From Xanthomonas hortorum (GTDB taxonomy: Bacteria > Pseudomonadota > Gammaproteobacteria > Xanthomonadales > Xanthomonadaceae): a stretch of 64,000 nucleotides of DNA. Every line of letters starts with the position of its first letter. Position 1 is the first letter of the stretch. Of the stretch, positions 1 through 64,000 are shown in pieces. The stretch is from the NCBI RefSeq assembly GCF_024339125.1, contig NZ_CP101417.1:558001-622000 (forward strand), written 5' to 3'. The position numbers and the translations under genes were made by a program. Under the pieces are notes generated by a model. It saw nothing but the letters and a program-made list of their open reading frames with translations, did no database searches and had not been told where the DNA came from.

Positions 1-364
1 GGGAATTGGCAGGTACCGGCGTCGGTGGTGGTGCTGATTTGGGACGCTTTTTCAAGCAGGCCTCTCTGCAATCGTGCGACGCAGTTTACCGCTGGCACTT
101 TGCATCGGCGCCTGTCGGCGTGATCGCGCAGATAGGACGCGGCCTTCAACTGCAACACGACACTATGCACGTGCAGCCTGGTCGCAGCCGCTATAATCGC
201 CGCGCAGCGCACTCGATCGAGTGACATGGAACGCTCCACGCTGCATTCGTCTCAAGGAAGATGGCCGGCAGCACTGCCACGCGGATTGTCTGGACGCTTC
301 CTTGGATTTTTTGCTGTGACGCCATGCAACGGCGGCAACAGTCTTCCCTCAAGGATCTTTCGCT
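1..364. other. non-coding left edge, no supported gene
   Basis: No reading frame here resembles a known protein. A TATAAT hexamer lies at 192-197, but the position 17 bp upstream (ACGTGC, 169-174) is a poor -35 box. A promoter for the lipoprotein gene at 365 is therefore possible but weakly supported. Confidence 0.35.
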
Positions 365-910
365 TTGAAGACGTTCACCACACTCCTGCTTGTCTCTCTC
401 AGTCTGCTGCTTGCTGCCTGCGGCGGCGGCACCACTACCGGCGCTTCCAAGCTCTCCTCCAGCGAGTACCTGTTGCACAACATCTCGGTCTGGAATGGCG
501 CGGTGACCATCATCGACCCGTGGGTGTCCGGCGATCGCGGGCAGAGCCTGGTGAACGATGCCATCGCGCACAAGCCGCTGGACAGCTACAAGACCGCGCT
601 GGGCAGCCAACGCAAGGCGCTTGCCGCCAATGCGCAGGCCAATGCCGCCGTGGCCTCGGGCGTGCCGGATAACGCCAAGGACCTGGACGGCAAGTTGTCG
701 GCCTACCTCAAGAGCGCCGACGCGATGATGGCCGCGCTGGAGCGCTTTGCTGCACTGCCCAACGGCTACACCAATACCGAGCTGGCACCGCTGGCCAAGG
801 ACCTGGAAACCGTGTCGGCCCAGCTCAATGTCGATATCGAAGCCCTGAATACCGCGCAGCGCGCGTATTCCAAGGAGCACAAGGTGCCGATGCAGGAAGT
901 CAGCCAGTAA
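365..910 (+). CDS. YiiG-like/DUF3829-type lipoprotein, unknown role
   Basis: A 181-residue protein begins at a TTG codon, with an AAGGA ribosome site at 351-355. The first 19 residues form a lipoprotein signal ending in the lipobox LLAAC, so the mature protein should be lipid-anchored at Cys19 and face the periplasm. The rest is mainly helical and Ala-rich (AKDLDGKLSAYLKSADAMMAALERF), similar in feel to DUF3829 lipoproteins, but I cannot assign the family firmly. No partner gene is obvious: the next gene is convergent. Confidence 0.7.
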   Translation: MKTFTTLLLVSLSLLLAACGGGTTTGASKLSSSEYLLHNISVWNGAVTIIDPWVSGDRGQSLVNDAIAHKPLDSYKTALGSQRKALAANAQANAAVASGVPDNAKDLDGKLSAYLKSADAMMAALERFAALPNGYTNTELAPLAKDLETVSAQLNVDIEALNTAQRAYSKEHKVPMQEVSQ

Positions 911-1142
911 GCACGACGGTATCGTCGGTGGCGCCTTGCGGACCGCGACACGTGGTCCGCAAGGCGCGATCGAGTCTGCTCGCTTCACTGCACTGGTCAC
1001 CTCACACGCAGATGCACAACGCACTGCGATGAAAAACGTCATGCGGTTTAGGGTGGCATCGTTGATCGATGCTGCAGCGCGACTGCAGACCCCAGCGATT
1101 TAAAAAGCGCGATTCGCAAATACGCGATCGACGCACGCACGC

Positions 1143-3017
1143 TCAGCACACCGCCCATTGATCGCGCCCTGCAGTCTTGGCTGCATACAACGCAAGATCG
1201 GCCTGGCTCAGCAGCACGTCCAGCCCGGTGGCGGCGGTGACACTGACCGCGCCCATGCAGAACCGCACCGGCTGGTCTGCCGGCAGGCCGGGAATCTGGA
1301 TGGCGGCCACGGCGCTGCGCAGGCGCGCGAACACCGCAGGAATTTCTTCCGCGTTGCAGCCCGGCAATACCAGCAGGAATTCTTCGCCGCCCAGGCGGCC
1401 CAGGCGATCCTGCGTGCGCAAAGCCAGCTTCGAGGCGCTGGCGAGTGCCTTGAGCACCGCATCGCCGGTGGCGTGACCGTGCACATCGTTGATCAGCTTG
1501 AAGTGATCCAGATCGATCAACGCCAGCATGCACGGGATCTGCGAGCGCAACGCTTGCTCGATCTGCTGTTGCGCTTCAGAGCGAATGGCGCGGCGATTGG
1601 GCAGGCCGGTGAGTTCGTCGCGCATCGCCAGCCGCGACAGCTGACGGCGATGGCGCGCACCGAAGGCCAGCACAACCAAGGCGCCCAGCAACAGCAGGCA
1701 GGCCGCACATAGCGCGATCCATAGCGTGCGTTGGCCGGCTTCGCGCGCCTGCAAGGCCAGTTGCGCAGTCTCGCTGCGGCGGCGCAGCTCGGCGGTTTCG
1801 GCGCCACGGCGGGCATCTTCGTAGCGCGCCTGCAAGCGCAGCATCACGGTGTCGCGTTGGCGGTCCAGGCTTTGTGCGCGCAGCGTGTTGGCGCGCTGTA
1901 GTTCCTGGTACGCCTCGGCATGGCGGCCTTCCGCTGCCAGCGCCTGGGCAATGGCATCGAGCAGTTGTGCACGCCGGCTCAAGGTCAGGTTCGGGTCGTC
2001 CGCCGCCCTGGCCGCGATGATCTCGGCCCCCAGACTGTCTGCCTTCAACACCGTCAATGCCTGCAGCAACACCGCATGACACGCGGCGATACGACCAACA
2101 TTGCCTTGTTTCTGCATCAGCGGCAGTGCCTCGCGCGCCATTGCCAGTGCCGCATTCGCATCGCCGGTTTCGCTCAGGGCTTCGCTGGCGCTGGTCAGTG
2201 CCGCGGCCACGCCGGCCTGATCGCCGAGCTCGCGGCTGAGCGCCAGCGCGCGCTTGAAGTGCAGCAAGGCGGCCTCGGGTTGCTGCGCGGCCAGCGAAGT
2301 GCCGTACTCGTATTCGATCAGGCTGCGCTGGAAGCGTGCCGGCTGGCCGTGCAGGCGCGTCAGGGCATGCTGCAGATAATCTTCGGCTTCGCTGTCCTCT
2401 GCCATGCGCCCACCGACACGGCTGGCCAGCGACCCCAGCTGGGTCAACGCGTCCAGCTCCAGGCTCAAGGTGTGCTCGCGTACCGCACACTGGTAGCTGG
2501 CCTGCGCCGCCTTCCATGCTTCATCGCTGCTGCTGGAGGCCAGCATGCTCCACATGTCGACCGCTTCCACTTCGCACAGCAGATCGTTGCGACCCAGTGC
2601 CCGCGCCCGCTGACGCAGGTCTTCCAGCCGCGTCACCATGCCGCGATTGGGATTCTCGCGCACATCGCTCAGTGCCTGCACGGTATCCAGCCACAGCTGC
2701 GCCTGCGCGGCGTTGCCATGCAATTGCTCCAACACGGTACGCGCCTGGCTGAGCACCAGCTGGCGATGATCGTTGTCTTCCAGCGAGATCAGGATGCGCG
2801 CCTGGGCCAGCAAGGCCCAGAATTGCGCGTCGGCGTCGCCATTGCTGCGCGCCTGCTGCAAAAAGGTCTGTGCGGTCTGCAACGCGGCCTTGGGGTCGTC
2901 GATTGCGGCCGATTCGATCGCCTTCCACGGCTGCGGCTGCGCCCACACCACCGCGCTGCTCAGCAGTAATGCGATCCCTGCGAAGACCCGTTGCCAGCGT
3001 GCCGCAAGAAGGCTCAT
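1143..3017 (-). CDS. TPR-containing membrane diguanylate cyclase (GGDEF)
   Basis: A protein of 624 residues that should make cyclic di-GMP from two GTP. It starts at ATG 3017, giving a signal peptide (MSLLAARWQRVFAGIALLLS) that longer frames would bury. A long helical, TPR-like periplasmic part (about residues 30-430) is followed by one membrane segment (IALCAACLLLLGALVVLAF) and a C-terminal GGDEF domain. The domain keeps DELTGLPNRR, DLDHFKLINDVHGHATGD and the signature GGEEF, so it looks catalytically competent. No EAL domain is present. The architecture suggests that an envelope signal read by the TPR part controls the cytoplasmic cyclase. Confidence 0.88.
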   Translation of the reverse strand: MSLLAARWQRVFAGIALLLSSAVVWAQPQPWKAIESAAIDDPKAALQTAQTFLQQARSNGDADAQFWALLAQARILISLEDNDHRQLVLSQARTVLEQLHGNAAQAQLWLDTVQALSDVRENPNRGMVTRLEDLRQRARALGRNDLLCEVEAVDMWSMLASSSSDEAWKAAQASYQCAVREHTLSLELDALTQLGSLASRVGGRMAEDSEAEDYLQHALTRLHGQPARFQRSLIEYEYGTSLAAQQPEAALLHFKRALALSRELGDQAGVAAALTSASEALSETGDANAALAMAREALPLMQKQGNVGRIAACHAVLLQALTVLKADSLGAEIIAARAADDPNLTLSRRAQLLDAIAQALAAEGRHAEAYQELQRANTLRAQSLDRQRDTVMLRLQARYEDARRGAETAELRRRSETAQLALQAREAGQRTLWIALCAACLLLLGALVVLAFGARHRRQLSRLAMRDELTGLPNRRAIRSEAQQQIEQALRSQIPCMLALIDLDHFKLINDVHGHATGDAVLKALASASKLALRTQDRLGRLGGEEFLLVLPGCNAEEIPAVFARLRSAVAAIQIPGLPADQPVRFCMGAVSVTAATGLDVLLSQADLALYAAKTAGRDQWAVC

Positions 3018-3409
3018 CGGCGACTCATGACGGCGACAAGGCACAACGCGCCGGGACCGTGACCACGGCGACACCTCCGACCCGAACCGGGCTTGCTGGT
3101 TGCTGCGGCATTTCAGGCACTCCCATGGGTGGACAGCGGTGGAATTGGGCAAGGTCGGCGTCTGCTTGAACGCGACATCGATGCAGCAACCTCTGCAATG
3201 ATGAGCGGCAGGCATGCCAGGCACCGTGATCGCGACGTTCCTGATCGAGCTCGTTATCGGCCTGATCGCACCTGGCTTGAATCGGAGCGACCGACGCAGC
3301 GAGCTGCCGGCATCCCGTGTGTGCCGGTGTATGCCGGTGTCTGCTGATCCCTGTCCGGCAGCGACGTAAACTGCCGCACGGCAGCCGCCGCCCGAGATCT
3401 GGAGACACC
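3018..3409. other. divergent intergenic region
   Basis: This 392-bp stretch separates the divergent cyclase and DUF1615 genes and must carry both promoters. I see no strong sigma-70 boxes or clear repeats in it. Confidence 0.4.
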
Positions 3410-4501
3410 GTGACATCCTGCTTGCCCCGCCTGCTCACGTTGCTTGCCGTCGCCTTGCTGTCGGCCTGCGCCACCCAGGCCCCGCGTGCGCCGCAGCGCT
3501 CTCCGGATGCGGTCAAGGCCGATATCGCCCGGCGCCTGCCGGCCACCCTCACCGATCGCGCCGGCTGGGCCAACGATGTGTATGTGGCGCTGTCCTCGCA
3601 GTCGCTGGACACCAGCCCCGAGCACATCTGCGCGGTGCTGGCGGTGACCGAGCAGGAGTCAACCTATCAGGCCAACCCTGTCGTTCCCAACCTGGGCAAG
3701 ATTTCGCGCGCGGAGATCGACCGCCGCGCCAGTGCGCACCACATTCCCGGCTTCATGGTCGACGCCGCCCTGCGCATCGACTCCCCCGATGGCCGCAGCT
3801 ATGCCACGCGCATTGCGAGCGCGCGCACCGAGCAGGAGTTGAGCAAGATCTTCGAGGATTTCACCGGCAGCGTGCCGTTGGGCGCGCGCCTGTTCGACGG
3901 GCTCAATCCGGTGCACACCGCCGGGCCGATGCAGGTGAGCATCGCGTTTGCCGAGCAGCACGCCGAGCGCTATCCGTATCCACCGGGCGACTCGATGCGC
4001 CATGAAGTCTTCAGCCGTCGCGGCGGGCTGTGGTTCGGCACCAGACATCTGCTCGGGTATCCGGCCAGTTACGACGCACTGCTGTACCGCTTCGCCGACT
4101 TCAACGCCGGTTGGTACGCCAGCCGCAATGCCGCCTTCCAGGCCGCGCTGAGCAAGGCCAGCGGCATCGCGCTCGCGCTGGACGGCGACCTGCTCACACC
4201 CGGCGCCAGCCTGGAGGCACCCGGCGGCACCGAACGCGCCGCACGCGCCCTGGGCAGCCAGCTGGCGATGAGCGACCGGCAACTCCGCCGTGCGCTGGAA
4301 GCCGGCGATACGGCCGATTTCGAGGACACCGATCTGTATCGCCAGGTGTTCGCGCTGGCCGAGCGCAGCACCGGCAAACCGTTGCCGCGCGCCGTATTGC
4401 CGGGTATCACCCTGGAAAGCCCGAAGATCACCCGCACGCTCACCACCGCCTGGTTCGCGCAGCGGGTGAACGAGCGCTGGAAGCGCTGCATGGGCAAGTA
4501 G
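3410..4501 (+). CDS. DUF1615 family lipoprotein
   Basis: A 363-residue envelope lipoprotein. The chosen start is GTG 3410, which has GGAG just upstream (3401-3404) and gives a clean signal with lipobox LLSAC (Cys20). The body matches the DUF1615 family as I know it: HICAVLAVTEQESTYQANP near the start resembles a transglycosylase-like Glu region, followed by the AGPMQVSIAFAEQ and YRFADFNAGWYASRNAAFQ motifs. The family function is not established, but the lysozyme-like motifs suggest peptidoglycan contact. The gene stands alone. Confidence 0.82.
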   Translation: MTSCLPRLLTLLAVALLSACATQAPRAPQRSPDAVKADIARRLPATLTDRAGWANDVYVALSSQSLDTSPEHICAVLAVTEQESTYQANPVVPNLGKISRAEIDRRASAHHIPGFMVDAALRIDSPDGRSYATRIASARTEQELSKIFEDFTGSVPLGARLFDGLNPVHTAGPMQVSIAFAEQHAERYPYPPGDSMRHEVFSRRGGLWFGTRHLLGYPASYDALLYRFADFNAGWYASRNAAFQAALSKASGIALALDGDLLTPGASLEAPGGTERAARALGSQLAMSDRQLRRALEAGDTADFEDTDLYRQVFALAERSTGKPLPRAVLPGITLESPKITRTLTTAWFAQRVNERWKRCMGK

Positions 4502-4676
4502 CCACACGCCCTGCCGCGCGGCACACCCCGGATGTCGGCGCACGTTGCGCCTGTCGCAACGGCTTGGTCTACGGCCATGGCACGACCTATGGCAGAGGCA
4601 CACGCACCGCCGGCCCAGGTAGCATCAGGGGGCTGCGTCGACCGCATCGACGCGCGCCCCTTCCGACGAGGTCCAC

Positions 4677-7001
4677 ATGCTCACACCGTTGCCGATGCGC
4701 CACCTGCTCACCGCCCTGGCGATCGCCGCGCTGCCCGCGCTGGCCAGCGCACAGGTCCCCAGCGTGACCGGGGCCGACTACGCCCGCGCCGAGCGCCTCA
4801 CCAGCTATCTGGCGCAACCGCTGGTCGATCACCAAGCCACGCGCATCGACTGGCTGGACGCCACCCATGTGGTCTATGTCGATCACGATGCCACCGGCAA
4901 CCGGCTGCTGCAGCTGGATACCGCCACCGGCAAGACCGCGCCGCTGTTCAAGCAGTCCGCGCTGGTCGGCTCGCTCAATACGCTGCTGAAGACCGGCGAC
5001 AAACCGCTCAAGGCCGACACGTTCGCACCGGTGGTCAAGCGCACCGCCGATGGCCGCTACCGCCTCAACGTCCGCGATACCGCCGTGGTCTGCGACACGC
5101 GTGCGCGCTGCGGCAAGCTCTATGCGAAGGACAAGGCAGAGCCGGGCGTGCCGTCGCCGGACAAGCGCAGCGAAGCCTTCATCCGCAACTGGAACCTGTG
5201 GGTACGCGATCTGGCCAGCGGCCAGGAAACCCAGCTCACCCGCGACGGCGTGGAGAATTTCGGCTACGCCACCGACAACGCCGGCTGGCAGCACAGCGAC
5301 AACGCCATCGTTGCCTGGTCGCCGGACTCGCGCAAGATCGCCACCTTCCAGCAGGACCAGCGCAAGACCGGCGACATGTATCTGGTCAGCACCAAGCTCG
5401 GGCATCCGGAACTGCAATCGTGGAAATACCCGCTGGCCGGCGACAAGGACGTGACCATGATCGAGCGCGTGGTCATCGACGTGCCCACGCGCAGCGTGCT
5501 GCGGCTGAAACTGCCGCCGGATCAGCACCGCTCCACCCTGTGCGACGACGTGAGCTGCTCGCCGGGCCTGTGGGACGATGTGAAGTGGGCGCCGGACGGC
5601 AAGACGCTGGCCTTCGCCTCCACCTCGCGCTTCCACAAGCAGACCTGGTTGCGCATTGCCGATGTCGCCACTGGCGAGGTGCGCACCGCCTTCGACGAAA
5701 CCGCCAAGACCTATTACGAAAGCGGCCAGGTCGCCGCCAATTGGGCGTACCTGCCCGGCAGCAACGAGGCGGTGTGGTTCTCCGAACGCAGCGATTGGGG
5801 CCAGCTGTATCTCTACGATCTGGGCACCGGTAAACCCAAGCGCGCGATCACCACCGGTGAGGGCAACGTCACCGAGTTGTTGCGCGTGGACCCGGTGACG
5901 CGCACGGCGTGGTTCGTCGGCGTGGGCCGCTCGCCGGGCGTGGACCCGTACTACCAGCAGCTGTGGAAGGTGAGCCTGGACGGCGGTGAGCCGGTGCTGC
6001 TCACACCCGAAGTGGCCGATCACCACATTGCGCTCTCGCCCGATGGCGCGCGCTTTGTCGATACCTATTCCACCTCAGTCACCCCGCCAATCACGCTGTT
6101 GCGCAATGCCGGCGACGGACGCAGCGTCAGCACGATCGCCACTGCCGACATCACCCGCCTCAAGGCGGCCGGTTGGGTGCCGCCGGAGCCGATCACGGTC
6201 AAGGCGCGCGACGGCAAGACCACGTTGTACGGGCTGATGTTCAAGCCCAGCAACTTCGACCCGGCGCGCAAATACCCGGTGATCGATTACATCTATCCCG
6301 GCCCGCAGACCGGATCGGTACGTGGCCGCAGTTTCCTTGCCGGCCACGGCGACAATCAATCGCTGGCCGAGCTGGGCTTCATCGTGATCGCCATCGACGG
6401 TATGGGCACGCCGTGGCGCAGCAAGACCTTCCACGACACCTGGTACGCCAACATGGGCGACAACACGCTGCCCGACCAAGTCGCCGCGATCAAAGAACTC
6501 GGCCAGCGCTATACCTGGTTCGATACCAGCCGCATCGGCATCTGGGGCCACTCCGGCGGCGGCAACGCCTCCACCGCCGCGATGCTGCGCTATCCCGATC
6601 TGTTCAAGGTGGCCTGGTCGGAAAGTGGCAACCACGACAACCGCGGCTACGAAGACGACTGGGCCGAGAAGTATCACGGCGAACACATCGTCAACAAGGA
6701 TGGCACGTCCAACTACGACGACCAGGCCAACGCCGGCCGCGCCGGCAACCTCAAGGGCCGGCTGATGCTGGTGCACGGCACCCTGGACGACAACGTGCCG
6801 CCGTATCTCACCTTGCTAGTGGCCGATGCCTTGATCAAGGCCAACAAGAACTTCGACATGCTGATGCTGCCCAACGCCAAACATGGCTATGGCGATCTCA
6901 CACCGTATGTCACACGCCGCCGATGGGATTATTTCGTGCAGTACCTGCTCGGCGCCACGCCGCCGGCGGAGTATCAGATGAAGCCGATGCCGAGGAACTG
7001 A
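4677..7001 (+). CDS. secreted S9 family peptidase (dipeptidyl peptidase IV type)
   Basis: A 774-residue protein with a Sec signal peptide (cleavage after ALASA). The N-terminal half is a DPP IV-like beta-propeller (WSPDSRKIATF, WAPDGKTLAF). The C-terminal half is an alpha/beta hydrolase carrying the triad: Ser in GHSGGG, Asp in GTLDDNVPP and His in NAKHGYG. It should remove dipeptides, often X-Pro, from peptide N-termini in the periplasm. It is transcribed alone, 175 bp after the DUF1615 gene. Confidence 0.93.
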   Translation: MLTPLPMRHLLTALAIAALPALASAQVPSVTGADYARAERLTSYLAQPLVDHQATRIDWLDATHVVYVDHDATGNRLLQLDTATGKTAPLFKQSALVGSLNTLLKTGDKPLKADTFAPVVKRTADGRYRLNVRDTAVVCDTRARCGKLYAKDKAEPGVPSPDKRSEAFIRNWNLWVRDLASGQETQLTRDGVENFGYATDNAGWQHSDNAIVAWSPDSRKIATFQQDQRKTGDMYLVSTKLGHPELQSWKYPLAGDKDVTMIERVVIDVPTRSVLRLKLPPDQHRSTLCDDVSCSPGLWDDVKWAPDGKTLAFASTSRFHKQTWLRIADVATGEVRTAFDETAKTYYESGQVAANWAYLPGSNEAVWFSERSDWGQLYLYDLGTGKPKRAITTGEGNVTELLRVDPVTRTAWFVGVGRSPGVDPYYQQLWKVSLDGGEPVLLTPEVADHHIALSPDGARFVDTYSTSVTPPITLLRNAGDGRSVSTIATADITRLKAAGWVPPEPITVKARDGKTTLYGLMFKPSNFDPARKYPVIDYIYPGPQTGSVRGRSFLAGHGDNQSLAELGFIVIAIDGMGTPWRSKTFHDTWYANMGDNTLPDQVAAIKELGQRYTWFDTSRIGIWGHSGGGNASTAAMLRYPDLFKVAWSESGNHDNRGYEDDWAEKYHGEHIVNKDGTSNYDDQANAGRAGNLKGRLMLVHGTLDDNVPPYLTLLVADALIKANKNFDMLMLPNAKHGYGDLTPYVTRRRWDYFVQYLLGATPPAEYQMKPMPRN

Positions 7002-7080
7002 GCGGCGCACAGGCAACACGGTCGCCGGCGCCGCACCAAGCGCCGGCGACCTGCGCACGCTGACGCAGGCACCCTGTCGC

Positions 7081-7107
7081 GTAGGAGCGGCCCTGGCCGC
7101 GATGCCT
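7081..7107. repeat. REP-type palindrome
   Basis: GTAGGAGCGG followed by CCCTGGCCGCGATG forms a short stem (GCGGCC/GGCCGC). It starts with the GTAGGAGC motif typical of REP units in xanthomonads. It sits between two convergent peptidase genes, a usual REP location. Confidence 0.6.
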
Positions 7108-7247
7108 TACCGATAAATACGCAAGGCATATCAGGCGACATTGCCAACCAGGCACAGCCTTGTCCGGAGCCTGAACATCCCGCACCACCACTACGCTGCT
7201 CGGCCACACGTTGCATCCGGACAAAACCGGATGCAACCACCAAGCGC

Positions 7248-9218
7248 TTACTTCGCCGTGCGGCCGCCCAGCTGCTTGTTCAAGAACGCAAGCAAGCGCG
7301 TGTAGTACTCACGCCGATGCGCTTCGGTATAGAAGCCGTGGCCTTCGTTGGGAAAATACAGGGACTCCACCGGCACACCGGCCACTTTCAGTGCGCGCTC
7401 CATGCGTTCGGTATGCGTCACCGGCGCGCGCTCGTCCTTGCCGCCTGCAGCCAGAAATACCGGCACCTTGATCTGGCGCGCCAAGGTCACAGGCGAGCGT
7501 GCCGCCAAGGTCTCGCGTGCGCCCAGCCAATCACCGGTCCAGTTCTTGGCCCAGCGCGCGCGACTGGCGTTGTCGCGCGCCAGGATGTCCAGGTCGTACA
7601 CGCCGACGTAGCCGGCAGCGCAGCGGTACAAGCCTGGCTCCCTGGCCACGCCCATCAACGCCGCATAGCCGCCATAGCTGGCGCCGTACATGCAGATGCG
7701 CGATGCATCGGCCACGCCCTGCGTGATCGCCCAGTGCGTGGCATCGGTGAGGTCGTCCTGCATGCGCCCGCCCCATTCCTTGGCACCGGCCTGCGTGAAC
7801 GCACGCCCGTAGTTGGCCGAACCGCGATAGTTGACGCGCAGCACCGCATAGCCAGCCGCAGCCAGCAGCTGGGTGTCGTCATCGAACGCCCACTTGTCAA
7901 AGATACCGAATGGCCCACCGTGCGGCATCACGATCAGCGGCAACGGCTTGCCGGGCTCGGCATTCAACGGCTGGGTCAGATAGCCATGCAGCTGCAGACC
8001 ATCGCGCGCCTTGAAACTCACCTGTTTGCTGGCCGGAACACCATCGGGCGGAAACCATTCGCGGCGGCTGAACACACGGTCCGCACGCTTGCTCACCGTA
8101 TCGAACAGATAGTAGTCGCCGTTATTGCGATCACTCCACACATAGGCGAGCACGAAGCGGCCATCGCTGGTGGCCGAGGTGATGTACACCGCGTTGTCGT
8201 CAAAGGCTTTTTCCAGACTGCGATACAACCGCGCAGTCGGCGCTTTCTCATCGAAGAAGCGGTTGCGCACCCGATCGCTCATGTAGCTCACACCGATCGG
8301 CGTGGTGCCGTCCAGATCCTGCAGGATCCGATAGGGGTCGACGGTGTCGTCGTGCAACAGCGGCGTCGACTTGCCGGTAGCCGGGTCCCACGCCACCACC
8401 ACATTGGTGCCGGTGGCCTGCTCCACTTCCAGATAGGCCTGCGTGCCATCGGCAGAAAAGCCAAGCGGAAATTTGCGATGGTGGCTGGTGGCCGAGTCGT
8501 TGATCAACTTCCACGGCGCTTGGTCGTTGTCGCGGTAATACAGCTTGCTGGCGTTTTCCACGTCCGCACCGTGCGCAAACCGGATGCGCCCCTGCCGGTC
8601 GGTGACAAAACTGGCGCGGCGCACCGGTGAAGTGGCTACCGTGCTGCGCCGGCGCGTGTAGATGTCCAGCTTGTCGATGCGGATGTTCGGGTCGCCGACG
8701 AACGGAATCGACGACACCAGGATGTTGCGTGGATCGCCCGGCAAGGTGTCCAGCATGAAGGTGCCCGGATCCAACTCCATCTTCAACTGCGCACCATTGA
8801 TCTCATCGTTGGTGCCGTAGGGGCTGGCCAACAGCCGCCCGTTCTTGCCGTCGGCATCGATCGCATGCAATTGGCCGATGGCCATCGGCTCATCGCGCGA
8901 GCCCAGCCGCTGCGCCATCGACACCACAATGCGGTCGTCGTTGGCCCACCAGAAATCGTCCACCACGCTATTGGCGCCGCCGGTCACCTTGGCCGTGGCC
9001 ACTTTGTCTTCGCGCCGCACCACACCCAACACGGTGCGATCTTCCAACGGCATCGTGATGGCGTAATACGCGCCCGAGGGCGAAATCTTGATGCGCTCGA
9101 ACTGGTCGTTCCTGAGATACGGCGTCAGATCCAGCGGTTCCTGCGGGGTTTGCGCGTGCAACGGCACCGCCATCACGCCTGCCAGCACGGCAGTCGCCAC
9201 CATCGTCCAATAACGCAT
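7248..9218 (-). CDS. secreted S9 family peptidase (acylaminoacyl-peptidase type)
   Basis: A 656-residue protein starting at ATG 9218, with a signal peptide (MRYWTMVATAVLAGVMAVPLHA). A propeller-like N-terminal half is followed by an S9 hydrolase domain with Ser in GASYGGYA, Asp in GGKDERAP and His in NEGHGFY. The sequence around MPHGGPFG and GSANYGRAF is typical of S9C-type oligopeptidases. It should hydrolyse short peptides in the periplasm. It converges on the DPP IV-type gene to its left but is not closely similar to it. Confidence 0.92.
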   Translation of the reverse strand: MRYWTMVATAVLAGVMAVPLHAQTPQEPLDLTPYLRNDQFERIKISPSGAYYAITMPLEDRTVLGVVRREDKVATAKVTGGANSVVDDFWWANDDRIVVSMAQRLGSRDEPMAIGQLHAIDADGKNGRLLASPYGTNDEINGAQLKMELDPGTFMLDTLPGDPRNILVSSIPFVGDPNIRIDKLDIYTRRRSTVATSPVRRASFVTDRQGRIRFAHGADVENASKLYYRDNDQAPWKLINDSATSHHRKFPLGFSADGTQAYLEVEQATGTNVVVAWDPATGKSTPLLHDDTVDPYRILQDLDGTTPIGVSYMSDRVRNRFFDEKAPTARLYRSLEKAFDDNAVYITSATSDGRFVLAYVWSDRNNGDYYLFDTVSKRADRVFSRREWFPPDGVPASKQVSFKARDGLQLHGYLTQPLNAEPGKPLPLIVMPHGGPFGIFDKWAFDDDTQLLAAAGYAVLRVNYRGSANYGRAFTQAGAKEWGGRMQDDLTDATHWAITQGVADASRICMYGASYGGYAALMGVAREPGLYRCAAGYVGVYDLDILARDNASRARWAKNWTGDWLGARETLAARSPVTLARQIKVPVFLAAGGKDERAPVTHTERMERALKVAGVPVESLYFPNEGHGFYTEAHRREYYTRLLAFLNKQLGGRTAK

Positions 9219-9368
9219 TGCTGCACTCCGCTTCTTCCTTGGTATGCCTATGGTGGCAAAGGCCGTTTGCTGAGTCCATGGTCTGGCGTGACATCGGGGG
9301 CGTTGCGTAGCGACATGCCGCGTGCCATGCACGGCATTCTCCGCAGTGCCTAGTTTGCCTTGATGCGC

Positions 9369-9704
9369 TCAGACACCGCTGCGTGTGCGTTGACCCAACA
9401 AACCAATGCGCCGAAACCACATCTCCAACGGCACCGTCACCAACGGCGGCAACGCGGCCAACAAGCTCAGCGCCCAGGCCCACCAAGGCCAGCGCAAACG
9501 CAACGCGGCAAGTACGCTGACCGCCACATAGAACAGGAACGCGGCGCCATGCAGGCGCCCGAACAGCCACACCACACCCTCGGTGGTGTGTGTGCCGTAC
9601 TTGAGCAACATGCCGAGCAGCAACCCGGCCCAGGTCAACCCCTCGAAAAACGCAGCCACGGCAAACAGCCGACCCATCGGCGACAACGCAGAAGAAGCAC
9701 GCAT
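9369..9704 (-). CDS. DUF3817 family membrane protein
   Basis: A 111-residue integral membrane protein with about three hydrophobic segments (LFAVAAFFEGLTWAGLLLGM, GAAFLFYVAVSVLAALRL, WALSLLAALPPLVTVPLEMW). The EG-T pattern in the first segment and the HG in the second match the DUF3817 family, whose role is unknown. It lies 150 bp upstream of the S9 peptidase on the same strand. Confidence 0.75.
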   Translation of the reverse strand: MRASSALSPMGRLFAVAAFFEGLTWAGLLLGMLLKYGTHTTEGVVWLFGRLHGAAFLFYVAVSVLAALRLRWPWWAWALSLLAALPPLVTVPLEMWFRRIGLLGQRTRSGV

Positions 9705-9854
9705 GCAAGACTCCAGACGGACAAGGATTGCCGCGACGCGATGGCGGCGGCGACGCCCGCTGGCAGCTGCATTCTACAGAGCGCTTACCGCATCGGCAGC
9801 GCGCCGCCGTTCTTGGCGATAATGGTCGCCCCTTGCATCACCTGCCGGCCGCCC

Positions 9855-10511
9855 ATGCGCACCCTCCTCTTGCTTGCCGTGCTTGCACTGGCACTGCTGC
9901 CCGCAACCTCCATCGCAGTGCAGCTACAGGACGGCGATCTGTTGTTCGTCACCGCAGCCCGCACCGGCCTGAGCGGCGCCATTGACGATGCCACCGCCAA
10001 GCAGGACGCACCCAGCTTCGACCATGTGGCGCTAGTCGCCCATCAAGGCGACACACAAGTGGTGCTGCACGCCGACGACAAAGGCTCGCGGCAGCAAGCA
10101 CTGAGCGACTTCGTCGACGAAGCCAACGCCAAGCATCGGCAGATCAGCGTGTATCGGCTCACCGAGCCCTATCGCGCTGCGATCCCCGACGCCATCGCCC
10201 AGGCACGGCGCATGCTCGGCAAGCCATACAACGAAACCTACGTGCAGGACGACAACAGCTACTACTGCTCGGATTTCATCGAACGCGCGTTCCGTGCACA
10301 TCATGTCTTCGCACTGCAGCCGATGAACTTCAAGAACCTGCAAACCGGCAAGATTTCACCGTATTGGACGGATTTCTATCGCAGCAAAGGCATGGCAGTT
10401 CCGCAGGGCCTGCCCGGCACCAATCCCAACGACATGGCAAGCGCGTCCGCGCTGACTTACGTTGGCCGCCTGCAAGACGGCCAAGTGCGGCCAGGAGACC
10501 ACGTTGAGTAA
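9855..10511 (+). CDS. YiiX/YebB-like papain-fold hydrolase, secreted
   Basis: A 218-residue protein with a signal peptide (MRTLLLLAVLALALLPATSIA). The fold signature is that of permuted NlpC/P60 (YiiX-like) enzymes: DGDLLFVTAARTGLSGAID at the start, His in FDHVALVA and Cys in NSYYCSDFIERAF. Such enzymes cleave amide bonds, for example in peptidoglycan or lipids, but the substrate here is unknown. Its stop overlaps the start of the next gene, so the two are probably translated together. Confidence 0.83.
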   Translation: MRTLLLLAVLALALLPATSIAVQLQDGDLLFVTAARTGLSGAIDDATAKQDAPSFDHVALVAHQGDTQVVLHADDKGSRQQALSDFVDEANAKHRQISVYRLTEPYRAAIPDAIAQARRMLGKPYNETYVQDDNSYYCSDFIERAFRAHHVFALQPMNFKNLQTGKISPYWTDFYRSKGMAVPQGLPGTNPNDMASASALTYVGRLQDGQVRPGDHVE

Positions 10512-11469
10512 GTTACTGCTGACAGGGCTGTTCGCCTTATTGTTCATTGGCTGCACCGATGCACCGCCAACGCCGCCGGCCAAGCGTGTGGAGCAGCGAC
10601 CAAAACCGGCTCCCGCAGCAGCTGCAAAAGCCGCGATTCCAGCCAGGCAACGTGGTGAAGGCAAGCCGTATGAAATGGTCGACACTCAGGTCTGGGATGT
10701 CCCGGATCCGGCCTCCGGACGCAACTACCAAGTGTTCGTCGCGCTGCCACGCGGCTATGCGGACAACCCGGGTCGTCGCTATCCAGTGCTTTACGCCACC
10801 GACGGCGACTACGCGTTTCCGGTGGTGCGACAGATCGCACGCCGCTTGAATGGCGAAGGCCCGGCGATCGAAGATTTCATTCTGGTTGGGCTGTCGTACG
10901 CGGTGGGCGATGAGCCGATGCCCGGCCGCCGGCGCGATTACACGCCCACACCCGAGGATGGTGAAGGCGCTCCACCCGTTGCGACACATGGCAAAAGCGC
11001 CGCCTACATCGCCTACCTGCGTGATCACGTACTGCCATTCGTTGCCAAACGCTATCGCACCGACGAGCACAAGCGCCTGTACTACGGCCACTCCTACGGC
11101 GGCTTGCTGGGCACGCAGATCCTGCTCCAATCGCCCGAGATGTTTTCCGGCTACCTCCTCGGCAGCCCGTCCTATTGGTACGGCAAGCATGCGATGACGG
11201 CGCTGGAAGCCGCATCCGCAGCCAAGCGCAAGGATCTCCCCGCGCAGGTCTACCTGTATGTGGGCGAGTACGAACAACGGCGTTACCACCAGAACTACGA
11301 CATGGTCACCGATGCCCAGGCCATGGTGCGGCGCTTGCGCGCACGCGGCTATGCATCCTTGCAGATCGAACTGGAGGTGCTCAACGACGAAGATCACCTG
11401 AGCGTTGCGCCGCGCGGCATCACGCATGGGCTGAAGCATCTGTTGCGTGACAGCGTCTCACCCACCTGA
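10504..11469 (+). CDS. alpha/beta hydrolase lipoprotein (putative esterase, Fes/IroE type)
   Basis: A 321-residue protein. The favoured start is TTG 10504, preceded by AGGAG; it overlaps the end of the papain-like gene and gives a lipoprotein signal with Cys17 (LLFIGC). A Pro/Ala-rich linker leads to an esterase D/enterochelin esterase-like domain: LPRGYADNPGRRYPVLYATDG, Ser in GHSYGG, and a late acidic/His pair in LNDEDHLS. The substrate is unknown. Operon-like overlap suggests a joint envelope role with the upstream hydrolase. Confidence 0.83.
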   Translation: MSKLLLTGLFALLFIGCTDAPPTPPAKRVEQRPKPAPAAAAKAAIPARQRGEGKPYEMVDTQVWDVPDPASGRNYQVFVALPRGYADNPGRRYPVLYATDGDYAFPVVRQIARRLNGEGPAIEDFILVGLSYAVGDEPMPGRRRDYTPTPEDGEGAPPVATHGKSAAYIAYLRDHVLPFVAKRYRTDEHKRLYYGHSYGGLLGTQILLQSPEMFSGYLLGSPSYWYGKHAMTALEAASAAKRKDLPAQVYLYVGEYEQRRYHQNYDMVTDAQAMVRRLRARGYASLQIELEVLNDEDHLSVAPRGITHGLKHLLRDSVSPT

Positions 11470-11531
11470 AACCGGGCGCCGCGGCAGCCGCCGCCCTGCC
11501 TCACCCACCCACTCTCTAGCAACCACACCAC

Positions 11532-12473
11532 ATGGAGTCGTACATGCACGCACCACTGCAACCGGTTGCCGGACGTTCCTTCATCGGGAACGGACCCACG
11601 ACGCACCAGATCGAACTGGGTGATCGCAAGTTTCTGCACCCTGGGCGCCTGCGTTGGCTCCGCGCGATCGGCTGGGCGGTGGTGTTGCTTGTCGTGGTTG
11701 CCACATTGGCGCCCATGGCCGGCAGGTTTGTCGGCGGCCTGTTCCCCAAGGACTCCGGCCCCCTGCAACTGCTCGCCAGCCTTGTCGGTATCGCGGTCGG
11801 GCTGGGTGTCTATGTGCTTGCAGTGCGCCTGGCCGAAGGTCGGCGCGCCAGCGAGCTCGCCGTGCGACCGATGCTGCCCCAGGTGATCGTCGGCCTGCTG
11901 ATCGGTGCGGCCATGTTCGCCACGGTCATGGGCATCATGGCGGTGTTCGGGCTGTACGACATCCAGGCACTGGGCATGGCACCGGCATGGACGGCAGTCC
12001 GCAAGGCCTTGCAGGCGGGCGTGATCGAAGAATTGATGTTCCGCGCGATTTTCCTGCGCCTGATCTGGCGCGCGTTCGGTCCCTGGATCGCCTTCGCCGC
12101 GTCTGCGGCGCTGTTCGGCTTCGGCCATATCGCCAATCCGCACGCCACGGTCTTTGCTGCGATCTGCATCGCGCTGGAAGCCGGCATCCTGCTGGGCGCG
12201 TTCTATGCCTTGACCGGCCGGGTCTGGATGTCGATCGGGGTGCATATCGCCTGGAATTTCACCCAGGGCTATGTCTTCGGTGCAGCCGTGTCAGGGACCG
12301 ACATGGGTCCGGCGATTGCTCGTAGCACCGCTCGCCCTGGCATCGCCGAATGGCTCACCGGCGGCCCCTTTGGCCCAGAAGCATCGCTGCCGGGCGTGCT
12401 GGTGTGCTTGGCCGTAGGCGTCACGGTTCTGTGGATGGCGTGGCGTACGGGCAAGCTTGCAAAGCAACCGTAA
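11532..12473 (+). CDS. CPBP family intramembrane metalloprotease
   Basis: A 313-residue, multi-pass membrane protein. The CPBP (Abi, CAAX-protease-like) motifs are complete: EELMFRAIFLR (the EExxxR motif), FGFGHIANPH (second His motif) and HIAWNF (third His motif). Members cleave or trim membrane-associated peptides; some confer bacteriocin self-immunity. A second ATG at 11544 could also start the protein. No bacteriocin gene is adjacent, so the substrate is open. Confidence 0.88.
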   Translation: MESYMHAPLQPVAGRSFIGNGPTTHQIELGDRKFLHPGRLRWLRAIGWAVVLLVVVATLAPMAGRFVGGLFPKDSGPLQLLASLVGIAVGLGVYVLAVRLAEGRRASELAVRPMLPQVIVGLLIGAAMFATVMGIMAVFGLYDIQALGMAPAWTAVRKALQAGVIEELMFRAIFLRLIWRAFGPWIAFAASAALFGFGHIANPHATVFAAICIALEAGILLGAFYALTGRVWMSIGVHIAWNFTQGYVFGAAVSGTDMGPAIARSTARPGIAEWLTGGPFGPEASLPGVLVCLAVGVTVLWMAWRTGKLAKQP

Positions 12474-12797
12474 GCGCATCGAATGCACCCACCACGCCAC
12501 TTTGCTCACTGACTGGCGGTACCGGCCGCCATCAGTTTCGGTCAGCGCCAACAGGCTCAAGACCCGGGCGTGTCCCTATCGGTCTGATCGCGCAGTCTGA
12601 GCGTCCGCGGTAATCCCACACATCGCGTGACGCCAAGGCCGGCACTGCATGCCCTGCCCAGGTGCCTGCACATTGCGGGCACCACCTTGCCATCTCGCAC
12701 ACATGTGACGTCCTAGGCTTTGCGCTCCCACTCACGTCAGCGCTGGCTGCAGGATCCCAACCTGCATCGACTGAAGCGCATCACTGCAGAGGTCCAC
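12474..12797. other. intergenic region without a gene
   Basis: A 324-bp spacer before the DUF4126 gene. Open frames in it are short and show no recognisable protein. I see no strong terminator or repeat. Confidence 0.4.
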
Positions 12798-13259
12798 ATG
12801 TCCCTGATTCATTCGATCCTGATGGCCGCGGTTGCAGGCATGCGCTCGATGACACCGCTGGCGGCGGTCGCCAATGCGGCCCGCACTGGCAACCTCCCCG
12901 CCAACAACGGCGCACCGAAGCTGCTTGCCAATCCGCTCGCATCGGCCGGCATGCTCGCGCTCGCCGGTGGTGAGCTGGCCGGCGACAAGATGAAGACCGC
13001 ACCCGACCGCATCGTGCTGCCCGGCATGATCGCCCGCATCGCCACCGGTGTGATCGTCGGCACGGCACTGGCGCCACGCGAGCAACGCGGCATCGCTGCA
13101 CTGCTCGGCGCTACCACTGCCGTCGCTGCGGCCTATCTCACCTTCAACGCACGCATGCGCGCAATCGAACGCTATGGCCAGACCAGCACCGGCGTAGTGG
13201 AAGACGCCATCTCGGTGGGTGCGGCAACGCTGATCATGCGTAGCGCTGCCAAACGCTGA
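12798..13259 (+). CDS. DUF4126 family membrane protein
   Basis: A 153-residue protein starting at ATG 12798, preceded by GAGG at 12789-12792. Hydrophobic, Ala/Gly-rich helices and the opening MRSMTPLAAVANAAR fit DUF4126 membrane proteins of unknown function. Longer frames would add an unrelated N-terminus and lack a ribosome site. Confidence 0.75.
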   Translation: MSLIHSILMAAVAGMRSMTPLAAVANAARTGNLPANNGAPKLLANPLASAGMLALAGGELAGDKMKTAPDRIVLPGMIARIATGVIVGTALAPREQRGIAALLGATTAVAAAYLTFNARMRAIERYGQTSTGVVEDAISVGAATLIMRSAAKR

Positions 13260-13348
13260 GCATTTGGCAGTACATACGGTTGCCGCAATCGCGCTTCGGT
13301 CAACGCGGCAGCGTGCTTGAGCGCGGCGGCGCGCGGCTGGGAGATACA

Positions 13349-14323
13349 TCAACCACCACGCCCATGCGGCGCATCCAGATCCAGCACCGGCCCCACCGGA
13401 ACGATGCCGGTGGGATTGATCATGTCGTGGCTCTGGTAATAGTGATTCTTGATGTGCTGGAAGTCGACCGTCCCGGCGATTCCCGGCATCTGATAGAGCT
13501 CGCGCAGAAAGCCGGACAACTGCGAATAGTCGGCAATGCGCCGTAGATTGCATTTGAAGTGCCCCACATACACAGCATCGAAGCGCACCAGCGTGGTGAA
13601 CAGGCGCCAGTCTGCTTCGGTAAGTTGCTCGCCGCACAGATAGCGTTGCTGGCTCAAACGCGTTTCAAGCCAATCCAATGTCTCGAACAACGGCACCACC
13701 GCCTCTTCGTACGCAGCTTGCGTGGTCGCAAAGCCCGCCTTGTACACGCCATTGTTGACGGTGTCGTACACGCGCGCATTGACCGCATCGATTTGCTCGC
13801 GCAACGGCTCTGGGTAGAAGTCGCCGTCTGCAGCGCCAATCTCGTCGAACGCGCTGTTGAACATGCGGATGATGTCGGCCGACTCGTTACTGACCACCGT
13901 ATTGCGCTCGCGGTCCCACAACACCGGCACGGTCACGCGCCCTGAGTAGTGAGGATCGGCGCTGAGATAGACCTCGTACAGATGCTGCGCATGATGAATC
14001 GCATCGCCCACCACACCCGGGCCCTGCGCGAAGGTCCAGCCGTGCTTGCCCATCAGCCAATGCACAACGGAGACATCAATCATCGCCTCCAGGCCTTTCA
14101 GGCGACGAAAGATCAACGTGCGATGCGCCCAAGGGCAGGCCAGCGACACATACAGGTGATAACGCCTCGGAGCGGCCTGAAAGCCACCGTCACCGTGCGG
14201 CCCTGCACTGCCATCGCGTGTCACCCAGTTACGAAATCGCGACTGCGAGCGTTCGAAACGCCCCTCGCTCTTGTCTGTGTCGTACCAACCGTCTTGCCAC
14301 TTGCCGTCGACCAACAGGCCCAT
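13349..14323 (-). CDS. yqjG: glutathionyl-hydroquinone reductase (GST Xi class)
   Basis: A 324-residue cytosolic enzyme that reduces glutathionyl-(hydro)quinones, using glutathione and a catalytic cysteine. The catalytic motif ACPWAHR (Cys63) and the downstream SADIIRMFNSAF and LTEADWRLFTTLVRFDAVYVGHFKCN are characteristic of the YqjG/ECM4/PcpF family. Start ATG 14323 gives the usual length of about 320 residues; the longer open frame upstream does not resemble the family. It is monocistronic. Confidence 0.93.
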   Translation of the reverse strand: MGLLVDGKWQDGWYDTDKSEGRFERSQSRFRNWVTRDGSAGPHGDGGFQAAPRRYHLYVSLACPWAHRTLIFRRLKGLEAMIDVSVVHWLMGKHGWTFAQGPGVVGDAIHHAQHLYEVYLSADPHYSGRVTVPVLWDRERNTVVSNESADIIRMFNSAFDEIGAADGDFYPEPLREQIDAVNARVYDTVNNGVYKAGFATTQAAYEEAVVPLFETLDWLETRLSQQRYLCGEQLTEADWRLFTTLVRFDAVYVGHFKCNLRRIADYSQLSGFLRELYQMPGIAGTVDFQHIKNHYYQSHDMINPTGIVPVGPVLDLDAPHGRGG

Positions 14324-14494
14324 GGTGTCTTCTCCCACAACAACAGTAAGAACCAACCCTAGCTCACCCGATTTGGAGAGTGCGTGAGCAGCCTTGGTGG
14401 CTTGGGCAAACGCACCAAGCCATGCGCTGTTGAATATCGAAGACACACAGCAAGGCAACAAGCGCGTTGGCTTGCCGTCTATCAATACCGCACG

Positions 14495-14960
14495 CTATTT
14501 AGCAATCACAGATGTGCCGGACGGCACCATGTAACACGCCTGCGCCTTTTTGCAGGCCTCTGCATTGAGCTCGGCGATCTGGCTGGCGAGGTACTGCTCA
14601 GGCGTCAGCTCCATGCGATTGCGGTAGGCGTTGTCGGCATCCGCCTTGGCGACCTGTTCCTGCTCGCGCTGCCGTTCTGCAGTCGTCGCCTCGACCAAGG
14701 TTTTGACTCGCTGCTGCTGCGCAGCGGTGAGATTCATCTGCTGCAACACATCCGGATTGGGACGCGCACGGCCAAGCGTGATGTTCTGGATCTGGATCGG
14801 CAGGCCTTGTTGCTTGACCAACGCACTCACGGTGTCCGGATCGCTCATCATCTTGGTCATGTCGTAGCGCTTGACCTGATCGCGCACGATGGAGGCGTAC
14901 TGGCTGGCGACAACTGCAGTCTGGCCTGGCACCCCATTGGCGTCGACACCCCAGGATCGG
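14495..14960 (-). pseudogene. SPFH/prohibitin-like protein, N-terminally truncated
   Basis: The last roughly 150 codons match the C-terminal part of SPFH (prohibitin/stomatin) proteins: SIVRDQVKRYDM, GLPIQIQNITLGRARPNPDVLQQM, a Gln/Glu-rich coiled coil, and a tail with two Cys (ACKKAQACYM). The membrane anchor and the first half of the SPFH domain are absent. Upstream the sequence changes around 14940-15000 into DNA with no SPFH resemblance. I infer a deletion remnant. Confidence 0.65.
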
Positions 14961-15104
14961 CGAAAATAGCCGCCAGCCGGCTGTTCCGGCCTGCTGCAGC
15001 AGGGTCCCGGGCCGTCGCGGTCGCTGGTCCAGCTGTCCATCGCGGTCCGCCATCAGCTGCCCGCTGCGTTCGCTTCGCTTTCTGCCGCTCTTTTCGGATC
15101 CATC

Positions 15105-16691
15105 TTGAACACCAACGCCCCGCCCCTGCCCGCCGACGACCTGCCCCTCACCGACCGCCTGCGCGTGGCGCTGGACCTGCTGGAGGCCATCGAGGCCGAC
15201 CGCAGCGTGCTCGACGCGCTGCCCGAAGCCGACCGCGTGCGCCTACACCAGGTGGTGGCCAAGGTCTATCACCCCGAGCCGAAGGCGCGGCGGCAGCTGC
15301 TCAAGCAACGCGAGCGCGAACGGCATCAGGAGAAGGTGCGCAAGGCCGAGGCGCTGCTCGAGCAACGCGGTATCCGTGCGCTGCGGCGCAAACCGGTGTT
15401 CAGCACGCCAAACGTCTTCCCGCCGCATGCCGCTGGTCTGCACGATGCGCATAACGGCGAGAACGCAACCGCCACGCCGGAGCCGATGCATTCGCCCGAG
15501 CTGCGTCACTGCTATGTGTGCAAGCAGAAGTTCACCCAGCTGCACCACTTCTACGACCAGATGTGCCCGGCTTGCGCAGAGCTCAACTTCTTCAAGCGCA
15601 CCGAAACCGCCGACCTGCGCGGCCGCGTGGCATTGCTCACTGGTGGGCGGGTCAAGATCGGCTATCAGGCTGGCTTGAAGTTGTTACGCGCCGGGGCCGA
15701 GCTGATCGTCACCACACGCTTCCCGCGCGATTCGGCCGCGCGTTATGCGGAAGAGCCGGACTTTGCGCAGTGGGGCCATCGCCTGCAGGTATTCGGCCTG
15801 GACCTGCGCCACACCCCCAGCGTGGAAGCGTTCTGCAGCCAGCTGCTGGCCACCCGCGAAAGGCTGGATTTCATCATCAACAACGCCTGCCAGACCGTGC
15901 GCCGCCCGCCGCAGTTCTACGCGCACATGATGGCCAACGAAACCGCCGCGCTGGATGCGTTACCCGACACCGTACAAAAGCTCGTTGGTCACTACGAAGG
16001 CCTGCGCACGCCCGAGCTGTTGCGCGAAGCCTCGGCCACCGCGCTGCCGGCCGTGCACGGGCGCGGCCTCGCCGATGCCGATGGCCTCACCCGCGCCGCC
16101 GAGCTGTCGCAGGTCGCGTTGCTGGACGACGAGCTGGTGGCCCAGGAACATCTGTTTCCCGAAGGCCGTCTCGATCAGGATCTGCAGCAAGTCGACTTGC
16201 GCGGCCGCAATTCCTGGCGCCTGCTGATGGCCGAAGTGCCGTCGGTCGAGCTGCTGGAAACACAACTGGTCAACGCCATCGCGCCCTTCATCATCAACGC
16301 GCGCCTCAAGCCGCTGATGCTGCGCACACCCGAGCGCGACAAACACATCGTCAATGTCTCGGCGATGGAAGGGCAGTTCTACCGCAACTTCAAGACCACC
16401 CGGCACCCGCATACCAACATGGCCAAGGCCGCGTTGAACATGATGACGCGCACCTCGGCGGCCGATTATCAAAACGACGGCATCCACATGAACAGCGTCG
16501 ACACCGGCTGGGTGACCGACGAGGATCCGGCCGACATCGCCGCGCTCAAGGTGCAGCAGGAACGCTTCCACCCGCCACTGGACATCGTCGACGGCGCCGC
16601 GCGCATCGTCGACCCGATCATCCACGGCGCCAACACCGGCGAGCATGTGTGGGGGCAGTTTCTGAAGGACTATGCGCCGACGGATTGGTGA
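15105..16691 (+). CDS. SDR family oxidoreductase with N-terminal zinc-ribbon region
   Basis: A 528-residue protein starting at TTG 15105 (start uncertain, no clear ribosome site). Residues 1-125 are charged and helical. Next comes a four-cysteine knuckle (CYVC...CPAC), probably zinc binding. From about 170 there is a Rossmann-type short-chain dehydrogenase domain: GRVALLTGGRVKIGYQ replaces the standard TGxxxGIG, NNACQTVRRPP replaces NNAG, and a late HTNMAKAALNMM takes the place of the YxxxK catalytic region, with Tyr missing. The altered active site suggests non-standard chemistry or a non-catalytic role. Confidence 0.78.
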   Translation: MNTNAPPLPADDLPLTDRLRVALDLLEAIEADRSVLDALPEADRVRLHQVVAKVYHPEPKARRQLLKQRERERHQEKVRKAEALLEQRGIRALRRKPVFSTPNVFPPHAAGLHDAHNGENATATPEPMHSPELRHCYVCKQKFTQLHHFYDQMCPACAELNFFKRTETADLRGRVALLTGGRVKIGYQAGLKLLRAGAELIVTTRFPRDSAARYAEEPDFAQWGHRLQVFGLDLRHTPSVEAFCSQLLATRERLDFIINNACQTVRRPPQFYAHMMANETAALDALPDTVQKLVGHYEGLRTPELLREASATALPAVHGRGLADADGLTRAAELSQVALLDDELVAQEHLFPEGRLDQDLQQVDLRGRNSWRLLMAEVPSVELLETQLVNAIAPFIINARLKPLMLRTPERDKHIVNVSAMEGQFYRNFKTTRHPHTNMAKAALNMMTRTSAADYQNDGIHMNSVDTGWVTDEDPADIAALKVQQERFHPPLDIVDGAARIVDPIIHGANTGEHVWGQFLKDYAPTDW

Positions 16692-16747
16692 ACAAGCCGC
16701 AATTTAATCGCAGCTAGATTTGAACAATGGTGCAGGCGCGTTTGCAT

Positions 16748-16776
16748 GGCATGGTGCAGTGATATTGCACCATGCC
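16748..16776. promoter_or_regulatory. perfect 11-bp inverted repeat, candidate GntR operator
   Basis: Arms GGCATGGTGCA (16748-16758) and TGCACCATGCC (16766-16776) are exact complements around a 7-bp spacer GTGATAT. It lies 107 bp before the GntR-type gene. With no T-tract it is not a typical terminator, so an operator is the better guess. Confidence 0.5.
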
Positions 16777-16883
16777 TGTAATGCTATATCTGCGATGGAT
16801 TGAAAAAACGCACACGACCGCCCTCGTGCACCTCTGCATTCCATGTACGATCCAGCCATCGTACGCAGACAAGGAGTTCGGCG

Positions 16884-17513
16884 ATGAGTGCGATTCATTC
16901 CAAGAGTGCGTTCGTCTATGAGCAGGTCAGACGTGCGCTGCAATCCGGGCGCTACCTGCCCGGTCAACGGATCGATCCAGGCAAGCTTGCTGGCGAATTC
17001 AACACCAGCGCTACCCCGGTGCGTTTTGCCTTGTATCGCCTGGTCGGCGAAGGGCTGGTTGCCGATCACGCACGCTATGGCCTGCAGGTGCCGTTGCTCA
17101 CCGAAGTAGCGTTGCGCGATCTCTACGACTGGATGGAGCGCCTGTTGTCGATGGCCTGCGATATCGGCACGGCACCTGTGCCACGCATCATCATAGCGCC
17201 GGAATCGACCACCACGCAGGACGATGTGGTGAAGCAGACCTGGAAACTGTTCGACGCGATCGCGCGCGGCACCTCCCACTGGTCACTGCACCGTGCTGTC
17301 AAACAGGCCAACGACCGGCTGGCGCCAATACGCCGTGCCAAACAGGGCATGCTCGACGCGGTCGACGACGAGCTGGTGGCGCTAGAGCATCACTGGCAAC
17401 GACGCGACTTCGTGGCGTTGCAGTCGGCCTTGCAGGCTTATCACGCACGACGCAAACAGGCTGTGCCACGCATTGTCGCTGCGTTGAACGAGCGTAGCCG
17501 CGACACGCGATAG
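16884..17513 (+). CDS. GntR-family transcriptional regulator
   Basis: A 209-residue protein starting at ATG 16884 with AAGGAG upstream. Residues 7-75 form a GntR winged helix (VYEQVRRALQSGRYLPGQRIDPGKLAGEF, TPVRFALYRLVGEGLV). The C-terminal region is helical and shorter than a standard FCD domain. It sits just before the lasso peptide genes, separated from them only by an IS element, so it may once have been their neighbour regulator. That link is inference. Confidence 0.8.
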   Translation: MSAIHSKSAFVYEQVRRALQSGRYLPGQRIDPGKLAGEFNTSATPVRFALYRLVGEGLVADHARYGLQVPLLTEVALRDLYDWMERLLSMACDIGTAPVPRIIIAPESTTTQDDVVKQTWKLFDAIARGTSHWSLHRAVKQANDRLAPIRRAKQGMLDAVDDELVALEHHWQRRDFVALQSALQAYHARRKQAVPRIVAALNERSRDTR

Positions 17514-17540
17514 TGCATTGGCTGCCTGTAGCAGCGCTAG

Positions 17541-18699
17541 GGATGGTCTGATCAACGGCATCGGAGGATGAGCCTAACCACATCGACCAGGCTGACGGCG
17601 CTCAGATCCTCGATTTTTTTGCCGTTTCCGGCGCGTTTGCAGGGTGTTGCCCGGGTTACAGGCGCACGTTCCCCATCGTCGGCAGTAACTGCTTTCGCTT
17701 CATCCACAGGTTCGATAGCGCAAACAAGGTCAGCACCTGCGCGGTGTTCTTGGCCAGGCCGCGATAGCGGACCTTGGTGTAGCCGAACTGGCGCTTGATC
17801 ACCCGGAATGGATGCTCCACCTTCGCGCGCACGCTGGCCTTGAAGTGTTCCCAACGTCTTTCCCGAGCACGCTCGCGTTTGTTGCCGAGGGCTTGCATCG
17901 TCGAGGGCCTGGCGGCGATGAAGAATGCAGCCTTGCAGGCCTGCAGGTCTTCGCGTTTGTCCGCACCGGTGTAGCCGCTATCGCCGAACACGCTGTCTTC
18001 TTTGCCATGCAGCAACGTGTGCATCACCGTGACATCGGCGACGTTGGCGGCTGTGCAATGGACGTGGTGCACCAACCCGGAAAATTCATCCACGCCGATG
18101 TGCGCCTTCATCCCGAAATACCACTGATTGCCCTTCTTGGTCTGATGCATCTCAGGGTCGCGCGCGTTGTCGGCATTCTTGGTCGAACTGGGCGCCGCGA
18201 TCAGCGTCGCATCGACGATCGTGCCCGACCGCAGGCTCTGGCCCTTGCGCGCCAGATGCGCGTTGACCGCTTCCAGCATCCGCGCGGCAAGGCCATGGGT
18301 CTCCAGCAGGCGCCGAAAGTTGAGAATCGTGGTCTCGTCCGGAACGTTGTCCAAGCCACCGAGCTGGGCAAACCGCCGCAAGGTCGGGATCTCGTGCAGT
18401 GCTTCTTCCATCGCCGGATCGCTCAGCGCATACCACTGCTGCAGCAGATGAATCCGCAACATCGTCGCCAGTGCGTACGGCTGCCGACCTGGCCGGCCCG
18501 ATACCGGATAGTGCGGCGCGATCAGACCGAGCAGTTGCTGCCACGGAACCACCTGCTCCATCTCGGCCAGAAAGATCTCGCGCCGGGTCTGCTTGCGCTT
18601 GCCCAGGCCCTCAGCGTCACCGAACGTCAGTTGCATGGATCACTCCTCAACATCAGGCGGGTAGTGTCGCGTATCTGTGGTGCGTTGTTCAGAGGTTCC
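17541..18699 (-). mobile_element. IS5-family insertion sequence, copy 1 (1159 bp)
   Basis: The element starts GGATGGTCTGATCAAC and ends with the complement of GGAACCTCTGAACAAC, an imperfect 16-bp terminal inverted repeat. Both sides carry the 4-bp duplication CTAG (17537-17540 and 18700-18703), the target typical of the IS5 subgroup. Two more copies of identical length lie at 29750 and 39625. This copy sits between the GntR gene and the first lasso precursor, 141 bp before its start codon. Confidence 0.95.
17656..18636 (-). CDS. IS5-family transposase, copy 1
   Basis: A 326-residue DDE transposase resembling IS1478-type Xanthomonas elements. It has an N-terminal DUF772-like region (SGRPGRQPYALATMLRIHLLQQWYALSDPAMEEALHE). 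Catalytic residues are Asp in GTIVDATLI, Asp in VFGDSGYTG and Glu in KVEHPFRVIKRQFG. It differs from the other two copies by Asp instead of Glu in TGADKRED. It appears intact. Confidence 0.95.
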   Translation of the reverse strand: MQLTFGDAEGLGKRKQTRREIFLAEMEQVVPWQQLLGLIAPHYPVSGRPGRQPYALATMLRIHLLQQWYALSDPAMEEALHEIPTLRRFAQLGGLDNVPDETTILNFRRLLETHGLAARMLEAVNAHLARKGQSLRSGTIVDATLIAAPSSTKNADNARDPEMHQTKKGNQWYFGMKAHIGVDEFSGLVHHVHCTAANVADVTVMHTLLHGKEDSVFGDSGYTGADKREDLQACKAAFFIAARPSTMQALGNKRERARERRWEHFKASVRAKVEHPFRVIKRQFGYTKVRYRGLAKNTAQVLTLFALSNLWMKRKQLLPTMGNVRL

Positions 18700-18806
18700 C
18701 TAGAAAAGTGCCGTCATTCCGGGCATCGATCACAGACCGGATTTAATTACCGGCGTGCAACGCAGTAATCATTTGAAAATCAGATTCCTCGCTTCTTACC
18801 TTGTGC

Positions 18807-18828
18807 ATGTCATGGAGCCCCATGACAT
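18807..18828 (+). promoter_or_regulatory. hairpin just before the first lasso precursor
   Basis: Perfect 9-bp arms ATGTCATGG and CCATGACAT flank a 4-nt loop AGCC. The AGGAGA ribosome site follows at 18833 and the start codon at 18844. It could act as an operator on DNA or as a 5' stabilising or translation-control stem in the mRNA. The sequence alone does not decide. Confidence 0.5.
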
Positions 18829-18843
18829 AACTAGGAGACAGCG

Positions 18844-18984
18844 ATGAACAGCAACGACACCACCCACAGCGATGCATCCAGCGAGATCACGGTGCTTGGC
18901 GTTGCCAGCACCGACACCAAAGGCGGCCCGCTCGCTGGCGAAGAGATCGGCGGCTTCAATGTGCCCGGCATTTCCGAAGAGTGA
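18844..18984 (+). CDS. lasso peptide precursor A1 (xanthomonin I type)
   Basis: A 46-residue precursor with a good ribosome site (AGGAGA). The leader (1-26) carries EITVLGVAS, which resembles the conserved leader motif of proteobacterial lasso peptides, and Thr at the penultimate leader position (TK|G). The core (27-46) begins GGPLAGEE and continues IGGFNVPG. Gly1 and Glu7 of the core would form a seven-residue macrolactam ring, the hallmark of xanthomonins. The tail ISEE may be trimmed. The precursor is paralogous to the next gene. Confidence 0.95.
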   Translation: MNSNDTTHSDASSEITVLGVASTDTKGGPLAGEEIGGFNVPGISEE

Positions 18985-18988
18985 ACCC

Positions 18989-19012
18989 GAGGCGTGCCTA
19001 TGCGCACGCCTC
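18989..19012 (+). terminator. hairpin between the two precursors
   Basis: Arms GAGGCGTGC and GCACGCCTC pair perfectly over 9 bp with a 6-nt loop. No long T-tract follows. It could stabilise the short precursor message or partly terminate it. Confidence 0.55.
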
Positions 19013-19032
19013 TCCCACCAGGAGTAGAGACC

Positions 19033-19179
19033 ATGGATACCAGCAACAACGACGCTCGCGCCACGGCGTTGGATCAGGATCTCATCGTACTCGGGGTCGC
19101 AAGCCTGGACACACAGGGCGGGCCATTGGCAGGCGAAGAAATGGGTGGCATCACCACCCTGGGCATCAGCCAGGACTAG
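19033..19179 (+). CDS. lasso peptide precursor A2 (xanthomonin II type)
   Basis: A 48-residue precursor with ribosome site AGGAG. The leader (1-28) contains DLIVLGVAS and ends DTQ, again with Thr at the penultimate position. The core (29-48) starts GGPLAGEE and continues MGGITTLG, so Gly1-Glu7 ring closure is expected. Leader and ring are near-identical to A1 while the tail differs, consistent with duplication followed by tail diversification. I recall this core as xanthomonin II. Confidence 0.95.
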   Translation: MDTSNNDARATALDQDLIVLGVASLDTQGGPLAGEEMGGITTLGISQD

Positions 19180-19243
19180 GCACTGCCAACGCGCGGCAGG
19201 CGCCACTCGGCTGCAGATGCCGATAGGCAACTTCACAGGCCAC

Positions 19244-19268
19244 GGGGCGCACTCGAACGGTGCGCCCC
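19244..19268 (+). terminator. GC-rich hairpin between precursor A2 and gene B
   Basis: Arms GGGGCGCAC and GTGCGCCCC pair over 9 bp around a 7-nt loop, followed by the pyrimidine run TTCTCTCT. This is attenuator-like. It would let the precursors be made in excess of the B and C enzymes. Confidence 0.65.
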
Positions 19269-19289
19269 TTCTCTCTCCAGGACAATGCC

Positions 19290-19964
19290 ATGCACCGCTA
19301 CACATTGCGCGACGACCTATCGTTCTGCCGCATTGGCGAGCGCCTGGTGTTCCTGGATGTCGGCAACGACCGCTACTTCCGTCTGCCCAGTGCACAAGAA
19401 CACTCCCTGCTCGCCTACCTGGCGCAAGAGCCGGTATCGGAGCCGGAGATCGACGGCCTTGTCGAACGGGGGCTGCTTGTGGAAGGGTCGCAAGCGGCTG
19501 CCGGCCCGCAGCCTTCCGTCATGCCTGTTGCGCGTAGCGCGATGGAGACGCCCATACCAGCGCGACGACCACAGCTGTTTGAACTGTTTGAAGTGCTGGC
19601 GCTCGTGCTGTCCACGCGGCTGGCGTTGAAGCGCACTCCGCTCAGTAAGATACTCGGCAGCCTCTCCGCTGGAGCACAGCGCCGGGGACTGCAACAACGC
19701 TCGGTCGCCCGGCTCGAGCAACGGCTCATCGATGCGGCATCGGTCTTCAGGCACGCACGCGTGTGGGTGCCGGTCGAGATGCGCTGCCTGCTCGATTCGG
19801 TCGCGTTGGCCAGATTCCTGCATAGGCGCCAGCTCGATGCCCGGATTGTCTTCGGCGTCGCGCTCGATCCGTTTTCGGCGCATTGCTGGGTACAGGCGGG
19901 CGATCTGGTCTTGAACGACACGGTTGGAAACGTCCACGCGCATACGCCCATCCGGGTGGTGTGA
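19290..19964 (+). CDS. lasso peptide B protein: RRE plus leader peptidase
   Basis: A 224-residue fused B protein. Residues 1-75 form the PqqD-like leader-recognition element (RIGERLVFLDVGNDRYFRL, EPEIDGLVERGLL). The C-terminal half is a transglutaminase-like cysteine protease with Cys in RCLLDSVAL, His in AHCWVQ and Asp in LNDT; it removes the leader. Start ATG 19290 is chosen over the upstream GTG because it opens the RRE normally. Its TGA overlaps the C gene start by one base, indicating translational coupling. Confidence 0.94.
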   Translation: MHRYTLRDDLSFCRIGERLVFLDVGNDRYFRLPSAQEHSLLAYLAQEPVSEPEIDGLVERGLLVEGSQAAAGPQPSVMPVARSAMETPIPARRPQLFELFEVLALVLSTRLALKRTPLSKILGSLSAGAQRRGLQQRSVARLEQRLIDAASVFRHARVWVPVEMRCLLDSVALARFLHRRQLDARIVFGVALDPFSAHCWVQAGDLVLNDTVGNVHAHTPIRVV

Positions 19965-21697
19965 TGTACCGCTACATCGCCTTGCTCAATCATCCGCAGA
20001 CGCACCGCGATGGCAACCGCGTCGCTGTCGATGAGGCGCTGCGACAGATCGGGTTACTTCCACGGCTACGCGCTGAATGCATCGATCTGTATGCATCAGA
20101 CGACACGCCTGTACTCGACGTGCCCGGTGGCAGCGCACTGATCGGCCATGTCTTTTCGCGGCGCGACAACACCCCAGTGGTGGACGGCGCATCGCTGCAG
20201 GCGTTGTCGGCAGCACGGCGGACGCGGCACCTGATCGATACGCATTGGGGCGAGTACCTGCTGTTGCATGCACCGCACGAGGATCCGAGCGCCATCACCG
20301 TCATGCGCGAGCCTTCCGGCGGCGTGGCATGCGTCTACGCGCTACAGCATGGCTTCATTACCTCAGACATCTCGATCGCCACGCGTGCGGGTATGTACAC
20401 GCGTGAGATCGATTGGGACGCCATCGCCCATCATCTGCACTATCCGCACCTCAAGACCAAGCGCACCGGGCTTGCCGGCGTGCGCGAATTGCTGCCGGGC
20501 AGCCAGCTGTGTCTCCAGCCCAACCGCAGCAGTGTCGAACAGATCTGGAACCCCTGGGATTTCGTCGCAGCACCGCAGCGCCGGCACGACCCGTTCGCCG
20601 CACAGGCGCAGGTACGTCAGGCGGTGGCCTCCAGCATCATGTGTTGGGCGCAGACCGATGCGTCTGTGCTGCTGGAACTCTCTGGCGGTCTGGACTCGTC
20701 CATCCTCGCCGCGTGTCTGAAAGACACCACAGCGCGCGTGGCATGTTGCAACCTGGTTACGCCGGTGCCTGGCGCCGACGAGCGCCACTATGCCCGGCAG
20801 ATGAGTGACTTGTTGGGCACCGAGCTGATCGTGCGGACACTCGGATTCGACGCTGCGCCGGTCGATTTCGCACCGCCGGCACATGCGGTCGCGCCCAGCA
20901 CCTGGTTTCTGCAGCATGCCTCCAATGCGCTGAAAGAGGCGATCAGCAGGCAGCTGACCATTACCAGTTTCTTTTCCGGCGGCGGTGGCGACACCGTGTT
21001 CTGCAACACCAGAACCGCCGCGCCCGCCGCAGATGCCTTCCGCGCAGGCGGCCTGCGCGCCGGCTTCAGCGCAATCCACGATCTCGCCGAGCTGCATCAA
21101 TGCACGCTCTGGAAAGCAGGCAGGTTGACGATGAAGAAACTCCTCGCCAAGGCCGGCCCGCCGCGCAAGCCGGAGCGATCGTTTCTGCCAAGCACGCAGG
21201 CTGAGGTTCGGTTGCAATCGCATCCCTGGTTCGATGCCCCGCCCGGCAGCCTGCCCGGCGACCGCGAACGCATCTTCGATCTGGCCGGCACCCAGGTGTT
21301 CCGCGATGGACTGGCGCGCAGCGCGTCATGGCATCTGCGCATGCCGTTGCTGTCGCAACCGGTGGTGGAAGCCTGCCTGAACGTGCCGAGCTGGATGTGG
21401 ATCGACGGCGGCCGCAATCGCGCGGTGGCGCGCGATGCGTTTGCCGAGGTGCTGCCTGCACAGATCCTGCACCGCCGCAGCAAAGGCACCTTCATGAACT
21501 ATTCCGGCGCGGTCTATCGTCAGGGCAGGCAGCAGATCCGCGATTATCTGCTGCATGGTCGACTCGAAAGCCAGGGGTTGCTGGATGCCGATGCCCTGCG
21601 CCACCATTTCGACCACACGCTGGCCGACGGCGACCACAGCGTCATGCGCATCTTCGACCTGTGTGCGGTCGAGAACTGGGTCCGTCATCAAGGCTGA
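19964..21697 (+). CDS. lasso peptide macrolactam synthetase (C protein)
   Basis: A 577-residue asparagine synthetase-like enzyme. It activates the core Glu7 side chain with ATP and joins it to the N-terminal amine. The N-terminal glutaminase-like domain lacks a starting Cys, as expected. The ATP-pyrophosphatase loop LSGGLDSS lies near residue 244. The start at 19964 is fixed by the TGATG overlap with gene B. No ABC exporter gene follows: instead, convergent isopeptidase and receptor genes complete the locus, the arrangement known for isopeptidase-type lasso clusters. Confidence 0.94.
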   Translation: MYRYIALLNHPQTHRDGNRVAVDEALRQIGLLPRLRAECIDLYASDDTPVLDVPGGSALIGHVFSRRDNTPVVDGASLQALSAARRTRHLIDTHWGEYLLLHAPHEDPSAITVMREPSGGVACVYALQHGFITSDISIATRAGMYTREIDWDAIAHHLHYPHLKTKRTGLAGVRELLPGSQLCLQPNRSSVEQIWNPWDFVAAPQRRHDPFAAQAQVRQAVASSIMCWAQTDASVLLELSGGLDSSILAACLKDTTARVACCNLVTPVPGADERHYARQMSDLLGTELIVRTLGFDAAPVDFAPPAHAVAPSTWFLQHASNALKEAISRQLTITSFFSGGGGDTVFCNTRTAAPAADAFRAGGLRAGFSAIHDLAELHQCTLWKAGRLTMKKLLAKAGPPRKPERSFLPSTQAEVRLQSHPWFDAPPGSLPGDRERIFDLAGTQVFRDGLARSASWHLRMPLLSQPVVEACLNVPSWMWIDGGRNRAVARDAFAEVLPAQILHRRSKGTFMNYSGAVYRQGRQQIRDYLLHGRLESQGLLDADALRHHFDHTLADGDHSVMRIFDLCAVENWVRHQG

Positions 21698-21769
21698 TGT
21701 TGCCTGCGCTGCCTGGAAGCCTGCCATGTGCGTGGCAACGTGTGCCACGCGCAAACGGCATCACGCACG

Positions 21770-23851
21770 CTAATCGCCACGCGCCGGCAGTGCCGCCTTG
21801 ATTGCACGCCAGCGCGCGTACTGCGCGGCCTTTTCCGGCGCAGCGTCCTGGTAGTCCTGCAGCCAGAAGCGGAACCAATCGACATTGCGCGCATACACCG
21901 CCAACTTGTGCTGCGGCTGAAACTTCTGGTGCGGCTCGTTCGGAAACACATACAGCTCGGCACGTTGCGCACGCAGCAGCGGAATAACGTAATCCAGTGC
22001 ATACAGATACTCCTGCTCGGAATGCTGAAACAGGATGGGCGCGCGGATCCTGTCAAACTTGAACGCCGGCGACAACGCCTTCCAACGCTCAGGCGTCTGC
22101 TCCGGTGCGCCCAGGCCCCACATCTGGCGCAAGCCCTTAAGGAAGGGCTCACCCTTCATGCTGCCGAACAGGTAGTACGTCGGCGACACCACCGGGTTGG
22201 CGACCGAGGCGGCGGCCAGCAAGTTCGACTCGGTGGCCGTCCACAGGGTCACCGCACCGCCGAAGCTAAGCCCGCCCATGCCCACGCGCGTAGAATCGAT
22301 GCCGGCCTGCGCTGACAACAACGCCACCGCACTTTCCACTGCCGCCAGCCCCTCGCCGTGCCGTTCCAGCGCATCCATGGTGTAGCCGGGCAACTGGTTG
22401 ATGCACAACGCCGAAATCCCCACCTGCGCCAACGCGGCCAGCGGCCACTCGTCGCCCACGCCACCGCGCACGAAGCCCGGGCAGCTGTAGTAGGTGACGA
22501 ACAACGGCAGCTTGCCCGCGCCATCACCGCGTGCCGCAAAGAACTGACCGCTGTACTGACGTCCACGCGCATCGCGCCACTGCAACAGCCGTGCGGGCGT
22601 CGCACGCGCCATGTCCGCCGCAAGCTCCGCGTTGGGATCGAACAGCACCTGCCGCGCGCCATCTTCGAGCGCGATACGTTCCAGACGCGGCGGGCGATCG
22701 GCCTCGGCTGTCACGCACACCAGCGCAGCGGCCGACGCACCGCAGTGTGTGGAGGAATCGCGTCCGCCATTGATCAAACCCCGCCCCTGCACCACCGCAT
22801 GCACCTGCCCGGTGGCCGGATTCCAGCGCTGGATGGATTGCGCCAGGCCCAGCGCAGGATCGGTGATGGTGAACAGCACCTCCGCGCTGCCCGGCCGCCA
22901 CTGCACTGCGGTGATCGCCTTGCCCACGCAGGCCGCCGCCGTGCAGCGTAGCGCCTTGCGTGTACGTGGGCCGGGCAACACCGACAGCGCCACCTGCGGC
23001 CGGTATAGCTGGCCGTTGCCATCACCCACACGCGACAGCACCGCCACCGCGTCGCCCTGCGGCGCACGCACGGATTGCCACGCATCACCGTCGATACCGC
23101 GCAGCGCACTGACGGGCGGTTCCTCCGCGGGCACCTGCGCAGCGGCGAGTGGCCGTGTGCTTGCCGTCGCCAGGTCCATCGCCACCCAGTGCTCCGGCAC
23201 ATCCGCCGACAACCCGGCGCGATCGAACCACACACCAGCAAAGCGCTGCGTGGCCAGCCGCCCTTCTACATTGCCCGAGCGGAACAGGCCCTGCCCGAGC
23301 GGCACCGTGTCATCGATCCGGATGCCCTGCGCATACTCGTCCTGCTCGGCCGCCAGAACCTGCGCGCGCGTGGCACCGACGCGGTAACACAGTACCCGCC
23401 CCTCCGCGTCCAACGCGAAGTCGCGCACGTCCGCCGCATCGCGCGTCACCACGTACGCGCCGGAGCCATCCGCCGCTGCGCGCCACACCGCAATCACGCC
23501 ATCGAGCAACGCGCGGTAGTACAGCCAGCGGCCATCCGGCGACCACACCACCTTCGCAGGCAACGCGCCACCGGCCGAATCGCGCAGCGGCACACCGCCA
23601 TCGGCCACACGTCTGGGCGCAGCATCCTGCAGGCCTTGCACATACCAGATGCTGTCGTAGGTATTGCGCTGCACCGATGCCTGCTCGGTACGAAAGGCCA
23701 CGCTGCGGCCATCCGGCGACAGCGTGGGGCTGGCGATATCCACCATCTCCAGCAGTCGCTGCGGCGACACCGTTTGCGCGTGGCCCACGCACACACCTGC
23801 CGCCATCAGCACGCCTGCAAGCAGCAGGCGCCATAGCTTGTGATTGGTCAC
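21770..23851 (-). CDS. lasso peptide isopeptidase (S9 prolyl oligopeptidase family, AtxE type)
   Basis: A 693-residue protein starting at GTG 23851, with AGGAG upstream and a signal peptide (LWRLLLAGVLMAAGVCVGHA). Propeller-like repeats (LSPDGRSVAF, WSPDGRWLYY) precede an S9 hydrolase domain with Ser in GGLSFGG and His in NEPHQKF. Related enzymes next to lasso clusters open the isopeptide ring and linearise the peptide after uptake. The position beside a TonB receptor and lasso genes supports that role over a general peptidase. Confidence 0.88.
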   Translation of the reverse strand: MTNHKLWRLLLAGVLMAAGVCVGHAQTVSPQRLLEMVDIASPTLSPDGRSVAFRTEQASVQRNTYDSIWYVQGLQDAAPRRVADGGVPLRDSAGGALPAKVVWSPDGRWLYYRALLDGVIAVWRAAADGSGAYVVTRDAADVRDFALDAEGRVLCYRVGATRAQVLAAEQDEYAQGIRIDDTVPLGQGLFRSGNVEGRLATQRFAGVWFDRAGLSADVPEHWVAMDLATASTRPLAAAQVPAEEPPVSALRGIDGDAWQSVRAPQGDAVAVLSRVGDGNGQLYRPQVALSVLPGPRTRKALRCTAAACVGKAITAVQWRPGSAEVLFTITDPALGLAQSIQRWNPATGQVHAVVQGRGLINGGRDSSTHCGASAAALVCVTAEADRPPRLERIALEDGARQVLFDPNAELAADMARATPARLLQWRDARGRQYSGQFFAARGDGAGKLPLFVTYYSCPGFVRGGVGDEWPLAALAQVGISALCINQLPGYTMDALERHGEGLAAVESAVALLSAQAGIDSTRVGMGGLSFGGAVTLWTATESNLLAAASVANPVVSPTYYLFGSMKGEPFLKGLRQMWGLGAPEQTPERWKALSPAFKFDRIRAPILFQHSEQEYLYALDYVIPLLRAQRAELYVFPNEPHQKFQPQHKLAVYARNVDWFRFWLQDYQDAAPEKAAQYARWRAIKAALPARGD

Positions 23852-23920
23852 GCACGCACTCCTCTCAGCAACGCTCAAAAACGGTCGGCTGCACATCGGC
23901 TGCAGCAGGCAGCCGACGCA

Positions 23921-26368
23921 TCACCAGTGCTTGGACACCGACACGCTCACGAAGCGACCAATCGCCGAATAGTTGGTGGAGTCGTACGCCGCCACGTACA
24001 GCGGCGAGGTCACCCGGTACAACGGCGGATCGCGATCGAAGGCGTTGTCCACCGACACGCCAAACTCCAGCCCGGCCCACGCATCGCGGCGGGCGCCGGT
24101 GGCGTAGCGCAACGCCATATCGACCGTGGTGAACGATGCCGATTCCACCCCATCGGCGCGGTTACGCACACCGCCGCGGTAGTTGCCGAACAGCGAGGCG
24201 GTGAGCCCGCCCTGTTTCCACACCGCGCCCACGCGGCTGCTCAGCGTGGGCGGGTTGAACAGCGTGCCGGCCAGATCGAACGCCGGTTGCGTGGGCAACG
24301 TCTGCTGCGTGCTGTCCAGCCAACTCGCCGAGCCGCGCAAGGTCAGCGTGCCACGCGCCAACGCCACCTGGTAGCTGCCGCTCAGGTCCACACCCTCGAT
24401 GTCCTGCTGCGCCACGTTGGCGTACTGCGTGTAGATGATCGCCGCCACCCGGCTCGGGTCGTAGGCGACGCCGGCAAAGTTGGAGAACCGGCTGGCCAGC
24501 GCGATCACATCGGCCTGCGCCTGCGGCGTCGGCGAGCGGTCCACGAACGGCGCGTAGATCGGATTGCGCAAGGCCTGGCTGGCATTGGTGATCGGCTGCA
24601 GCACGCGGTTGCTGTAGTCCACCCCGAACCAGGTCAGCTCCGCCTCTAGGCCATCCAGTGCCTCGGGGTGCCAGGCCAGCGAGACCGAGCGGGTGATGGC
24701 GCGCTCCGGCTGCAGATCCTGGTTGCCGCCATCGGCCACCAGCACCGTGGTCCCGGCGGGAAAGCCCACCCCGCCGAAGGCGCCCGGCTGAAACAACCAC
24801 GCCTCCTGCGCGTAGTTGCGCTCGAACAGCGTCGGCGCCTTGAACGACTTGCCCCACGACGCCTTCAAGGTCACATCGCTGCCAGGCCCGTACAGCACGC
24901 CGAACTTGGGCGTGGTCACTCCGCCGAAGCTGCTGTAGTCCTCCCCGCGCACCGCCGCCGTCAGCGTCAGTCGCTGCACACCGGGCACGCCTTGCGCCGG
25001 GCCCACCACTGGCAGATTCACCTCCGCATAGGCAAAGCGCGCGCTTTCGCTGCCATCGATCGTCTCCACGCCACTGACGTGGTTGACGTTGCGGAACGTG
25101 TTGCTGCGATACCCCACCCCGGCCGCCAGCCGCGCATCGCCTGCCGGCAGCGCGAACAGCGGCCCTTCGGCTCCCAGCTCGTAGCTGCGGCTGTCGTTGC
25201 AGTAGCACAGGTCGGTCACGCTCACCGCACCGCTGGCCAGCGCCGTTTCTTGGCGGTATTGATCGTGCTTGCTGTTGCCGTCGGTGGCGCCCAGCGTCAG
25301 CGTCCAGTCGCGGGGCAACCACACCACCAGGCTGGGCGAGAGCAGCAGGCTGGTGGTGGTCGGCGTGACCAGGCTGTTGCGGCCACTGACCGCGTAGAAA
25401 TGCAGCTGGTCGCGTTCGCTGCGTAACGCGTCCAGCCGTAGCTCCGCGTTGTCGCCCAGCGCCTGGTACGCGCTGAGCAGGCCGCTGCGCAGATCGCTGC
25501 CGGGATACAACGTGGACGGGTCGGTGAGTTGCGCGGTGTAACTGCGCTGGCGGCTGTAGATCGGGTCTGCCGAGACGTCCTGATACGTGGCGATCAACCC
25601 GCCACTGCGCCAGGTGGTGCCGGCAGTGACGCTGTATTGCCGAGTGGTGAGCCCGCCTTGCGTGGCCCGCCCGAAGCGCGTGCCCACGCTCACCCCATCG
25701 TAGTCGCGCTTGAGGATCACATTGCCAACGCCACCTACCGCGTCCGACCCATAGATCGCCGACGCACCATCGGCCACGATCTCCAGCCGCTCCACCGCCT
25801 CCACCGGGATCGCACTGATGTCCACCGCCTGGGTGAACCCGCCATAGGCCAGCCGGCGCCCGTTGAGCAGCGTGAGCGTGGCATCGGCGCCCAGGCCACG
25901 CAGGTTCAGGCTCGCGCCACCGGTCATGTTCTGGTTCGCGTTGCCGGCTCCGGCCAGGTTGCCGCTCAGCACGCCCGGGTTCTGCCCACCGGAGAAGTTC
26001 TGCGGCACGCTGCGGATCACCTCGCCCAGATCGCCGAAGTCTTCTTCGCGGATGCGCGCCGCACTGATTGCGATCACCGGCGACGGCACCGCACCGCCCT
26101 TGATGCGTGTGCCAGTGACTTCGATGGTCTCCAACTCGGTTGCGGATGCTGGCGTCGGTGGAATCGCCGCAGGCGCCGGTTCGGGAGAGGTGGCAGCCGC
26201 CGGGTCGCTGGTGCTTGCCGACGCGGGCGCCGGAATGCCGGCCGCAGCTGCCTGATCTGTTGCCGCTGCCTGCGGTGCCGCGGCCTGTGCCGTCGCCGCA
26301 CCTGCCGCCCCGCTGCTCACAGCGAACAGGGCGATAGAAATGGCGTCGCGTAACGTGCGTGTCTTCAT
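23921..26368 (-). CDS. TonB-dependent receptor, probable lasso peptide importer
   Basis: An 815-residue outer-membrane receptor. Start ATG 26368 gives a signal peptide, then an Ala/Pro-rich stretch (about 35-90), a plug domain (ETIEVTGTRIKGGAVPSPVIAI, ASLNLRGLGADATLTLLNGRRLAY, EAVERLEIVADGASAIYGSDAVGG) and a 22-strand barrel ending in a C-terminal Trp (SVSVSKHW). The TonB box is probably ETIEVTG. It lies 69 bp upstream of the isopeptidase on the same strand, so the two form an uptake and degradation unit for the cluster product. Confidence 0.92.
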   Translation of the reverse strand: MKTRTLRDAISIALFAVSSGAAGAATAQAAAPQAAATDQAAAAGIPAPASASTSDPAAATSPEPAPAAIPPTPASATELETIEVTGTRIKGGAVPSPVIAISAARIREEDFGDLGEVIRSVPQNFSGGQNPGVLSGNLAGAGNANQNMTGGASLNLRGLGADATLTLLNGRRLAYGGFTQAVDISAIPVEAVERLEIVADGASAIYGSDAVGGVGNVILKRDYDGVSVGTRFGRATQGGLTTRQYSVTAGTTWRSGGLIATYQDVSADPIYSRQRSYTAQLTDPSTLYPGSDLRSGLLSAYQALGDNAELRLDALRSERDQLHFYAVSGRNSLVTPTTTSLLLSPSLVVWLPRDWTLTLGATDGNSKHDQYRQETALASGAVSVTDLCYCNDSRSYELGAEGPLFALPAGDARLAAGVGYRSNTFRNVNHVSGVETIDGSESARFAYAEVNLPVVGPAQGVPGVQRLTLTAAVRGEDYSSFGGVTTPKFGVLYGPGSDVTLKASWGKSFKAPTLFERNYAQEAWLFQPGAFGGVGFPAGTTVLVADGGNQDLQPERAITRSVSLAWHPEALDGLEAELTWFGVDYSNRVLQPITNASQALRNPIYAPFVDRSPTPQAQADVIALASRFSNFAGVAYDPSRVAAIIYTQYANVAQQDIEGVDLSGSYQVALARGTLTLRGSASWLDSTQQTLPTQPAFDLAGTLFNPPTLSSRVGAVWKQGGLTASLFGNYRGGVRNRADGVESASFTTVDMALRYATGARRDAWAGLEFGVSVDNAFDRDPPLYRVTSPLYVAAYDSTNYSAIGRFVSVSVSKHW

Positions 26369-26783
26369 GGAGCGTCCTTTGGCTTGCCTGGGTTGGCCCC
26401 GCCGACAGCGCACTCGGGTCGGCCCCGGAGCGCGCAGCCAGCTGAGCAAGATCGGTCCTGCACCTGACTGCCGAAACAAAGCACCGCTGCGACAGCGGGC
26501 CATGATCAGTATTGCTAACTGTTTGCCATACGATCAATCATCGCGCACGCAAAGCGCCTCGGTGCCCACCCGGGCCCGACACGCCATCACTGCGCAAGTT
26601 GTTGCACTTCCCCCACTGCCTACAGTGGTCCCGACGCTCAACTCATCGTTGGCGTCGCCACCGCAGGCACTGCCACAGCTACGTTTAACGTAGCCATCAA
26701 ACCAAGACTACGTTTACCGTAGTATCGAAGTCAAGCCCGCTTTCGGAAGCTTCCGTGCATCGAAGTCCGGGACGCGCACACCC
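26369..26783. promoter_or_regulatory. divergent promoter region, receptor and XRE regulator
   Basis: This 415-bp region lies between the divergent receptor and XRE genes and should hold both promoters. Its clearest elements are the two palindromes at 26680-26724. No standard sigma-70 boxes stand out. Confidence 0.5.
26680..26724. promoter_or_regulatory. paired palindromic operators (CTACGTT-AACGTAG type)
   Basis: The first palindrome, CTACGTTTAACGTAG (26680-26694), has 7-bp arms and a single central base. The second, ACTACGTTTACCGTAGT (26708-26724), has 6-bp arms. The centres are 29 bp apart and both contain CTACGTTTA-CGTAG. They lie 60-104 bp before the XRE gene, so they are probably its binding sites, controlling itself and the receptor-isopeptidase unit. 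Confidence 0.7.
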
Positions 26784-27068
26784 TTGGTTGAGAAACGACA
26801 GCTCCCCGTGTACAGCCGCCGGCTACGCGAGGCGCGCCAGGTCTACGGCCTGTCGCAGCGCAACCTGGGCATCAAGGCCGGCCTGGACGACTTTGTCGCC
26901 AGCACCCGCGTCAACCGCTACGAAACCGGCGTCCACCAGCCCGACCTGCAAACCATCCAGCGGCTGGCAAACGCCCTCGACGTGCCGGTGGCCTACTTCT
27001 ATGCCGAAGAAGACGATCTGGCGCAGATGATTCTGGAGTACCAGCGGCGGGGCAAACCCGTACCCTGA
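26784..27068 (+). CDS. XRE-family transcriptional regulator
   Basis: A 94-residue protein starting at TTG 26784. Residues 12-67 form a Cro/CI-type helix-turn-helix (RRLREARQVYGLSQRNLGIKAG, RYETGVHQPDLQTIQRLANAL). It is a single-domain repressor type. Divergent placement from the lasso receptor, with paired palindromes between, indicates local regulation. Start choice is tentative because no ribosome site is obvious. Confidence 0.83.
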   Translation: MVEKRQLPVYSRRLREARQVYGLSQRNLGIKAGLDDFVASTRVNRYETGVHQPDLQTIQRLANALDVPVAYFYAEEDDLAQMILEYQRRGKPVP

Positions 27069-27152
27069 GACGTGTGGATGAGCGGCCAGAAGATGGCAGC
27101 GGATGTGCCGGGCGCGGGATCTCTGGCAGATGCACGCCACGACGCTCTTCAA

Positions 27153-27274
27153 TGGCGCGATGGCAGGCGGTCTCACACACGGAATCGCGCCATTTGAGGC
27201 CAGAATCACGCCAAATAACCCGGAATCGCGCCACAAATTGGCGTATCGCGCCAGAATGCGCTTAAATCGCGCCA
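27153..27274. promoter_or_regulatory. phased ATCGCGCCA iterons upstream of the Fic gene
   Basis: Five direct copies of ATCGCGCCA (one reads ATCACGCCA) begin at 27184, 27205, 27225, 27245 and 27266, spaced 21, 20, 20 and 21 bp. That puts all on one DNA face. A sixth copy in reverse (TGGCGCGAT) is at 27153-27161. The array ends 24 bp before the Fic start codon, so it looks like a cooperative operator. Confidence 0.75.
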
Positions 27275-27298
27275 CTAAATGGCTGCTACGGAAGAACA

Positions 27299-28675
27299 AT
27301 GGCCCGCCAGCCTTCCACCGACCCAACCGCCTTGCTCGATGCCATCGCTGCCGAGTCCGGCGGCGTGGGCATCGAAGCGCTGCAGGCGGTGTTCCCACAA
27401 GTGGCGCGCCGCACTTTACAGCGCCAGATAGCCGACCTTGCGAACCAGGGCCGCCTGATAGTCGAAGGGAACGCGCGCGCGCGAAAGTACCGAACCATCG
27501 CCCAACGTGGGCTGGAGCAATTGCCAACAGCACAAGCCGATACCGAGATTGCAATTACCGCGGAGGCCGCGCAGGTTCGCAATCTCATCCGACGCGCTTT
27601 GCCCCGTCGAACACCGGTCGGCTACCAGCGACAATTTCTCGAAAATTATCAACCCAATCAAACTGCCTATCTCTCTTCCTCGCTGCGTGCGCACCTGCAC
27701 CAGCTCGGCCGCTCACCTGTGGAAGGCCGGCCTGCCGGCACATATGCGCGGCAAGTGCTAGACCGGCTGCTGATCGATCTCTCGTGGGCATCGAGCCGCT
27801 TGGAAGGCAATACCTATAGTCGCCTTGATACCCAGAATCTGATCCAGTTCGGATTGGCCGCGGCGGGCAAGGATCACCTGGAAGCGCAGATGATCCTCAA
27901 CCATAAGGCTGCCATCGAGATGCTGGTGGAGCAGGCGCAGGAGATCGGCTTCAACCGTTACACGCTACAGAACCTGCATGCACTTTTATCGGACAACCTG
28001 TTGCCGGATCCTGACGCCGGCGGACGCCTGCGGAAAAACGAAGTGGCCATTTCCGGATCGGTCTATCTTCCACTTGCAATTCCTCAGCTGATCTCCGAGC
28101 ACTTCGACACGTTACTCGCCAAAGCGACTGCAATCGTCGACCCTTTTGAGCAGGCGTTCTTTGCCATGGTGCAACTGCCTTATCTGCAGCCATTCGATGA
28201 CGTCAACAAGCGCACCTCACGTCTGGCTGCAAACATTCCACTCGTTCGACAGAATCTGGCACCACTGTCATTCGTCGATGTACCCGAGGAGCTTTATGTG
28301 GAAGGAACGCTTGGCATCTACGAGCTCAATCGCATCGACCTGTTGCGCGATGTCTTTGCATGGGCATACGAACGCTCGTGCCAGCGTTACACCATCGTGC
28401 GCGAGTCACTGCCCGCGCCGGAACCGCTACGGCTGAAGCATCGCGAGTTACTACGTGTACTCGTAGCAGAGATCATCCAGACCGGCATCCGGCGCAACGA
28501 CCTCGCCGGCATCCAACATCGGATTGCGGCTCTGACCGATCCGCAAGAGTTTGCAGACGTGTTAGCACTGACTGTAAACGAGTTGAACCAACTACACGAA
28601 GGCAACATCGCCCGCTATCGAATCAAGCCGTCACAGTTCCATGCCTGGCTGGCGTTGCAGCCGTTGGCGAAGTAG
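27299..28675 (+). CDS. Fic domain protein with N-terminal winged helix
   Basis: A 458-residue protein with GGAAG before the ATG. Residues 8-66 resemble a winged helix-turn-helix (GIEALQAVFPQVARRTLQRQIADLANQGRLI). The Fic domain follows, with a class II inhibitory motif SSRLEGN (165-171) and the active loop LQPFDDVNKRTSR (296-308). The usual catalytic His is Gln and the Gly of DGN is Val, so classical AMP transfer is doubtful. This QPFxDVNKR variant recurs in a Fic subfamily, as far as I recall. The array just upstream suggests self-regulation through the winged helix. Confidence 0.87.
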   Translation: MARQPSTDPTALLDAIAAESGGVGIEALQAVFPQVARRTLQRQIADLANQGRLIVEGNARARKYRTIAQRGLEQLPTAQADTEIAITAEAAQVRNLIRRALPRRTPVGYQRQFLENYQPNQTAYLSSSLRAHLHQLGRSPVEGRPAGTYARQVLDRLLIDLSWASSRLEGNTYSRLDTQNLIQFGLAAAGKDHLEAQMILNHKAAIEMLVEQAQEIGFNRYTLQNLHALLSDNLLPDPDAGGRLRKNEVAISGSVYLPLAIPQLISEHFDTLLAKATAIVDPFEQAFFAMVQLPYLQPFDDVNKRTSRLAANIPLVRQNLAPLSFVDVPEELYVEGTLGIYELNRIDLLRDVFAWAYERSCQRYTIVRESLPAPEPLRLKHRELLRVLVAEIIQTGIRRNDLAGIQHRIAALTDPQEFADVLALTVNELNQLHEGNIARYRIKPSQFHAWLALQPLAK

Positions 28676-28689
28676 AAGCCCTCGCCTGC

Positions 28690-28795
28690 CGTGATGCATC
28701 GCTTGGCGAGCCCATCGCCACAGCCAATGGCGATGGGGTGTCAGCAGGCTCTAAACCTTTCCGGTCTCCAGACGTTCCAGTGACGTAGAAAGAAT
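28690..28795 (-). repeat. degenerate copy of the 36.07-kb leader element
   Basis: CCAATGGCGATGGGGTGTC followed by AGCAGGCTCTAAACC closely resembles CCAATGGCGACGGGATGTC and GGGAGGTTCGAAACC at 36050-36084. On the minus strand both read LEPxDxPSPLA-like codons. The remainder of the element and its small gene are missing here. Confidence 0.5.
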
Positions 28796-28804
28796 GCAGC
28801 GCTC

Positions 28805-29749
28805 TCACACCATCCGAGGCGGTGGAGTGATCGACTGGTCGCGTTGCTGCTCTTGTTGCTGGGATTGTTGCTGCCGCTGCGTCTCACCTAAAGACTGCAA
28901 CTGCGCCAGAGACTGTTCAACCGGCTGTGCGATAGCGTCATTCGTCTTCATGTACGCCATCTTGTGTGCGGGATCGTTCAACGCCCCTTCGACTACAAAG
29001 ACTTTCTCGCCTTGCCGGATAGATTTTGTTTCCTCACTCAACATAATGTGATCGATCCGCGACAATCCGTTCTCTTTTGCAAGATAGGCAGAACTGGCAG
29101 CCAGTCGGGCGCTATTGTCGTCATAGCCTCGACCCAAATCTTGTTCCAAACGGCGCACTGCGTCCTCCGCCTGGCGGTGAAGGGGGTCTTGTGATGGACC
29201 AAGTGAGCCATGGGTCGGCACTGCAGGCTGCGCCTCATGCCGCTCAGGTTGGACCGCCTCGCCTCGTACACGCAACGGGACTGCGCGCGGATCAACATGG
29301 AGAAGGCGTTCATGTGAGCCATCCGAGTTTGTACGATTGATATCGGTCGTTCCGTCCTGGTGCCGCTCACGGCTCAGACTTGCCCGCGATGCGTCAGACC
29401 ACACACCACCAACAACCGCGTGGCCCTGACCATCACGATTCCACACGACAACATCTTTGCCGGAAGCGTAAAGACCTGCGGTAGGTCCACTCTTTCCCTC
29501 GGCTTGCGGGCGTCCCCAGGCATGATTTGCTCCTTGATCCACTGATTGAATAAAGGCTGGGGCTTCGGCGTTCTGGAGGAACAACGTTTTAACCACACCG
29601 TAGTGATGAGATACATCAGCAGCACCGCGGCCGTTGTGTGCATCAGTTGGATTGATGAGCGGATCGGCCACCACGCTTCCGTACGCGTTAGAGAGTGGGC
29701 TTGCCTGGTTTGCCCCACGCAATGCATTGAAGACTGCGGTGCCTTTAAG
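28805..29749 (-). pseudogene. X-T4SS effector, C-terminal fragment with XVIPCD (split by IS copy 2)
   Basis: This is the downstream half of an antibacterial effector gene. Reading on from the IS edge it gives KGTAVFNALRGANQ, a loop-rich linker, then an XVIPCD: GLSRIDHIMLSEETKS, GEKVFVVEGALNDPAHKMAYMKT and a Gln-rich tail ending PPPRMV. XVIPCD is the signal read by VirD4 for export through the Xanthomonas T4SS. Cut off from its start codon, the fragment should not be made normally. Its frame joins exactly to the fragment at 30909-31674. Confidence 0.88.
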
Positions 29750-30908
29750 GGAACCTCTGAACAACGCACCACAGATACGCGACACTACCCGCCTCATGTT
29801 GAGGAGTGATCCATGCAACTGACGTTCGGTGACGCTGAGGGCCTGGGCAAGCGCAAGCAGACCCGGCGCGAGATCTTTCTGGCCGAGATGGAGCAGGTGG
29901 TTCCGTGGCAGCAACTGCTCGGTCTGATCGCGCCGCACTATCCGGTATCGGGCCGGCCAGGTCGGCAGCCGTACGCACTGGCGACGATGTTGCGGATTCA
30001 TCTGCTGCAGCAGTGGTATGCGCTGAGCGATCCGGCGATGGAAGAAGCACTGCACGAGATCCCGACCTTGCGGCGGTTTGCCCAGCTCGGTGGCTTGGAC
30101 AACGTTCCGGACGAGACCACGATTCTCAACTTTCGGCGCCTGCTGGAGACCCATGGCCTTGCCGCGCGGATGCTGGAAGCGGTCAACGCGCATCTGGCGC
30201 GCAAGGGCCAGAGCCTGCGGTCGGGCACGATCGTCGATGCGACGCTGATCGCGGCGCCCAGTTCGACCAAGAATGCCGACAACGCGCGCGACCCTGAGAT
30301 GCATCAGACCAAGAAGGGCAATCAGTGGTATTTCGGGATGAAGGCGCACATCGGCGTGGATGAATTTTCCGGGTTGGTGCACCACGTCCATTGCACAGCC
30401 GCCAACGTCGCCGATGTCACGGTGATGCACACGTTGCTGCATGGCAAAGAAGACAGCGTGTTCGGCGATAGCGGCTACACCGGTGCGGACAAACGCGAAG
30501 AACTGCAGGCCTGCAAGGCTGCATTCTTCATCGCCGCCAGGCCCTCGACGATGCAAGCCCTCGGCAACAAACGCGAGCGTGCTCGGGAAAGACGTTGGGA
30601 ACACTTCAAGGCCAGCGTGCGCGCGAAGGTGGAGCATCCATTCCGGGTGATCAAGCGCCAGTTCGGCTACACCAAGGTCCGCTATCGCGGCCTGGCCAAG
30701 AACACCGCGCAGGTGCTGACCTTGTTTGCGCTATCGAACCTGTGGATGAAGCGAAAGCAGTTACTGCCGACGATGGGGAACGTGCGCCTGTAACCCGGGC
30801 AACACCCTGCAAACGCGCCGGAAACGGCAAAAAAATCGAGGATCTGAGCGCCGTCAGCCTGGTCGATGTGGTTAGGCTCATCCTCCGATGCCGTTGATCA
30901 GACCATCC
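29750..30908 (+). mobile_element. IS5-family insertion sequence, copy 2 (1159 bp)
   Basis: Same terminal repeats and length as copy 1, in the opposite orientation. The duplicated target is TAAG (29746-29749 and 30909-30912). It interrupts an effector gene read on the minus strand. Confidence 0.95.
29813..30793 (+). CDS. IS5-family transposase, copy 2
   Basis: A 326-residue intact DDE transposase with the same catalytic residues as copy 1 (VDATLI, GDSGY, VEHPFRVIK). It has Glu at TGADKREE like copy 3, and ends GNVRL like copy 1. Confidence 0.95.
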   Translation: MQLTFGDAEGLGKRKQTRREIFLAEMEQVVPWQQLLGLIAPHYPVSGRPGRQPYALATMLRIHLLQQWYALSDPAMEEALHEIPTLRRFAQLGGLDNVPDETTILNFRRLLETHGLAARMLEAVNAHLARKGQSLRSGTIVDATLIAAPSSTKNADNARDPEMHQTKKGNQWYFGMKAHIGVDEFSGLVHHVHCTAANVADVTVMHTLLHGKEDSVFGDSGYTGADKREELQACKAAFFIAARPSTMQALGNKRERARERRWEHFKASVRAKVEHPFRVIKRQFGYTKVRYRGLAKNTAQVLTLFALSNLWMKRKQLLPTMGNVRL

Positions 30909-31674
30909 TAAGCGCATGCTCTACACCACTTTCGATGTAGTCTGCTTGCTCGTGACCCTTGACTATCTTGTTGGGAAGCATGCCATCGATTCGCGTCTTT
31001 ACATCGTCGACACTCTGCAACGTTCCGTCATTGATACTCTGCAGTACGCCAGGATAGCGGCCGCGCCCAGCCTGATTTTCAAGCTTCATGATCATCGTTG
31101 CCAATTTTGCTTGATCATTCAAACTTGACTCTGCATACAGATCGGTCTGACGTAACTGCTGTACTGCGCTGCCCAGATCTTTTGCTCCATCGCCCGGTCG
31201 CATCAATCGCTCGACCTGTGTGCGGTCATGCTCATGTACAAATGCGACTCCCTCGTCAGAGGCGAGGAAGCGATCAATGTTTGATTTAACCGTTCCATCA
31301 AGAGCCCTTCCATTCTCCGCCTTGATGGCATGGCCATCCCGCTGCAGGTCATGGATGGTTTGCGTGCGCTGCTGCTCCGAAAGAGCAACAGCCGGTGTCT
31401 GCTGCCTGGCCCACCCTTGATAGGCATCAACCAGACCAGTGGCGACATCTGGATGTTGCCCGAGATCGGTTTGCAGCGTCCCGATTGAAAACCCGCTATT
31501 TCCGATGGGTTTCATCACGCCGTCATTGATGGAGCCCGCAAATGAAAGCCTGTAGGCAACGTTCTTGCCTGCCATGCTTCCCTCAGAAGCAACGCCGATC
31601 GCAAAATAAGCAAGCGTTTTGAGTTCGTTGTCACTCAGCTGCGGTGGCGCTGGTTGTCCTGTTTCGTGTGGCAT
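30898..31674 (-). pseudogene. X-T4SS effector, N-terminal lysozyme-like fragment (split by IS copy 2)
   Basis: The upstream half of the split effector starts at ATG 31674 with AAGGAG. It keeps about 254 native codons, then runs into the IS and stops at 30898-30900 after RMV. The N-terminus (FAIGVASEGS, GNSGFSIGTLQTDLGQHP) looks like a lysozyme/transglycosylase-type fold with a candidate Glu, followed by helical repeats. The identity of the hydrolase is inferred, not proven. The lipoprotein gene immediately upstream is the likely cognate immunity protein. The toxin half could still be translated but could not be exported. Confidence 0.82.
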
Positions 31675-31704
31675 GTCCTTCTCCTTGGCTAACGAATCAA
31701 TCAA

Positions 31705-32523
31705 TTAACGGCTGCAAAGCGCTATGTTCGTGCGTGCAGCGTGGATGACGGCCAAGTAGTCGTCAACGACCGCTGGCGCCATCCCATCGGAAATCTGGTC
31801 ATCCGTGCGGGCAGTATCTTGCTTATATTTGGATAGAACCGACAGGCACTCCGACTTATCTTTCAACTTGTAGAGCGTTAGCGCGTAATCGTTTCGTAGT
31901 GCGCCCTCTTCGGCCAGGCCCATCGTCGTCACACAATTTTGGTAAATAGGCGCAAGCGCAGCCTTGGCCTCAGCGTATTTCTTCTGATCATAGAGAGGCT
32001 TGAAGTCATGACGCGCCTTCTCGATTGCATCCGCGGCACAGCTTGAAGACACGCGCTTGTAGCTTCCCTCGAAGCTGCCATTACTTCCGCAATAGACCTG
32101 ACACTGTGCTTTGGTCGAGGTATTGACGGCCACGCCACCCGGCTCCGCCTTCAGCACAAGTGAGCATTGGCTTGGCGTCGCACCTTCGTAAACGACTCCA
32201 CTGCCACTTTCATCCAACTGGCCAGAAAGCGTACACCCGCTATCGACATTCTCTGTGTCCAATGAAAACGTCGGAAATCCTTGGGATTTTGGTGCCTCAA
32301 TGACCAGACGTCCCCAACCACCCTCGGTGACATAGGTTCCGATCCCAACCTGGGACGATTGCGGCGCGGCGACATCAGAACTTGGCGTTGGAGTAGGGGC
32401 TGCAGCAGTGGCCTCCGCTTGTTGGCTATCAGCTTCCGGCTGTGTTCTACCGCACCCAGGCAACAGAAGAACTCCTGCAAAAATTAGTGCCCAACACCTA
32501 TTTCCAATACGCTTCATCGCCAT
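31705..32523 (-). CDS. putative X-T4SS immunity lipoprotein
   Basis: A 272-residue lipoprotein with lipobox LLPGC (Cys near 24) followed by a low-complexity Ala/Thr/Pro linker, a Cys-containing beta-rich domain (YVTEGGWGRLVIEAP, CQVYCGSNGSFEGSYKRV) and a helical C-terminal domain (YDQKKYAEAKAALAPIYQNC). It precedes the split effector by 30 bp on the same strand. Lipoproteins in this position guard the periplasm against cell-wall-cleaving effectors of the same system. An ATG at 32517 is an equally possible start. Confidence 0.78.
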   Translation of the reverse strand: MAMKRIGNRCWALIFAGVLLLPGCGRTQPEADSQQAEATAAAPTPTPSSDVAAPQSSQVGIGTYVTEGGWGRLVIEAPKSQGFPTFSLDTENVDSGCTLSGQLDESGSGVVYEGATPSQCSLVLKAEPGGVAVNTSTKAQCQVYCGSNGSFEGSYKRVSSSCAADAIEKARHDFKPLYDQKKYAEAKAALAPIYQNCVTTMGLAEEGALRNDYALTLYKLKDKSECLSVLSKYKQDTARTDDQISDGMAPAVVDDYLAVIHAARTNIALCSR

Positions 32524-32715
32524 GCACCCTCAACGTGTCCAGGCTGGACAAGTTACACCACCCGGCTGATCCGGTCCTGTTCCGGCCAGCACAGCGACCT
32601 CGGATTGCTGCGCTTTCCAGACCGATCTACGAAGACGATGGGGGTGACAAGCTCGCTTGGGCGGAGGTGCCCTCGCGCCCTCTGGCTGGACCAGCCCAAG
32701 CCGTTTCTGCCAGGC

Positions 32716-33006
32716 CTACCTTCGCGCCCTGCGCGGCTGCAGCGGCACCTCCACCGGCGCCAACACCTCTATCAACACCTGCCCCTCGCTGGCAGTAATC
32801 CGCAGCTTGGTGCCGATGGCAAAGCCCAACTGCTCTAGCCACAGGCCACTGAGGCGGACGTGGGGCACCTGTTGGTCGCCGGCGTGGTCGTGGGCGCCGG
32901 GGTAGAGGGTGTAGCTGACGGTGCATTGGCGCGGGCGGCGGGCGCGACGGGGTGCATGCAAACGGCCGGGGCCTTGCGGCGTTGTGTCCGGCTCGGGCGC
33001 GAGCAT
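32716..33006 (-). CDS. SymE-like protein, N-terminally shortened copy
   Basis: Ninety-six codons align nearly residue for residue with the C-terminal part of the 138-residue SymE-like protein at 35330 (HVRLSGLWLEQLGFAIGTKL, RITASEGQ). The first 40 or so residues of that protein are missing, and no ribosome site precedes the ATG at 33006. SymE proteins have an AbrB-like fold and are linked to SOS-induced toxin or nucleoid-binding activity. This copy may be a truncated duplicate. Confidence 0.65.
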   Translation of the reverse strand: MLAPEPDTTPQGPGRLHAPRRARRPRQCTVSYTLYPGAHDHAGDQQVPHVRLSGLWLEQLGFAIGTKLRITASEGQVLIEVLAPVEVPLQPRRARR

Positions 33007-33114
33007 CGGTGGCGGTTTGGGTGCTGTGGGGAGCGGACTTGCGCAAAGGAAATTGAGAAAAACCTTCTATCTCGCGAATTGATCAATCCTTTGCAAGCAT
33101 GTCCGCAAACGATC

Positions 33115-34590
33115 TCAACGCGTCATCGTTGGTCCAGGCGGAGGGACTTCCTGTTGCGATTGCTCAAGCGCTTGCTGCTGCTCCCGTGCCTGCGATTGGG
33201 CTTGATTAATCGATTGCACGCGCTCGAACGACTGGTTTTCAGGCGTTTGCACTGCCTGCACAGTGGCCATGTCGGCACGGTGGTGCGCTGGATCGCTCTG
33301 GGTGCCCTGCACCAGAAACACCTTTTCTCCGGCCGCGAGCTTGTCTGTCGGGTTGTTGAGCAGCACATGGTCTACCCGCGATAAGCCTTCTTCCTTTGCG
33401 AGCACAAGCAGGCTTGCCGTCATGCGCTCACTCGATGCATCCCACTCCCGGCCATGTTGCGCATCGAGCTTTTCTACGCCACCTTTGATCTGTTGGTACA
33501 GCGCATGATCCGCGTGGCCAGGCTGCGAGGGCGACAGCGCCGGTGATGATTGTGATTGCGGGTCGCGCTCACGCAACTCGTGCTCCAACTCCTGCACGGA
33601 GATTGGCGACACGTGCAAGTGGGTATTCTTGCTGTGCTGGAACAGGCCGGGCGTCGGTGGCTGCGTGCTGCTGTCGAGGTAAGGCATGGGGCGCGTATCG
33701 CTGCCCAGGTCGATGCCGTTGCGTTCCAGTACTTCTTCTTTTAATCCCAGACGCTGCATGTCCAGGATCATTGGCTGTTCTGGATCGCCGGGCCTGGGCT
33801 TGTTGTAGTGACGCTCGTAGATGGCAGCTGTTCCAACCACCCACGGGCCGTAGTGGTTGGCGTAGTCAGACTGCCCCGCGTGACCAATGCGAGTGCTCTT
33901 GGCAGCCTTGTCGAAGAAGTTGACGCCCATTGCCTCGACGTTGGCAGCGTTGGCGGGCATCGTCATATCTGCGTTCAAGGTGAGGTTGGGCTTGAGCGCG
34001 TAATTAAATTGCGGCATTCCGCCAGTCCGATCAATGAAGTCATGCATACGGCCTGGCGCTTCCCGATAAATATCTTCCAAGGAAGCATGCGGATTTGATT
34101 GCCTTACCCTGCTAACGGTTGCATTCCAGCCTGCGATTTCTGCACTCGCTTCATCCATACGGTTGCTTGAGAGCACTTTCTCGGCTGCGTCAGAATAGTC
34201 GTGCGTGGTCTTGGCTATCTGCACCGCAGCGGTTTCGAAATCTTTACGAGAGGCGGCTGCCGCTGGGCTGTATAGGCCATGTTGCAATTCATGGCCTAGT
34301 ACAAACGTCATCTCACCGGAGTCGAGCGACTTCCCACCAGGTCCATTCGACAACCTGGCCAGAGGTAGCCGGATGGAATGATCATCCGGCGTGAACGTTC
34401 CGCCTGCATTCGGGTCGGTTAGGGGTTTTAGGCCGAGCACGCGCTGCTTGGCAACCGCCTCATTGAATTGGTCAAGCAAAACGGGCGATGCGGCGAGTAC
34501 GCCCTGCAAATTGATGACATGTTCGGGGCTGACGCCTGGCTGGCGGCCGAAGTCATCAACAATCGCTTGCGCCTGTGGACTCAATGGCAT
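33115..34590 (-). CDS. X-T4SS effector: zinc metallopeptidase with XVIPCD
   Basis: A 491-residue protein starting at ATG 34590 with AAGGA (the upstream ATG at 34623 lacks one and would overlap the immunity gene). HELQH at about 100-104 is a zincin motif, with an acidic MDEASAEIAGWN helix downstream as a possible third ligand. The C-terminal 130 residues are an XVIPCD: GLSRVDHVLLNNPTDKL, GEKVFLVQGTQSDPAHHRADM, then a Gln-rich tail. It should be exported by contact into rival cells and cut a wall or protein substrate. Unlike its two neighbours it is intact. Confidence 0.88.
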   Translation of the reverse strand: MPLSPQAQAIVDDFGRQPGVSPEHVINLQGVLAASPVLLDQFNEAVAKQRVLGLKPLTDPNAGGTFTPDDHSIRLPLARLSNGPGGKSLDSGEMTFVLGHELQHGLYSPAAAASRKDFETAAVQIAKTTHDYSDAAEKVLSSNRMDEASAEIAGWNATVSRVRQSNPHASLEDIYREAPGRMHDFIDRTGGMPQFNYALKPNLTLNADMTMPANAANVEAMGVNFFDKAAKSTRIGHAGQSDYANHYGPWVVGTAAIYERHYNKPRPGDPEQPMILDMQRLGLKEEVLERNGIDLGSDTRPMPYLDSSTQPPTPGLFQHSKNTHLHVSPISVQELEHELRERDPQSQSSPALSPSQPGHADHALYQQIKGGVEKLDAQHGREWDASSERMTASLLVLAKEEGLSRVDHVLLNNPTDKLAAGEKVFLVQGTQSDPAHHRADMATVQAVQTPENQSFERVQSINQAQSQAREQQQALEQSQQEVPPPGPTMTR

Positions 34591-34604
34591 GACCGTTCCT
34601 TGGA

Positions 34605-35243
34605 TTAACGAATGTAGATCCATTCAACGCAGTGGTGCTCCACCCGCTCCTGCGGCGCATCGGCCTCACCTCGTGGAAACACCTCAACGCGCATGCCTGG
34701 GCGACTGAAGAAGTCACTCATCCATCGCCCGTCTTCCACCATGTTGCGTTGACGCACAAACCCGATGTTTTCCAGTTTCTTGGTAAACGTATCGAAATCG
34801 ATCCTGCAGATCTCCGTCATGGGGGGGGAAGCACCCGCTTGCGCTGGAATAAAGGTGAACTCGAACCAACGCCCCGCAGTAGGCGTCTGGTCCATGCCAA
34901 AGCTGTAACCCCATTCACTGGTAAGCGGAGCACTGGCGCCGTAACGCTTGGGATCTGTTGCCGCATGCGTTACCGGAACCCCCATTTTGGACTGCAGGTA
35001 GTCAGGTGTCAGATCGTCAAGTCCGTGAATCGCTTGAATCAATGCAAGCATGCGGGTAAGCGCATCCTCTGCCGTTCGTATCGGCCCGCTAGATTCACTG
35101 CCAGCGGGAATGACTGCGGAATCGGGGGAGGAACGCATGGCAGGTGTCTCCGTGACGGTTGCCGGGGCTGGGGTGGCCGCCGTGTGGGCGCATGCGCCCA
35201 GAGCGAGGGTGGCGAGCAAGGTGTAGAGGGGCCGCGCGATCAT
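34605..35243 (-). CDS. putative immunity lipoprotein for the metallopeptidase effector
   Basis: A 212-residue lipoprotein. The start at ATG 35243 gives a signal peptide with lipobox LALGAC (Cys18). A Thr/Pro-rich linker precedes a globular domain with WGYSFGMDQTPTAGRWFEFTF and a late RPGMRVEVFPRG segment. It ends 14 bp before the effector start on the same strand, the standard order of immunity then effector. Binding to the effector is inferred from position and localisation. Confidence 0.78.
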   Translation of the reverse strand: MIARPLYTLLATLALGACAHTAATPAPATVTETPAMRSSPDSAVIPAGSESSGPIRTAEDALTRMLALIQAIHGLDDLTPDYLQSKMGVPVTHAATDPKRYGASAPLTSEWGYSFGMDQTPTAGRWFEFTFIPAQAGASPPMTEICRIDFDTFTKKLENIGFVRQRNMVEDGRWMSDFFSRPGMRVEVFPRGEADAPQERVEHHCVEWIYIR

Positions 35244-35329
35244 GAAGCGTCCGTTGTGCGCTGGTGTGGCTGCGACGCTAGTGGCATCCGGCATCGAGGT
35301 CAATCGCAAGGCTTCTGGCGGCCGTAGCG

Positions 35330-35746
35330 TCACCGCCGCACACTGCGCGCCTTGGCCGGCACCTCCACCGGCGCCAACACCTCCATCACCAACTGCCCCT
35401 CGCTGGCGGTGATCCGCAGCTTGGTACCGATAGCGAAGCCCAACTGTTCCAGCCATAGACCGCTGAGGCGGACGTGGGGCACGTGCTGGTCGCCGGCGTG
35501 GTCGTGGGCTCCGGGGTAGAGGGTGTAGCTGACGGTGCATTGGCGCGGGCGGCGGGCGCGGCGGGGTGCATGCAAACGGCCGGGGCCTTGCGGCGTGGTG
35601 TCCGGCTCGGGCGGCAGCATCGGTGGCAGCTGGGTGCGATCGGGTTCGAAGATGACCCATTGCACCCGCTTGGGTGGCGCGGGGCGCGCACGTTGACGGG
35701 TGGGCCGTGCGGTGGCGGACGCGTTGGGTGGGCGGCGGCGTGTCAT
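35330..35746 (-). CDS. SymE family protein
   Basis: A 138-residue protein. The first 45 residues are basic and Pro/Arg-rich (TRRRPPNASATARPTRQRAR). The C-terminal half is the SymE domain: HVRLSGLWLEQLGFAIGTKL and RITASEGQLVMEVLAPVEV. In E. coli, SymE is an SOS-induced toxin-like protein controlled by an antisense RNA. Here the start overlaps the stop of a 90-residue gene (ATGA), so translation is coupled and that gene may act with it. Confidence 0.8.
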   Translation of the reverse strand: MTRRRPPNASATARPTRQRARPAPPKRVQWVIFEPDRTQLPPMLPPEPDTTPQGPGRLHAPRRARRPRQCTVSYTLYPGAHDHAGDQHVPHVRLSGLWLEQLGFAIGTKLRITASEGQLVMEVLAPVEVPAKARSVRR

Positions 35747-36015
35747 GGCGCCTCCGGGTGGCGGCTGGTGGTGATGGGTGCAGCAACGCACTGCTGCAAC
35801 GCCACGTCGATGCGTGCGGACAGGCTGCGCAAGGCCTGCGACAACACACCGGGCTGGTTGAGCAATTGCTGCGCGGGATCGTCGCTGGCCTGCTCGAGGG
35901 CCGCGCGTGCGGCCAGCCGGCGCAGCACCTCGCCCACGTCCCACAGCAGGCCGTGAGCGAAGGCTGGCAACAGATAACCCGGCACCGATGCCGGCGTGGA
36001 TGATGCGGTAGACAT
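35743..36015 (-). CDS. small protein coupled to SymE
   Basis: A 90-residue protein starting at ATG 36015, with a strong AGGAGGG site 7 bp before it. It is helical and Ala/Leu-rich (YLLPAFAHGLLWDVGEVLRRLAARAALEQAS, ALRSLSARIDVALQQCVAA), resembling short DUF3077/DUF6124-type proteins, though I am unsure. Its stop overlaps the SymE start by 4 bp. A structured leader lies upstream. Confidence 0.72.
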   Translation of the reverse strand: MSTASSTPASVPGYLLPAFAHGLLWDVGEVLRRLAARAALEQASDDPAQQLLNQPGVLSQALRSLSARIDVALQQCVAAPITTSRHPEAP

Positions 36016-36394
36016 GGCAACGCCCTCCTGGAACAACCCAAGAACCGCCGCCAATGGCGACGGGATGTCGGGAGGTTCGAAACCGTACATAGTCGGCGGG
36101 CATATTCCCCTTGCGGGTGTTGTATTAGCCGCCCTCCCGACGCAGGCATCGCATCGGCTTGTACCTGCAGGATGCAGGCACAAAAAACCCACCGGTTTGA
36201 CGGAGGTGGGTACCGCTATGTACGGAGTTTCGACGCTCCTTGGGCTTAGATTGCGAGTGCAAGGTGTGGCATGTCAATAGCAACCGAGGAAGAGACTTGA
36301 CGCGTTTGAGCAACGCGCTGGCGCGCTGTCGGCAGCTGAGGAATACTGACCATCACAAACGTGGTGTGGACGCGCGATCGCGAAGGGAAGATCG
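36016..36394 (-). promoter_or_regulatory. structured leader with inverted repeat and internal terminator
   Basis: On the minus strand, a GTACGGTTTCGAACCTCCC block (about 36069-36090) and a related block in reverse (TGTACGGAGTTTCGACGCTCC, 36220-36240) flank a GC-rich, hairpin-prone stretch. Between them CCCACC...GGTGGG followed by TTTTTT forms a terminator. This resembles an attenuated leader for the small-protein/SymE operon. No other gene is evident in the 379 bp. The rightmost part should also hold the promoter of the membrane protein gene at 36395. Confidence 0.5.
36180..36210 (-). terminator. Rho-independent terminator/attenuator in the leader
   Basis: Read on the minus strand, CCCACCTCCGTCAAACCGGTGGG folds into a 6-bp or longer GC stem and is followed directly by TTTTTT. 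It lies ahead of the small-protein/SymE genes, not after a gene, which suggests conditional read-through. Confidence 0.6.
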
Positions 36395-37120
36395 ATGGAT
36401 TCATTGGATGAAGTAGCAACCGAACGCACCGCCGGCGTTGATGCAGACGCTATCGCGCTTGCAGACCCGAGCTTTCCATCGCTCTCCGTGGCAATCGCTC
36501 ATTACGCACAAGTGACCGAACAGAGCCGTGCTGGTCCGGTGGAGCGCTGGAGCTTGGCGATTGGCCTGATCGGTGCGGGCGTCGGAATCCTGTCCGGCGT
36601 TCTGCTAGATGGTAAGACTGGTGACTATTTAGCCGTCGCCGGCCTTGCGGTTGAGTTGACAGGTTTCCTCGTCTATAGCGCGCTCTCGTTCAAGCGCGAG
36701 TGGCCGAGCTTCCGCCGCCCCTATGCCGACCACGCAGATCAAATAGAGCGAGAGTTTCACCAATATCAATCGATCGTTGCTTCGCTTCGAAGGTTTCCGC
36801 TAGAACAACGGCGGCGGCGCGAGGCCTTCATCCGCGACCGTCGCACCAACATGCACGATCGGCTCGGGCTGTTCACCGGAGGGATGGAGAAGCTTGGGTT
36901 CATGCCCGTCCTGCTCGCCCTCTATCTACAGCTGAAAGACTGGCGCTTCGGGGATTGGGCGGTGTTGAGCAAGATCACCCTGACACAGGGCGTGCTGGCT
37001 TTCATACTGTTGTTTGCCTTTGCGATGTCCTGGCATCTTGTTCGCCTACGTATACGCGTGCAGTCGTACGAGCAACTATTGGCTGAGGCGAACCGGCAGG
37101 ATAGCGTTTCAAGCAGCTGA
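36395..37120 (+). CDS. four-helix membrane protein, unknown function
   Basis: A 241-residue protein with two pairs of membrane segments (AIGLIGAGVGILSGVLL, AVAGLAVELTGFLVYSAL; then about 180-225 GVLAFILLFAFAMSW). A charged, coiled-coil-prone cytoplasmic part (FKREWPSFRRPYADHADQIEREFHQYQSIVASL) lies between. The paired-helix layout recalls SLATT-type proteins, but I see no firm match. It lies upstream of an effector/immunity pair and could add protection or be unrelated cargo. Confidence 0.7.
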   Translation: MDSLDEVATERTAGVDADAIALADPSFPSLSVAIAHYAQVTEQSRAGPVERWSLAIGLIGAGVGILSGVLLDGKTGDYLAVAGLAVELTGFLVYSALSFKREWPSFRRPYADHADQIEREFHQYQSIVASLRRFPLEQRRRREAFIRDRRTNMHDRLGLFTGGMEKLGFMPVLLALYLQLKDWRFGDWAVLSKITLTQGVLAFILLFAFAMSWHLVRLRIRVQSYEQLLAEANRQDSVSSS

Positions 37121-37287
37121 TGGACGATCAAGTGCAGGCGCCCACTTATGCTGCGACTATAGCGATGCTCCGTCAGCACTACGTCATTCCCGGCTTACAA
37201 TTGGCAGTGATGCATCACAAGAATCGCCGTCCGCTCAATCTCAAGAATGAGCCACATCAATCCATATCCAGGAAAAGAGGCGCTGTT

Positions 37288-37704
37288 ATGTCAGAGACAT
37301 TTGAATGGATAAATTTCCCAGAAGGTCGCGCGCGTTTCTCTGGAGGCATCCGCGGATTTGACGAGCTGGGCCACGATACCTTTGCAATCGAAGTTGATCA
37401 GGCTGAGGTATTTGGGGAGCTAGAACCAAGGTGGCTGGAGGACAAGGCCCACTTCAATATCCATATTCTCAACTTCGGATACCTAGATCGCGTAGAGGTC
37501 GGAATGCCGCTCCCATCATTTTCGACGAGGGCATTCACTCTTGATGAATTAGAGAGAGTCAAGCTTCTGGTCAACAAGTTGATTGCGGCAGGCCTGCAGT
37601 TCGAAGACAGGCCATCTGCGCTAATGGAGTCAAAGAAGTCGTTCTTCACCGGCCAAGTTGTCTTTGAGCAGGACTGGGCGCTAATCACGCAGGTTGCTCT
37701 GTAG
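37288..37704 (+). CDS. putative cytoplasmic immunity protein
   Basis: A 138-residue protein starting at ATG 37288, favoured over longer frames because the fold begins there (ETFEWINFPEGRARFSGGIRGFDELG). It has no signal peptide or lipobox, unlike the other immunity candidates here. It ends 11 bp before the effector gene. Cytoplasmic location suggests the adjacent effector acts inside the cell. Function is inferred from position. Confidence 0.68.
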   Translation: MSETFEWINFPEGRARFSGGIRGFDELGHDTFAIEVDQAEVFGELEPRWLEDKAHFNIHILNFGYLDRVEVGMPLPSFSTRAFTLDELERVKLLVNKLIAAGLQFEDRPSALMESKKSFFTGQVVFEQDWALITQVAL

Positions 37705-37715
37705 GAGTTGCGCAG

Positions 37716-39635
37716 ATGAATGACTACCAGAGCGAAATCGCATTAATCAGGCAGTCCAATAGCCTGGAAGACATAGCAAGCATCGCACGGCAGCATGCTG
37801 CCACAACAGAAAAAGAAGGTGGAATCCTCTATAGCAGGCCTATCGGAAAGGTCTCCTCGGAGGGGGCAGCAGTCAGCCTCTCGAAGGAGACTGGGCTGCC
37901 AATCATAAATGACACGCCCCGAGCAAATTTTCTTTCTGATGAAGATGTTCGCAGTTCAATCGAAAAGAAAGCTAGAGAAATCTTTGAAGATCTGGGCCAT
38001 GACCCGACCACAGCGAGGAAGTCTGCAAACTCGTTCTTATACGGCGATCCGAACGTCCCGTCGCAGGACCCGACGTCCCTGTCGAGGTGCCTCTGGGGCG
38101 AAGCCTCTCAGGAGTTCGCAAGTTCCCTGCGCGGTGACATCAAAGTTGTTGCTTCTGCTGCCAACCTGGAGCGTGTCTTCGGTCAGGTGGAAGTGCCGGC
38201 CGTCCTGAATAACCCGAATGTCACGTCGTTAGGCGGGCAACCTGTCCCGAAGTTGCAGGCGCTGTATGCCCAAGGTGGCGCAAGTGCCGTGCTGCCGGAA
38301 GTGCAAACGCAATTTATTCAGGCAGCACCCAAAGGAATCTTTACAACGGCGGAAAGCATTGGAAACGAGGTCAAAGATGTCACGTTTTCACGTGAGTTTG
38401 CTGGAAGCTTTGATCTAAAGGAGACGCACTTCCGGTCATCCGCAGAACTCAGTGCCTCCGGTATGGTCCGCGCACCTACCGGGCTTGATGTGCCAGCCGC
38501 GAACCTTGCAGAAACAGCGCTTACCGCAGAAGCAGCAGCATCGCGCAGGCTCTCTCCCGGCACCGTCCGTGGGCTGGGCGTTGTGGGCGCGGCGGCGGCG
38601 GTATACGACCTGGGCGGTACGGTAAGGAACACCGAGCGGCTGGACGCGCAGGGCAACAGCACTGCGGCCGATGCAGAGGTCACTCGCTATGCCACACGAA
38701 ATCTGGGCACATTTGGCGGGGCCATGCTTGGCAGTAGCGTAGGCGCAGCGCTCGGCGTGGAGTCTGGCCCGGGCTTGCTAGTCACAGGTGCGGTTGGCGG
38801 CATCGTTGGCGCGGTGGGCGGCGACAAGCTGGCCGATGTGATCAATGATCATCGCATTTCCCACCAACAAGATGCGCAAGGCAATACGTGGCGCCTTGAG
38901 AATCACCAAGCCGGAGAACGGTGGGCGCGGGACGTCAGCACTGGTGAGATCGATCCCGCTGCAGTCGCCTTCGGCGAAGCCGGTGTGCCGCTCTACAAGA
39001 CGCGGACCGAACTTGCCACGCCGGAAGTCGCGGACTTACTGACCTTCAAAGCATCTCGTACGTCTATCGAGCTGGCACTGGGTTCGCCGCCGCAGAATAA
39101 AGATCCCTACACCCAACCCGCCAAAGAGCACGACACGCGCAGCCTGCGCGAGTCACCGTGGCTGCACAACGCGAATACGCAGCAGTGGACGCGCCAAGTA
39201 GCCGATGGCCTGATCGATCGCACGATGAGCACGCACACCGAAACGGCTAGCCCTCAGCGTGCGTCGCAACTCAATGAAGCTTCGCGGCAAATCATCAAGC
39301 AGAACGCGATGCACACGCCAGCAGCGATGGCCGCGCACTACAAGGAGACCTACGAGCAGAATGGCTGGGAGCGTCACGCCTACATGCCCGCCGCAGTCCA
39401 TGACGCACTGAAGCATCCCGGCCGGATCGTCGGCTCAGACGGCGACCTCTACGAACGTGGCAAAGATGGTCAATGGACCCATGACGGTATGCTCTGGGAC
39501 AGCCAGGCCAAGGGAAATTTAAAGCAAGAGCTTGATGAAACCTACGCAGCCCAGACCCTAGGCACACAGCGTACGGCTGCACAGCCGGTGGCACAGACTG
39601 CTGCCGAACCGATCAAAACGCTAGGGATGGTCTGA
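37716..39635 (+). pseudogene. X-T4SS effector, toxin part (split by IS copy 3)
   Basis: The reading frame keeps about 636 native codons, then enters the IS at 39625 and stops after LGMV. The N-terminal 250 residues are unrecognised. A Gly-zipper hydrophobic stretch (GGAMLGSSVGAALG, GAVGGIVGAVGGDKLADVI) follows, then a region common to Xanthomonas effectors (HAYMPAAVHDALKHPGRIVG, YERGKDGQWTHDGMLWDSQ). The XVIPCD lies beyond the IS at 40784. The toxin half may still be made but would lack its export signal. Confidence 0.85.
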
Positions 39636-40783
39636 TCAACGGCATCGGAGGATGAGCCTAACCACATCGACCAGGCTGACGGCGCTCAGATCCTCGATTT
39701 TTTTGCCGTTTCCGGCGCGTTTGCAGGGTGTTGCCCGGGTTACAGGCGCACGCTCCCCATCGTCGGCAGTAACTGCTTTCGCTTCATCCACAGGTTCGAT
39801 AGCGCAAACAAGGTCAGCACCTGCGCGGTGTTCTTGGCCAGGCCGCGATAGCGGACCTTGGTGTAGCCGAACTGGCGCTTGATCACCCGGAATGGATGCT
39901 CCACCTTCGCGCGCACGCTGGCCTTGAAGTGTTCCCAACGTCTTTCCCGAGCACGCTCGCGTTTGTTGCCGAGGGCTTGCATCGTCGAGGGCCTGGCGGC
40001 GATGAAGAATGCAGCCTTGCAGGCCTGCAGTTCTTCGCGTTTGTCCGCACCGGTGTAGCCGCTATCGCCGAACACGCTGTCTTCTTTGCCATGCAGCAAC
40101 GTGTGCATCACCGTGACATCGGCGACGTTGGCGGCTGTGCAATGGACGTGGTGCACCAACCCGGAAAATTCATCCACGCCGATGTGCGCCTTCATCCCGA
40201 AATACCACTGATTGCCCTTCTTGGTCTGATGCATCTCAGGGTCGCGCGCGTTGTCGGCATTCTTGGTCGAACTGGGCGCCGCGATCAGCGTCGCATCGAC
40301 GATCGTGCCCGACCGCAGGCTCTGGCCCTTGCGCGCCAGATGCGCGTTGACCGCTTCCAGCATCCGCGCGGCAAGGCCATGGGTCTCCAGCAGGCGCCGA
40401 AAGTTGAGAATCGTGGTCTCGTCCGGAACGTTGTCCAAGCCACCGAGCTGGGCAAACCGCCGCAAGGTCGGGATCTCGTGCAGTGCTTCTTCCATCGCCG
40501 GATCGCTCAGCGCATACCACTGCTGCAGCAGATGAATCCGCAACATCGTCGCCAGTGCGTACGGCTGCCGACCTGGCCGGCCCGATACCGGATAGTGCGG
40601 CGCGATCAGACCGAGCAGTTGCTGCCACGGAACCACCTGCTCCATCTCGGCCAGAAAGATCTCGCGCCGGGTCTGCTTGCGCTTGCCCAGGCCCTCAGCG
40701 TCACCGAACGTCAGTTGCATGGATCACTCCTCAACATCAGGCGGGTAGTGTCGCGTATCTGTGGTGCGTTGTTCAGAGGTTCC
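39625..40783 (-). mobile_element. IS5-family insertion sequence, copy 3 (1159 bp)
   Basis: Same ends and length as copies 1 and 2. The target duplication is CTAG (39621-39624 and 40784-40787). It is inserted just before the XVIPCD of the effector gene. Confidence 0.95.
39740..40720 (-). CDS. IS5-family transposase, copy 3
   Basis: A 326-residue intact DDE transposase. It matches copy 2 except for the C-terminal GSVRL in place of GNVRL. The near-identity of three copies indicates recent transposition. Confidence 0.95.
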   Translation of the reverse strand: MQLTFGDAEGLGKRKQTRREIFLAEMEQVVPWQQLLGLIAPHYPVSGRPGRQPYALATMLRIHLLQQWYALSDPAMEEALHEIPTLRRFAQLGGLDNVPDETTILNFRRLLETHGLAARMLEAVNAHLARKGQSLRSGTIVDATLIAAPSSTKNADNARDPEMHQTKKGNQWYFGMKAHIGVDEFSGLVHHVHCTAANVADVTVMHTLLHGKEDSVFGDSGYTGADKREELQACKAAFFIAARPSTMQALGNKRERARERRWEHFKASVRAKVEHPFRVIKRQFGYTKVRYRGLAKNTAQVLTLFALSNLWMKRKQLLPTMGSVRL

Positions 40784-41359
40784 CTAGAGACGATCCATGT
40801 CACTGCGCCGCGGATGCAAAACCACGACAACGCGGACACCTCTTCCAAGAAGACTCAGGAAGACACAGATGTACGCGGCCATAGCGCCCCCACACGACCG
40901 CAAGCATCGGGGCCGCAAGATCCGGATCATCCCGATCACCCCATGTTGAAGCAGATCCGCGAAGGCGTGGCCAAGATCGATGAGAGCGTTGGCAAGCCGT
41001 ATGACGAAATGAGCGAGCGCGTCAGCCGCTGCCTGCTGGCTGCGTGCAAGGACAATCGCGAGCGCTATCCAGACGCCGGCAATACCTCGCTCGCCGCCAA
41101 CGCGCTGCAACGCGTGGACCACGTACTGATGGGCAAGAACGGCAACCTCGTCGCGATCGAAGGGCACATCGACGACCCAACACACAAGCGCGCAGCTGTC
41201 TCTATCGACCAAGCAATTCATATGCCTTTGGAGCAGTCGGACGCAAAGCTACAAGCGGCCAACCAAGCCATCGCCCAAGAACAGACACAAACACGACAGC
41301 AGGAATTGGCACGAAGCAAGCAGCAGGATAGTCAGCAAGCGCCACGTATGAGTGTCTGA
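40784..41359 (+). pseudogene. X-T4SS effector, XVIPCD fragment (split by IS copy 3)
   Basis: The downstream part of the split effector reads LETIHVTAPRMQNHDNAD and continues to an XVIPCD: HPMLKQIREGVAKIDESVG, LQRVDHVLMGKNGNLVAIEG, DDPTHKRAAVSIDQAIHMPLEQS and a Gln-rich tail. Removing the IS plus one CTAG joins it in frame to the part at 37716. An internal ATG at 40813 might allow some independent translation. Confidence 0.88.
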
Positions 41360-41470
41360 CTGCTACTCTCGATTATTACCATTTTTGACACGATGAAACA
41401 CAATCGCTATCGATTTTCTGCGTCATCACTACTTGTCGCTTCCGCCATACCCCACCTGCTTATGCTTCGC

Positions 41471-42358
41471 TTATTTCGGGGGCGACCAAGTGCCCACACT
41501 TATCATAACCCTCCCACCATCTGCCGTTGCAATTGAATAAACTCCATTTTCATGCAAAACAACTTTTGACCCGATATCAATACCCGGATATTTATCAACC
41601 ATCTGATAGTCTCCCAGATAAGCCAACCATAAACTTGCCACCTCCACCTTCGGCAATACCACTGAACTAATACTTGCAAGAGACGATAAAGCTAAAAATA
41701 AAGATAAACTACCAAGAAAACGACCAAGCCAAAGCGCTTCATTAGCTTTATCGCGAACATGCATCTTCTTGGTAAATATTAATTTAAAAGGTTGTAGCAA
41801 AGCGACCATCCCTGCCTGCAATAGTATCCATACCTCCAGCACCAAAGAAGTTGCCCCTATGATGATCACAGCAATTAGCATCCACACAACTGGATACATC
41901 AAGAGCGATAAAAATCCCACAGCCAAGGGGAAATCCTGGCCCGGCAGGCCAGTAAACTTCGTCATCAAACCGCGTCCAATTGCGGCAGAAATCAGCAGCA
42001 CACCGAGATGCACAAGCCATGCAGAATTCCGCATTACGGGTTTTTTCCAAGCTTCCGAAATCCACGGCATTGTCCAAGAGACAAATCCTAGAGCAGCCGA
42101 AACTATACCAAGCATCATCGTTTCCTCTACCCACACCTTCTGCCCCAGCAAATGTGCCGACATACCGGCCAACATAAAATAAATGGCTAGCGAATAAAGC
42201 CTAACCTCCAAATTAGATTGCGCGTATTCTTTAAAAGCAATTTCAGAAATTCGATTCCACCGGGTGGCGCTAAATAAAACTAAAAACTTTGAAATTTTCG
42301 CGGCGGCCGTAGCAATTTTTATAAAGGACCCAACAAATCCATGCATGATATTATTCAA
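41471..42358 (-). CDS. multi-pass membrane protein, AT-rich, unknown
   Basis: A 295-residue protein starting at TTG 42358 with AAGGA 7 bp before it. About seven hydrophobic segments (SLAIYFMLAGMSAHLL, MMLGIVSAALGFVSW, LVHLGVLLISAAIG, LAVGFLSLLMYPVVWMLIAVIIIGATSLVLEVWIL, FLGSLSLFLALSSLAS) precede a soluble C-terminal tail. The base composition is clearly more AT-rich than the chromosome, a sign of transfer. I recognise no family. Confidence 0.7.
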   Translation of the reverse strand: MNNIMHGFVGSFIKIATAAAKISKFLVLFSATRWNRISEIAFKEYAQSNLEVRLYSLAIYFMLAGMSAHLLGQKVWVEETMMLGIVSAALGFVSWTMPWISEAWKKPVMRNSAWLVHLGVLLISAAIGRGLMTKFTGLPGQDFPLAVGFLSLLMYPVVWMLIAVIIIGATSLVLEVWILLQAGMVALLQPFKLIFTKKMHVRDKANEALWLGRFLGSLSLFLALSSLASISSVVLPKVEVASLWLAYLGDYQMVDKYPGIDIGSKVVLHENGVYSIATADGGRVMISVGTWSPPK

Positions 42359-42371
42359 CTAATTTTCCTTT

Positions 42372-42611
42372 TTATAAATAGTTAATATACCAAAGCGTGC
42401 TAACTGGGCCAGGTTCATTTCCTACGCGAATTTCAGACCACAGCCCCAATCCTCGAGAGGTCTCGTCGATATCAGCACCAACGCCTTGCCGGAAGTATTG
42501 CGATGTGGCCAGAATTCCACTCATCGGTCTTTCAGCATCCTGCAGCATATCGTGGAGCGCGGGAAAACCACTTGCCGTGCTTTCTAGACGATAGCGATAC
42601 GCTTGCTGCAT
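42372..42611 (-). CDS. small hypothetical ORF
   Basis: A 79-codon frame ending WYINYL, closely upstream of the AT-rich membrane protein gene. No ribosome site and no family match. A stop codon two codons before the ATG prevents a longer start. It may be the remnant of a larger gene. Confidence 0.3.
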   Translation of the reverse strand: MQQAYRYRLESTASGFPALHDMLQDAERPMSGILATSQYFRQGVGADIDETSRGLGLWSEIRVGNEPGPVSTLWYINYL

Positions 42612-42742
42612 GGGGCACTACACGCCACAGACTGCCAGTCTGTATACCTATTATGGGAAGGGCGCCACAAAACTTGCCTCGTGGACGGTGCTGACTAGCC
42701 TCTTCTCTGCCACCGCTACATCGAACTTTAACCGGTACATAC

Positions 42743-43060
42743 TTGCCTGCTAGACGACCCGGCGGCGCATCGCTGGTCCAGTTGCCCAGCCAACCTGTGG
42801 GGCAACGCGGGCACTCGGCACTGACGCCACACCCCTGTTGGCTTGCGCTTGGCAACGATCCGATGGAGCGATGCAACGCCTACCGCGCCCTGCTCGATGA
42901 AGACCTGTCCGACGACCTGCTCACTAGCATCCGCCTCCATCTACAACAGCAGCGAGCTCTGGGCCACGACGCCTTCCGCGCGATGGTCGAAGCCAAGACC
43001 CGCCGCTTTGCGGGCATAAGGCCCGCTCATCGGTCACACAAACCGAGCATCGTCTATTGA
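42743..43060 (+). pseudogene. REP-associated tyrosine transposase (RAYT), C-terminal remnant
   Basis: From about 42863 the frame reads MERCNAYRALLDEDLSDDLL then QQQRALGHDAFRAMVEAKT, which is the C-terminal end of RAYT (Y1 transposase-like) proteins common in xanthomonads. The catalytic HUH and Tyr parts are missing. It marks the left border of the restriction-modification cassette. Confidence 0.75.
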
Positions 43061-43217
43061 TAAGTGAACCTGACCCCGTTATTCCCGACCTCAGCTCGAC
43101 GGCGAAGTTCTCACGCAGCGAGACTATGGAGGCCGATAATTCACCTCACGCCCGGCTTGCCAGACTTGACGTATACATCAATAATTGCCGCCCACGATTA
43201 CGAGTCATCTTCTCCAC

Positions 43218-43466
43218 GTGAACACCCTGCATCAACTTGGAATCCAGATCGCCGAGAGGCGTCGCCAGCTTGGCTTGAAGCAGATTGAAGTGGCCAAGCA
43301 AAGCGGCGTTACAGCTGAGTCGCTCTCCCGCTTTGAGAGGGGCCGGCTTACTGAGTTTGGTAGCAGGAAGCTGATCGCGGTCCTTGCAGCAGTGGGAATG
43401 GAGATTTCTTTGGTCGAGGCGAAGCCTGGGCTTAACAACAAGAGCGCACAGGAGTCTCCGCGATGA
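43218..43466 (+). CDS. XRE-type small regulator of the R-M cassette
   Basis: An 82-residue protein starting at GTG 43218 (TTG 43185 also possible). The Cro/CI helix-turn-helix is clear: GIQIAERRRQLGLKQIEVAKQ, VTAESLSRFERGR. It ends 49 bp before the methyltransferase gene on the same strand. Small XRE proteins here often control R-M expression (C proteins), although the shape is also like HipB-type antitoxins. Confidence 0.72.
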   Translation: MNTLHQLGIQIAERRRQLGLKQIEVAKQSGVTAESLSRFERGRLTEFGSRKLIAVLAAVGMEISLVEAKPGLNNKSAQESPR

Positions 43467-43515
43467 GGAGTGCAACCGCTCCTGCTCGTTCCAACAGAAT
43501 TACTGGAGTACTGAA

Positions 43516-44730
43516 ATGAGATCGGTAGAGCTGTTCGCCGGTGCTGGCGGGTTGGCCATGGGGTGCGAGATCGCTGGTTTCGAGCACCTGGCCGTTGTGG
43601 AGTGGGACAAGTGGGCCTGCGACACCGTCCGCGAAAACCAAAAGCGCGACTACCCCCTGGTACGTGGTTGGAACTTGCATGAGGGCGACGTTCGGTCATT
43701 TGATTGGTCGTCAATCCCTCAGGACATCGAGCTTCTTGCAGGCGGCCCCCCGTGCCAGCCTTTCTCCATCGGCGGGAAGCACAAGGCTCACGAGGACAAC
43801 CGGGATATGTTCCCGGCTACTGTTGAGATCATCAGACAGCTCCGTCCGAAAGCGTTCATTGTGGAGAACGTCAAAGGTCTGACACGCGCAAAATTTGCTA
43901 ATTACTTCCACTACATCCAGCTTCAGCTTGAGTTCCCGGATGTTCCACCCAGGAAGGACGAGGACTGGACAGATCATCTCGCACGGCTGCAAGTTGAACG
44001 AACTTCCGGCAAGCGTAAAGGCAAGGGACTCACCTACAACGTCATTCCAACGCTAGTAAACGCTGCGAATTACGGCGTTCCACAGAAGCGTGAGCGGGTA
44101 TTCCTCATTGGATTCCGAGATGACCTGGGCGTTGAGTGGTCGTTCCCTCATGAGACGCATAGCTATGACGCCCTACTTCACGACCAGTGGGTAACAGGCG
44201 TCTACTGGAAGCGGCATGGGATTCGTCAGCCCAAGACACCTGCGAGGCTCGCTGCAAAAGTTGCGAAGCTTCAGCAATTTCGAACAACACCTCCGACATT
44301 GGCATGGCGAACCGTACGGGATGCGCTCCAAGGGTTACCCGACCCCGAGAGCCGCGAGGCGAAGAAAATTGCTAACCATGTGTTTCAGGCTGGCGCTCGC
44401 TCATATCCCGGGCATACAGGCAGTCCGCTCGACCTCCCTGCCAAGACTCTGAAGGCTGGCGGGCATGGAGTTCCAGGCGGCGAGAACATGCTTGTGAAGG
44501 ACGGCGGCTTGGTTCGCTACTTCACCATTCGTGAGAGCGCTCGCATCCAAACCTTCCCTGATGGCTTCCAGTTTCACGGCAGCTGGTCGGAGACCATGCG
44601 TCAGCTTGGCAATGCGGTACCTGTCGTTCTTGGGCAAAGGGTAGCTTCTAGCGTGGCCGAGCAGCTTGCGATTGCAGGCTTGGCTAAGATCGCCAAGAAT
44701 GATGCATCAATGAGAAGAAAGCGCGCATGA
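43516..44730 (+). CDS. type II DNA (cytosine-5) methyltransferase
   Basis: A 404-residue C5 methyltransferase starting at ATG 43516 with GGAG. Motifs in order: I SVELFAGAGGLAMG, IV GGPPCQPFS with the catalytic Cys, VI VENVKG, VIII QKRERVFLIG and X near QLGNAVP. It should methylate a cytosine in the site cut by the partner enzyme. If the pair is Eco29kI-like the site is CCGCGG, and such sites do occur in the window (for example 27558). Its stop overlaps the nuclease start by 4 bp. Confidence 0.94.
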   Translation: MRSVELFAGAGGLAMGCEIAGFEHLAVVEWDKWACDTVRENQKRDYPLVRGWNLHEGDVRSFDWSSIPQDIELLAGGPPCQPFSIGGKHKAHEDNRDMFPATVEIIRQLRPKAFIVENVKGLTRAKFANYFHYIQLQLEFPDVPPRKDEDWTDHLARLQVERTSGKRKGKGLTYNVIPTLVNAANYGVPQKRERVFLIGFRDDLGVEWSFPHETHSYDALLHDQWVTGVYWKRHGIRQPKTPARLAAKVAKLQQFRTTPPTLAWRTVRDALQGLPDPESREAKKIANHVFQAGARSYPGHTGSPLDLPAKTLKAGGHGVPGGENMLVKDGGLVRYFTIRESARIQTFPDGFQFHGSWSETMRQLGNAVPVVLGQRVASSVAEQLAIAGLAKIAKNDASMRRKRA

Positions 44731-45377
44731 CCGGCAAAGTAATCCCGTTTAATCCGCTGGACAAAAAGAATCTTGGAGCCAGTGTCGCAGAGGCGCTTCT
44801 CACTAAGGAAGTTCATCCGCTGGGCCAGCTGCCCCAGTTCGAGGGGGCTGGCATATATGCAATTTATTACACGGGTGAGTTTGAAGCCTACCAACAGGTT
44901 TCGAGGCTAAATGCCGATGGGAGCTTCATGCTCCCCATTTATGTCGGCAAGGCCATCCCTGCTGGCGCCCGTGTAGGCGGCAGCGTAGATGTACCTGCTG
45001 GCAGGGTGCTCTTCAAGCGCCTCAAAGAGCATGCGGACAGCATTCGCTCGGCTAGCAATCTTAGTATCGACGACTTCTTCTGTAGATTTCTTGTCGTCGA
45101 TGACATATGGATCCCCCTAGGGGAGTCCCTGATCATCTCCCGCTTCACTCCGGTCTGGAACTCACTCATCGATGGATTTGGCAACCATAATCCTGGAAGG
45201 GGGAGACACGCGGGTATGCGGCCCCGTTGGGATGTTTTGCACCCTGGCCGAGAGTGGGCAGAGCGTTTAGCTGAAAGACCAGAGTCGCAGTTCAGAATCG
45301 CCGAAGATGCAGCCACTTACCTTCGAGTTCTGCCTGCCTGTCTATCTGACAAGTTCATTGAAGCTGAAGGCAATTAA
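44727..45377 (+). CDS. Eco29kI-like GIY-YIG restriction endonuclease
   Basis: A 216-residue nuclease. It carries GIYAIYYTG and PIYVGKAIPAGAR, the two halves of the GIY-YIG core, plus LFKRLKEHADSI, LGESLIISRFTPVWN and IDGFGNHNPG, as in the Eco29kI family known to me for cutting CCGCGG. Coupling by ATGA overlap to the methyltransferase is standard for a type II system. Site specificity is inference from family resemblance. Confidence 0.87.
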   Translation: MTGKVIPFNPLDKKNLGASVAEALLTKEVHPLGQLPQFEGAGIYAIYYTGEFEAYQQVSRLNADGSFMLPIYVGKAIPAGARVGGSVDVPAGRVLFKRLKEHADSIRSASNLSIDDFFCRFLVVDDIWIPLGESLIISRFTPVWNSLIDGFGNHNPGRGRHAGMRPRWDVLHPGREWAERLAERPESQFRIAEDAATYLRVLPACLSDKFIEAEGN

Positions 45378-46307
45378 CGCACTACAATGATGTAGCATCT
45401 AACCAAGTAAACCTAATGGTGAAATTAATGAAGCAAACCCGAGCATTAGCCAGGGCAGGCTTTCTTAATATCCACGCACCTGCATCGTTCAGAGGCCCTT
45501 ACAGCAACCCATGTCGCGTTTGCAATCGCTAACATTTAATCTTTGCAATATCACATACGACCAGTCACGCAGCGCTAAATGGCCGCTTAGGTGTACCAGA
45601 ACTGCCAGTGCTCGCCACGCTTCAGCCTGATTTTTGGCGATTTCCGACTATCCATAGCCGCCGTCCTACTGCTGAGCATGCTGCCGCTGCAGAATTATTC
45701 CGTTCGCGACCGGGGAACCAGATGGATCTACGTCATCCGCTGCCGCAACTGAGCTAACAAATGCTTGTGCCGTGTTGGAACAGCTGTTTGCGGCACATTC
45801 AGTGCCGGCTGCGGTCACCTCGTTACTGCCGATATGCCTATTTGTAGGCTTGCTGCGATTTGAGCACGCTTAAAGCCTGTCAAATTAGACGGTCTGCAAA
45901 CGATAGCTGGAAATCCATATTGGCATTTTTCCACTGGCGGGTTATATGCCAGAAGCACTTTGCGCGCTGTCAGCGGAGCATACCGCCATGGACGCGCTCA
46001 AGCTCAGCGTATAAGCGCATCTGTGCGCAGCCGATCCAGCCTTGTGCAGATGCGCTCAAGCGCCAGCAAGATTAATGAACACTACACGGCGAACTGCCAA
46101 CAGCGACTCGCCTGCCAGCAGCAGCGGTGGCTAGCTAAACCCGTGCATGGGATAGAGCGCCGAATCCAGACGTCTTTGCAATGCTTAGCTCGCGCGCATG
46201 GTCAGCCATTCTTGCTAGTCTGATTACCGAAAGATCGCGCCACGTACACTTTACAAACTCAATCCGCTGCTAATTTTCGATTGATAAGATCTAAATTTAA
46301 GTAAACC
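45378..46307. other. gene-poor junction in the island
   Basis: About 930 bp without a credible gene. A 52-codon frame (around 45593-45751) encodes one hydrophobic stretch (AAVLLLSMLPL) and ends RCRN, perhaps a gene remnant. I find no tRNA or clear attachment repeats. Confidence 0.4.
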
Positions 46308-48536
46308 TTACCTCACCTCCCTTCTTGTTCTCGAAGTCTTCTTTTCGCTCAGGAGTTCGCTCCAAATTTCCTGTGTCTCTTTATTTAATGAATCTAGTAG
46401 AGCCAGAGGATTTTTTATCCTAATCAATGGCGATGGCCTGCCATGCATCGGCTTCGCTCGACGCACTTCTAAACGTCCATGACGGGAAAGCACCTTACTT
46501 ACAAAACTCCAGAGGGGATCATTGAGAAGCTCGGCTCCGTCGTTTTCGCCACCGGCGACTCTTAGATAAAACTGCTTTATTGATCTGCGCGCAACCTTCT
46601 CAAGTAGCTTTACCTCAGCCGTATTAGCAGCACCATCCATTCTAGTACGCAGACTAATCCAACTTGCAATTTCACTCTTTCCTCGAACTGGCTGGGTACC
46701 ATCTCTACCAATGACTTCTAAAGTTTTGATATTAGGCATCGAGGAACCCATTAAGGTTCCTTCGTCCACCACCAATGTATCAACCTCAACTTGATAAAAC
46801 GTCACCTCAGAAATATCAGCACCACAAGCATCGAGCCTATTAACCTTTGAGTTTGAAATAGTCCCCACCGGTGTCAGCCCGGCAAACGTCGCCTCAATTG
46901 TCTCTGCGTAATCAATTCTGTCGCAATATCCCAGCGAGAGCATTATAAAAAGTAATGCAGATAGATTAGTAGCTAAGGAGTCACCTGAAATCTCAGAAGA
47001 AAGCAATACTGAAGCCTTGTTAGATGCAGCATTATTTTCTTTCGACTTATTGGAAAAAACTTCTGCAAAAACTTCCAGTTCTTCGCAATTAAATACGTAA
47101 CGACGAAGGAAAGCTGGCACCCCCCCTTGGGCAAGCGCTCTGCGGACTGCTTGACCTAAAAAGTAATGCCTAACCTCGCTGTGCGGAAAACGTCTTGCTC
47201 TTTTATCAGAAGTAAGCTCCAAAAGAGCAAGACTTCCAGACTTGTGCATAAGCTTTCTTATCGATTGAACATCCAGTACGCCCTCGAATATATATTCCGT
47301 CAAGAATGAGAGATGCTCGATTTCTACAGAATCAACTTCTCTACCAGCCATTTCAACAGCAACCTCTTCGAGGAGCTGAAGCAACACCTCAGCAACCACC
47401 TCAACCGTTACGCCCCCGATCTGTTGAGAAATCAGGCGCGCCTCTCTACCAACTAATCGGTTTACTATAAAAGTTCTCGGCCCCGTGTCGGCTACTTCAC
47501 TCCAGCCCTTTGCAGTCCAGAGTTCCCGGAGAAAGAAAGGCCGTAGTACATAGCTTTCATCTCGCAATAAATCTTCGGAAATCTCGGAGTCGAGCTCACT
47601 AGGCTTCCAATTAGGGGATTTCTCCAGCCATTCTTTCGCCTCCATTGCGTTTGGAGTCAAGACTCTCCCTACAGTCAGTTCAACCTCATCGCGACTTTTC
47701 TCAATTCGCGTGAGAAGGTCCTGTTCCTCGATGAAGGTATCTCTCGCTGCTAACAGCATCGTGCCACCGCATCCAACTTCTTCGATGAATTGACGAAGCG
47801 CTAACCAAGAATCCTCATATCCATCGGCATCTACAAGCTCATCGAATCCATCTATCGCGACCGTCAGCAATCCTCGCCTCACAAGAATCGGGACATGTCG
47901 GGCGAAGAAACTAGCGTTAATATCCTGCGTTGCGGCGGCCAATGCATCTCTCAAATTTGAAAGGCGGCGCCCTTTGCTGGTCAAGTGCAGTATTGGTGCA
48001 ATTGCTTCAGATCCACTAGCTTTCTTTGCAAAATACTCGACAAGAGCGTTAATTTGGAATGTTTTACCCACTCCAGCCGGCCCTTCCAAGAGAAAGAGCT
48101 TTAATTTTTTCTTGTCATTCTTGGAATTAAATTCATTAACAAAATCTTCAGTGGTTAGCGCCCTATTGGAAACTTCAATCGAAGACGGAATTATATTTCC
48201 CACCTTGATTAAAGCGGATGCTCGCAACTGAGTGCTGACAAACTGAGAAAGGTTGGCAAAACGCTCGGACGCCAGCAGCGAATTTACGCTCGGGTAACGT
48301 GCTTTACGCCCGACCAATTCTTCAACCACACCATCTTCTTTAAATTCGAGCGAAAGATCTCTTCCGCCACGAATCATGTTTAGCCTAATGCAACCTGCCG
48401 TCATCCTCTTCCGCTTAACACCGGTATATGGATCTGCGAAGGATTCAATATCTTCGATATCTCTGTCATCTATCATGATTTTATAATATTCACAATGAGT
48501 AAACGAGGCCATCAAGCTGGAGAAACTTACTTTCAT
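46308..48536 (-). CDS. NACHT-like STAND NTPase, putative defence sensor
   Basis: A 742-residue protein. Walker A GPAGVGKT (152-159), Walker B LLTVAIDGFDELVD (223-236) and an Arg sensor segment MLLAARDTF form a NACHT-like ATPase. A helical region and a roughly 300-residue C-terminal part without clear repeats follow. The N-terminal 140 residues are unrecognised. It is AT-richer than the chromosome and overlaps the NYN gene upstream by 47 bp if the first ATG is used; starts at 48512 or 48476 are possible. STAND proteins often sense invaders, so a role in phage defence with the NYN nuclease is plausible, not shown. Confidence 0.8.
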   Translation of the reverse strand: MKVSFSSLMASFTHCEYYKIMIDDRDIEDIESFADPYTGVKRKRMTAGCIRLNMIRGGRDLSLEFKEDGVVEELVGRKARYPSVNSLLASERFANLSQFVSTQLRASALIKVGNIIPSSIEVSNRALTTEDFVNEFNSKNDKKKLKLFLLEGPAGVGKTFQINALVEYFAKKASGSEAIAPILHLTSKGRRLSNLRDALAAATQDINASFFARHVPILVRRGLLTVAIDGFDELVDADGYEDSWLALRQFIEEVGCGGTMLLAARDTFIEEQDLLTRIEKSRDEVELTVGRVLTPNAMEAKEWLEKSPNWKPSELDSEISEDLLRDESYVLRPFFLRELWTAKGWSEVADTGPRTFIVNRLVGREARLISQQIGGVTVEVVAEVLLQLLEEVAVEMAGREVDSVEIEHLSFLTEYIFEGVLDVQSIRKLMHKSGSLALLELTSDKRARRFPHSEVRHYFLGQAVRRALAQGGVPAFLRRYVFNCEELEVFAEVFSNKSKENNAASNKASVLLSSEISGDSLATNLSALLFIMLSLGYCDRIDYAETIEATFAGLTPVGTISNSKVNRLDACGADISEVTFYQVEVDTLVVDEGTLMGSSMPNIKTLEVIGRDGTQPVRGKSEIASWISLRTRMDGAANTAEVKLLEKVARRSIKQFYLRVAGGENDGAELLNDPLWSFVSKVLSRHGRLEVRRAKPMHGRPSPLIRIKNPLALLDSLNKETQEIWSELLSEKKTSRTRREVR

Positions 48537-49128
48537 TCGCGCGATTTATTCTCATCACCTTAACTGGCAGCCCCCACTGTTCGGCAGCAAACGTGCCGGG
48601 TAGAAGATCATCGTCATTCGCTATTACGATTGCCATTGCCTCTGGGGGTCTCCCACGCCGAAACCCGGCACTTTCGGCCCTACAGTAGGAAAGTAAATCG
48701 GCAACAAGTGCGGTGTCGACCATCTTTTGTTGGTCGAGCCCATCATCCCGTCTTCTAAGCGTATCAAAGAGCGGAGATCGTAATCCTCCGCAAATTAGCG
48801 AATCACCAAATCTTATGTCTGCCAAGAATGAGACATTCTTATTAGCAACTGGACGGAGCTTGCTTTTAGCCTCTTCCCAAGCGCGCCGATCATCTGTAGC
48901 CGTTCGGCCTCGGTGCCAACCGTGATAAATACGACTCATCACAATCTTAACTTTGCTTTTTGACTGCATCCCCGAAAGACAGTCAACTGTACGCTGCTGA
49001 ATTTCTTGATAACACTCACTGACATAACGAACTCTATCCTTGAAATCGATATTTTCGCTTAATCCCCCAGGAGGACGGCGAATTCGTCGAGCAGTATCCC
49101 AATCAATAAATGCGTGAGCTGATATCAC
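48490..49128 (-). CDS. NYN/PIN-like nuclease domain protein
   Basis: A 212-residue protein. GTG 49128 is the better start because AAGGAG lies 7 bp before it; the GTG at 49134 is too close. The NYN (LabA/DUF88) acidic set is present: FIDWDTAR near the start, KMVDTALVADLL in the middle and IANDDDLLPG toward the end. Such domains cut RNA using metal ions. The gene is directly upstream of the NACHT-like NTPase, sharing coding overlap, so both are one operon: nuclease effector plus NTPase regulator. Confidence 0.8.
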   Translation of the reverse strand: MISAHAFIDWDTARRIRRPPGGLSENIDFKDRVRYVSECYQEIQQRTVDCLSGMQSKSKVKIVMSRIYHGWHRGRTATDDRRAWEEAKSKLRPVANKNVSFLADIRFGDSLICGGLRSPLFDTLRRRDDGLDQQKMVDTALVADLLSYCRAESAGFRRGRPPEAMAIVIANDDDLLPGTFAAEQWGLPVKVMRINRANESKFLQLDGLVYSL

Positions 49129-49173
49129 CGCCACTCTCCTTGAGGCATTTTTATCACATCCTATAATCTAACG

Positions 49174-49202
49174 AAAAAGGCGGCCATTAGGCCGCCTTTT
49201 TT
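49174..49202. terminator. bidirectional terminator of aceE
   Basis: AAAAAGGCGGCC and GGCCGCCTTTTTT form a perfect stem with loop ATTA. It lies 12 bp beyond the aceE stop, where aceE transcription (minus strand) should end. The A-tract makes it work both ways. Confidence 0.9.
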
Positions 49203-49213
49203 GCTAATTCAAA

Positions 49214-51901
49214 TCAAACCCCTACAGGATTCGCCTTCTCAGGATCAATCTTGTACTGCTTGATCGCCCGGGCCACGTCCTTGCCCGTCATCTTGCCGTC
49301 CTTCGCCAGCGCCGCAATCGCCGCATGCGCGATGTAGTAACGGTCGACCTCAAAGAAACGACGCAGGTTCGCACGCGTATCCGAGCGACCGAACCCATCC
49401 GTGCCGAGCACGCTGTAGGTCATTGGGACGAAGGCGCGGATCTGGTCGGCGAACAGGCGCACGTAGTCCGTTGCGGCAATCGCCGGGCCCTGGCGGCCTT
49501 CCAGCAGCTGGGTGACGTAGGGCTTGCGCTGTTCGGCCTCCGGGTGCAGGCGGTTCCAGCGTTCGGCGGCGAAGCCGTCGCGGCGCACTTCGTTGAAGCT
49601 GGGGCAGGACCAGATGTCGGCGGTGACGCCGAAATCCTTGTCCAGCAGCTCGGCTGCGGCAATGGCTTCGCGCAGGATGGTGCCGCTGCCCAGCAGCTGC
49701 ACGCGCAGCTCGCCCTTCTTGGGCTTGCCGGCGTCCTTGAGCAGGTACATGCCCTTGATGATGCCCTCGGCTGCGCCGTCCGGCATGCCGGGGTGAGCGT
49801 AGTTCTCGTTCATCAGGGTGATGTAGTAGTACTCGTCGATCTGGTCTTCCATCATCGCCTTCATGCCGTGCTGCATGATGACGGTGACTTCGAAGCCGAA
49901 GGTCGGGTCGTAGCTACGCACGTTGGGGATGGAGCCGGCGATGACCTGGCTGAAGCCGTCTTCGTGCTGCAGGCCTTCGCCATTGAGCGTGGTGCGGCCG
50001 GCGGTGCCGCCGAGCAGAAAGCCACGCGTGCGCATGTCCGCTGCCTGCCAGGCGATGTCGCCCACGCGCTGGAAGCCGAACATGGAGTAGTAGATGTAGA
50101 ACGGCAGCATCGGCACGTCGGAGACCGAGTAGCTGGTGCCGGCGGCCATCCACGAGGCGATGGCGCCCGGCTCGCTGATGCCTTGCTGCAGCACCTGACC
50201 GGTCTGGTCTTCGCGGTAGTACATCAGCTGGTCGGCATCGACCGGCTTGTACTTCTGGCCGAACGGGGCATAGATGCCGATCTGGCGGAACATGCCTTCC
50301 ATGCCGAAGGTGCGCGCTTCATCGGCCACGATCGGCACGATGCGCGGGCCCAGTTCCTTGTCGCGCAGCGCGATGTTTAGGCTCTGCACGAACGACATGG
50401 TGGTGGAATAGCTGCGCTCGCCGCTGTCCTTGAGCAGGCGCTCGAACTTGTCGAGCGTGGGCGCGACGAACGACTTGCTGGCCTTGGGACGGCGCGAGGG
50501 CAGGAAACCGCCCAGCACGTTGCGGCGCTCTTTGAGGTACTGCACTTCCGGGGAATCTTCGCCGGGGTGGTAGAACGGCACCTGGCCGTCTTCCAGCTGG
50601 GCGTCGGTGACCGGGATGTTGAAGCGGTCGCGGAAGTGCTTGACCGCCGCGTCGTCCAGCTTTTTGGTCTGGTGAGTAGGGTTGAGCGCCTCACCGGCCG
50701 AGCCCATGCCGTAGCCCTTGACCGTCTTGGCCAGGATCACGGTGGGCATGCCCTTGGTGTTCACGGCCTGGTTGTAGGCGGCATACACCTTGTGCGGGTC
50801 GTGGCCGCCACGGTTGAGGCGCCAGATGTCGTCGTCAGACAGGCCGGCGACCATGGCCGCGGTCTCCGGGTACTTGCCGAAGAAGTTGGCGCGCGTGTAG
50901 GCGCCGCCGAAGGCCTTGCAGTTCTGGTATTCGCCGTCGACGGTTTCCATCATCAGCTTCTTGAGGACGCCGTCGGTGTCCTTGGCCAGCAGGGCGTCCC
51001 AGTAGCCGCCCCAGAGCAGCTTGATGACGTTCCAGCCGCCGCCACGGAACACGCCTTCCAGTTCCTGGATGATCTTGCCGTTGCCGCGTACCGGGCCGTC
51101 CAGGCGCTGCAGGTTGCAGTTGACCACGAAGATGAGGTTGTCCAGGCCTTCACGGCCGGCCAGCGCAATGGCGCCGAGGGTTTCCGGCTCGTCGCTCTCG
51201 CCGTCGCCGATGAAGCACCACACCTTACGGTCGGACTTCTCGATCAGGCCGCGGTTTTCCAGGTAGCGCATGAACTGCGCCTGGTAGATGGCGGCCAGCG
51301 GGCCCAGGCCCATCGAGACGGTGGGGGTCTGCCAGAACTCGGGCATCAGCCACGGGTGCGGGTAGGAGGAGATGCCCTGGCCGTCCACTTCCATGCGGAA
51401 GTTGTCCAGCTGGGCTTCGCTGATGCGGCCTTCGAGGAAGGCGCGGGCGTAGATGCCCGGGGCGCTGTGGCCCTGGATGAACAGCAGGTCGCCCGGGTGG
51501 TTGTCCGAGGGCGCGCGCCAGAAGTGGTTGAAGCCCACGTCGTACAGCGTGGCGCTGGAGGCGAACGAGGCGATGTGGCCGCCCAGGTCGCCCGGCTTGC
51601 GGTTGGCCCGCACGACGGTGGCCATGGCGTTCCAGCGGATGATCGAGCGGATCTTCCACTCCAGCGCGGAGTCGCCGGGGTTCTTGGCCTCGTTGGCCGG
51701 TGCGATGGTGTTGACGTACTCGGTGGTGGGCGAGAACGGCAGGTAAGCGCCGGCGCGGCGGGTCTGTTCGACCATGCCTTCCAGCAGCTGATGGGCGCGC
51801 TCAGGACCTTCTACATCGATGACGGCCTTGATCGATTCGAGCCACTCCTGCGTCTCAAGCGGGTTCGGATCGTTGTGCAGCACTTCGTTCAACCAGTTCA
51901 T
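49214..51901 (-). CDS. aceE: pyruvate dehydrogenase E1 component (homodimeric)
   Basis: An 895-residue thiamine diphosphate enzyme that decarboxylates pyruvate and passes acetyl to lipoyl-E2. Start ATG 51901 has GGGAG 7 bp before it, and the protein begins NWLNEVLHNDPNPLETQEWLES as in other E1p. The ThDP motif GDGESDEPE...N and the pyrimidine-binding parts EGLQHEDGFSQ and MEDQIDEYYYITLMNENYAHP are intact. The E2/E3 genes are not adjacent here. The downstream side borders the acquired island. Confidence 0.97.
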   Translation of the reverse strand: MNWLNEVLHNDPNPLETQEWLESIKAVIDVEGPERAHQLLEGMVEQTRRAGAYLPFSPTTEYVNTIAPANEAKNPGDSALEWKIRSIIRWNAMATVVRANRKPGDLGGHIASFASSATLYDVGFNHFWRAPSDNHPGDLLFIQGHSAPGIYARAFLEGRISEAQLDNFRMEVDGQGISSYPHPWLMPEFWQTPTVSMGLGPLAAIYQAQFMRYLENRGLIEKSDRKVWCFIGDGESDEPETLGAIALAGREGLDNLIFVVNCNLQRLDGPVRGNGKIIQELEGVFRGGGWNVIKLLWGGYWDALLAKDTDGVLKKLMMETVDGEYQNCKAFGGAYTRANFFGKYPETAAMVAGLSDDDIWRLNRGGHDPHKVYAAYNQAVNTKGMPTVILAKTVKGYGMGSAGEALNPTHQTKKLDDAAVKHFRDRFNIPVTDAQLEDGQVPFYHPGEDSPEVQYLKERRNVLGGFLPSRRPKASKSFVAPTLDKFERLLKDSGERSYSTTMSFVQSLNIALRDKELGPRIVPIVADEARTFGMEGMFRQIGIYAPFGQKYKPVDADQLMYYREDQTGQVLQQGISEPGAIASWMAAGTSYSVSDVPMLPFYIYYSMFGFQRVGDIAWQAADMRTRGFLLGGTAGRTTLNGEGLQHEDGFSQVIAGSIPNVRSYDPTFGFEVTVIMQHGMKAMMEDQIDEYYYITLMNENYAHPGMPDGAAEGIIKGMYLLKDAGKPKKGELRVQLLGSGTILREAIAAAELLDKDFGVTADIWSCPSFNEVRRDGFAAERWNRLHPEAEQRKPYVTQLLEGRQGPAIAATDYVRLFADQIRAFVPMTYSVLGTDGFGRSDTRANLRRFFEVDRYYIAHAAIAALAKDGKMTGKDVARAIKQYKIDPEKANPVGV

Positions 51902-52162
51902 TAGCGCTCCCGGGGGGACACACCCCGCGGGTGTGTCGACATCGTGAATTCGTGAACCCCCAAGTGTACCGCACGCACCTGTTGGCATTCCTCGCTACGG
52001 GTGCGTATGGAATGGGATGGTGTTGTGCGCGGGTGGGTGTTGGCGGCGGGTGCCACGCATGCGGGCGCTGCTGGTGTACGACCAAAGGATGAGGGCCAAC
52101 GGCGGGCGATTGCCGAGCGCCAGCGCCCGGCTCGGCGCGGAATGGGCCGATGTGCATGCACC

Positions 52163-52228
52163 GTAGGAGCGCACCTGGGCGCGAGGGGCGTTACCGGTAA
52201 AGCCCGTCGCGCCCGGGTGCGCTCCTAC
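52163..52228. repeat. inverted REP pair (BIME-like)
   Basis: GTAGGAGCGCACCTGGGCGC at one end and its imperfect complement GCGCCCGGGTGCGCTCCTAC at the other form a long stem around about 26 bp. It lies in the 367-bp spacer (51902-52268) between aceE and the galactanase gene, in which I see no coding sequence. It belongs to the REP family seen at 7081. Confidence 0.75.
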
Positions 52229-52268
52229 GGGGGTGGTCGATAGGTGCCCGGTTGCGTGGCGCGGCCGG

Positions 52269-53270
52269 TCAGAACGCCTGCAGCGCCTCGGTCAGTTGGC
52301 CGTTGTTGTTGACCGCGCCCATGGTGTAGCCCTGCCACCCGGGGTAGGCGTTGGGTTCCCAATAGAACACGCCGAGCACCCGCGAGCCGATGGCGTTGCT
52401 GCGGCTGAGCAGGTTGGTGAGCATGGCGCGGGTGGTGGCGGCCTGCTGCCAGTCCATGCCGACCTCGGCCACGATCACGTCGCTGCCATAGCGGGAGATC
52501 ATGTCGCGCATGTTGGTGTCCAGGCGGTTGTTGTAGTCCTGCCAGCTGCCCACCGGCGGGTAATGCGACATGCCGATGACGTCCCACTTGCCGCCGGCCG
52601 AGCGCAGGTTGTCGAAGAACCAGCGGAAGTTGGCGTTGTCGTAGCCGTTGGCCAGATGCACGATGACCTTGGCGTTGGGGTACACCGCCTTGGTGGCGTT
52701 GTAGCCGCTATTGATGAACTGGCCCAGGTTGGCGAAGTTGGGCGTCTTGCCCTCGTTCCACAGCATGCCGCTGTTGATCTCGTTGCCCACCTGCACCCAG
52801 CTGACGGTGATGCCGTTGTCCCTGAGGTACTTGAGGATGCCCTGGGTGTGGCTGTAGACATCGGTATTGAGCTGGGCGACGGAGTGGCCCGCCCAGGCGG
52901 CCGGCTTGGTCTGCTTGCCGGGGTCGGCCCAGCTGTCGCTGTAGTGGAAGTCGATCATGATGCGCATGCCCTGCGCGGCGGCGCGCTTGGCCTTGTCGAG
53001 CGTGTCGCGGCCATCGTTCCAGCCGCCGGACGGGTTGACCCACACGCGCAGGCGCACTGCGTTGCCGCCCACATCCTTGAACAGCTTGATGAAGTCGGTG
53101 GTGTTGCCCGATGCATCGCGAAACACCTGCGGCGGGTTGGCAGCGGCCTGCTGGTTGAGCCAGCTGACATCGGCGCCCTTGGCGATGCCTTGCGCGCCTG
53201 CCCCGGCGCTGACGAAGCCCAGCAGCAGCACCAACAGCAAGCGGCTATAGCCCTTACGAAACATGCTCAT
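52269..53270 (-). CDS. arabinogalactan endo-beta-1,4-galactanase (GH53)
   Basis: A 333-residue secreted enzyme starting at ATG 53270 with GAGAGGG. The signal peptide ends near AGAGA. The mature GH53 barrel shows KGADVSWLNQQ, VRLRVWVNP, DFHYSDSWADPGKQ, the acid/base Glu in VQVGNEIN and the nucleophile Glu in VAEVGMDW. It would cut beta-1,4-galactan side chains of plant pectin, fitting a plant pathogen. Confidence 0.95.
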   Translation of the reverse strand: MSMFRKGYSRLLLVLLLGFVSAGAGAQGIAKGADVSWLNQQAAANPPQVFRDASGNTTDFIKLFKDVGGNAVRLRVWVNPSGGWNDGRDTLDKAKRAAAQGMRIMIDFHYSDSWADPGKQTKPAAWAGHSVAQLNTDVYSHTQGILKYLRDNGITVSWVQVGNEINSGMLWNEGKTPNFANLGQFINSGYNATKAVYPNAKVIVHLANGYDNANFRWFFDNLRSAGGKWDVIGMSHYPPVGSWQDYNNRLDTNMRDMISRYGSDVIVAEVGMDWQQAATTRAMLTNLLSRSNAIGSRVLGVFYWEPNAYPGWQGYTMGAVNNNGQLTEALQAF

Positions 53271-53906
53271 GAAACCCTCTCCCTTGATCGATGGATGTCG
53301 CGCCACCTGGCGCCTTGCCTGATCCCCCTGAATCTCGAGGCGTGCTGTGCGGCGAAGCGGGCAATGCCGCGATGCCACGCACGCTGCGAAACGGTGGCGA
53401 TTCAAACACGGCACTGCAACGCGGTTGCGCTCGCTATAGGTGCTGGGCGATTGCGGCATAGTTCGCGGCGGAAAAAACCTTGCGCCAGCGAACTGGCACT
53501 ATTTTCGCCAGCGCGATGTTGTGCGGGTGCAACAGAAAAACGGCGCGGTACTGCGCGAGGCATCTGATCCTGGCGCTCTGTTGCCGCAACGACATGCATG
53601 GCCGACCGTCTGCGACCGCAATGACCCTGGGCCTGACGCGATACGGCAACGCGCTACAGGCCTGCCGGCAATTGGGCACGCTGGTGGAAGCGCAACTCCT
53701 GATGCCCTGCGTGTTCGGCGCACTCTTGTTCGGCGCACTCAACGAGCTCTCGCTGCAGGATCGGCAGCGATCAAACGAAAAAACGCCGGCAAGCCGGCGT
53801 TTTTGGTGCAACGTGCGATGGAAGCAGTGGCAGGTCGAAGCGGCACTGCGTCACGGAGGCTGGTTGGGCGAATGAACACCACCGGGCCGCAAACGCATGA
53901 CCGCAC
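53271..53906. other. intergenic region without a supported gene
   Basis: About 636 bp between the galactanase and effector genes. Open frames on both strands have no recognisable family. It contains a 15-bp tandem repeat (TTCGGCGCACTC units near 53716-53740) and the terminator at 53777. Confidence 0.4.
53777..53804. terminator. bidirectional terminator downstream of the lipase effector
   Basis: AAAAAACGCCGGC and GCCGGCGTTTTT pair as a GC stem with loop AA. It is positioned to end minus-strand transcription from the effector gene. Confidence 0.85.
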
Positions 53907-55229
53907 TCAACTCATCGCGCGTGCGCCCTGCTGCTGTTGCTGGGTCTGCGACTGCTGCTGTTCCAATGCCACCGACTGGCGTGCGGCATTTTCTGCAACG
54001 CGCTGGCTGCTCTGTTCCAGCGGGGTATTGATGGCGGTCATCGTCTCGACGCTGACACGCAGCTGCGCGGGGTCGTCGGCACGGCCCTGCACGGCGAAGG
54101 TGCGCGCTGCATCGGGGCTTATTACCACCTCGTCGATGCGCTTGCCGCCGACGGCATGCATTTCCGATGCGAGCGAGCCGGACAACTGGGCACTGTGCTG
54201 GTCGGGTGTGCGCCCGGCGCGTGCGTCCTGCGCGTGCACGCCACGTTGCGCATCCTGAAACAGGCTATTGCCCACGTGCCCGGGCTGGTCGATGCGCAGC
54301 GAGGTGTGGTCGTTGCCGTGCTCGCGCGCGTCGCGCTTGGCGGGCTCGCCCGGTGCGAGCGGGCCGCGGATGGCGTCCACCGCGTCCTGGCCGAGGCCGC
54401 GCGCGCTACGCGTCAGGATGGTGGTGCCGGTGCGCAGCCCATCCACATCGTTGCGGTATTCGTCGATCATCCGCGCGTTCTTTTCGGCCAGCGGGCGCGC
54501 GTTGGGGTCGGTGAGCGCCGAGTGCTCGCCCAGGAAGTTGCCCAGCTTGTGCGCGCCCAGCGAGCTGCCGGCCGCCACCAGCGGGTAGTCCGGGATCAGG
54601 AAGTTGGCCTTGCTGTTGCTGTAGCCGGCGCCATTCAACGTGGTGATTTCATCAGGCTTGGCATAGATGCGCACCTGCCCGAAATGCGGCGAGGCGGCAC
54701 TGACCGGATCGGATGCCATGACGTGGTTGATCACGCTGTTGCCGCCTTCCGGAATGCGGTAGCTCAGGCTGGCCGCGCCGTACGAGTTGAAGGTTTCGCC
54801 CTTGAGGTCGTAGTGGTGCGCGGAGACCTGTGCGAGCGCGCCGCCGAGGGAGTGGCCGGTGACGGTGACTTCGGGTGCGTGACCGGTTCGCTTACCGACA
54901 TCCTTGGCAATGGTCATCGCGTTCTGAGTCAGCGCCAGCGCATCGGCTGCCTGCGGATTGGTCCGCGAGGTGACCATGGTCGCGTCGGTAAGAATGTCTT
55001 TGGCAGCGCCCTCGGTGCCCCGATGCGCAACCACGATTTCGCCACTGCCTTCGTTGCGGTAAATCGTGCCCTGGTAGCCAGTGGACTTGTTGTTGACGTG
55101 GTCGAGAACGGCGTAACGCTGTCCCTCGATGTCGACAATCTCTTCCTGACCCGGTGCGCGCCGGCCGACGGCGCGATCCTTGTAGGCATCTTCAGACAAG
55201 CCCGCATATTGCGGCGATGGAATGCTCAT
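53907..55229 (-). CDS. X-T4SS effector: class 3 lipase with XVIPCD
   Basis: A 440-residue antibacterial phospholipase-type effector. The class 3 lipase fold is visible in VVAHRGTEG (oxyanion region) and GHSLGGA (Ser near 127), with a later Asp in ASDPVSAASP. The C-terminal part is an XVIPCD: GKRIDEVVISPDAARTFAVQG, DDPAQLRVSVETMTAIN, PLEQS and a Gln-rich tail. It resembles the XAC0574 type of X. citri as I recall. The start overlaps the immunity gene stop by 4 bp. The gene is intact. Confidence 0.9.
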   Translation of the reverse strand: MSIPSPQYAGLSEDAYKDRAVGRRAPGQEEIVDIEGQRYAVLDHVNNKSTGYQGTIYRNEGSGEIVVAHRGTEGAAKDILTDATMVTSRTNPQAADALALTQNAMTIAKDVGKRTGHAPEVTVTGHSLGGALAQVSAHHYDLKGETFNSYGAASLSYRIPEGGNSVINHVMASDPVSAASPHFGQVRIYAKPDEITTLNGAGYSNSKANFLIPDYPLVAAGSSLGAHKLGNFLGEHSALTDPNARPLAEKNARMIDEYRNDVDGLRTGTTILTRSARGLGQDAVDAIRGPLAPGEPAKRDAREHGNDHTSLRIDQPGHVGNSLFQDAQRGVHAQDARAGRTPDQHSAQLSGSLASEMHAVGGKRIDEVVISPDAARTFAVQGRADDPAQLRVSVETMTAINTPLEQSSQRVAENAARQSVALEQQQSQTQQQQQGARAMS

Positions 55230-55894
55230 GGCGCAACTTCCTTGGCAGCCAACGTGATGGTGAAGAGATTGTCGCGGATCTCAGGCTTGAACTTTTCCGG
55301 GCTCAGCTCGCCAGTGTCCGGGAAACTCTTGGACTCCGAGCGCGGATAACCTTCCTTCCAGTAGTACTTCGTCTGCGGCTGCTGCGCCGTCACCGTCTTG
55401 CCTTCGATAAACGACAAAAAGCGCGTCTCTTCTTCGGCACCGGTGGCCTTGAGCAGCACGCTGGCGCCACTGAATTCCCAATGGCAGACGCCGCGACCGT
55501 AATAGTCCTCGTCCTGCATCAGGTCCAGATAGACGGTGCCGCGGTATTCGGTGTCGGAGATCTTCTTGAGCGCGAAGTCTTCCTGGCTGGTGATGCGCCC
55601 GGCGGTACCGGTGTCGGGCTGGATCTTGCCGCATTCGGCTTCGTTGCTGACGTCGTATTGCGCCGCACCCTGGACCAGGCCGAAGGTACCGGGCGCCTTG
55701 TCGAGGGTGAGCGTGACCTCGAAGGCCTTGCGTGGGCTGGGATTCAATTTGGCAAGGCCGCGACCGCCCGCCTCCACGTCGGCTTCTGCAGTGGCCTCGG
55801 TTGCGGGGGATGTGGTCTGGGTCATGCTGGTCTCCGGGGCGTTACAGGCCGTAAGCAAAAGGGCCAGCAGGCTCGGTGTGAGAATCAGGCGCAA
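55226..55894 (-). CDS. putative lipoprotein inhibitor of the lipase effector
   Basis: A 222-residue lipoprotein with lipobox LLTAC (Cys17), then a Thr/Ala/Glu-rich linker and a beta-rich domain (KAFEVTLTLDKAPG, EYRGTVYLDLMQDEDYYGRGVCHWEFSG). It corresponds in position to the XAC0573 immunity gene next to XAC0574. Periplasmic anchoring would protect the cell from sister-cell attack. It is coupled to the effector by a 4-bp overlap. Confidence 0.85.
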   Translation of the reverse strand: MRLILTPSLLALLLTACNAPETSMTQTTSPATEATAEADVEAGGRGLAKLNPSPRKAFEVTLTLDKAPGTFGLVQGAAQYDVSNEAECGKIQPDTGTAGRITSQEDFALKKISDTEYRGTVYLDLMQDEDYYGRGVCHWEFSGASVLLKATGAEEETRFLSFIEGKTVTAQQPQTKYYWKEGYPRSESKSFPDTGELSPEKFKPEIRDNLFTITLAAKEVAP

Positions 55895-56065
55895 GGCCGG
55901 CCTCCATGGCGATAAGGGGGCTCAATCTAGTCCGCTTGAGCCGGTGGGGTCAATTTACGGCAGCTGACGTGAGGCAGTTGTTGCCCGCCGGAAAGCTGCC
56001 ATGATTCGACCTGTCCGCTAGGGGAGCGCGTTATCGCCACGGGGTTCACATCGCCAGCCGACAAC

Positions 56066-58060
56066 GTGGCCGTCACCCCGCGCGTGCACTGGCGGCGCAG
56101 CCTGCGCATGCGCGTGTTGCTGGCCGCCACCGCAGTGCTGGTACTGCTGCTGGCAGTCCTGGGAACGGTGTTTTATCTGGGCGCCCGTGCCGAATTGGTG
56201 GAGGCCGCGCGCACCGAAGTGGATGGCTTGACCGAGCAGACCGCGCGCAGCCTGGCAGCGATGCTGGATTCGGTGCAGGTGAGCGGCCGCACATTGGCGG
56301 CCAGCAGCGGTGCGGTGGGGCTGCAGCCGTTCAATCTGCGTGCGTTGTTGCTGGCCACGCTCAGTGGCGACCCGGATATTGGCGCGGCGCGTTTGATCAT
56401 CGAGCCGCGCACGCAAAAAGCCCGCGATACCGGGTTTGTCTGGTACGTGCATCGCGATGGCACCCGCGTGCTGGAAAAATCGGTGCAGGAGCTGGGCGAC
56501 GACTACCGCGCAATGCCGTGGTACCTGCGCACCCAGCGCGAAGGGCGTGCATGGTGGTCCGAGCCGTATATCAACACCAATGGCGGCAGCGAGTTGTACA
56601 CCAGTTACAACCTGCCGCTGCGCCGGCCGGGCGATGCGGTGGATGCGGCGCCGGTGGGCATGGTGAGCGTGGATCTGCCGCTGCAACATCTGCGCGCCAT
56701 CATCGACCAGTTGCCGCACGACATCAGCATCCGGCCGATGCTGTTGTCGCCGGAGGGGATGGTGATGTTCAGCCCCGACCCCGCGCTCAATCTGCATGAC
56801 ACGCTCGCTACCTACGTGGCGCGTTCGCGCCCGGACCTGGCGCCGCTGCAGCGTGCAGTGGCGGCGGGTCAGCCGATCTCGTTCTCGCACACCGCTCCCG
56901 ATGGCGAGCGCTTCCTGACCCATAGCGCGGCGGTGGGACGCAGCGGCTGGACCTTTGTGCTGTCCGCATCGGAAAACTACGTGCTGGCCGGCCTGAACTG
57001 GCTGGCCGCATGGGTGGCGTTGGCGGCGTTGCTGGGCGCGGCAGTGTGGTGGTGGTTGATGGGGCGGATCACGCGCACCTTGACGCGGCCGATCGAGGAA
57101 TTGACCGATACCGCCGAGCATTTTCGCCGTGGCGAATTCGAGTACCCGCTGCGGCATATCGAGCGCGATGACGAAGTGGGCGTGATGGCGCGTGCGTTCG
57201 ACAGCGCACGCGGTGCGATCCGCGACCATATCGCGCAGATCGGCGAGATGACCTCTGCGCGCGAACGCATGTACAGCGAGCTGCAGATTGCGCGCGAGAT
57301 CCAGCAGGCGATGCTGCCGTCCGGGCGTACCTTCGATCGCGCAAACTCGCATCTGGAAACCTGCGCCTGGCTGGAACCGGCCAAGGCGGTGGGCGGCGAT
57401 TTTTACCACTTCATCGAGACCGAGCCGGGGCTGTTGTGGTTTGTGATTGGCGATGTCTCCGACAAGGGCGTGCCGGCCGCCTTGTTCATGGCGCGCGCGG
57501 TGAGCGTGCTGGAAATCGCCGCGCGCCGGCACACGCGCCCGGACGCCATCCTGATCGCCGCCTCCACGCGGCTGGCCGAGAACAACGAGCCGTGCATGTT
57601 CGCCACCGTGCTGTGCGGGGTGATCAATGTGGTGAGCGGCGAATACTGGCTGGCCAGCGCCGGGCACGAGCCGCCGCTGTTGATCGACCTGGATGGCACG
57701 GTGCGGCCGTTGCCGTTGGAAACCGGTGCGCCGCTGGGCATCGAGCCGCAGCTGGCGTACCCGGTGCTGCAGGGCCGCATGCGCGCCGGGCAGACCCTGC
57801 TGGGTTATACCGATGGCGTGACCGAGGCGATGGACGAATACGGCGCCAGCTACGGGCTGGAGCGGCTGCTGGCCGCGCTGCATCCGCGCCGTAGCGCGGC
57901 GGCACAGTGCAAGGCGGTCATCGACGACATCGCCGGGTTCACCGGCCAGGCCGATGCGTACGACGACATCACGCTGCTGGCGATCCGGCTGCGCCAGGAG
58001 CATGCTGAGCCGGTGGCAGACGCTGGCCGGGACGGTCCCGGAAAGGCAACGACCGGATGA
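56066..58060 (+). CDS. membrane PP2C phosphatase (RsbU/SpoIIE type) with periplasmic sensor and HAMP
   Basis: A 664-residue protein, GTG start at 56066 (uncertain: the AGGGGAG near 56020 is about 40 nt away). Two membrane segments (LLAATAVLVLLLAVLGTVFYL; near 305-330) bracket a periplasmic Cache-like domain (WYLRTQREGRAWWSEPYINTNGGSELYTSYN). HAMP follows (RPIEELTDTAEHFRRG), then a PP2C/SpoIIE domain with GGDFYHFIETEPG, IGDVSDKGVPAALFMA and YTDGVTEAMDEYG. It should dephosphorylate the STAS protein encoded two genes later. It overlaps the next gene by 4 bp. Confidence 0.9.
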   Translation: MAVTPRVHWRRSLRMRVLLAATAVLVLLLAVLGTVFYLGARAELVEAARTEVDGLTEQTARSLAAMLDSVQVSGRTLAASSGAVGLQPFNLRALLLATLSGDPDIGAARLIIEPRTQKARDTGFVWYVHRDGTRVLEKSVQELGDDYRAMPWYLRTQREGRAWWSEPYINTNGGSELYTSYNLPLRRPGDAVDAAPVGMVSVDLPLQHLRAIIDQLPHDISIRPMLLSPEGMVMFSPDPALNLHDTLATYVARSRPDLAPLQRAVAAGQPISFSHTAPDGERFLTHSAAVGRSGWTFVLSASENYVLAGLNWLAAWVALAALLGAAVWWWLMGRITRTLTRPIEELTDTAEHFRRGEFEYPLRHIERDDEVGVMARAFDSARGAIRDHIAQIGEMTSARERMYSELQIAREIQQAMLPSGRTFDRANSHLETCAWLEPAKAVGGDFYHFIETEPGLLWFVIGDVSDKGVPAALFMARAVSVLEIAARRHTRPDAILIAASTRLAENNEPCMFATVLCGVINVVSGEYWLASAGHEPPLLIDLDGTVRPLPLETGAPLGIEPQLAYPVLQGRMRAGQTLLGYTDGVTEAMDEYGASYGLERLLAALHPRRSAAAQCKAVIDDIAGFTGQADAYDDITLLAIRLRQEHAEPVADAGRDGPGKATTG

Positions 58061-58488
58061 AGCTCGAACTGGCCATCGCGCCGTCGCTGGCCCAACTGGC
58101 CGGCGCCAACGACGCGCTGGAAGACTCGCTGATGCGCGAAGGCCTGCACGAAGCGCGCATCGGCCAGGTGCGGCTGATCGTGGAAGAACTCGGCTGCAAC
58201 GCGCTCACCCACGGCCAATGCGCCGAACAGCCCTTACGCCTGCAGCTGCAGCTGGACGCGCAGGCGCTGGTACTGGAGCTGAGCGACCCGGGCAGCGCTT
58301 TCGACCCGCGTGCGCTGCCCGAGCTGGAGCTGGATGCCGCGCTCGACGATCGGCCGATCGGCGGATTGGGGTTGTTTTTGGTGCATCAGTTCGCCGATCA
58401 CATCGACTACCGTCGCGATGGTGCATATAACGTCGTGCGTATCACCTTGCTGCATCCGTACGCCCCTGTCCCCGAGGCACTGCCATGA
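58057..58488 (+). CDS. anti-sigma factor-like HATPase kinase (RsbW type)
   Basis: A 143-residue GHKL-fold protein: N box EELGCNALTHG, and G box GGLGLFLVHQFAD. It should phosphorylate the STAS partner, or bind a target protein in its place. Coupled by ATGA overlap on both sides. In this operon it is the switch between phosphatase and antagonist. Confidence 0.88.
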   Translation: MKLELAIAPSLAQLAGANDALEDSLMREGLHEARIGQVRLIVEELGCNALTHGQCAEQPLRLQLQLDAQALVLELSDPGSAFDPRALPELELDAALDDRPIGGLGLFLVHQFADHIDYRRDGAYNVVRITLLHPYAPVPEALP

Positions 58489-58904
58489 CCACGCTCGCCA
58501 TCCAGATCGACCCGCCGCAAGACACCCGTCAACGCGTGATCCTGACCGGGCGCCTGGACTCCCACACCTACCAGGACCTGGATGCGGCGCTGTCGCCACT
58601 GCTGGGCACCAGCATCGTCACCCTGGTGCTGGACCTGACCGCGCTGGAATACATTTCCAGCGCCGGCATCCGCAGCATCTTCAAGGTGCGCAAGGCGCTG
58701 GCGACCCATCAGGGCAAGCTGCTGGTGACCAACCCGCAGCCGCAGATCCGCAAGGTCTTCGACATGGTCAAGGCGGTGCCGCTGAGCGATGTGTTCGCCT
58801 CCACCGAAGAGCTGGATGCGTATCTGTCCGCGATGCAGCGCAAGGTCATCGAACAGCACGCCGACGGCGACAACCCGATCCTGCCGCACTTCGCCGAAGT
58901 GTAA
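58485..58904 (+). CDS. STAS anti-anti-sigma factor (RsbV type)
   Basis: A 139-residue protein whose STAS core spans about residues 15-110. The phosphorylatable Ser is in LDLTALEYISSAGIRSIFKV (Ser58 or Ser59). Phosphorylated by the RsbW-like kinase and reset by the RsbU-like phosphatase, it would control an unknown target. No sigma factor gene is in the operon, so the target may be another kind of protein. Confidence 0.9.
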   Translation: MTTLAIQIDPPQDTRQRVILTGRLDSHTYQDLDAALSPLLGTSIVTLVLDLTALEYISSAGIRSIFKVRKALATHQGKLLVTNPQPQIRKVFDMVKAVPLSDVFASTEELDAYLSAMQRKVIEQHADGDNPILPHFAEV

Positions 58905-58997
58905 GCGGCATCGCCTACGCGTACATGTAGTGACGTGTGTGCGTATGGCACGGCAGCGGCATTGGTTAGGCTAAGACGCCCTGATACTTGCGTTGCA

Positions 58998-59621
58998 ATG
59001 CCCGCACTGATCATTTTCGATTTCGACGGCACCCTGGCCGACTCGTTCGGTTTCTTTTTGAGCACGCAGCGCGTGCTGGCCGAGCGGCACGGTTTCCGTG
59101 CGGCACAAGCGCACGAGGTGGAGGATGCTCGCCGGCTGAGTACGCGGGAGCTGTTGAAGGCCTCCGGGCTGCGTGCCTGGCGCGTGCCGCTGGTGGCCGC
59201 CGACTTTATCCGCCTGATGCGCGCCGCCCCGCCAATGGCGTTGTTCGACGGCATTGCTGAGGTGCTGGGGACGCTGCATGCGCAAGGCACGCGTCTGGCC
59301 GTGGTGTCGTCCAACTCGGTGGAGAATGTGCAACGTGCTTTGGGCGAGGACTTGAGCGCGAAGTTTGCCGTGATCGACGGTGGTGCGCATCTGCTGGGCA
59401 AGCAACGCGCCTTGCGTCGTGTACTGCGCGCCACCGGGTATGGCGCGACGCAGGCAGTGTATGTGGGCGACCAGGTTGCCGACTGGGAAGCGGCGCAAGT
59501 GGTGGGGTTGCCGTTTGCTGCGGTGGCGTGGGGCTATGCGCACCCGGAGGTGTTTGCCGGGTTGGCTGGGACGCAGTTGATTGAACGTGTGGACGGGTTG
59601 CTTGGGTTGGGTGTGCAGTAG
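58998..59621 (+). CDS. HAD-family hydrolase (phosphoglycolate phosphatase-like)
   Basis: A 207-residue cytosolic phosphatase starting at ATG 58998, which places the catalytic motif I IIFDFDGTLADS at the N-terminus. Motif II Ser is in LAVVSSNS, motif III Lys in LGKQRALRRVL, motif IV in YVGDQVADWEAA. The cap is small. Substrate unknown. Confidence 0.9.
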   Translation: MPALIIFDFDGTLADSFGFFLSTQRVLAERHGFRAAQAHEVEDARRLSTRELLKASGLRAWRVPLVAADFIRLMRAAPPMALFDGIAEVLGTLHAQGTRLAVVSSNSVENVQRALGEDLSAKFAVIDGGAHLLGKQRALRRVLRATGYGATQAVYVGDQVADWEAAQVVGLPFAAVAWGYAHPEVFAGLAGTQLIERVDGLLGLGVQ

Positions 59622-59639
59622 CCCGGTTTTTCAATGGCT

Positions 59640-59688
59640 GGGATTTGGGATTTGGGATTTGGGATTTGGGATTTGGGATTTGGGATTC
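59640..59688. repeat. tandem heptamer repeat GGGATTT
   Basis: Six perfect copies of GGGATTT (59640-59681) and one GGGATTC lie just after the HAD gene. A GGGAGTC follows. Copy number is likely to vary between strains. Confidence 0.95.
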
Positions 59689-59734
59689 GGGAGTCGCAAG
59701 AGCAAGAGCTTCCCAGCGCTACGTGCGGACGTAC

Positions 59735-59785
59735 CCTCATCCGCCCTTCGGGCACCTTCTCCCGGAGGGAGAAGGGTAGGAGCAT
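59735..59785. repeat. REP-like palindrome (CCCTTCGGGCACCTTCTCCC)
   Basis: CCTCATCCGCCCTTCGGG and CACCTTCTCCCGGAGGGAG AAGG form nested short stems. Such units occur dispersed between genes in many proteobacteria. It lies between the HAD and GntR genes. Confidence 0.5.
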
Positions 59786-59837
59786 CAGGCGCACCTGGGA
59801 TCAAGCCAACTGCTTTAAGCGGCTCGCCACGGCGCCT

Positions 59838-60557
59838 CTACACCCCGCCGACCCGCGGCAAGGGTGCAGGCACGTTCAACATGCCGCCCGCTGCCACATA
59901 CGCCGCCAAGGCCTGCCCCTGGCTCAACAGATGCCCGTGCATCGTGCGCTCTGCGCCCTCGGCATCGCCGCGCCGCACGCACTCCATCAATGCACGATGC
60001 TCGGCCAACGATTGCGCCATGCGTCCCGGCGTCAGCAGCTGACGGCCACGATGCATCTTGAGGATGCGGTGCAGATCGTGGGTGACCCGGATCAACCACG
60101 GATTGCCGGCGTACTGCTGCACGGTTTCATGAATCAGATAATTGTTGCGGTAGTACTCGGCCAGATCACCAACGTCGGCTGCGGCTTCCATCGCTGCGTG
60201 CAGGTCTTCCAGGCGTTGCACGCCGGCCGCATCGATACGCTTGACCGCATCGTGCGCGCAGCGGCCTTCGAGCATGGCCATCACCGGGAACAGCTGGTTG
60301 AGATCTTCCAGCGTCAACCGCGTGACCCGGCTGCCGCGGCCGGCGTCCAGTTGCACCAGGCCTTCGGCGGCGAGCAGCTTGAGGCTTTCGCGCAGCGGAG
60401 TGCGGCTGATGCCGAGTTCTTCGGCCAGGGCCGGCTCGTCGATCCACTCGCCCGGTGGCAACGCGTAGTCGTAGATCTTCTGGCGCAGGCGCTCGGCCAC
60501 TTCCTCGTACAGCGGTACGCGCTTTTTGGCGGTGCGCGAATCAGGGGCGAGGGTCAT
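59838..60557 (-). CDS. GntR-family regulator (FCD), probable malonate operon regulator
   Basis: A 239-residue protein. The GntR winged helix spans 15-80 (EEVAERLRQKIYDYALPPGEW, ISRTPLRESLKLLAAEGLV). The FCD ligand-binding domain follows with LFPVMAMLEGRCAHDAV, NYLIHETV, and HRALMECVRRGDAEGAERTM. It is 79 bp downstream of the transporter gene on the same strand, so regulation of the malonate genes is likely (MdcY/MatR-like). Confidence 0.85.
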   Translation of the reverse strand: MTLAPDSRTAKKRVPLYEEVAERLRQKIYDYALPPGEWIDEPALAEELGISRTPLRESLKLLAAEGLVQLDAGRGSRVTRLTLEDLNQLFPVMAMLEGRCAHDAVKRIDAAGVQRLEDLHAAMEAAADVGDLAEYYRNNYLIHETVQQYAGNPWLIRVTHDLHRILKMHRGRQLLTPGRMAQSLAEHRALMECVRRGDAEGAERTMHGHLLSQGQALAAYVAAGGMLNVPAPLPRVGGV

Positions 60558-60636
60558 GGCGGGCAGGTCGTTAGCGTCGGAGCAGGGCCGCCCATTCTAC
60601 GGGGGCGCCCCACTCCGCCGCTGTGCGCATGCCGGC

Positions 60637-61992
60637 TCACAGCCAGCCCGGCACCACGAACAGCAGCCACGCGGTCAGTGGCCCCAACAACACCACCAGC
60701 CCGCTGTAGACCAGGAAGCGGCGGAACAGCGCGTCGCGCTCCTCTTTCGCGGCCGAAGCCACCACCAGCGCGCCGTTGGTGGAGAACGGGCTGACATCGA
60801 CGATGGTGGAAGACACCGCGAGCGCGCAGATCACCCCGGCCGCACCCAGCTGACCCTGCATCAGGAACGGCACCGCCAGCGGAATGGTGGCGCCCAGCAC
60901 GGCTGCGGACGATGCGAACGCGGACACGATGCCGCCGACATAACAGACCAGCAGCGCGCCCAACAACGGCATGCCGATATGCGAGACGCCGGTGCCGATG
61001 TAGTCCACCGCGCCGGCTTTTTCCAGCACTGCGACGTAGGTGACCACGCCGCTGATCAACAACACCGTGGACCAGCTGATGCCATCCACCGCACCCTTCT
61101 GCGCGCTGGGCGAGATCAATGCGAGGACGACAGCAACGGTGATCGACACCAGACCGACATTGAGGTTGTAGATCAGCGCCGCGACACCCAGACCCAGCAA
61201 GCCCACCAACGTAATCAAGCGATCGCGGGTGATGGCGACAGCCTCCAGCGCCAGCGGATTGGTCGACAGCGTGCCGCCGCCAGCGGCGACCAAGGAGCCA
61301 TGCCCTTCGATCGCGAACGGCCGCTTGGAGGCTTGATCGTCGGCCACCGCCACGTATTGCGCATCCGCCAACGAGACCTCCTGCCGACGCATCAGCTTGA
61401 GCCCGCCGAACGCGCAGAAGCAGATGATCGCCATCATCAGGTTGAAACCAAGACTGGTGAGGAACACCGCCATCTCGGTGACGTCCAGCCCGGCCTTTTC
61501 GACCACCTTGTTGGTGATGCCGCCATACACGCTGATCGGCGAAAACCCGCCGCCCTGTGCGCCATGGATCACCAGCAGGCCCATCATCAACGGGTTGATG
61601 CGGTACTGCTTGGCAAAGCGCAATGCCACCGGGCCGATGATGGCCACTGCCGCCGGCCCAAGCGCACCGAATGCAGTCAGCAACCCGGTAATGACGAACA
61701 TCACCCATGGAATCGCCACGATACGCCCGCGTACCGCGCGCACTGCCCAATGCACCAGCAGATCGATGGTGCCGTTCTTCTGCGCGATGGCGAACAGATA
61801 GGTGATGCCGACCAGGGTGAGGAACAGGTCGCCCGGAAAGCCGGCCAGTACCTCCTTGCCGTCCAGCCCCACCCACACGCCGCCGATGATGAACGCCAGC
61901 GCGAAGGCCACCGCACCCATGTTGATGGGCAATGCGGTGGCGACGATGAACATGATCACCAAGCCAAGAATCGTTGCAATTTGCGGGGTCAT
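60637..61992 (-). CDS. malonate/dicarboxylate transporter (MatC-like)
   Basis: A 451-residue inner-membrane carrier starting at ATG 61992. It has about 12 segments with repeats such as FVITGLLTAFGALGPAAVAIIGPVA and GVVTYVAVLEK, and the conserved MatC N-domain segment PINMGAVAFALAFIIGGVWVG. It should import malonate for the decarboxylase encoded upstream. It is 158 bp after mdcH. Confidence 0.85.
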   Translation of the reverse strand: MTPQIATILGLVIMFIVATALPINMGAVAFALAFIIGGVWVGLDGKEVLAGFPGDLFLTLVGITYLFAIAQKNGTIDLLVHWAVRAVRGRIVAIPWVMFVITGLLTAFGALGPAAVAIIGPVALRFAKQYRINPLMMGLLVIHGAQGGGFSPISVYGGITNKVVEKAGLDVTEMAVFLTSLGFNLMMAIICFCAFGGLKLMRRQEVSLADAQYVAVADDQASKRPFAIEGHGSLVAAGGGTLSTNPLALEAVAITRDRLITLVGLLGLGVAALIYNLNVGLVSITVAVVLALISPSAQKGAVDGISWSTVLLISGVVTYVAVLEKAGAVDYIGTGVSHIGMPLLGALLVCYVGGIVSAFASSAAVLGATIPLAVPFLMQGQLGAAGVICALAVSSTIVDVSPFSTNGALVVASAAKEERDALFRRFLVYSGLVVLLGPLTAWLLFVVPGWL

Positions 61993-62150
61993 GCGCCCTC
62001 CCAGACACCTGATACGCGTACAGCACGGATGGCCACCCGCCACCCAAGGGTCACGCCCTGTCAGACACCAGGAGCGGCCAACAACACCGATGCGTAGCTG
62101 CCAGGCGGTTGCCTGCTCGCTACGCGTTGCTGGCCTCTCCTAGCGTTACC

Positions 62151-63071
62151 TCATGCCGCGCGCTCGCACGCGGCGTTGACCCACTCGACAACACCTTGGG
62201 TGCTGTTGAATTCGTCCACCGACCGCGCCTCGCAGTCCGGCAATACCTCCCGCGCCATGCGCGCCAATGCGCTGCCTGGCCCCAGTTCGAGAAACACGCG
62301 TGCGCCGCGTTCTGCGGCCTGCACCAGCACGTCGTACCAGCGCACGGTCTGCGCGATCTGTGCGGCCAGCGTGTCGATCACCGAGGCCTGCGTGGTGACT
62401 GCACGCGCATCGATACCGGCCAGCACGCGCAGCTTGGGCGCAGTGATCTCTGCGTTTTTCAATGCGATGGCGAATGCGTCGGCGGCCGCGCGCAACCACG
62501 GCGTATGCGCCGGCACGCTGACCGGCAGCAGCGTGATGCGTGCGCCCTGCGCCTGTGCAGCGTCGCCAAGCGCTTGCAGCGCAGCGTGCGGGCCACCGAG
62601 CACGGCGTGATCGTCACCGTTGATGATGGCCAGTGCCGCGCCATGGGTCTGGCATAGCGTTTCGAGCGCGCGCAGTGGCAGGCCGACCACCGCCATCAAC
62701 CCGGCATTGTCCGGGCTGGCCGCGTCCATCAGGCGTGCGCGGGTGGCGGCCAGCTGCAGGCAGGTATCGATGTCCATGCTGCCGGCCACCGCATGCGCGG
62801 CGAGCTCGCCGACGCTGTAGCCGAGTACCAATAATGGCGTGGGCAGCTGCTCACGCATTACCTGCCATTGCGCCAGCGTGCCGGCGCACACCAGTGGTTG
62901 TGCAATGGCATTGGCGTAACGGCTTGGGTCTGCGGCAAGCGTTTGCACAGAGGTGCCGAGCAGCTCGGTCGCGGCAGCGAGCACGCTGGCCGCAGCGGGT
63001 GCGTCGGCGACACGCGCGAACATCCCGGCGTGTTGACCGCCTTGGCCTGGGCATAGCACGGCGAGCGTCAT
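62151..63071 (-). CDS. mdcH: malonate decarboxylase epsilon subunit (MdcH, acyltransferase)
   Basis: A 306-residue malonyl-CoA:ACP transacylase-fold protein: LAVLCPGQGGQHAGMF, Ser in GYSVGELAAHAV and His in VSVPAHTPWL. It loads malonate on the decarboxylase ACP subunit (MdcC) to start the cycle. Its start overlaps the mdcB stop by 4 bp. Confidence 0.92.
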   Translation of the reverse strand: MTLAVLCPGQGGQHAGMFARVADAPAAASVLAAATELLGTSVQTLAADPSRYANAIAQPLVCAGTLAQWQVMREQLPTPLLVLGYSVGELAAHAVAGSMDIDTCLQLAATRARLMDAASPDNAGLMAVVGLPLRALETLCQTHGAALAIINGDDHAVLGGPHAALQALGDAAQAQGARITLLPVSVPAHTPWLRAAADAFAIALKNAEITAPKLRVLAGIDARAVTTQASVIDTLAAQIAQTVRWYDVLVQAAERGARVFLELGPGSALARMAREVLPDCEARSVDEFNSTQGVVEWVNAACERAA

Positions 63072-63892
63072 GCGCTTTCCTGCAGGTGCAGAAACCAGGC
63101 GCAGGCCAGCAGATCGGCGCTGCCGCCCGGGCTTAGACGACGGGCAACAAATTGCTTACCGATGGCGTTCAAACAATCGCGCCACTGCGGTTGCGCGATG
63201 CCGCCGTCGGTGAGGAAGGCACCTGCTTGCGCTTTTGCGTAGGCCAGCCCTTCCTGCCCACCACGATGCAGCAGATTCAGATCGTCCACTTCGCTGACCA
63301 ACTGCATCAGCGTCTGCGCCAATGCCGCCTCGCGCGTGGCGCCGCTGTGCAATGCAGCGCGCAGGCACGGCAGCGCGACTTCGCGTAACAGCGGGTAGCC
63401 GGCTGCGGCCTGCTCGCGCACACCACTGACCTGATACTGCGCACGCATACGCTGACCATTGCTGTGCGGATTCAGCGGCACAGCCTGCAATGCATCACGC
63501 CACGCCTGCACCGCGTTGCAGACCGCTTCACCAGTGGGACGGCGCCCGTGCGCGACACGCAAGCGCGCCGCCTGCGCAGTGAGCAAGCCGAGGCTGAAAA
63601 TCGCGCCGCGATGGGTATTGATGCCGCCGGTGGCGCGCAGCATCGCCGCTTCGGCAGCGATGCCGAGCTGACGCAGGCGTGCGAACGGGGCGTTGTCGAT
63701 GCCGGCTTGCGCAATCGCGACAAAGTAGCCGCGCAACGCGAACAGGCTGCGCAGAAAGGTGGCCGCGTCCATATCGGTGTGGCTACCGGTATCGAACGGG
63801 GTGACCAGGCCAGGTTTTGGTGCGCAGGCCAGTTCTGCGTGCAAGGCAAGCACTGCAAGGCGGCCGAGTCGGTGCGCCAGTGCATTTGCCAT
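63068..63892 (-). CDS. mdcB: triphosphoribosyl-dephospho-CoA synthase (MdcB)
   Basis: A 274-residue enzyme that makes the 2'-(5''-triphosphoribosyl)-3'-dephospho-CoA prosthetic group of MdcC. Motifs: LACAPKPGLVTPFDTGSHTDMD, GGINTHRGAIFSLGL and VSEVDDLNLLHRGG. The frame stays open to the right edge (about 36 codons), so a start outside the window cannot be excluded. The remaining mdc genes should lie beyond 64000. Confidence 0.92.
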   Translation of the reverse strand: MANALAHRLGRLAVLALHAELACAPKPGLVTPFDTGSHTDMDAATFLRSLFALRGYFVAIAQAGIDNAPFARLRQLGIAAEAAMLRATGGINTHRGAIFSLGLLTAQAARLRVAHGRRPTGEAVCNAVQAWRDALQAVPLNPHSNGQRMRAQYQVSGVREQAAAGYPLLREVALPCLRAALHSGATREAALAQTLMQLVSEVDDLNLLHRGGQEGLAYAKAQAGAFLTDGGIAQPQWRDCLNAIGKQFVARRLSPGGSADLLACAWFLHLQESA

Positions 63893-64000
63893 GCCGCTGG
63901 TGAGACGCGATGTGCCCTGCAGCGATGCACGATCTTGAATATCGCCATGCGTACATGCGGTCTCGGCCTTGGCATCGGCAACATTTTTCGCCAGCGCACT

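What the first reader, a model, noticed from the sequence alone, without database searches (positions are those of the whole stretch)
46308..49134. Two-gene NYN nuclease plus NACHT-like NTPase operon beside an R-M system
An NYN/PIN-like RNase candidate (acidic set FIDWD, VDTALVAD, NDDD) and a STAND NTPase (GPAGVGKT, LLTVAIDGFDEL) overlap in one AT-rich operon next to a type II restriction system and the aceE terminator. NACHT/STAND proteins and nucleases paired in islands are commonly antiviral. I do not recognise this exact pairing from named systems, so it may be little described. The C-terminal 300 residues of the NTPase, the likely sensor part, match nothing I know.
Basis: partly seen in the sequence, partly recalled or inferred. 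Interest (0 to 1): 0.8.

Follow-up and report, generated by a model that had tools for sequence, protein, structure and literature searches.

The report
RNase paired with bacterial immune sensor
A two-gene bacterial module pairs a predicted RNA-cutting enzyme with a protein built like animal NLR immune sensors; it sits where related bacteria keep anti-virus genes and probably stops infected cells from making phage.

The parts
48490..49134 (-). NYN (PIN-like) nuclease gene; probable start GTG at 49128
   Evidence: invariant D11, D140, D146, D174, D176 in 66 sequences
46308..48536 (-). NLR-type NACHT ATPase gene; probable start ATG at 48473
48207..48467 (-). N-terminal small domain (residues about 24-110), possible adaptor or docking part
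   Evidence: model; F33 and D35 at 90% or more; docking role inferred
48060..48083 (-). Walker A (residues 152-159, GPAGVGKT region)
   Evidence: A154, G155, G157, K158 invariant in 66
47835..47867 (-). Walker B (LTVAIDGFDEL, residues 224-234)
   Evidence: D229, G230, F231, E233 invariant in 66
47181..47189 (-). F-P-H (residues 450-452), winged-helix histidine of NACHT proteins by recall
   Evidence: F450 invariant, H452 at 90% or more
46683..46919 (-). pentapeptide-repeat beta-helix (residues about 540-618)
46311..46682 (-). C-terminal, mostly helical part (residues 619-742)
49214..51988 (-). aceE (pyruvate dehydrogenase E1), the fixed flank of the variable site
   Evidence: name from recall; 3' end found in 35 of 35 genomes of the genus
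43384..44730 (+). C5 DNA methylase ORF (longest frame) of the neighbouring type II R-M system
44727..45377 (+). Eco29kI-type restriction endonuclease
   Evidence: Pfam 4.5e-65; PADLOC 4.3e-103
43185..43466 (+). small HTH regulator in front of the methylase

Best explanation
The operon is a two-gene anti-phage (abortive-infection) system. The NACHT ATPase is an NLR-like switch: its pentapeptide beta-helix and C-terminal part hold it inactive or sense an infection cue; nucleotide exchange and oligomerisation follow. The oligomer, probably through its N-terminal domain, engages or frees the separately encoded NYN protein, whose aspartate cluster cuts RNA, stops translation and prevents phage production. 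Shown here by computation: the conserved pairing and co-variation, the NYN and NACHT folds with intact motifs, the beta-helix, the variable site with defence cargo, the carriage on predicted prophage contigs, and the replacement of NYN by a fused HEPN-like part. Inferred: trigger, oligomerisation, docking, RNA as substrate, abortive outcome.
Against: No experiment. Named phages and plasmids hold no relative at the limits used. Pfam NACHT is below cut-off for the window protein and Pfam NYN does not hit the window protein at all. The HEPN-like part had no PDB sequence match. Three of ten hotspot cargo proteins had no PADLOC match. RNase activity, trigger and complex were not testable.
Confidence: 0.72

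Rival explanations
1. Toxin-antitoxin-like addiction module: the NYN is a toxic RNase kept quiet by the NACHT protein, and the pair persists by stabilising islands and prophages rather than by sensing phage.
For: Two small adjacent genes, nuclease first, on prophage contigs and in a variable site; PIN-fold toxins are common in such modules (recalled).
Against: The partner is a 742-residue NLR-type ATPase with invariant nucleotide-binding motifs and a beta-helix, not a small antitoxin; 11 relatives fuse a HEPN-like part to the ATPase, which suits a switch better than an antitoxin.
Confidence: 0.15
2. Housekeeping or stress RNA processing: the pair regulates host RNA turnover and has no role against phages.
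For: NYN/LabA-like proteins also occur alone in genomes, as in L187 and L188.
Against: Very patchy: 8 of 395 family genomes, the window's own included; low GC, a site with different cargo in each congener and phage neighbours speak for mobile cargo.
Confidence: 0.05
3. Defence, but the NYN cuts DNA or another nucleotide target rather than RNA, so the outcome is degradation of phage nucleic acid and not translation arrest.
Confidence: 0.08

Closest known systems
bNACHT / bacterial NLR-related proteins (bNACHT25, PMC12169576, passages seen; main bNACHT paper not held)
   Same: NACHT module of NLR type; nuclease output; role against phages expected
   Different: There the effector is an N-terminal domain of the same protein; here it is a separate NYN gene, and the C-terminus holds a pentapeptide beta-helix
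WonAB (PMC12137116, passages seen)
   Same: Two-gene ATPase sensor plus separate nuclease on a prophage, translation arrest in infected cells
   Different: OLD-type ABC ATPase and PD-(D/E)xK nuclease, unrelated to NACHT and NYN
HEPN-STAND fusion proteins (PMC3710099, passages seen)
   Same: HEPN RNase domain in front of a STAND NTPase, as in the 11 fused relatives here
   Different: The passages seen name no NYN partner gene and no pentapeptide C-terminus for them
HEC-09 and the LabA-like NYN model of PADLOC
   Same: NYN-type core: 32 and 8 of 66 paired NYN proteins match at 0.01 or better
   Different: Matches looked at in detail cover only about 53-57 residues; the window NYN does not match; no NACHT partner is implied by the model names
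Conflict systems with PIN and NACHT in one polypeptide (PMC7159879, passages seen)
   Same: PIN-fold RNase linked to a NACHT ATPase
   Different: Fused, in ternary vWA-type systems mainly of multicellular prokaryotes

Membership tests
NACHT-type STAND NTPase (NLR-like) | Walker A and NACHT-type Walker B | tested here: met
   Invariant in 66 sequences
NACHT-type STAND NTPase (NLR-like) | NBD, helical and winged-helix arrangement of NLR proteins | tested here: met
NACHT-type STAND NTPase (NLR-like) | Pfam NACHT above gathering score | tested here: inconclusive
   Window 20.7 bits against cut-off 26.7; 7 of 7 members of A1 hit at E 1 or better, best 1.7e-6
Canonical single-protein bNACHT | Effector domain fused at the N-terminus | tested here: not met
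   Effector is a separate gene in the window; only the 11 actinobacterial relatives carry a fused HEPN-like part. So filed as NACHT-type, not as canonical bNACHT
NYN (PIN-like) nuclease | NYN/PIN fold | tested here: met
NYN (PIN-like) nuclease | Conserved acidic active-site residues | tested here: met
   D11, D140, D146, D174, D176 invariant in 66
NYN (PIN-like) nuclease | Pfam NYN profile match | tested here: inconclusive
   3 of 7 members at E 1 or better, best 0.0098; window none
NYN (PIN-like) nuclease | RNase activity | not testable with these tools
   Needs an assay
HEC-09 (PADLOC) | Match to the model over most of its length | tested here: not met
   Window no match; in relatives 53-57 of 203 profile positions
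Avs (AVAST) | Large helical repeat sensor at the C-terminus (recalled) | tested here: not met
   742 residues; beta-helix at 540-618 then about 120 residues. Avs4 appears in the Foldseek list through the ATPase part only (E 4e-6)
Toxin-antitoxin system | Toxicity of one gene alone, relieved by the other | not testable with these tools
   Needs expression experiments

The most novel reading that the evidence does not exclude
A widespread, unnamed class of bacterial NLR immunity with an exchangeable RNase: the same NACHT / pentapeptide chassis drives a separate NYN RNase in many phyla, a fused HEPN-type RNase in actinobacteria, and once a DUF1643 partner. The pentapeptide beta-helix, a fold known elsewhere to mimic nucleic acid (recalled: Qnr, MfpA), would be the gate: a built-in decoy that occupies the nuclease, or is grasped by a phage nucleic-acid-binding protein, until infection displaces it.
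Probability: 0.2. Interest if true: 0.88.

Novelty: new variant of a known kind. Interest (0 to 1): 0.73.

Why it matters
Bacterial NLR-like immune proteins are mostly described as single polypeptides with a fused effector. A conserved family with the effector in its own gene would let switch, docking and nuclease be studied one by one. The replacement of NYN by a HEPN-like part predicts that RNA cleavage is the common output. A pentapeptide beta-helix would be a sensor or gate unlike leucine-rich or TPR repeats. The end of aceE gives a fixed landmark at which further defence systems of this genus can be found.

Tried and rejected
The search for homologous proteins could not be used for either protein (database switched off, queries not sent), so no survey of the large protein database was made. 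The first genome-contig scan, with the NYN alone, confirmed no relative among 32 pattern matches. tblastn of the window NYN against plasmids, of the window NTPase against phages and plasmids and of the L093 NTPase against both gave no match; DNA searches of E. coli genomes with stretches of L026 and L093 gave none. Foldseek's top rows for the NYN model (a glycosyltransferase, Cami1; E 0.01-0.05) were set aside after the VIA ranking. Remote NACHT-type hits without an NYN, L023 and L024, were left out of the pair count; L005 was never in it. L003, L187 and L188 are generic NYN proteins without the NTPase in the stretch held; L188 lies on a contig of only 4.4 kb. A plain NYN-NTPase fusion was looked for and not found: L054 and L055 looked fused but have an overlapping NYN frame.

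Limits of the counts. Nine duplicates were dropped before the count, and the spacing rule there was loose (-1000 to 300 nt): 69 of 81 pairs lie within -60 to 30 nt. Five of the 81 have a short or broken NYN frame (L015, L038, L047, L048, L050). A3 and A4 hold the window plus 65 relatives each, taken from L025-L120 by length, score and start position, not all loci. Genome contigs gave 93 relatives of which 80 were kept. The fetched downstream stretches are 33 of 34 congeners (G007 ends 207 bases after the match); 31 of these were long enough for the clustering. The ten cargo proteins were picked by eye. One of 132 hotspot ORFs (in L180, with a masked run) was left out of A5. PADLOC families hit at 1e-10 were 307 in 131 hotspot ORFs and 6 in 109 control ORFs, not used as a ratio because methylase models cross-match. 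The promoter and terminator scan was no better than shuffles.

Full report
What is in the window. They run on the minus strand directly behind aceE (name from recall): 79 bp separate the aceE stop codon from the longest NYN frame, and the NACHT gene follows. GC is 46-48% in the three 1-kb bins from 46001 to 49000, against 49-69% in the other bins. From homologues the NACHT protein probably starts at nt 48473 (M22) and the NYN at the GTG at 49128, so the genes are likely 16 nt apart rather than overlapping. The genome is one contig of 5.44 Mb.

The pair is one unit. Relatives were collected with the ATPase only: 8 of 395 family genomes including the own one, 5 of 250 order genomes including the own one, 16 viral contigs, and 93 loci of GTDB genomes of which 80 were kept. 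Of 107 loci, 9 were duplicates, 2 remote outliers and 11 the fused kind; of the remaining 85, 3 end before the upstream gene. Of the other 82, 81 have an NYN directly upstream on the same strand and 1 (L059) has another gene. Five of the 81 NYN frames are short or broken. Record titles include Pseudomonadota, Acidobacteriota, Actinomycetota, Bacteroidota, Gemmatimonadota, Planctomycetota and others. NYN and ATPase distances correlate at 0.921 over 75 pairs, reached by 0 of 999 permutations; shared descent contributes to this. Conversely, the NYN profile in 369 genomes of the class hit the window's own and two others, which read as generic LabA-like NYN proteins with no ATPase of this family in the stretch held.

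Exchange of the effector. Eleven relatives, all with actinobacterial record titles, have ATPase frames of 900-1126 residues. None had an NYN at the expected place, though L079 runs off its contig. Their N-terminal part carries R-x4-H; R109 and H114 of L092 are invariant in 11 of 11 (L099 and L107 are 92% identical). That is the HEPN RNase motif (Rx4-6H, PMC3710099, passages). A PDB sequence search with the first 200 residues of L092 gave nothing, so HEPN is a motif-level call. Other actinobacterial relatives (L083, L101, L110) keep the NYN. In L087 the family profile match begins at its position 46, between the HEPN-like part and the NACHT domain, as if one adaptor served both kinds of nuclease. 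In L059 the upstream gene overlaps the ATPase start by ATGA (read) and is DUF1643-like: one of the phage relatives listed bears that name.

The site. The aceE 3' end was found in 35 of 35 genomes of the genus. In the 33 of 34 congeners fetched homology to the window breaks off between 49208 and 49218 in 31 and at 49174 in 2. The following 2.5 kb of 31 congeners and the window form 30 clusters. Xanthomonas sp. NCPPB 1128, in another genus code, has its own divergent pair (ATPase 26-32% identical depending on the alignment) 76 bp behind its aceE. Ten cargo proteins picked by eye gave DarG (1.1e-100), AriB (2e-18), DRT UG5-nitrilase (5.4e-291), type II-A retron RT (1.1e-105), a helicase model (1.7e-109), a weak type II endonuclease (3.7e-9) and a weak candidate model (4.1e-7); three had no hit. 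C5-methylase models hit 8 of 131 hotspot ORFs; in 109 ORFs from 20 arbitrary stretches of the same genus 6 PADLOC families were hit, one ORF each. In the window an Eco29kI-type R-M system follows the operon; in L016 a large gene that I read as HsdR precedes the pair (by eye).

Prophages. One flanking protein each of 10 of the 16 viral contigs was scanned, and 10 of 10 hit PHROGs: baseplate proteins within 170 bp of the pair in L025 and L032, baseplate wedge (L037), tail sheath (L038), endolysin (L028), single-strand DNA-binding protein (L026), primase (L030), minor tail protein (L034), portal (L040), and a family of unknown function (L031). The proteins were chosen for looking phage-like, and such contigs can include host flanks. 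Named phage and plasmid records had no relative at the limits used.

How it most likely works. By analogy with NLR-type switches the ATPase would wait in an inactive nucleotide state, sense infection through its C-terminal half, oligomerise, and engage or free the NYN, which cuts RNA and aborts the infection. WonAB is a tested analogue: prophage ATPase plus separate nuclease that stops translation (PMC12137116, passages). bNACHT25 shows a NACHT protein that activates a fused DNase upon infection (PMC12169576, passages). Trigger, stoichiometry and RNA target here are unknown.

Known or new. Held papers were searched for NYN domain + NACHT + anti-phage, NYN + STAND NTPase + pentapeptide repeat, NACHT + NYN + defense system, DUF1643 + defense + NTPase, HEC-09, Hma-embedded candidate, bNACHT + nuclease + operon, NYN domain + phage defense + NTPase + RNase and NACHT + pentapeptide repeat + phage. 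Passages seen in PMC3710099, PMC8195603, PMC10853773 and PMC7159879 do not describe the pair; PMC7159879 mentions PIN with NACHT in one polypeptide of other systems. A term search in PMC8565338 found none of four terms; PMC12447246 names HEC-09 in one passage as linked to phage susceptibility. The main bNACHT paper is not held nor is bioRxiv, so a description there cannot be excluded. PADLOC-DB of 2023 gave only short local matches: HEC-09 in 32 and an NYN model in 8 of 66 NYN proteins, one P-loop match for the ATPase. I rate the system a new variant of a known kind: NLR-like immunity with its RNase in a separate gene.

Noticed in passing
Window 49213 (end of aceE); L154-L186: The aceE 3' end is a variable insertion site of the genus: 30 clusters among 32 downstream segments, with retron, DRT, DarG, AriB and R-M genes among the cargo.
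   Followed up: partly
Window 42537-43064; L154-L186: RAYT-like (REP-associated transposase, named from recall) sequence in 22 of 33 aceE-downstream stretches (246 kb) against 0 of 20 arbitrary stretches (192 kb) of the genus; a remnant lies in the window next to the R-M genes. It may help to move the cargo.
   Followed up: partly
L006 11447-13147 (Lysobacter profundi): Behind the pair lie a phospholipase-D-like protein and an Mrr-like restriction protein (read by eye), again a defence-like neighbourhood.
   Followed up: no
L026, L027, L033: Small contigs (12-13 kb) with a phage single-strand DNA-binding protein beside the pair in L026 and similar genes in L027 and L033 by eye: possibly inovirus prophages carrying a 3-kb immune module.
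   Followed up: partly
L025 7204-8178 and L032 3966-4937: Two divergent pairs sit beside the same baseplate gene family (phrog_4011) in two different prophage contigs, so this may be a cargo slot of that phage group.
   Followed up: no
L023: Remote NACHT-type protein whose N-terminal part looks TIR- or SEFIR-like by eye, another effector type on a related ATPase.
   Followed up: no
Window 39740-40720 and 28805-30637: Two frames encode the same transposase-like region: opposite-strand ORFs at 39896-41359 and 28805-30637 begin with the same residues, so an insertion sequence is repeated inside the low-GC island.
   Followed up: no
Window 41471-42358: A 295-aa hydrophobic protein inside the island; best Pfam E 0.064, no NCBIfam or PADLOC match at E 1.
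   Followed up: no
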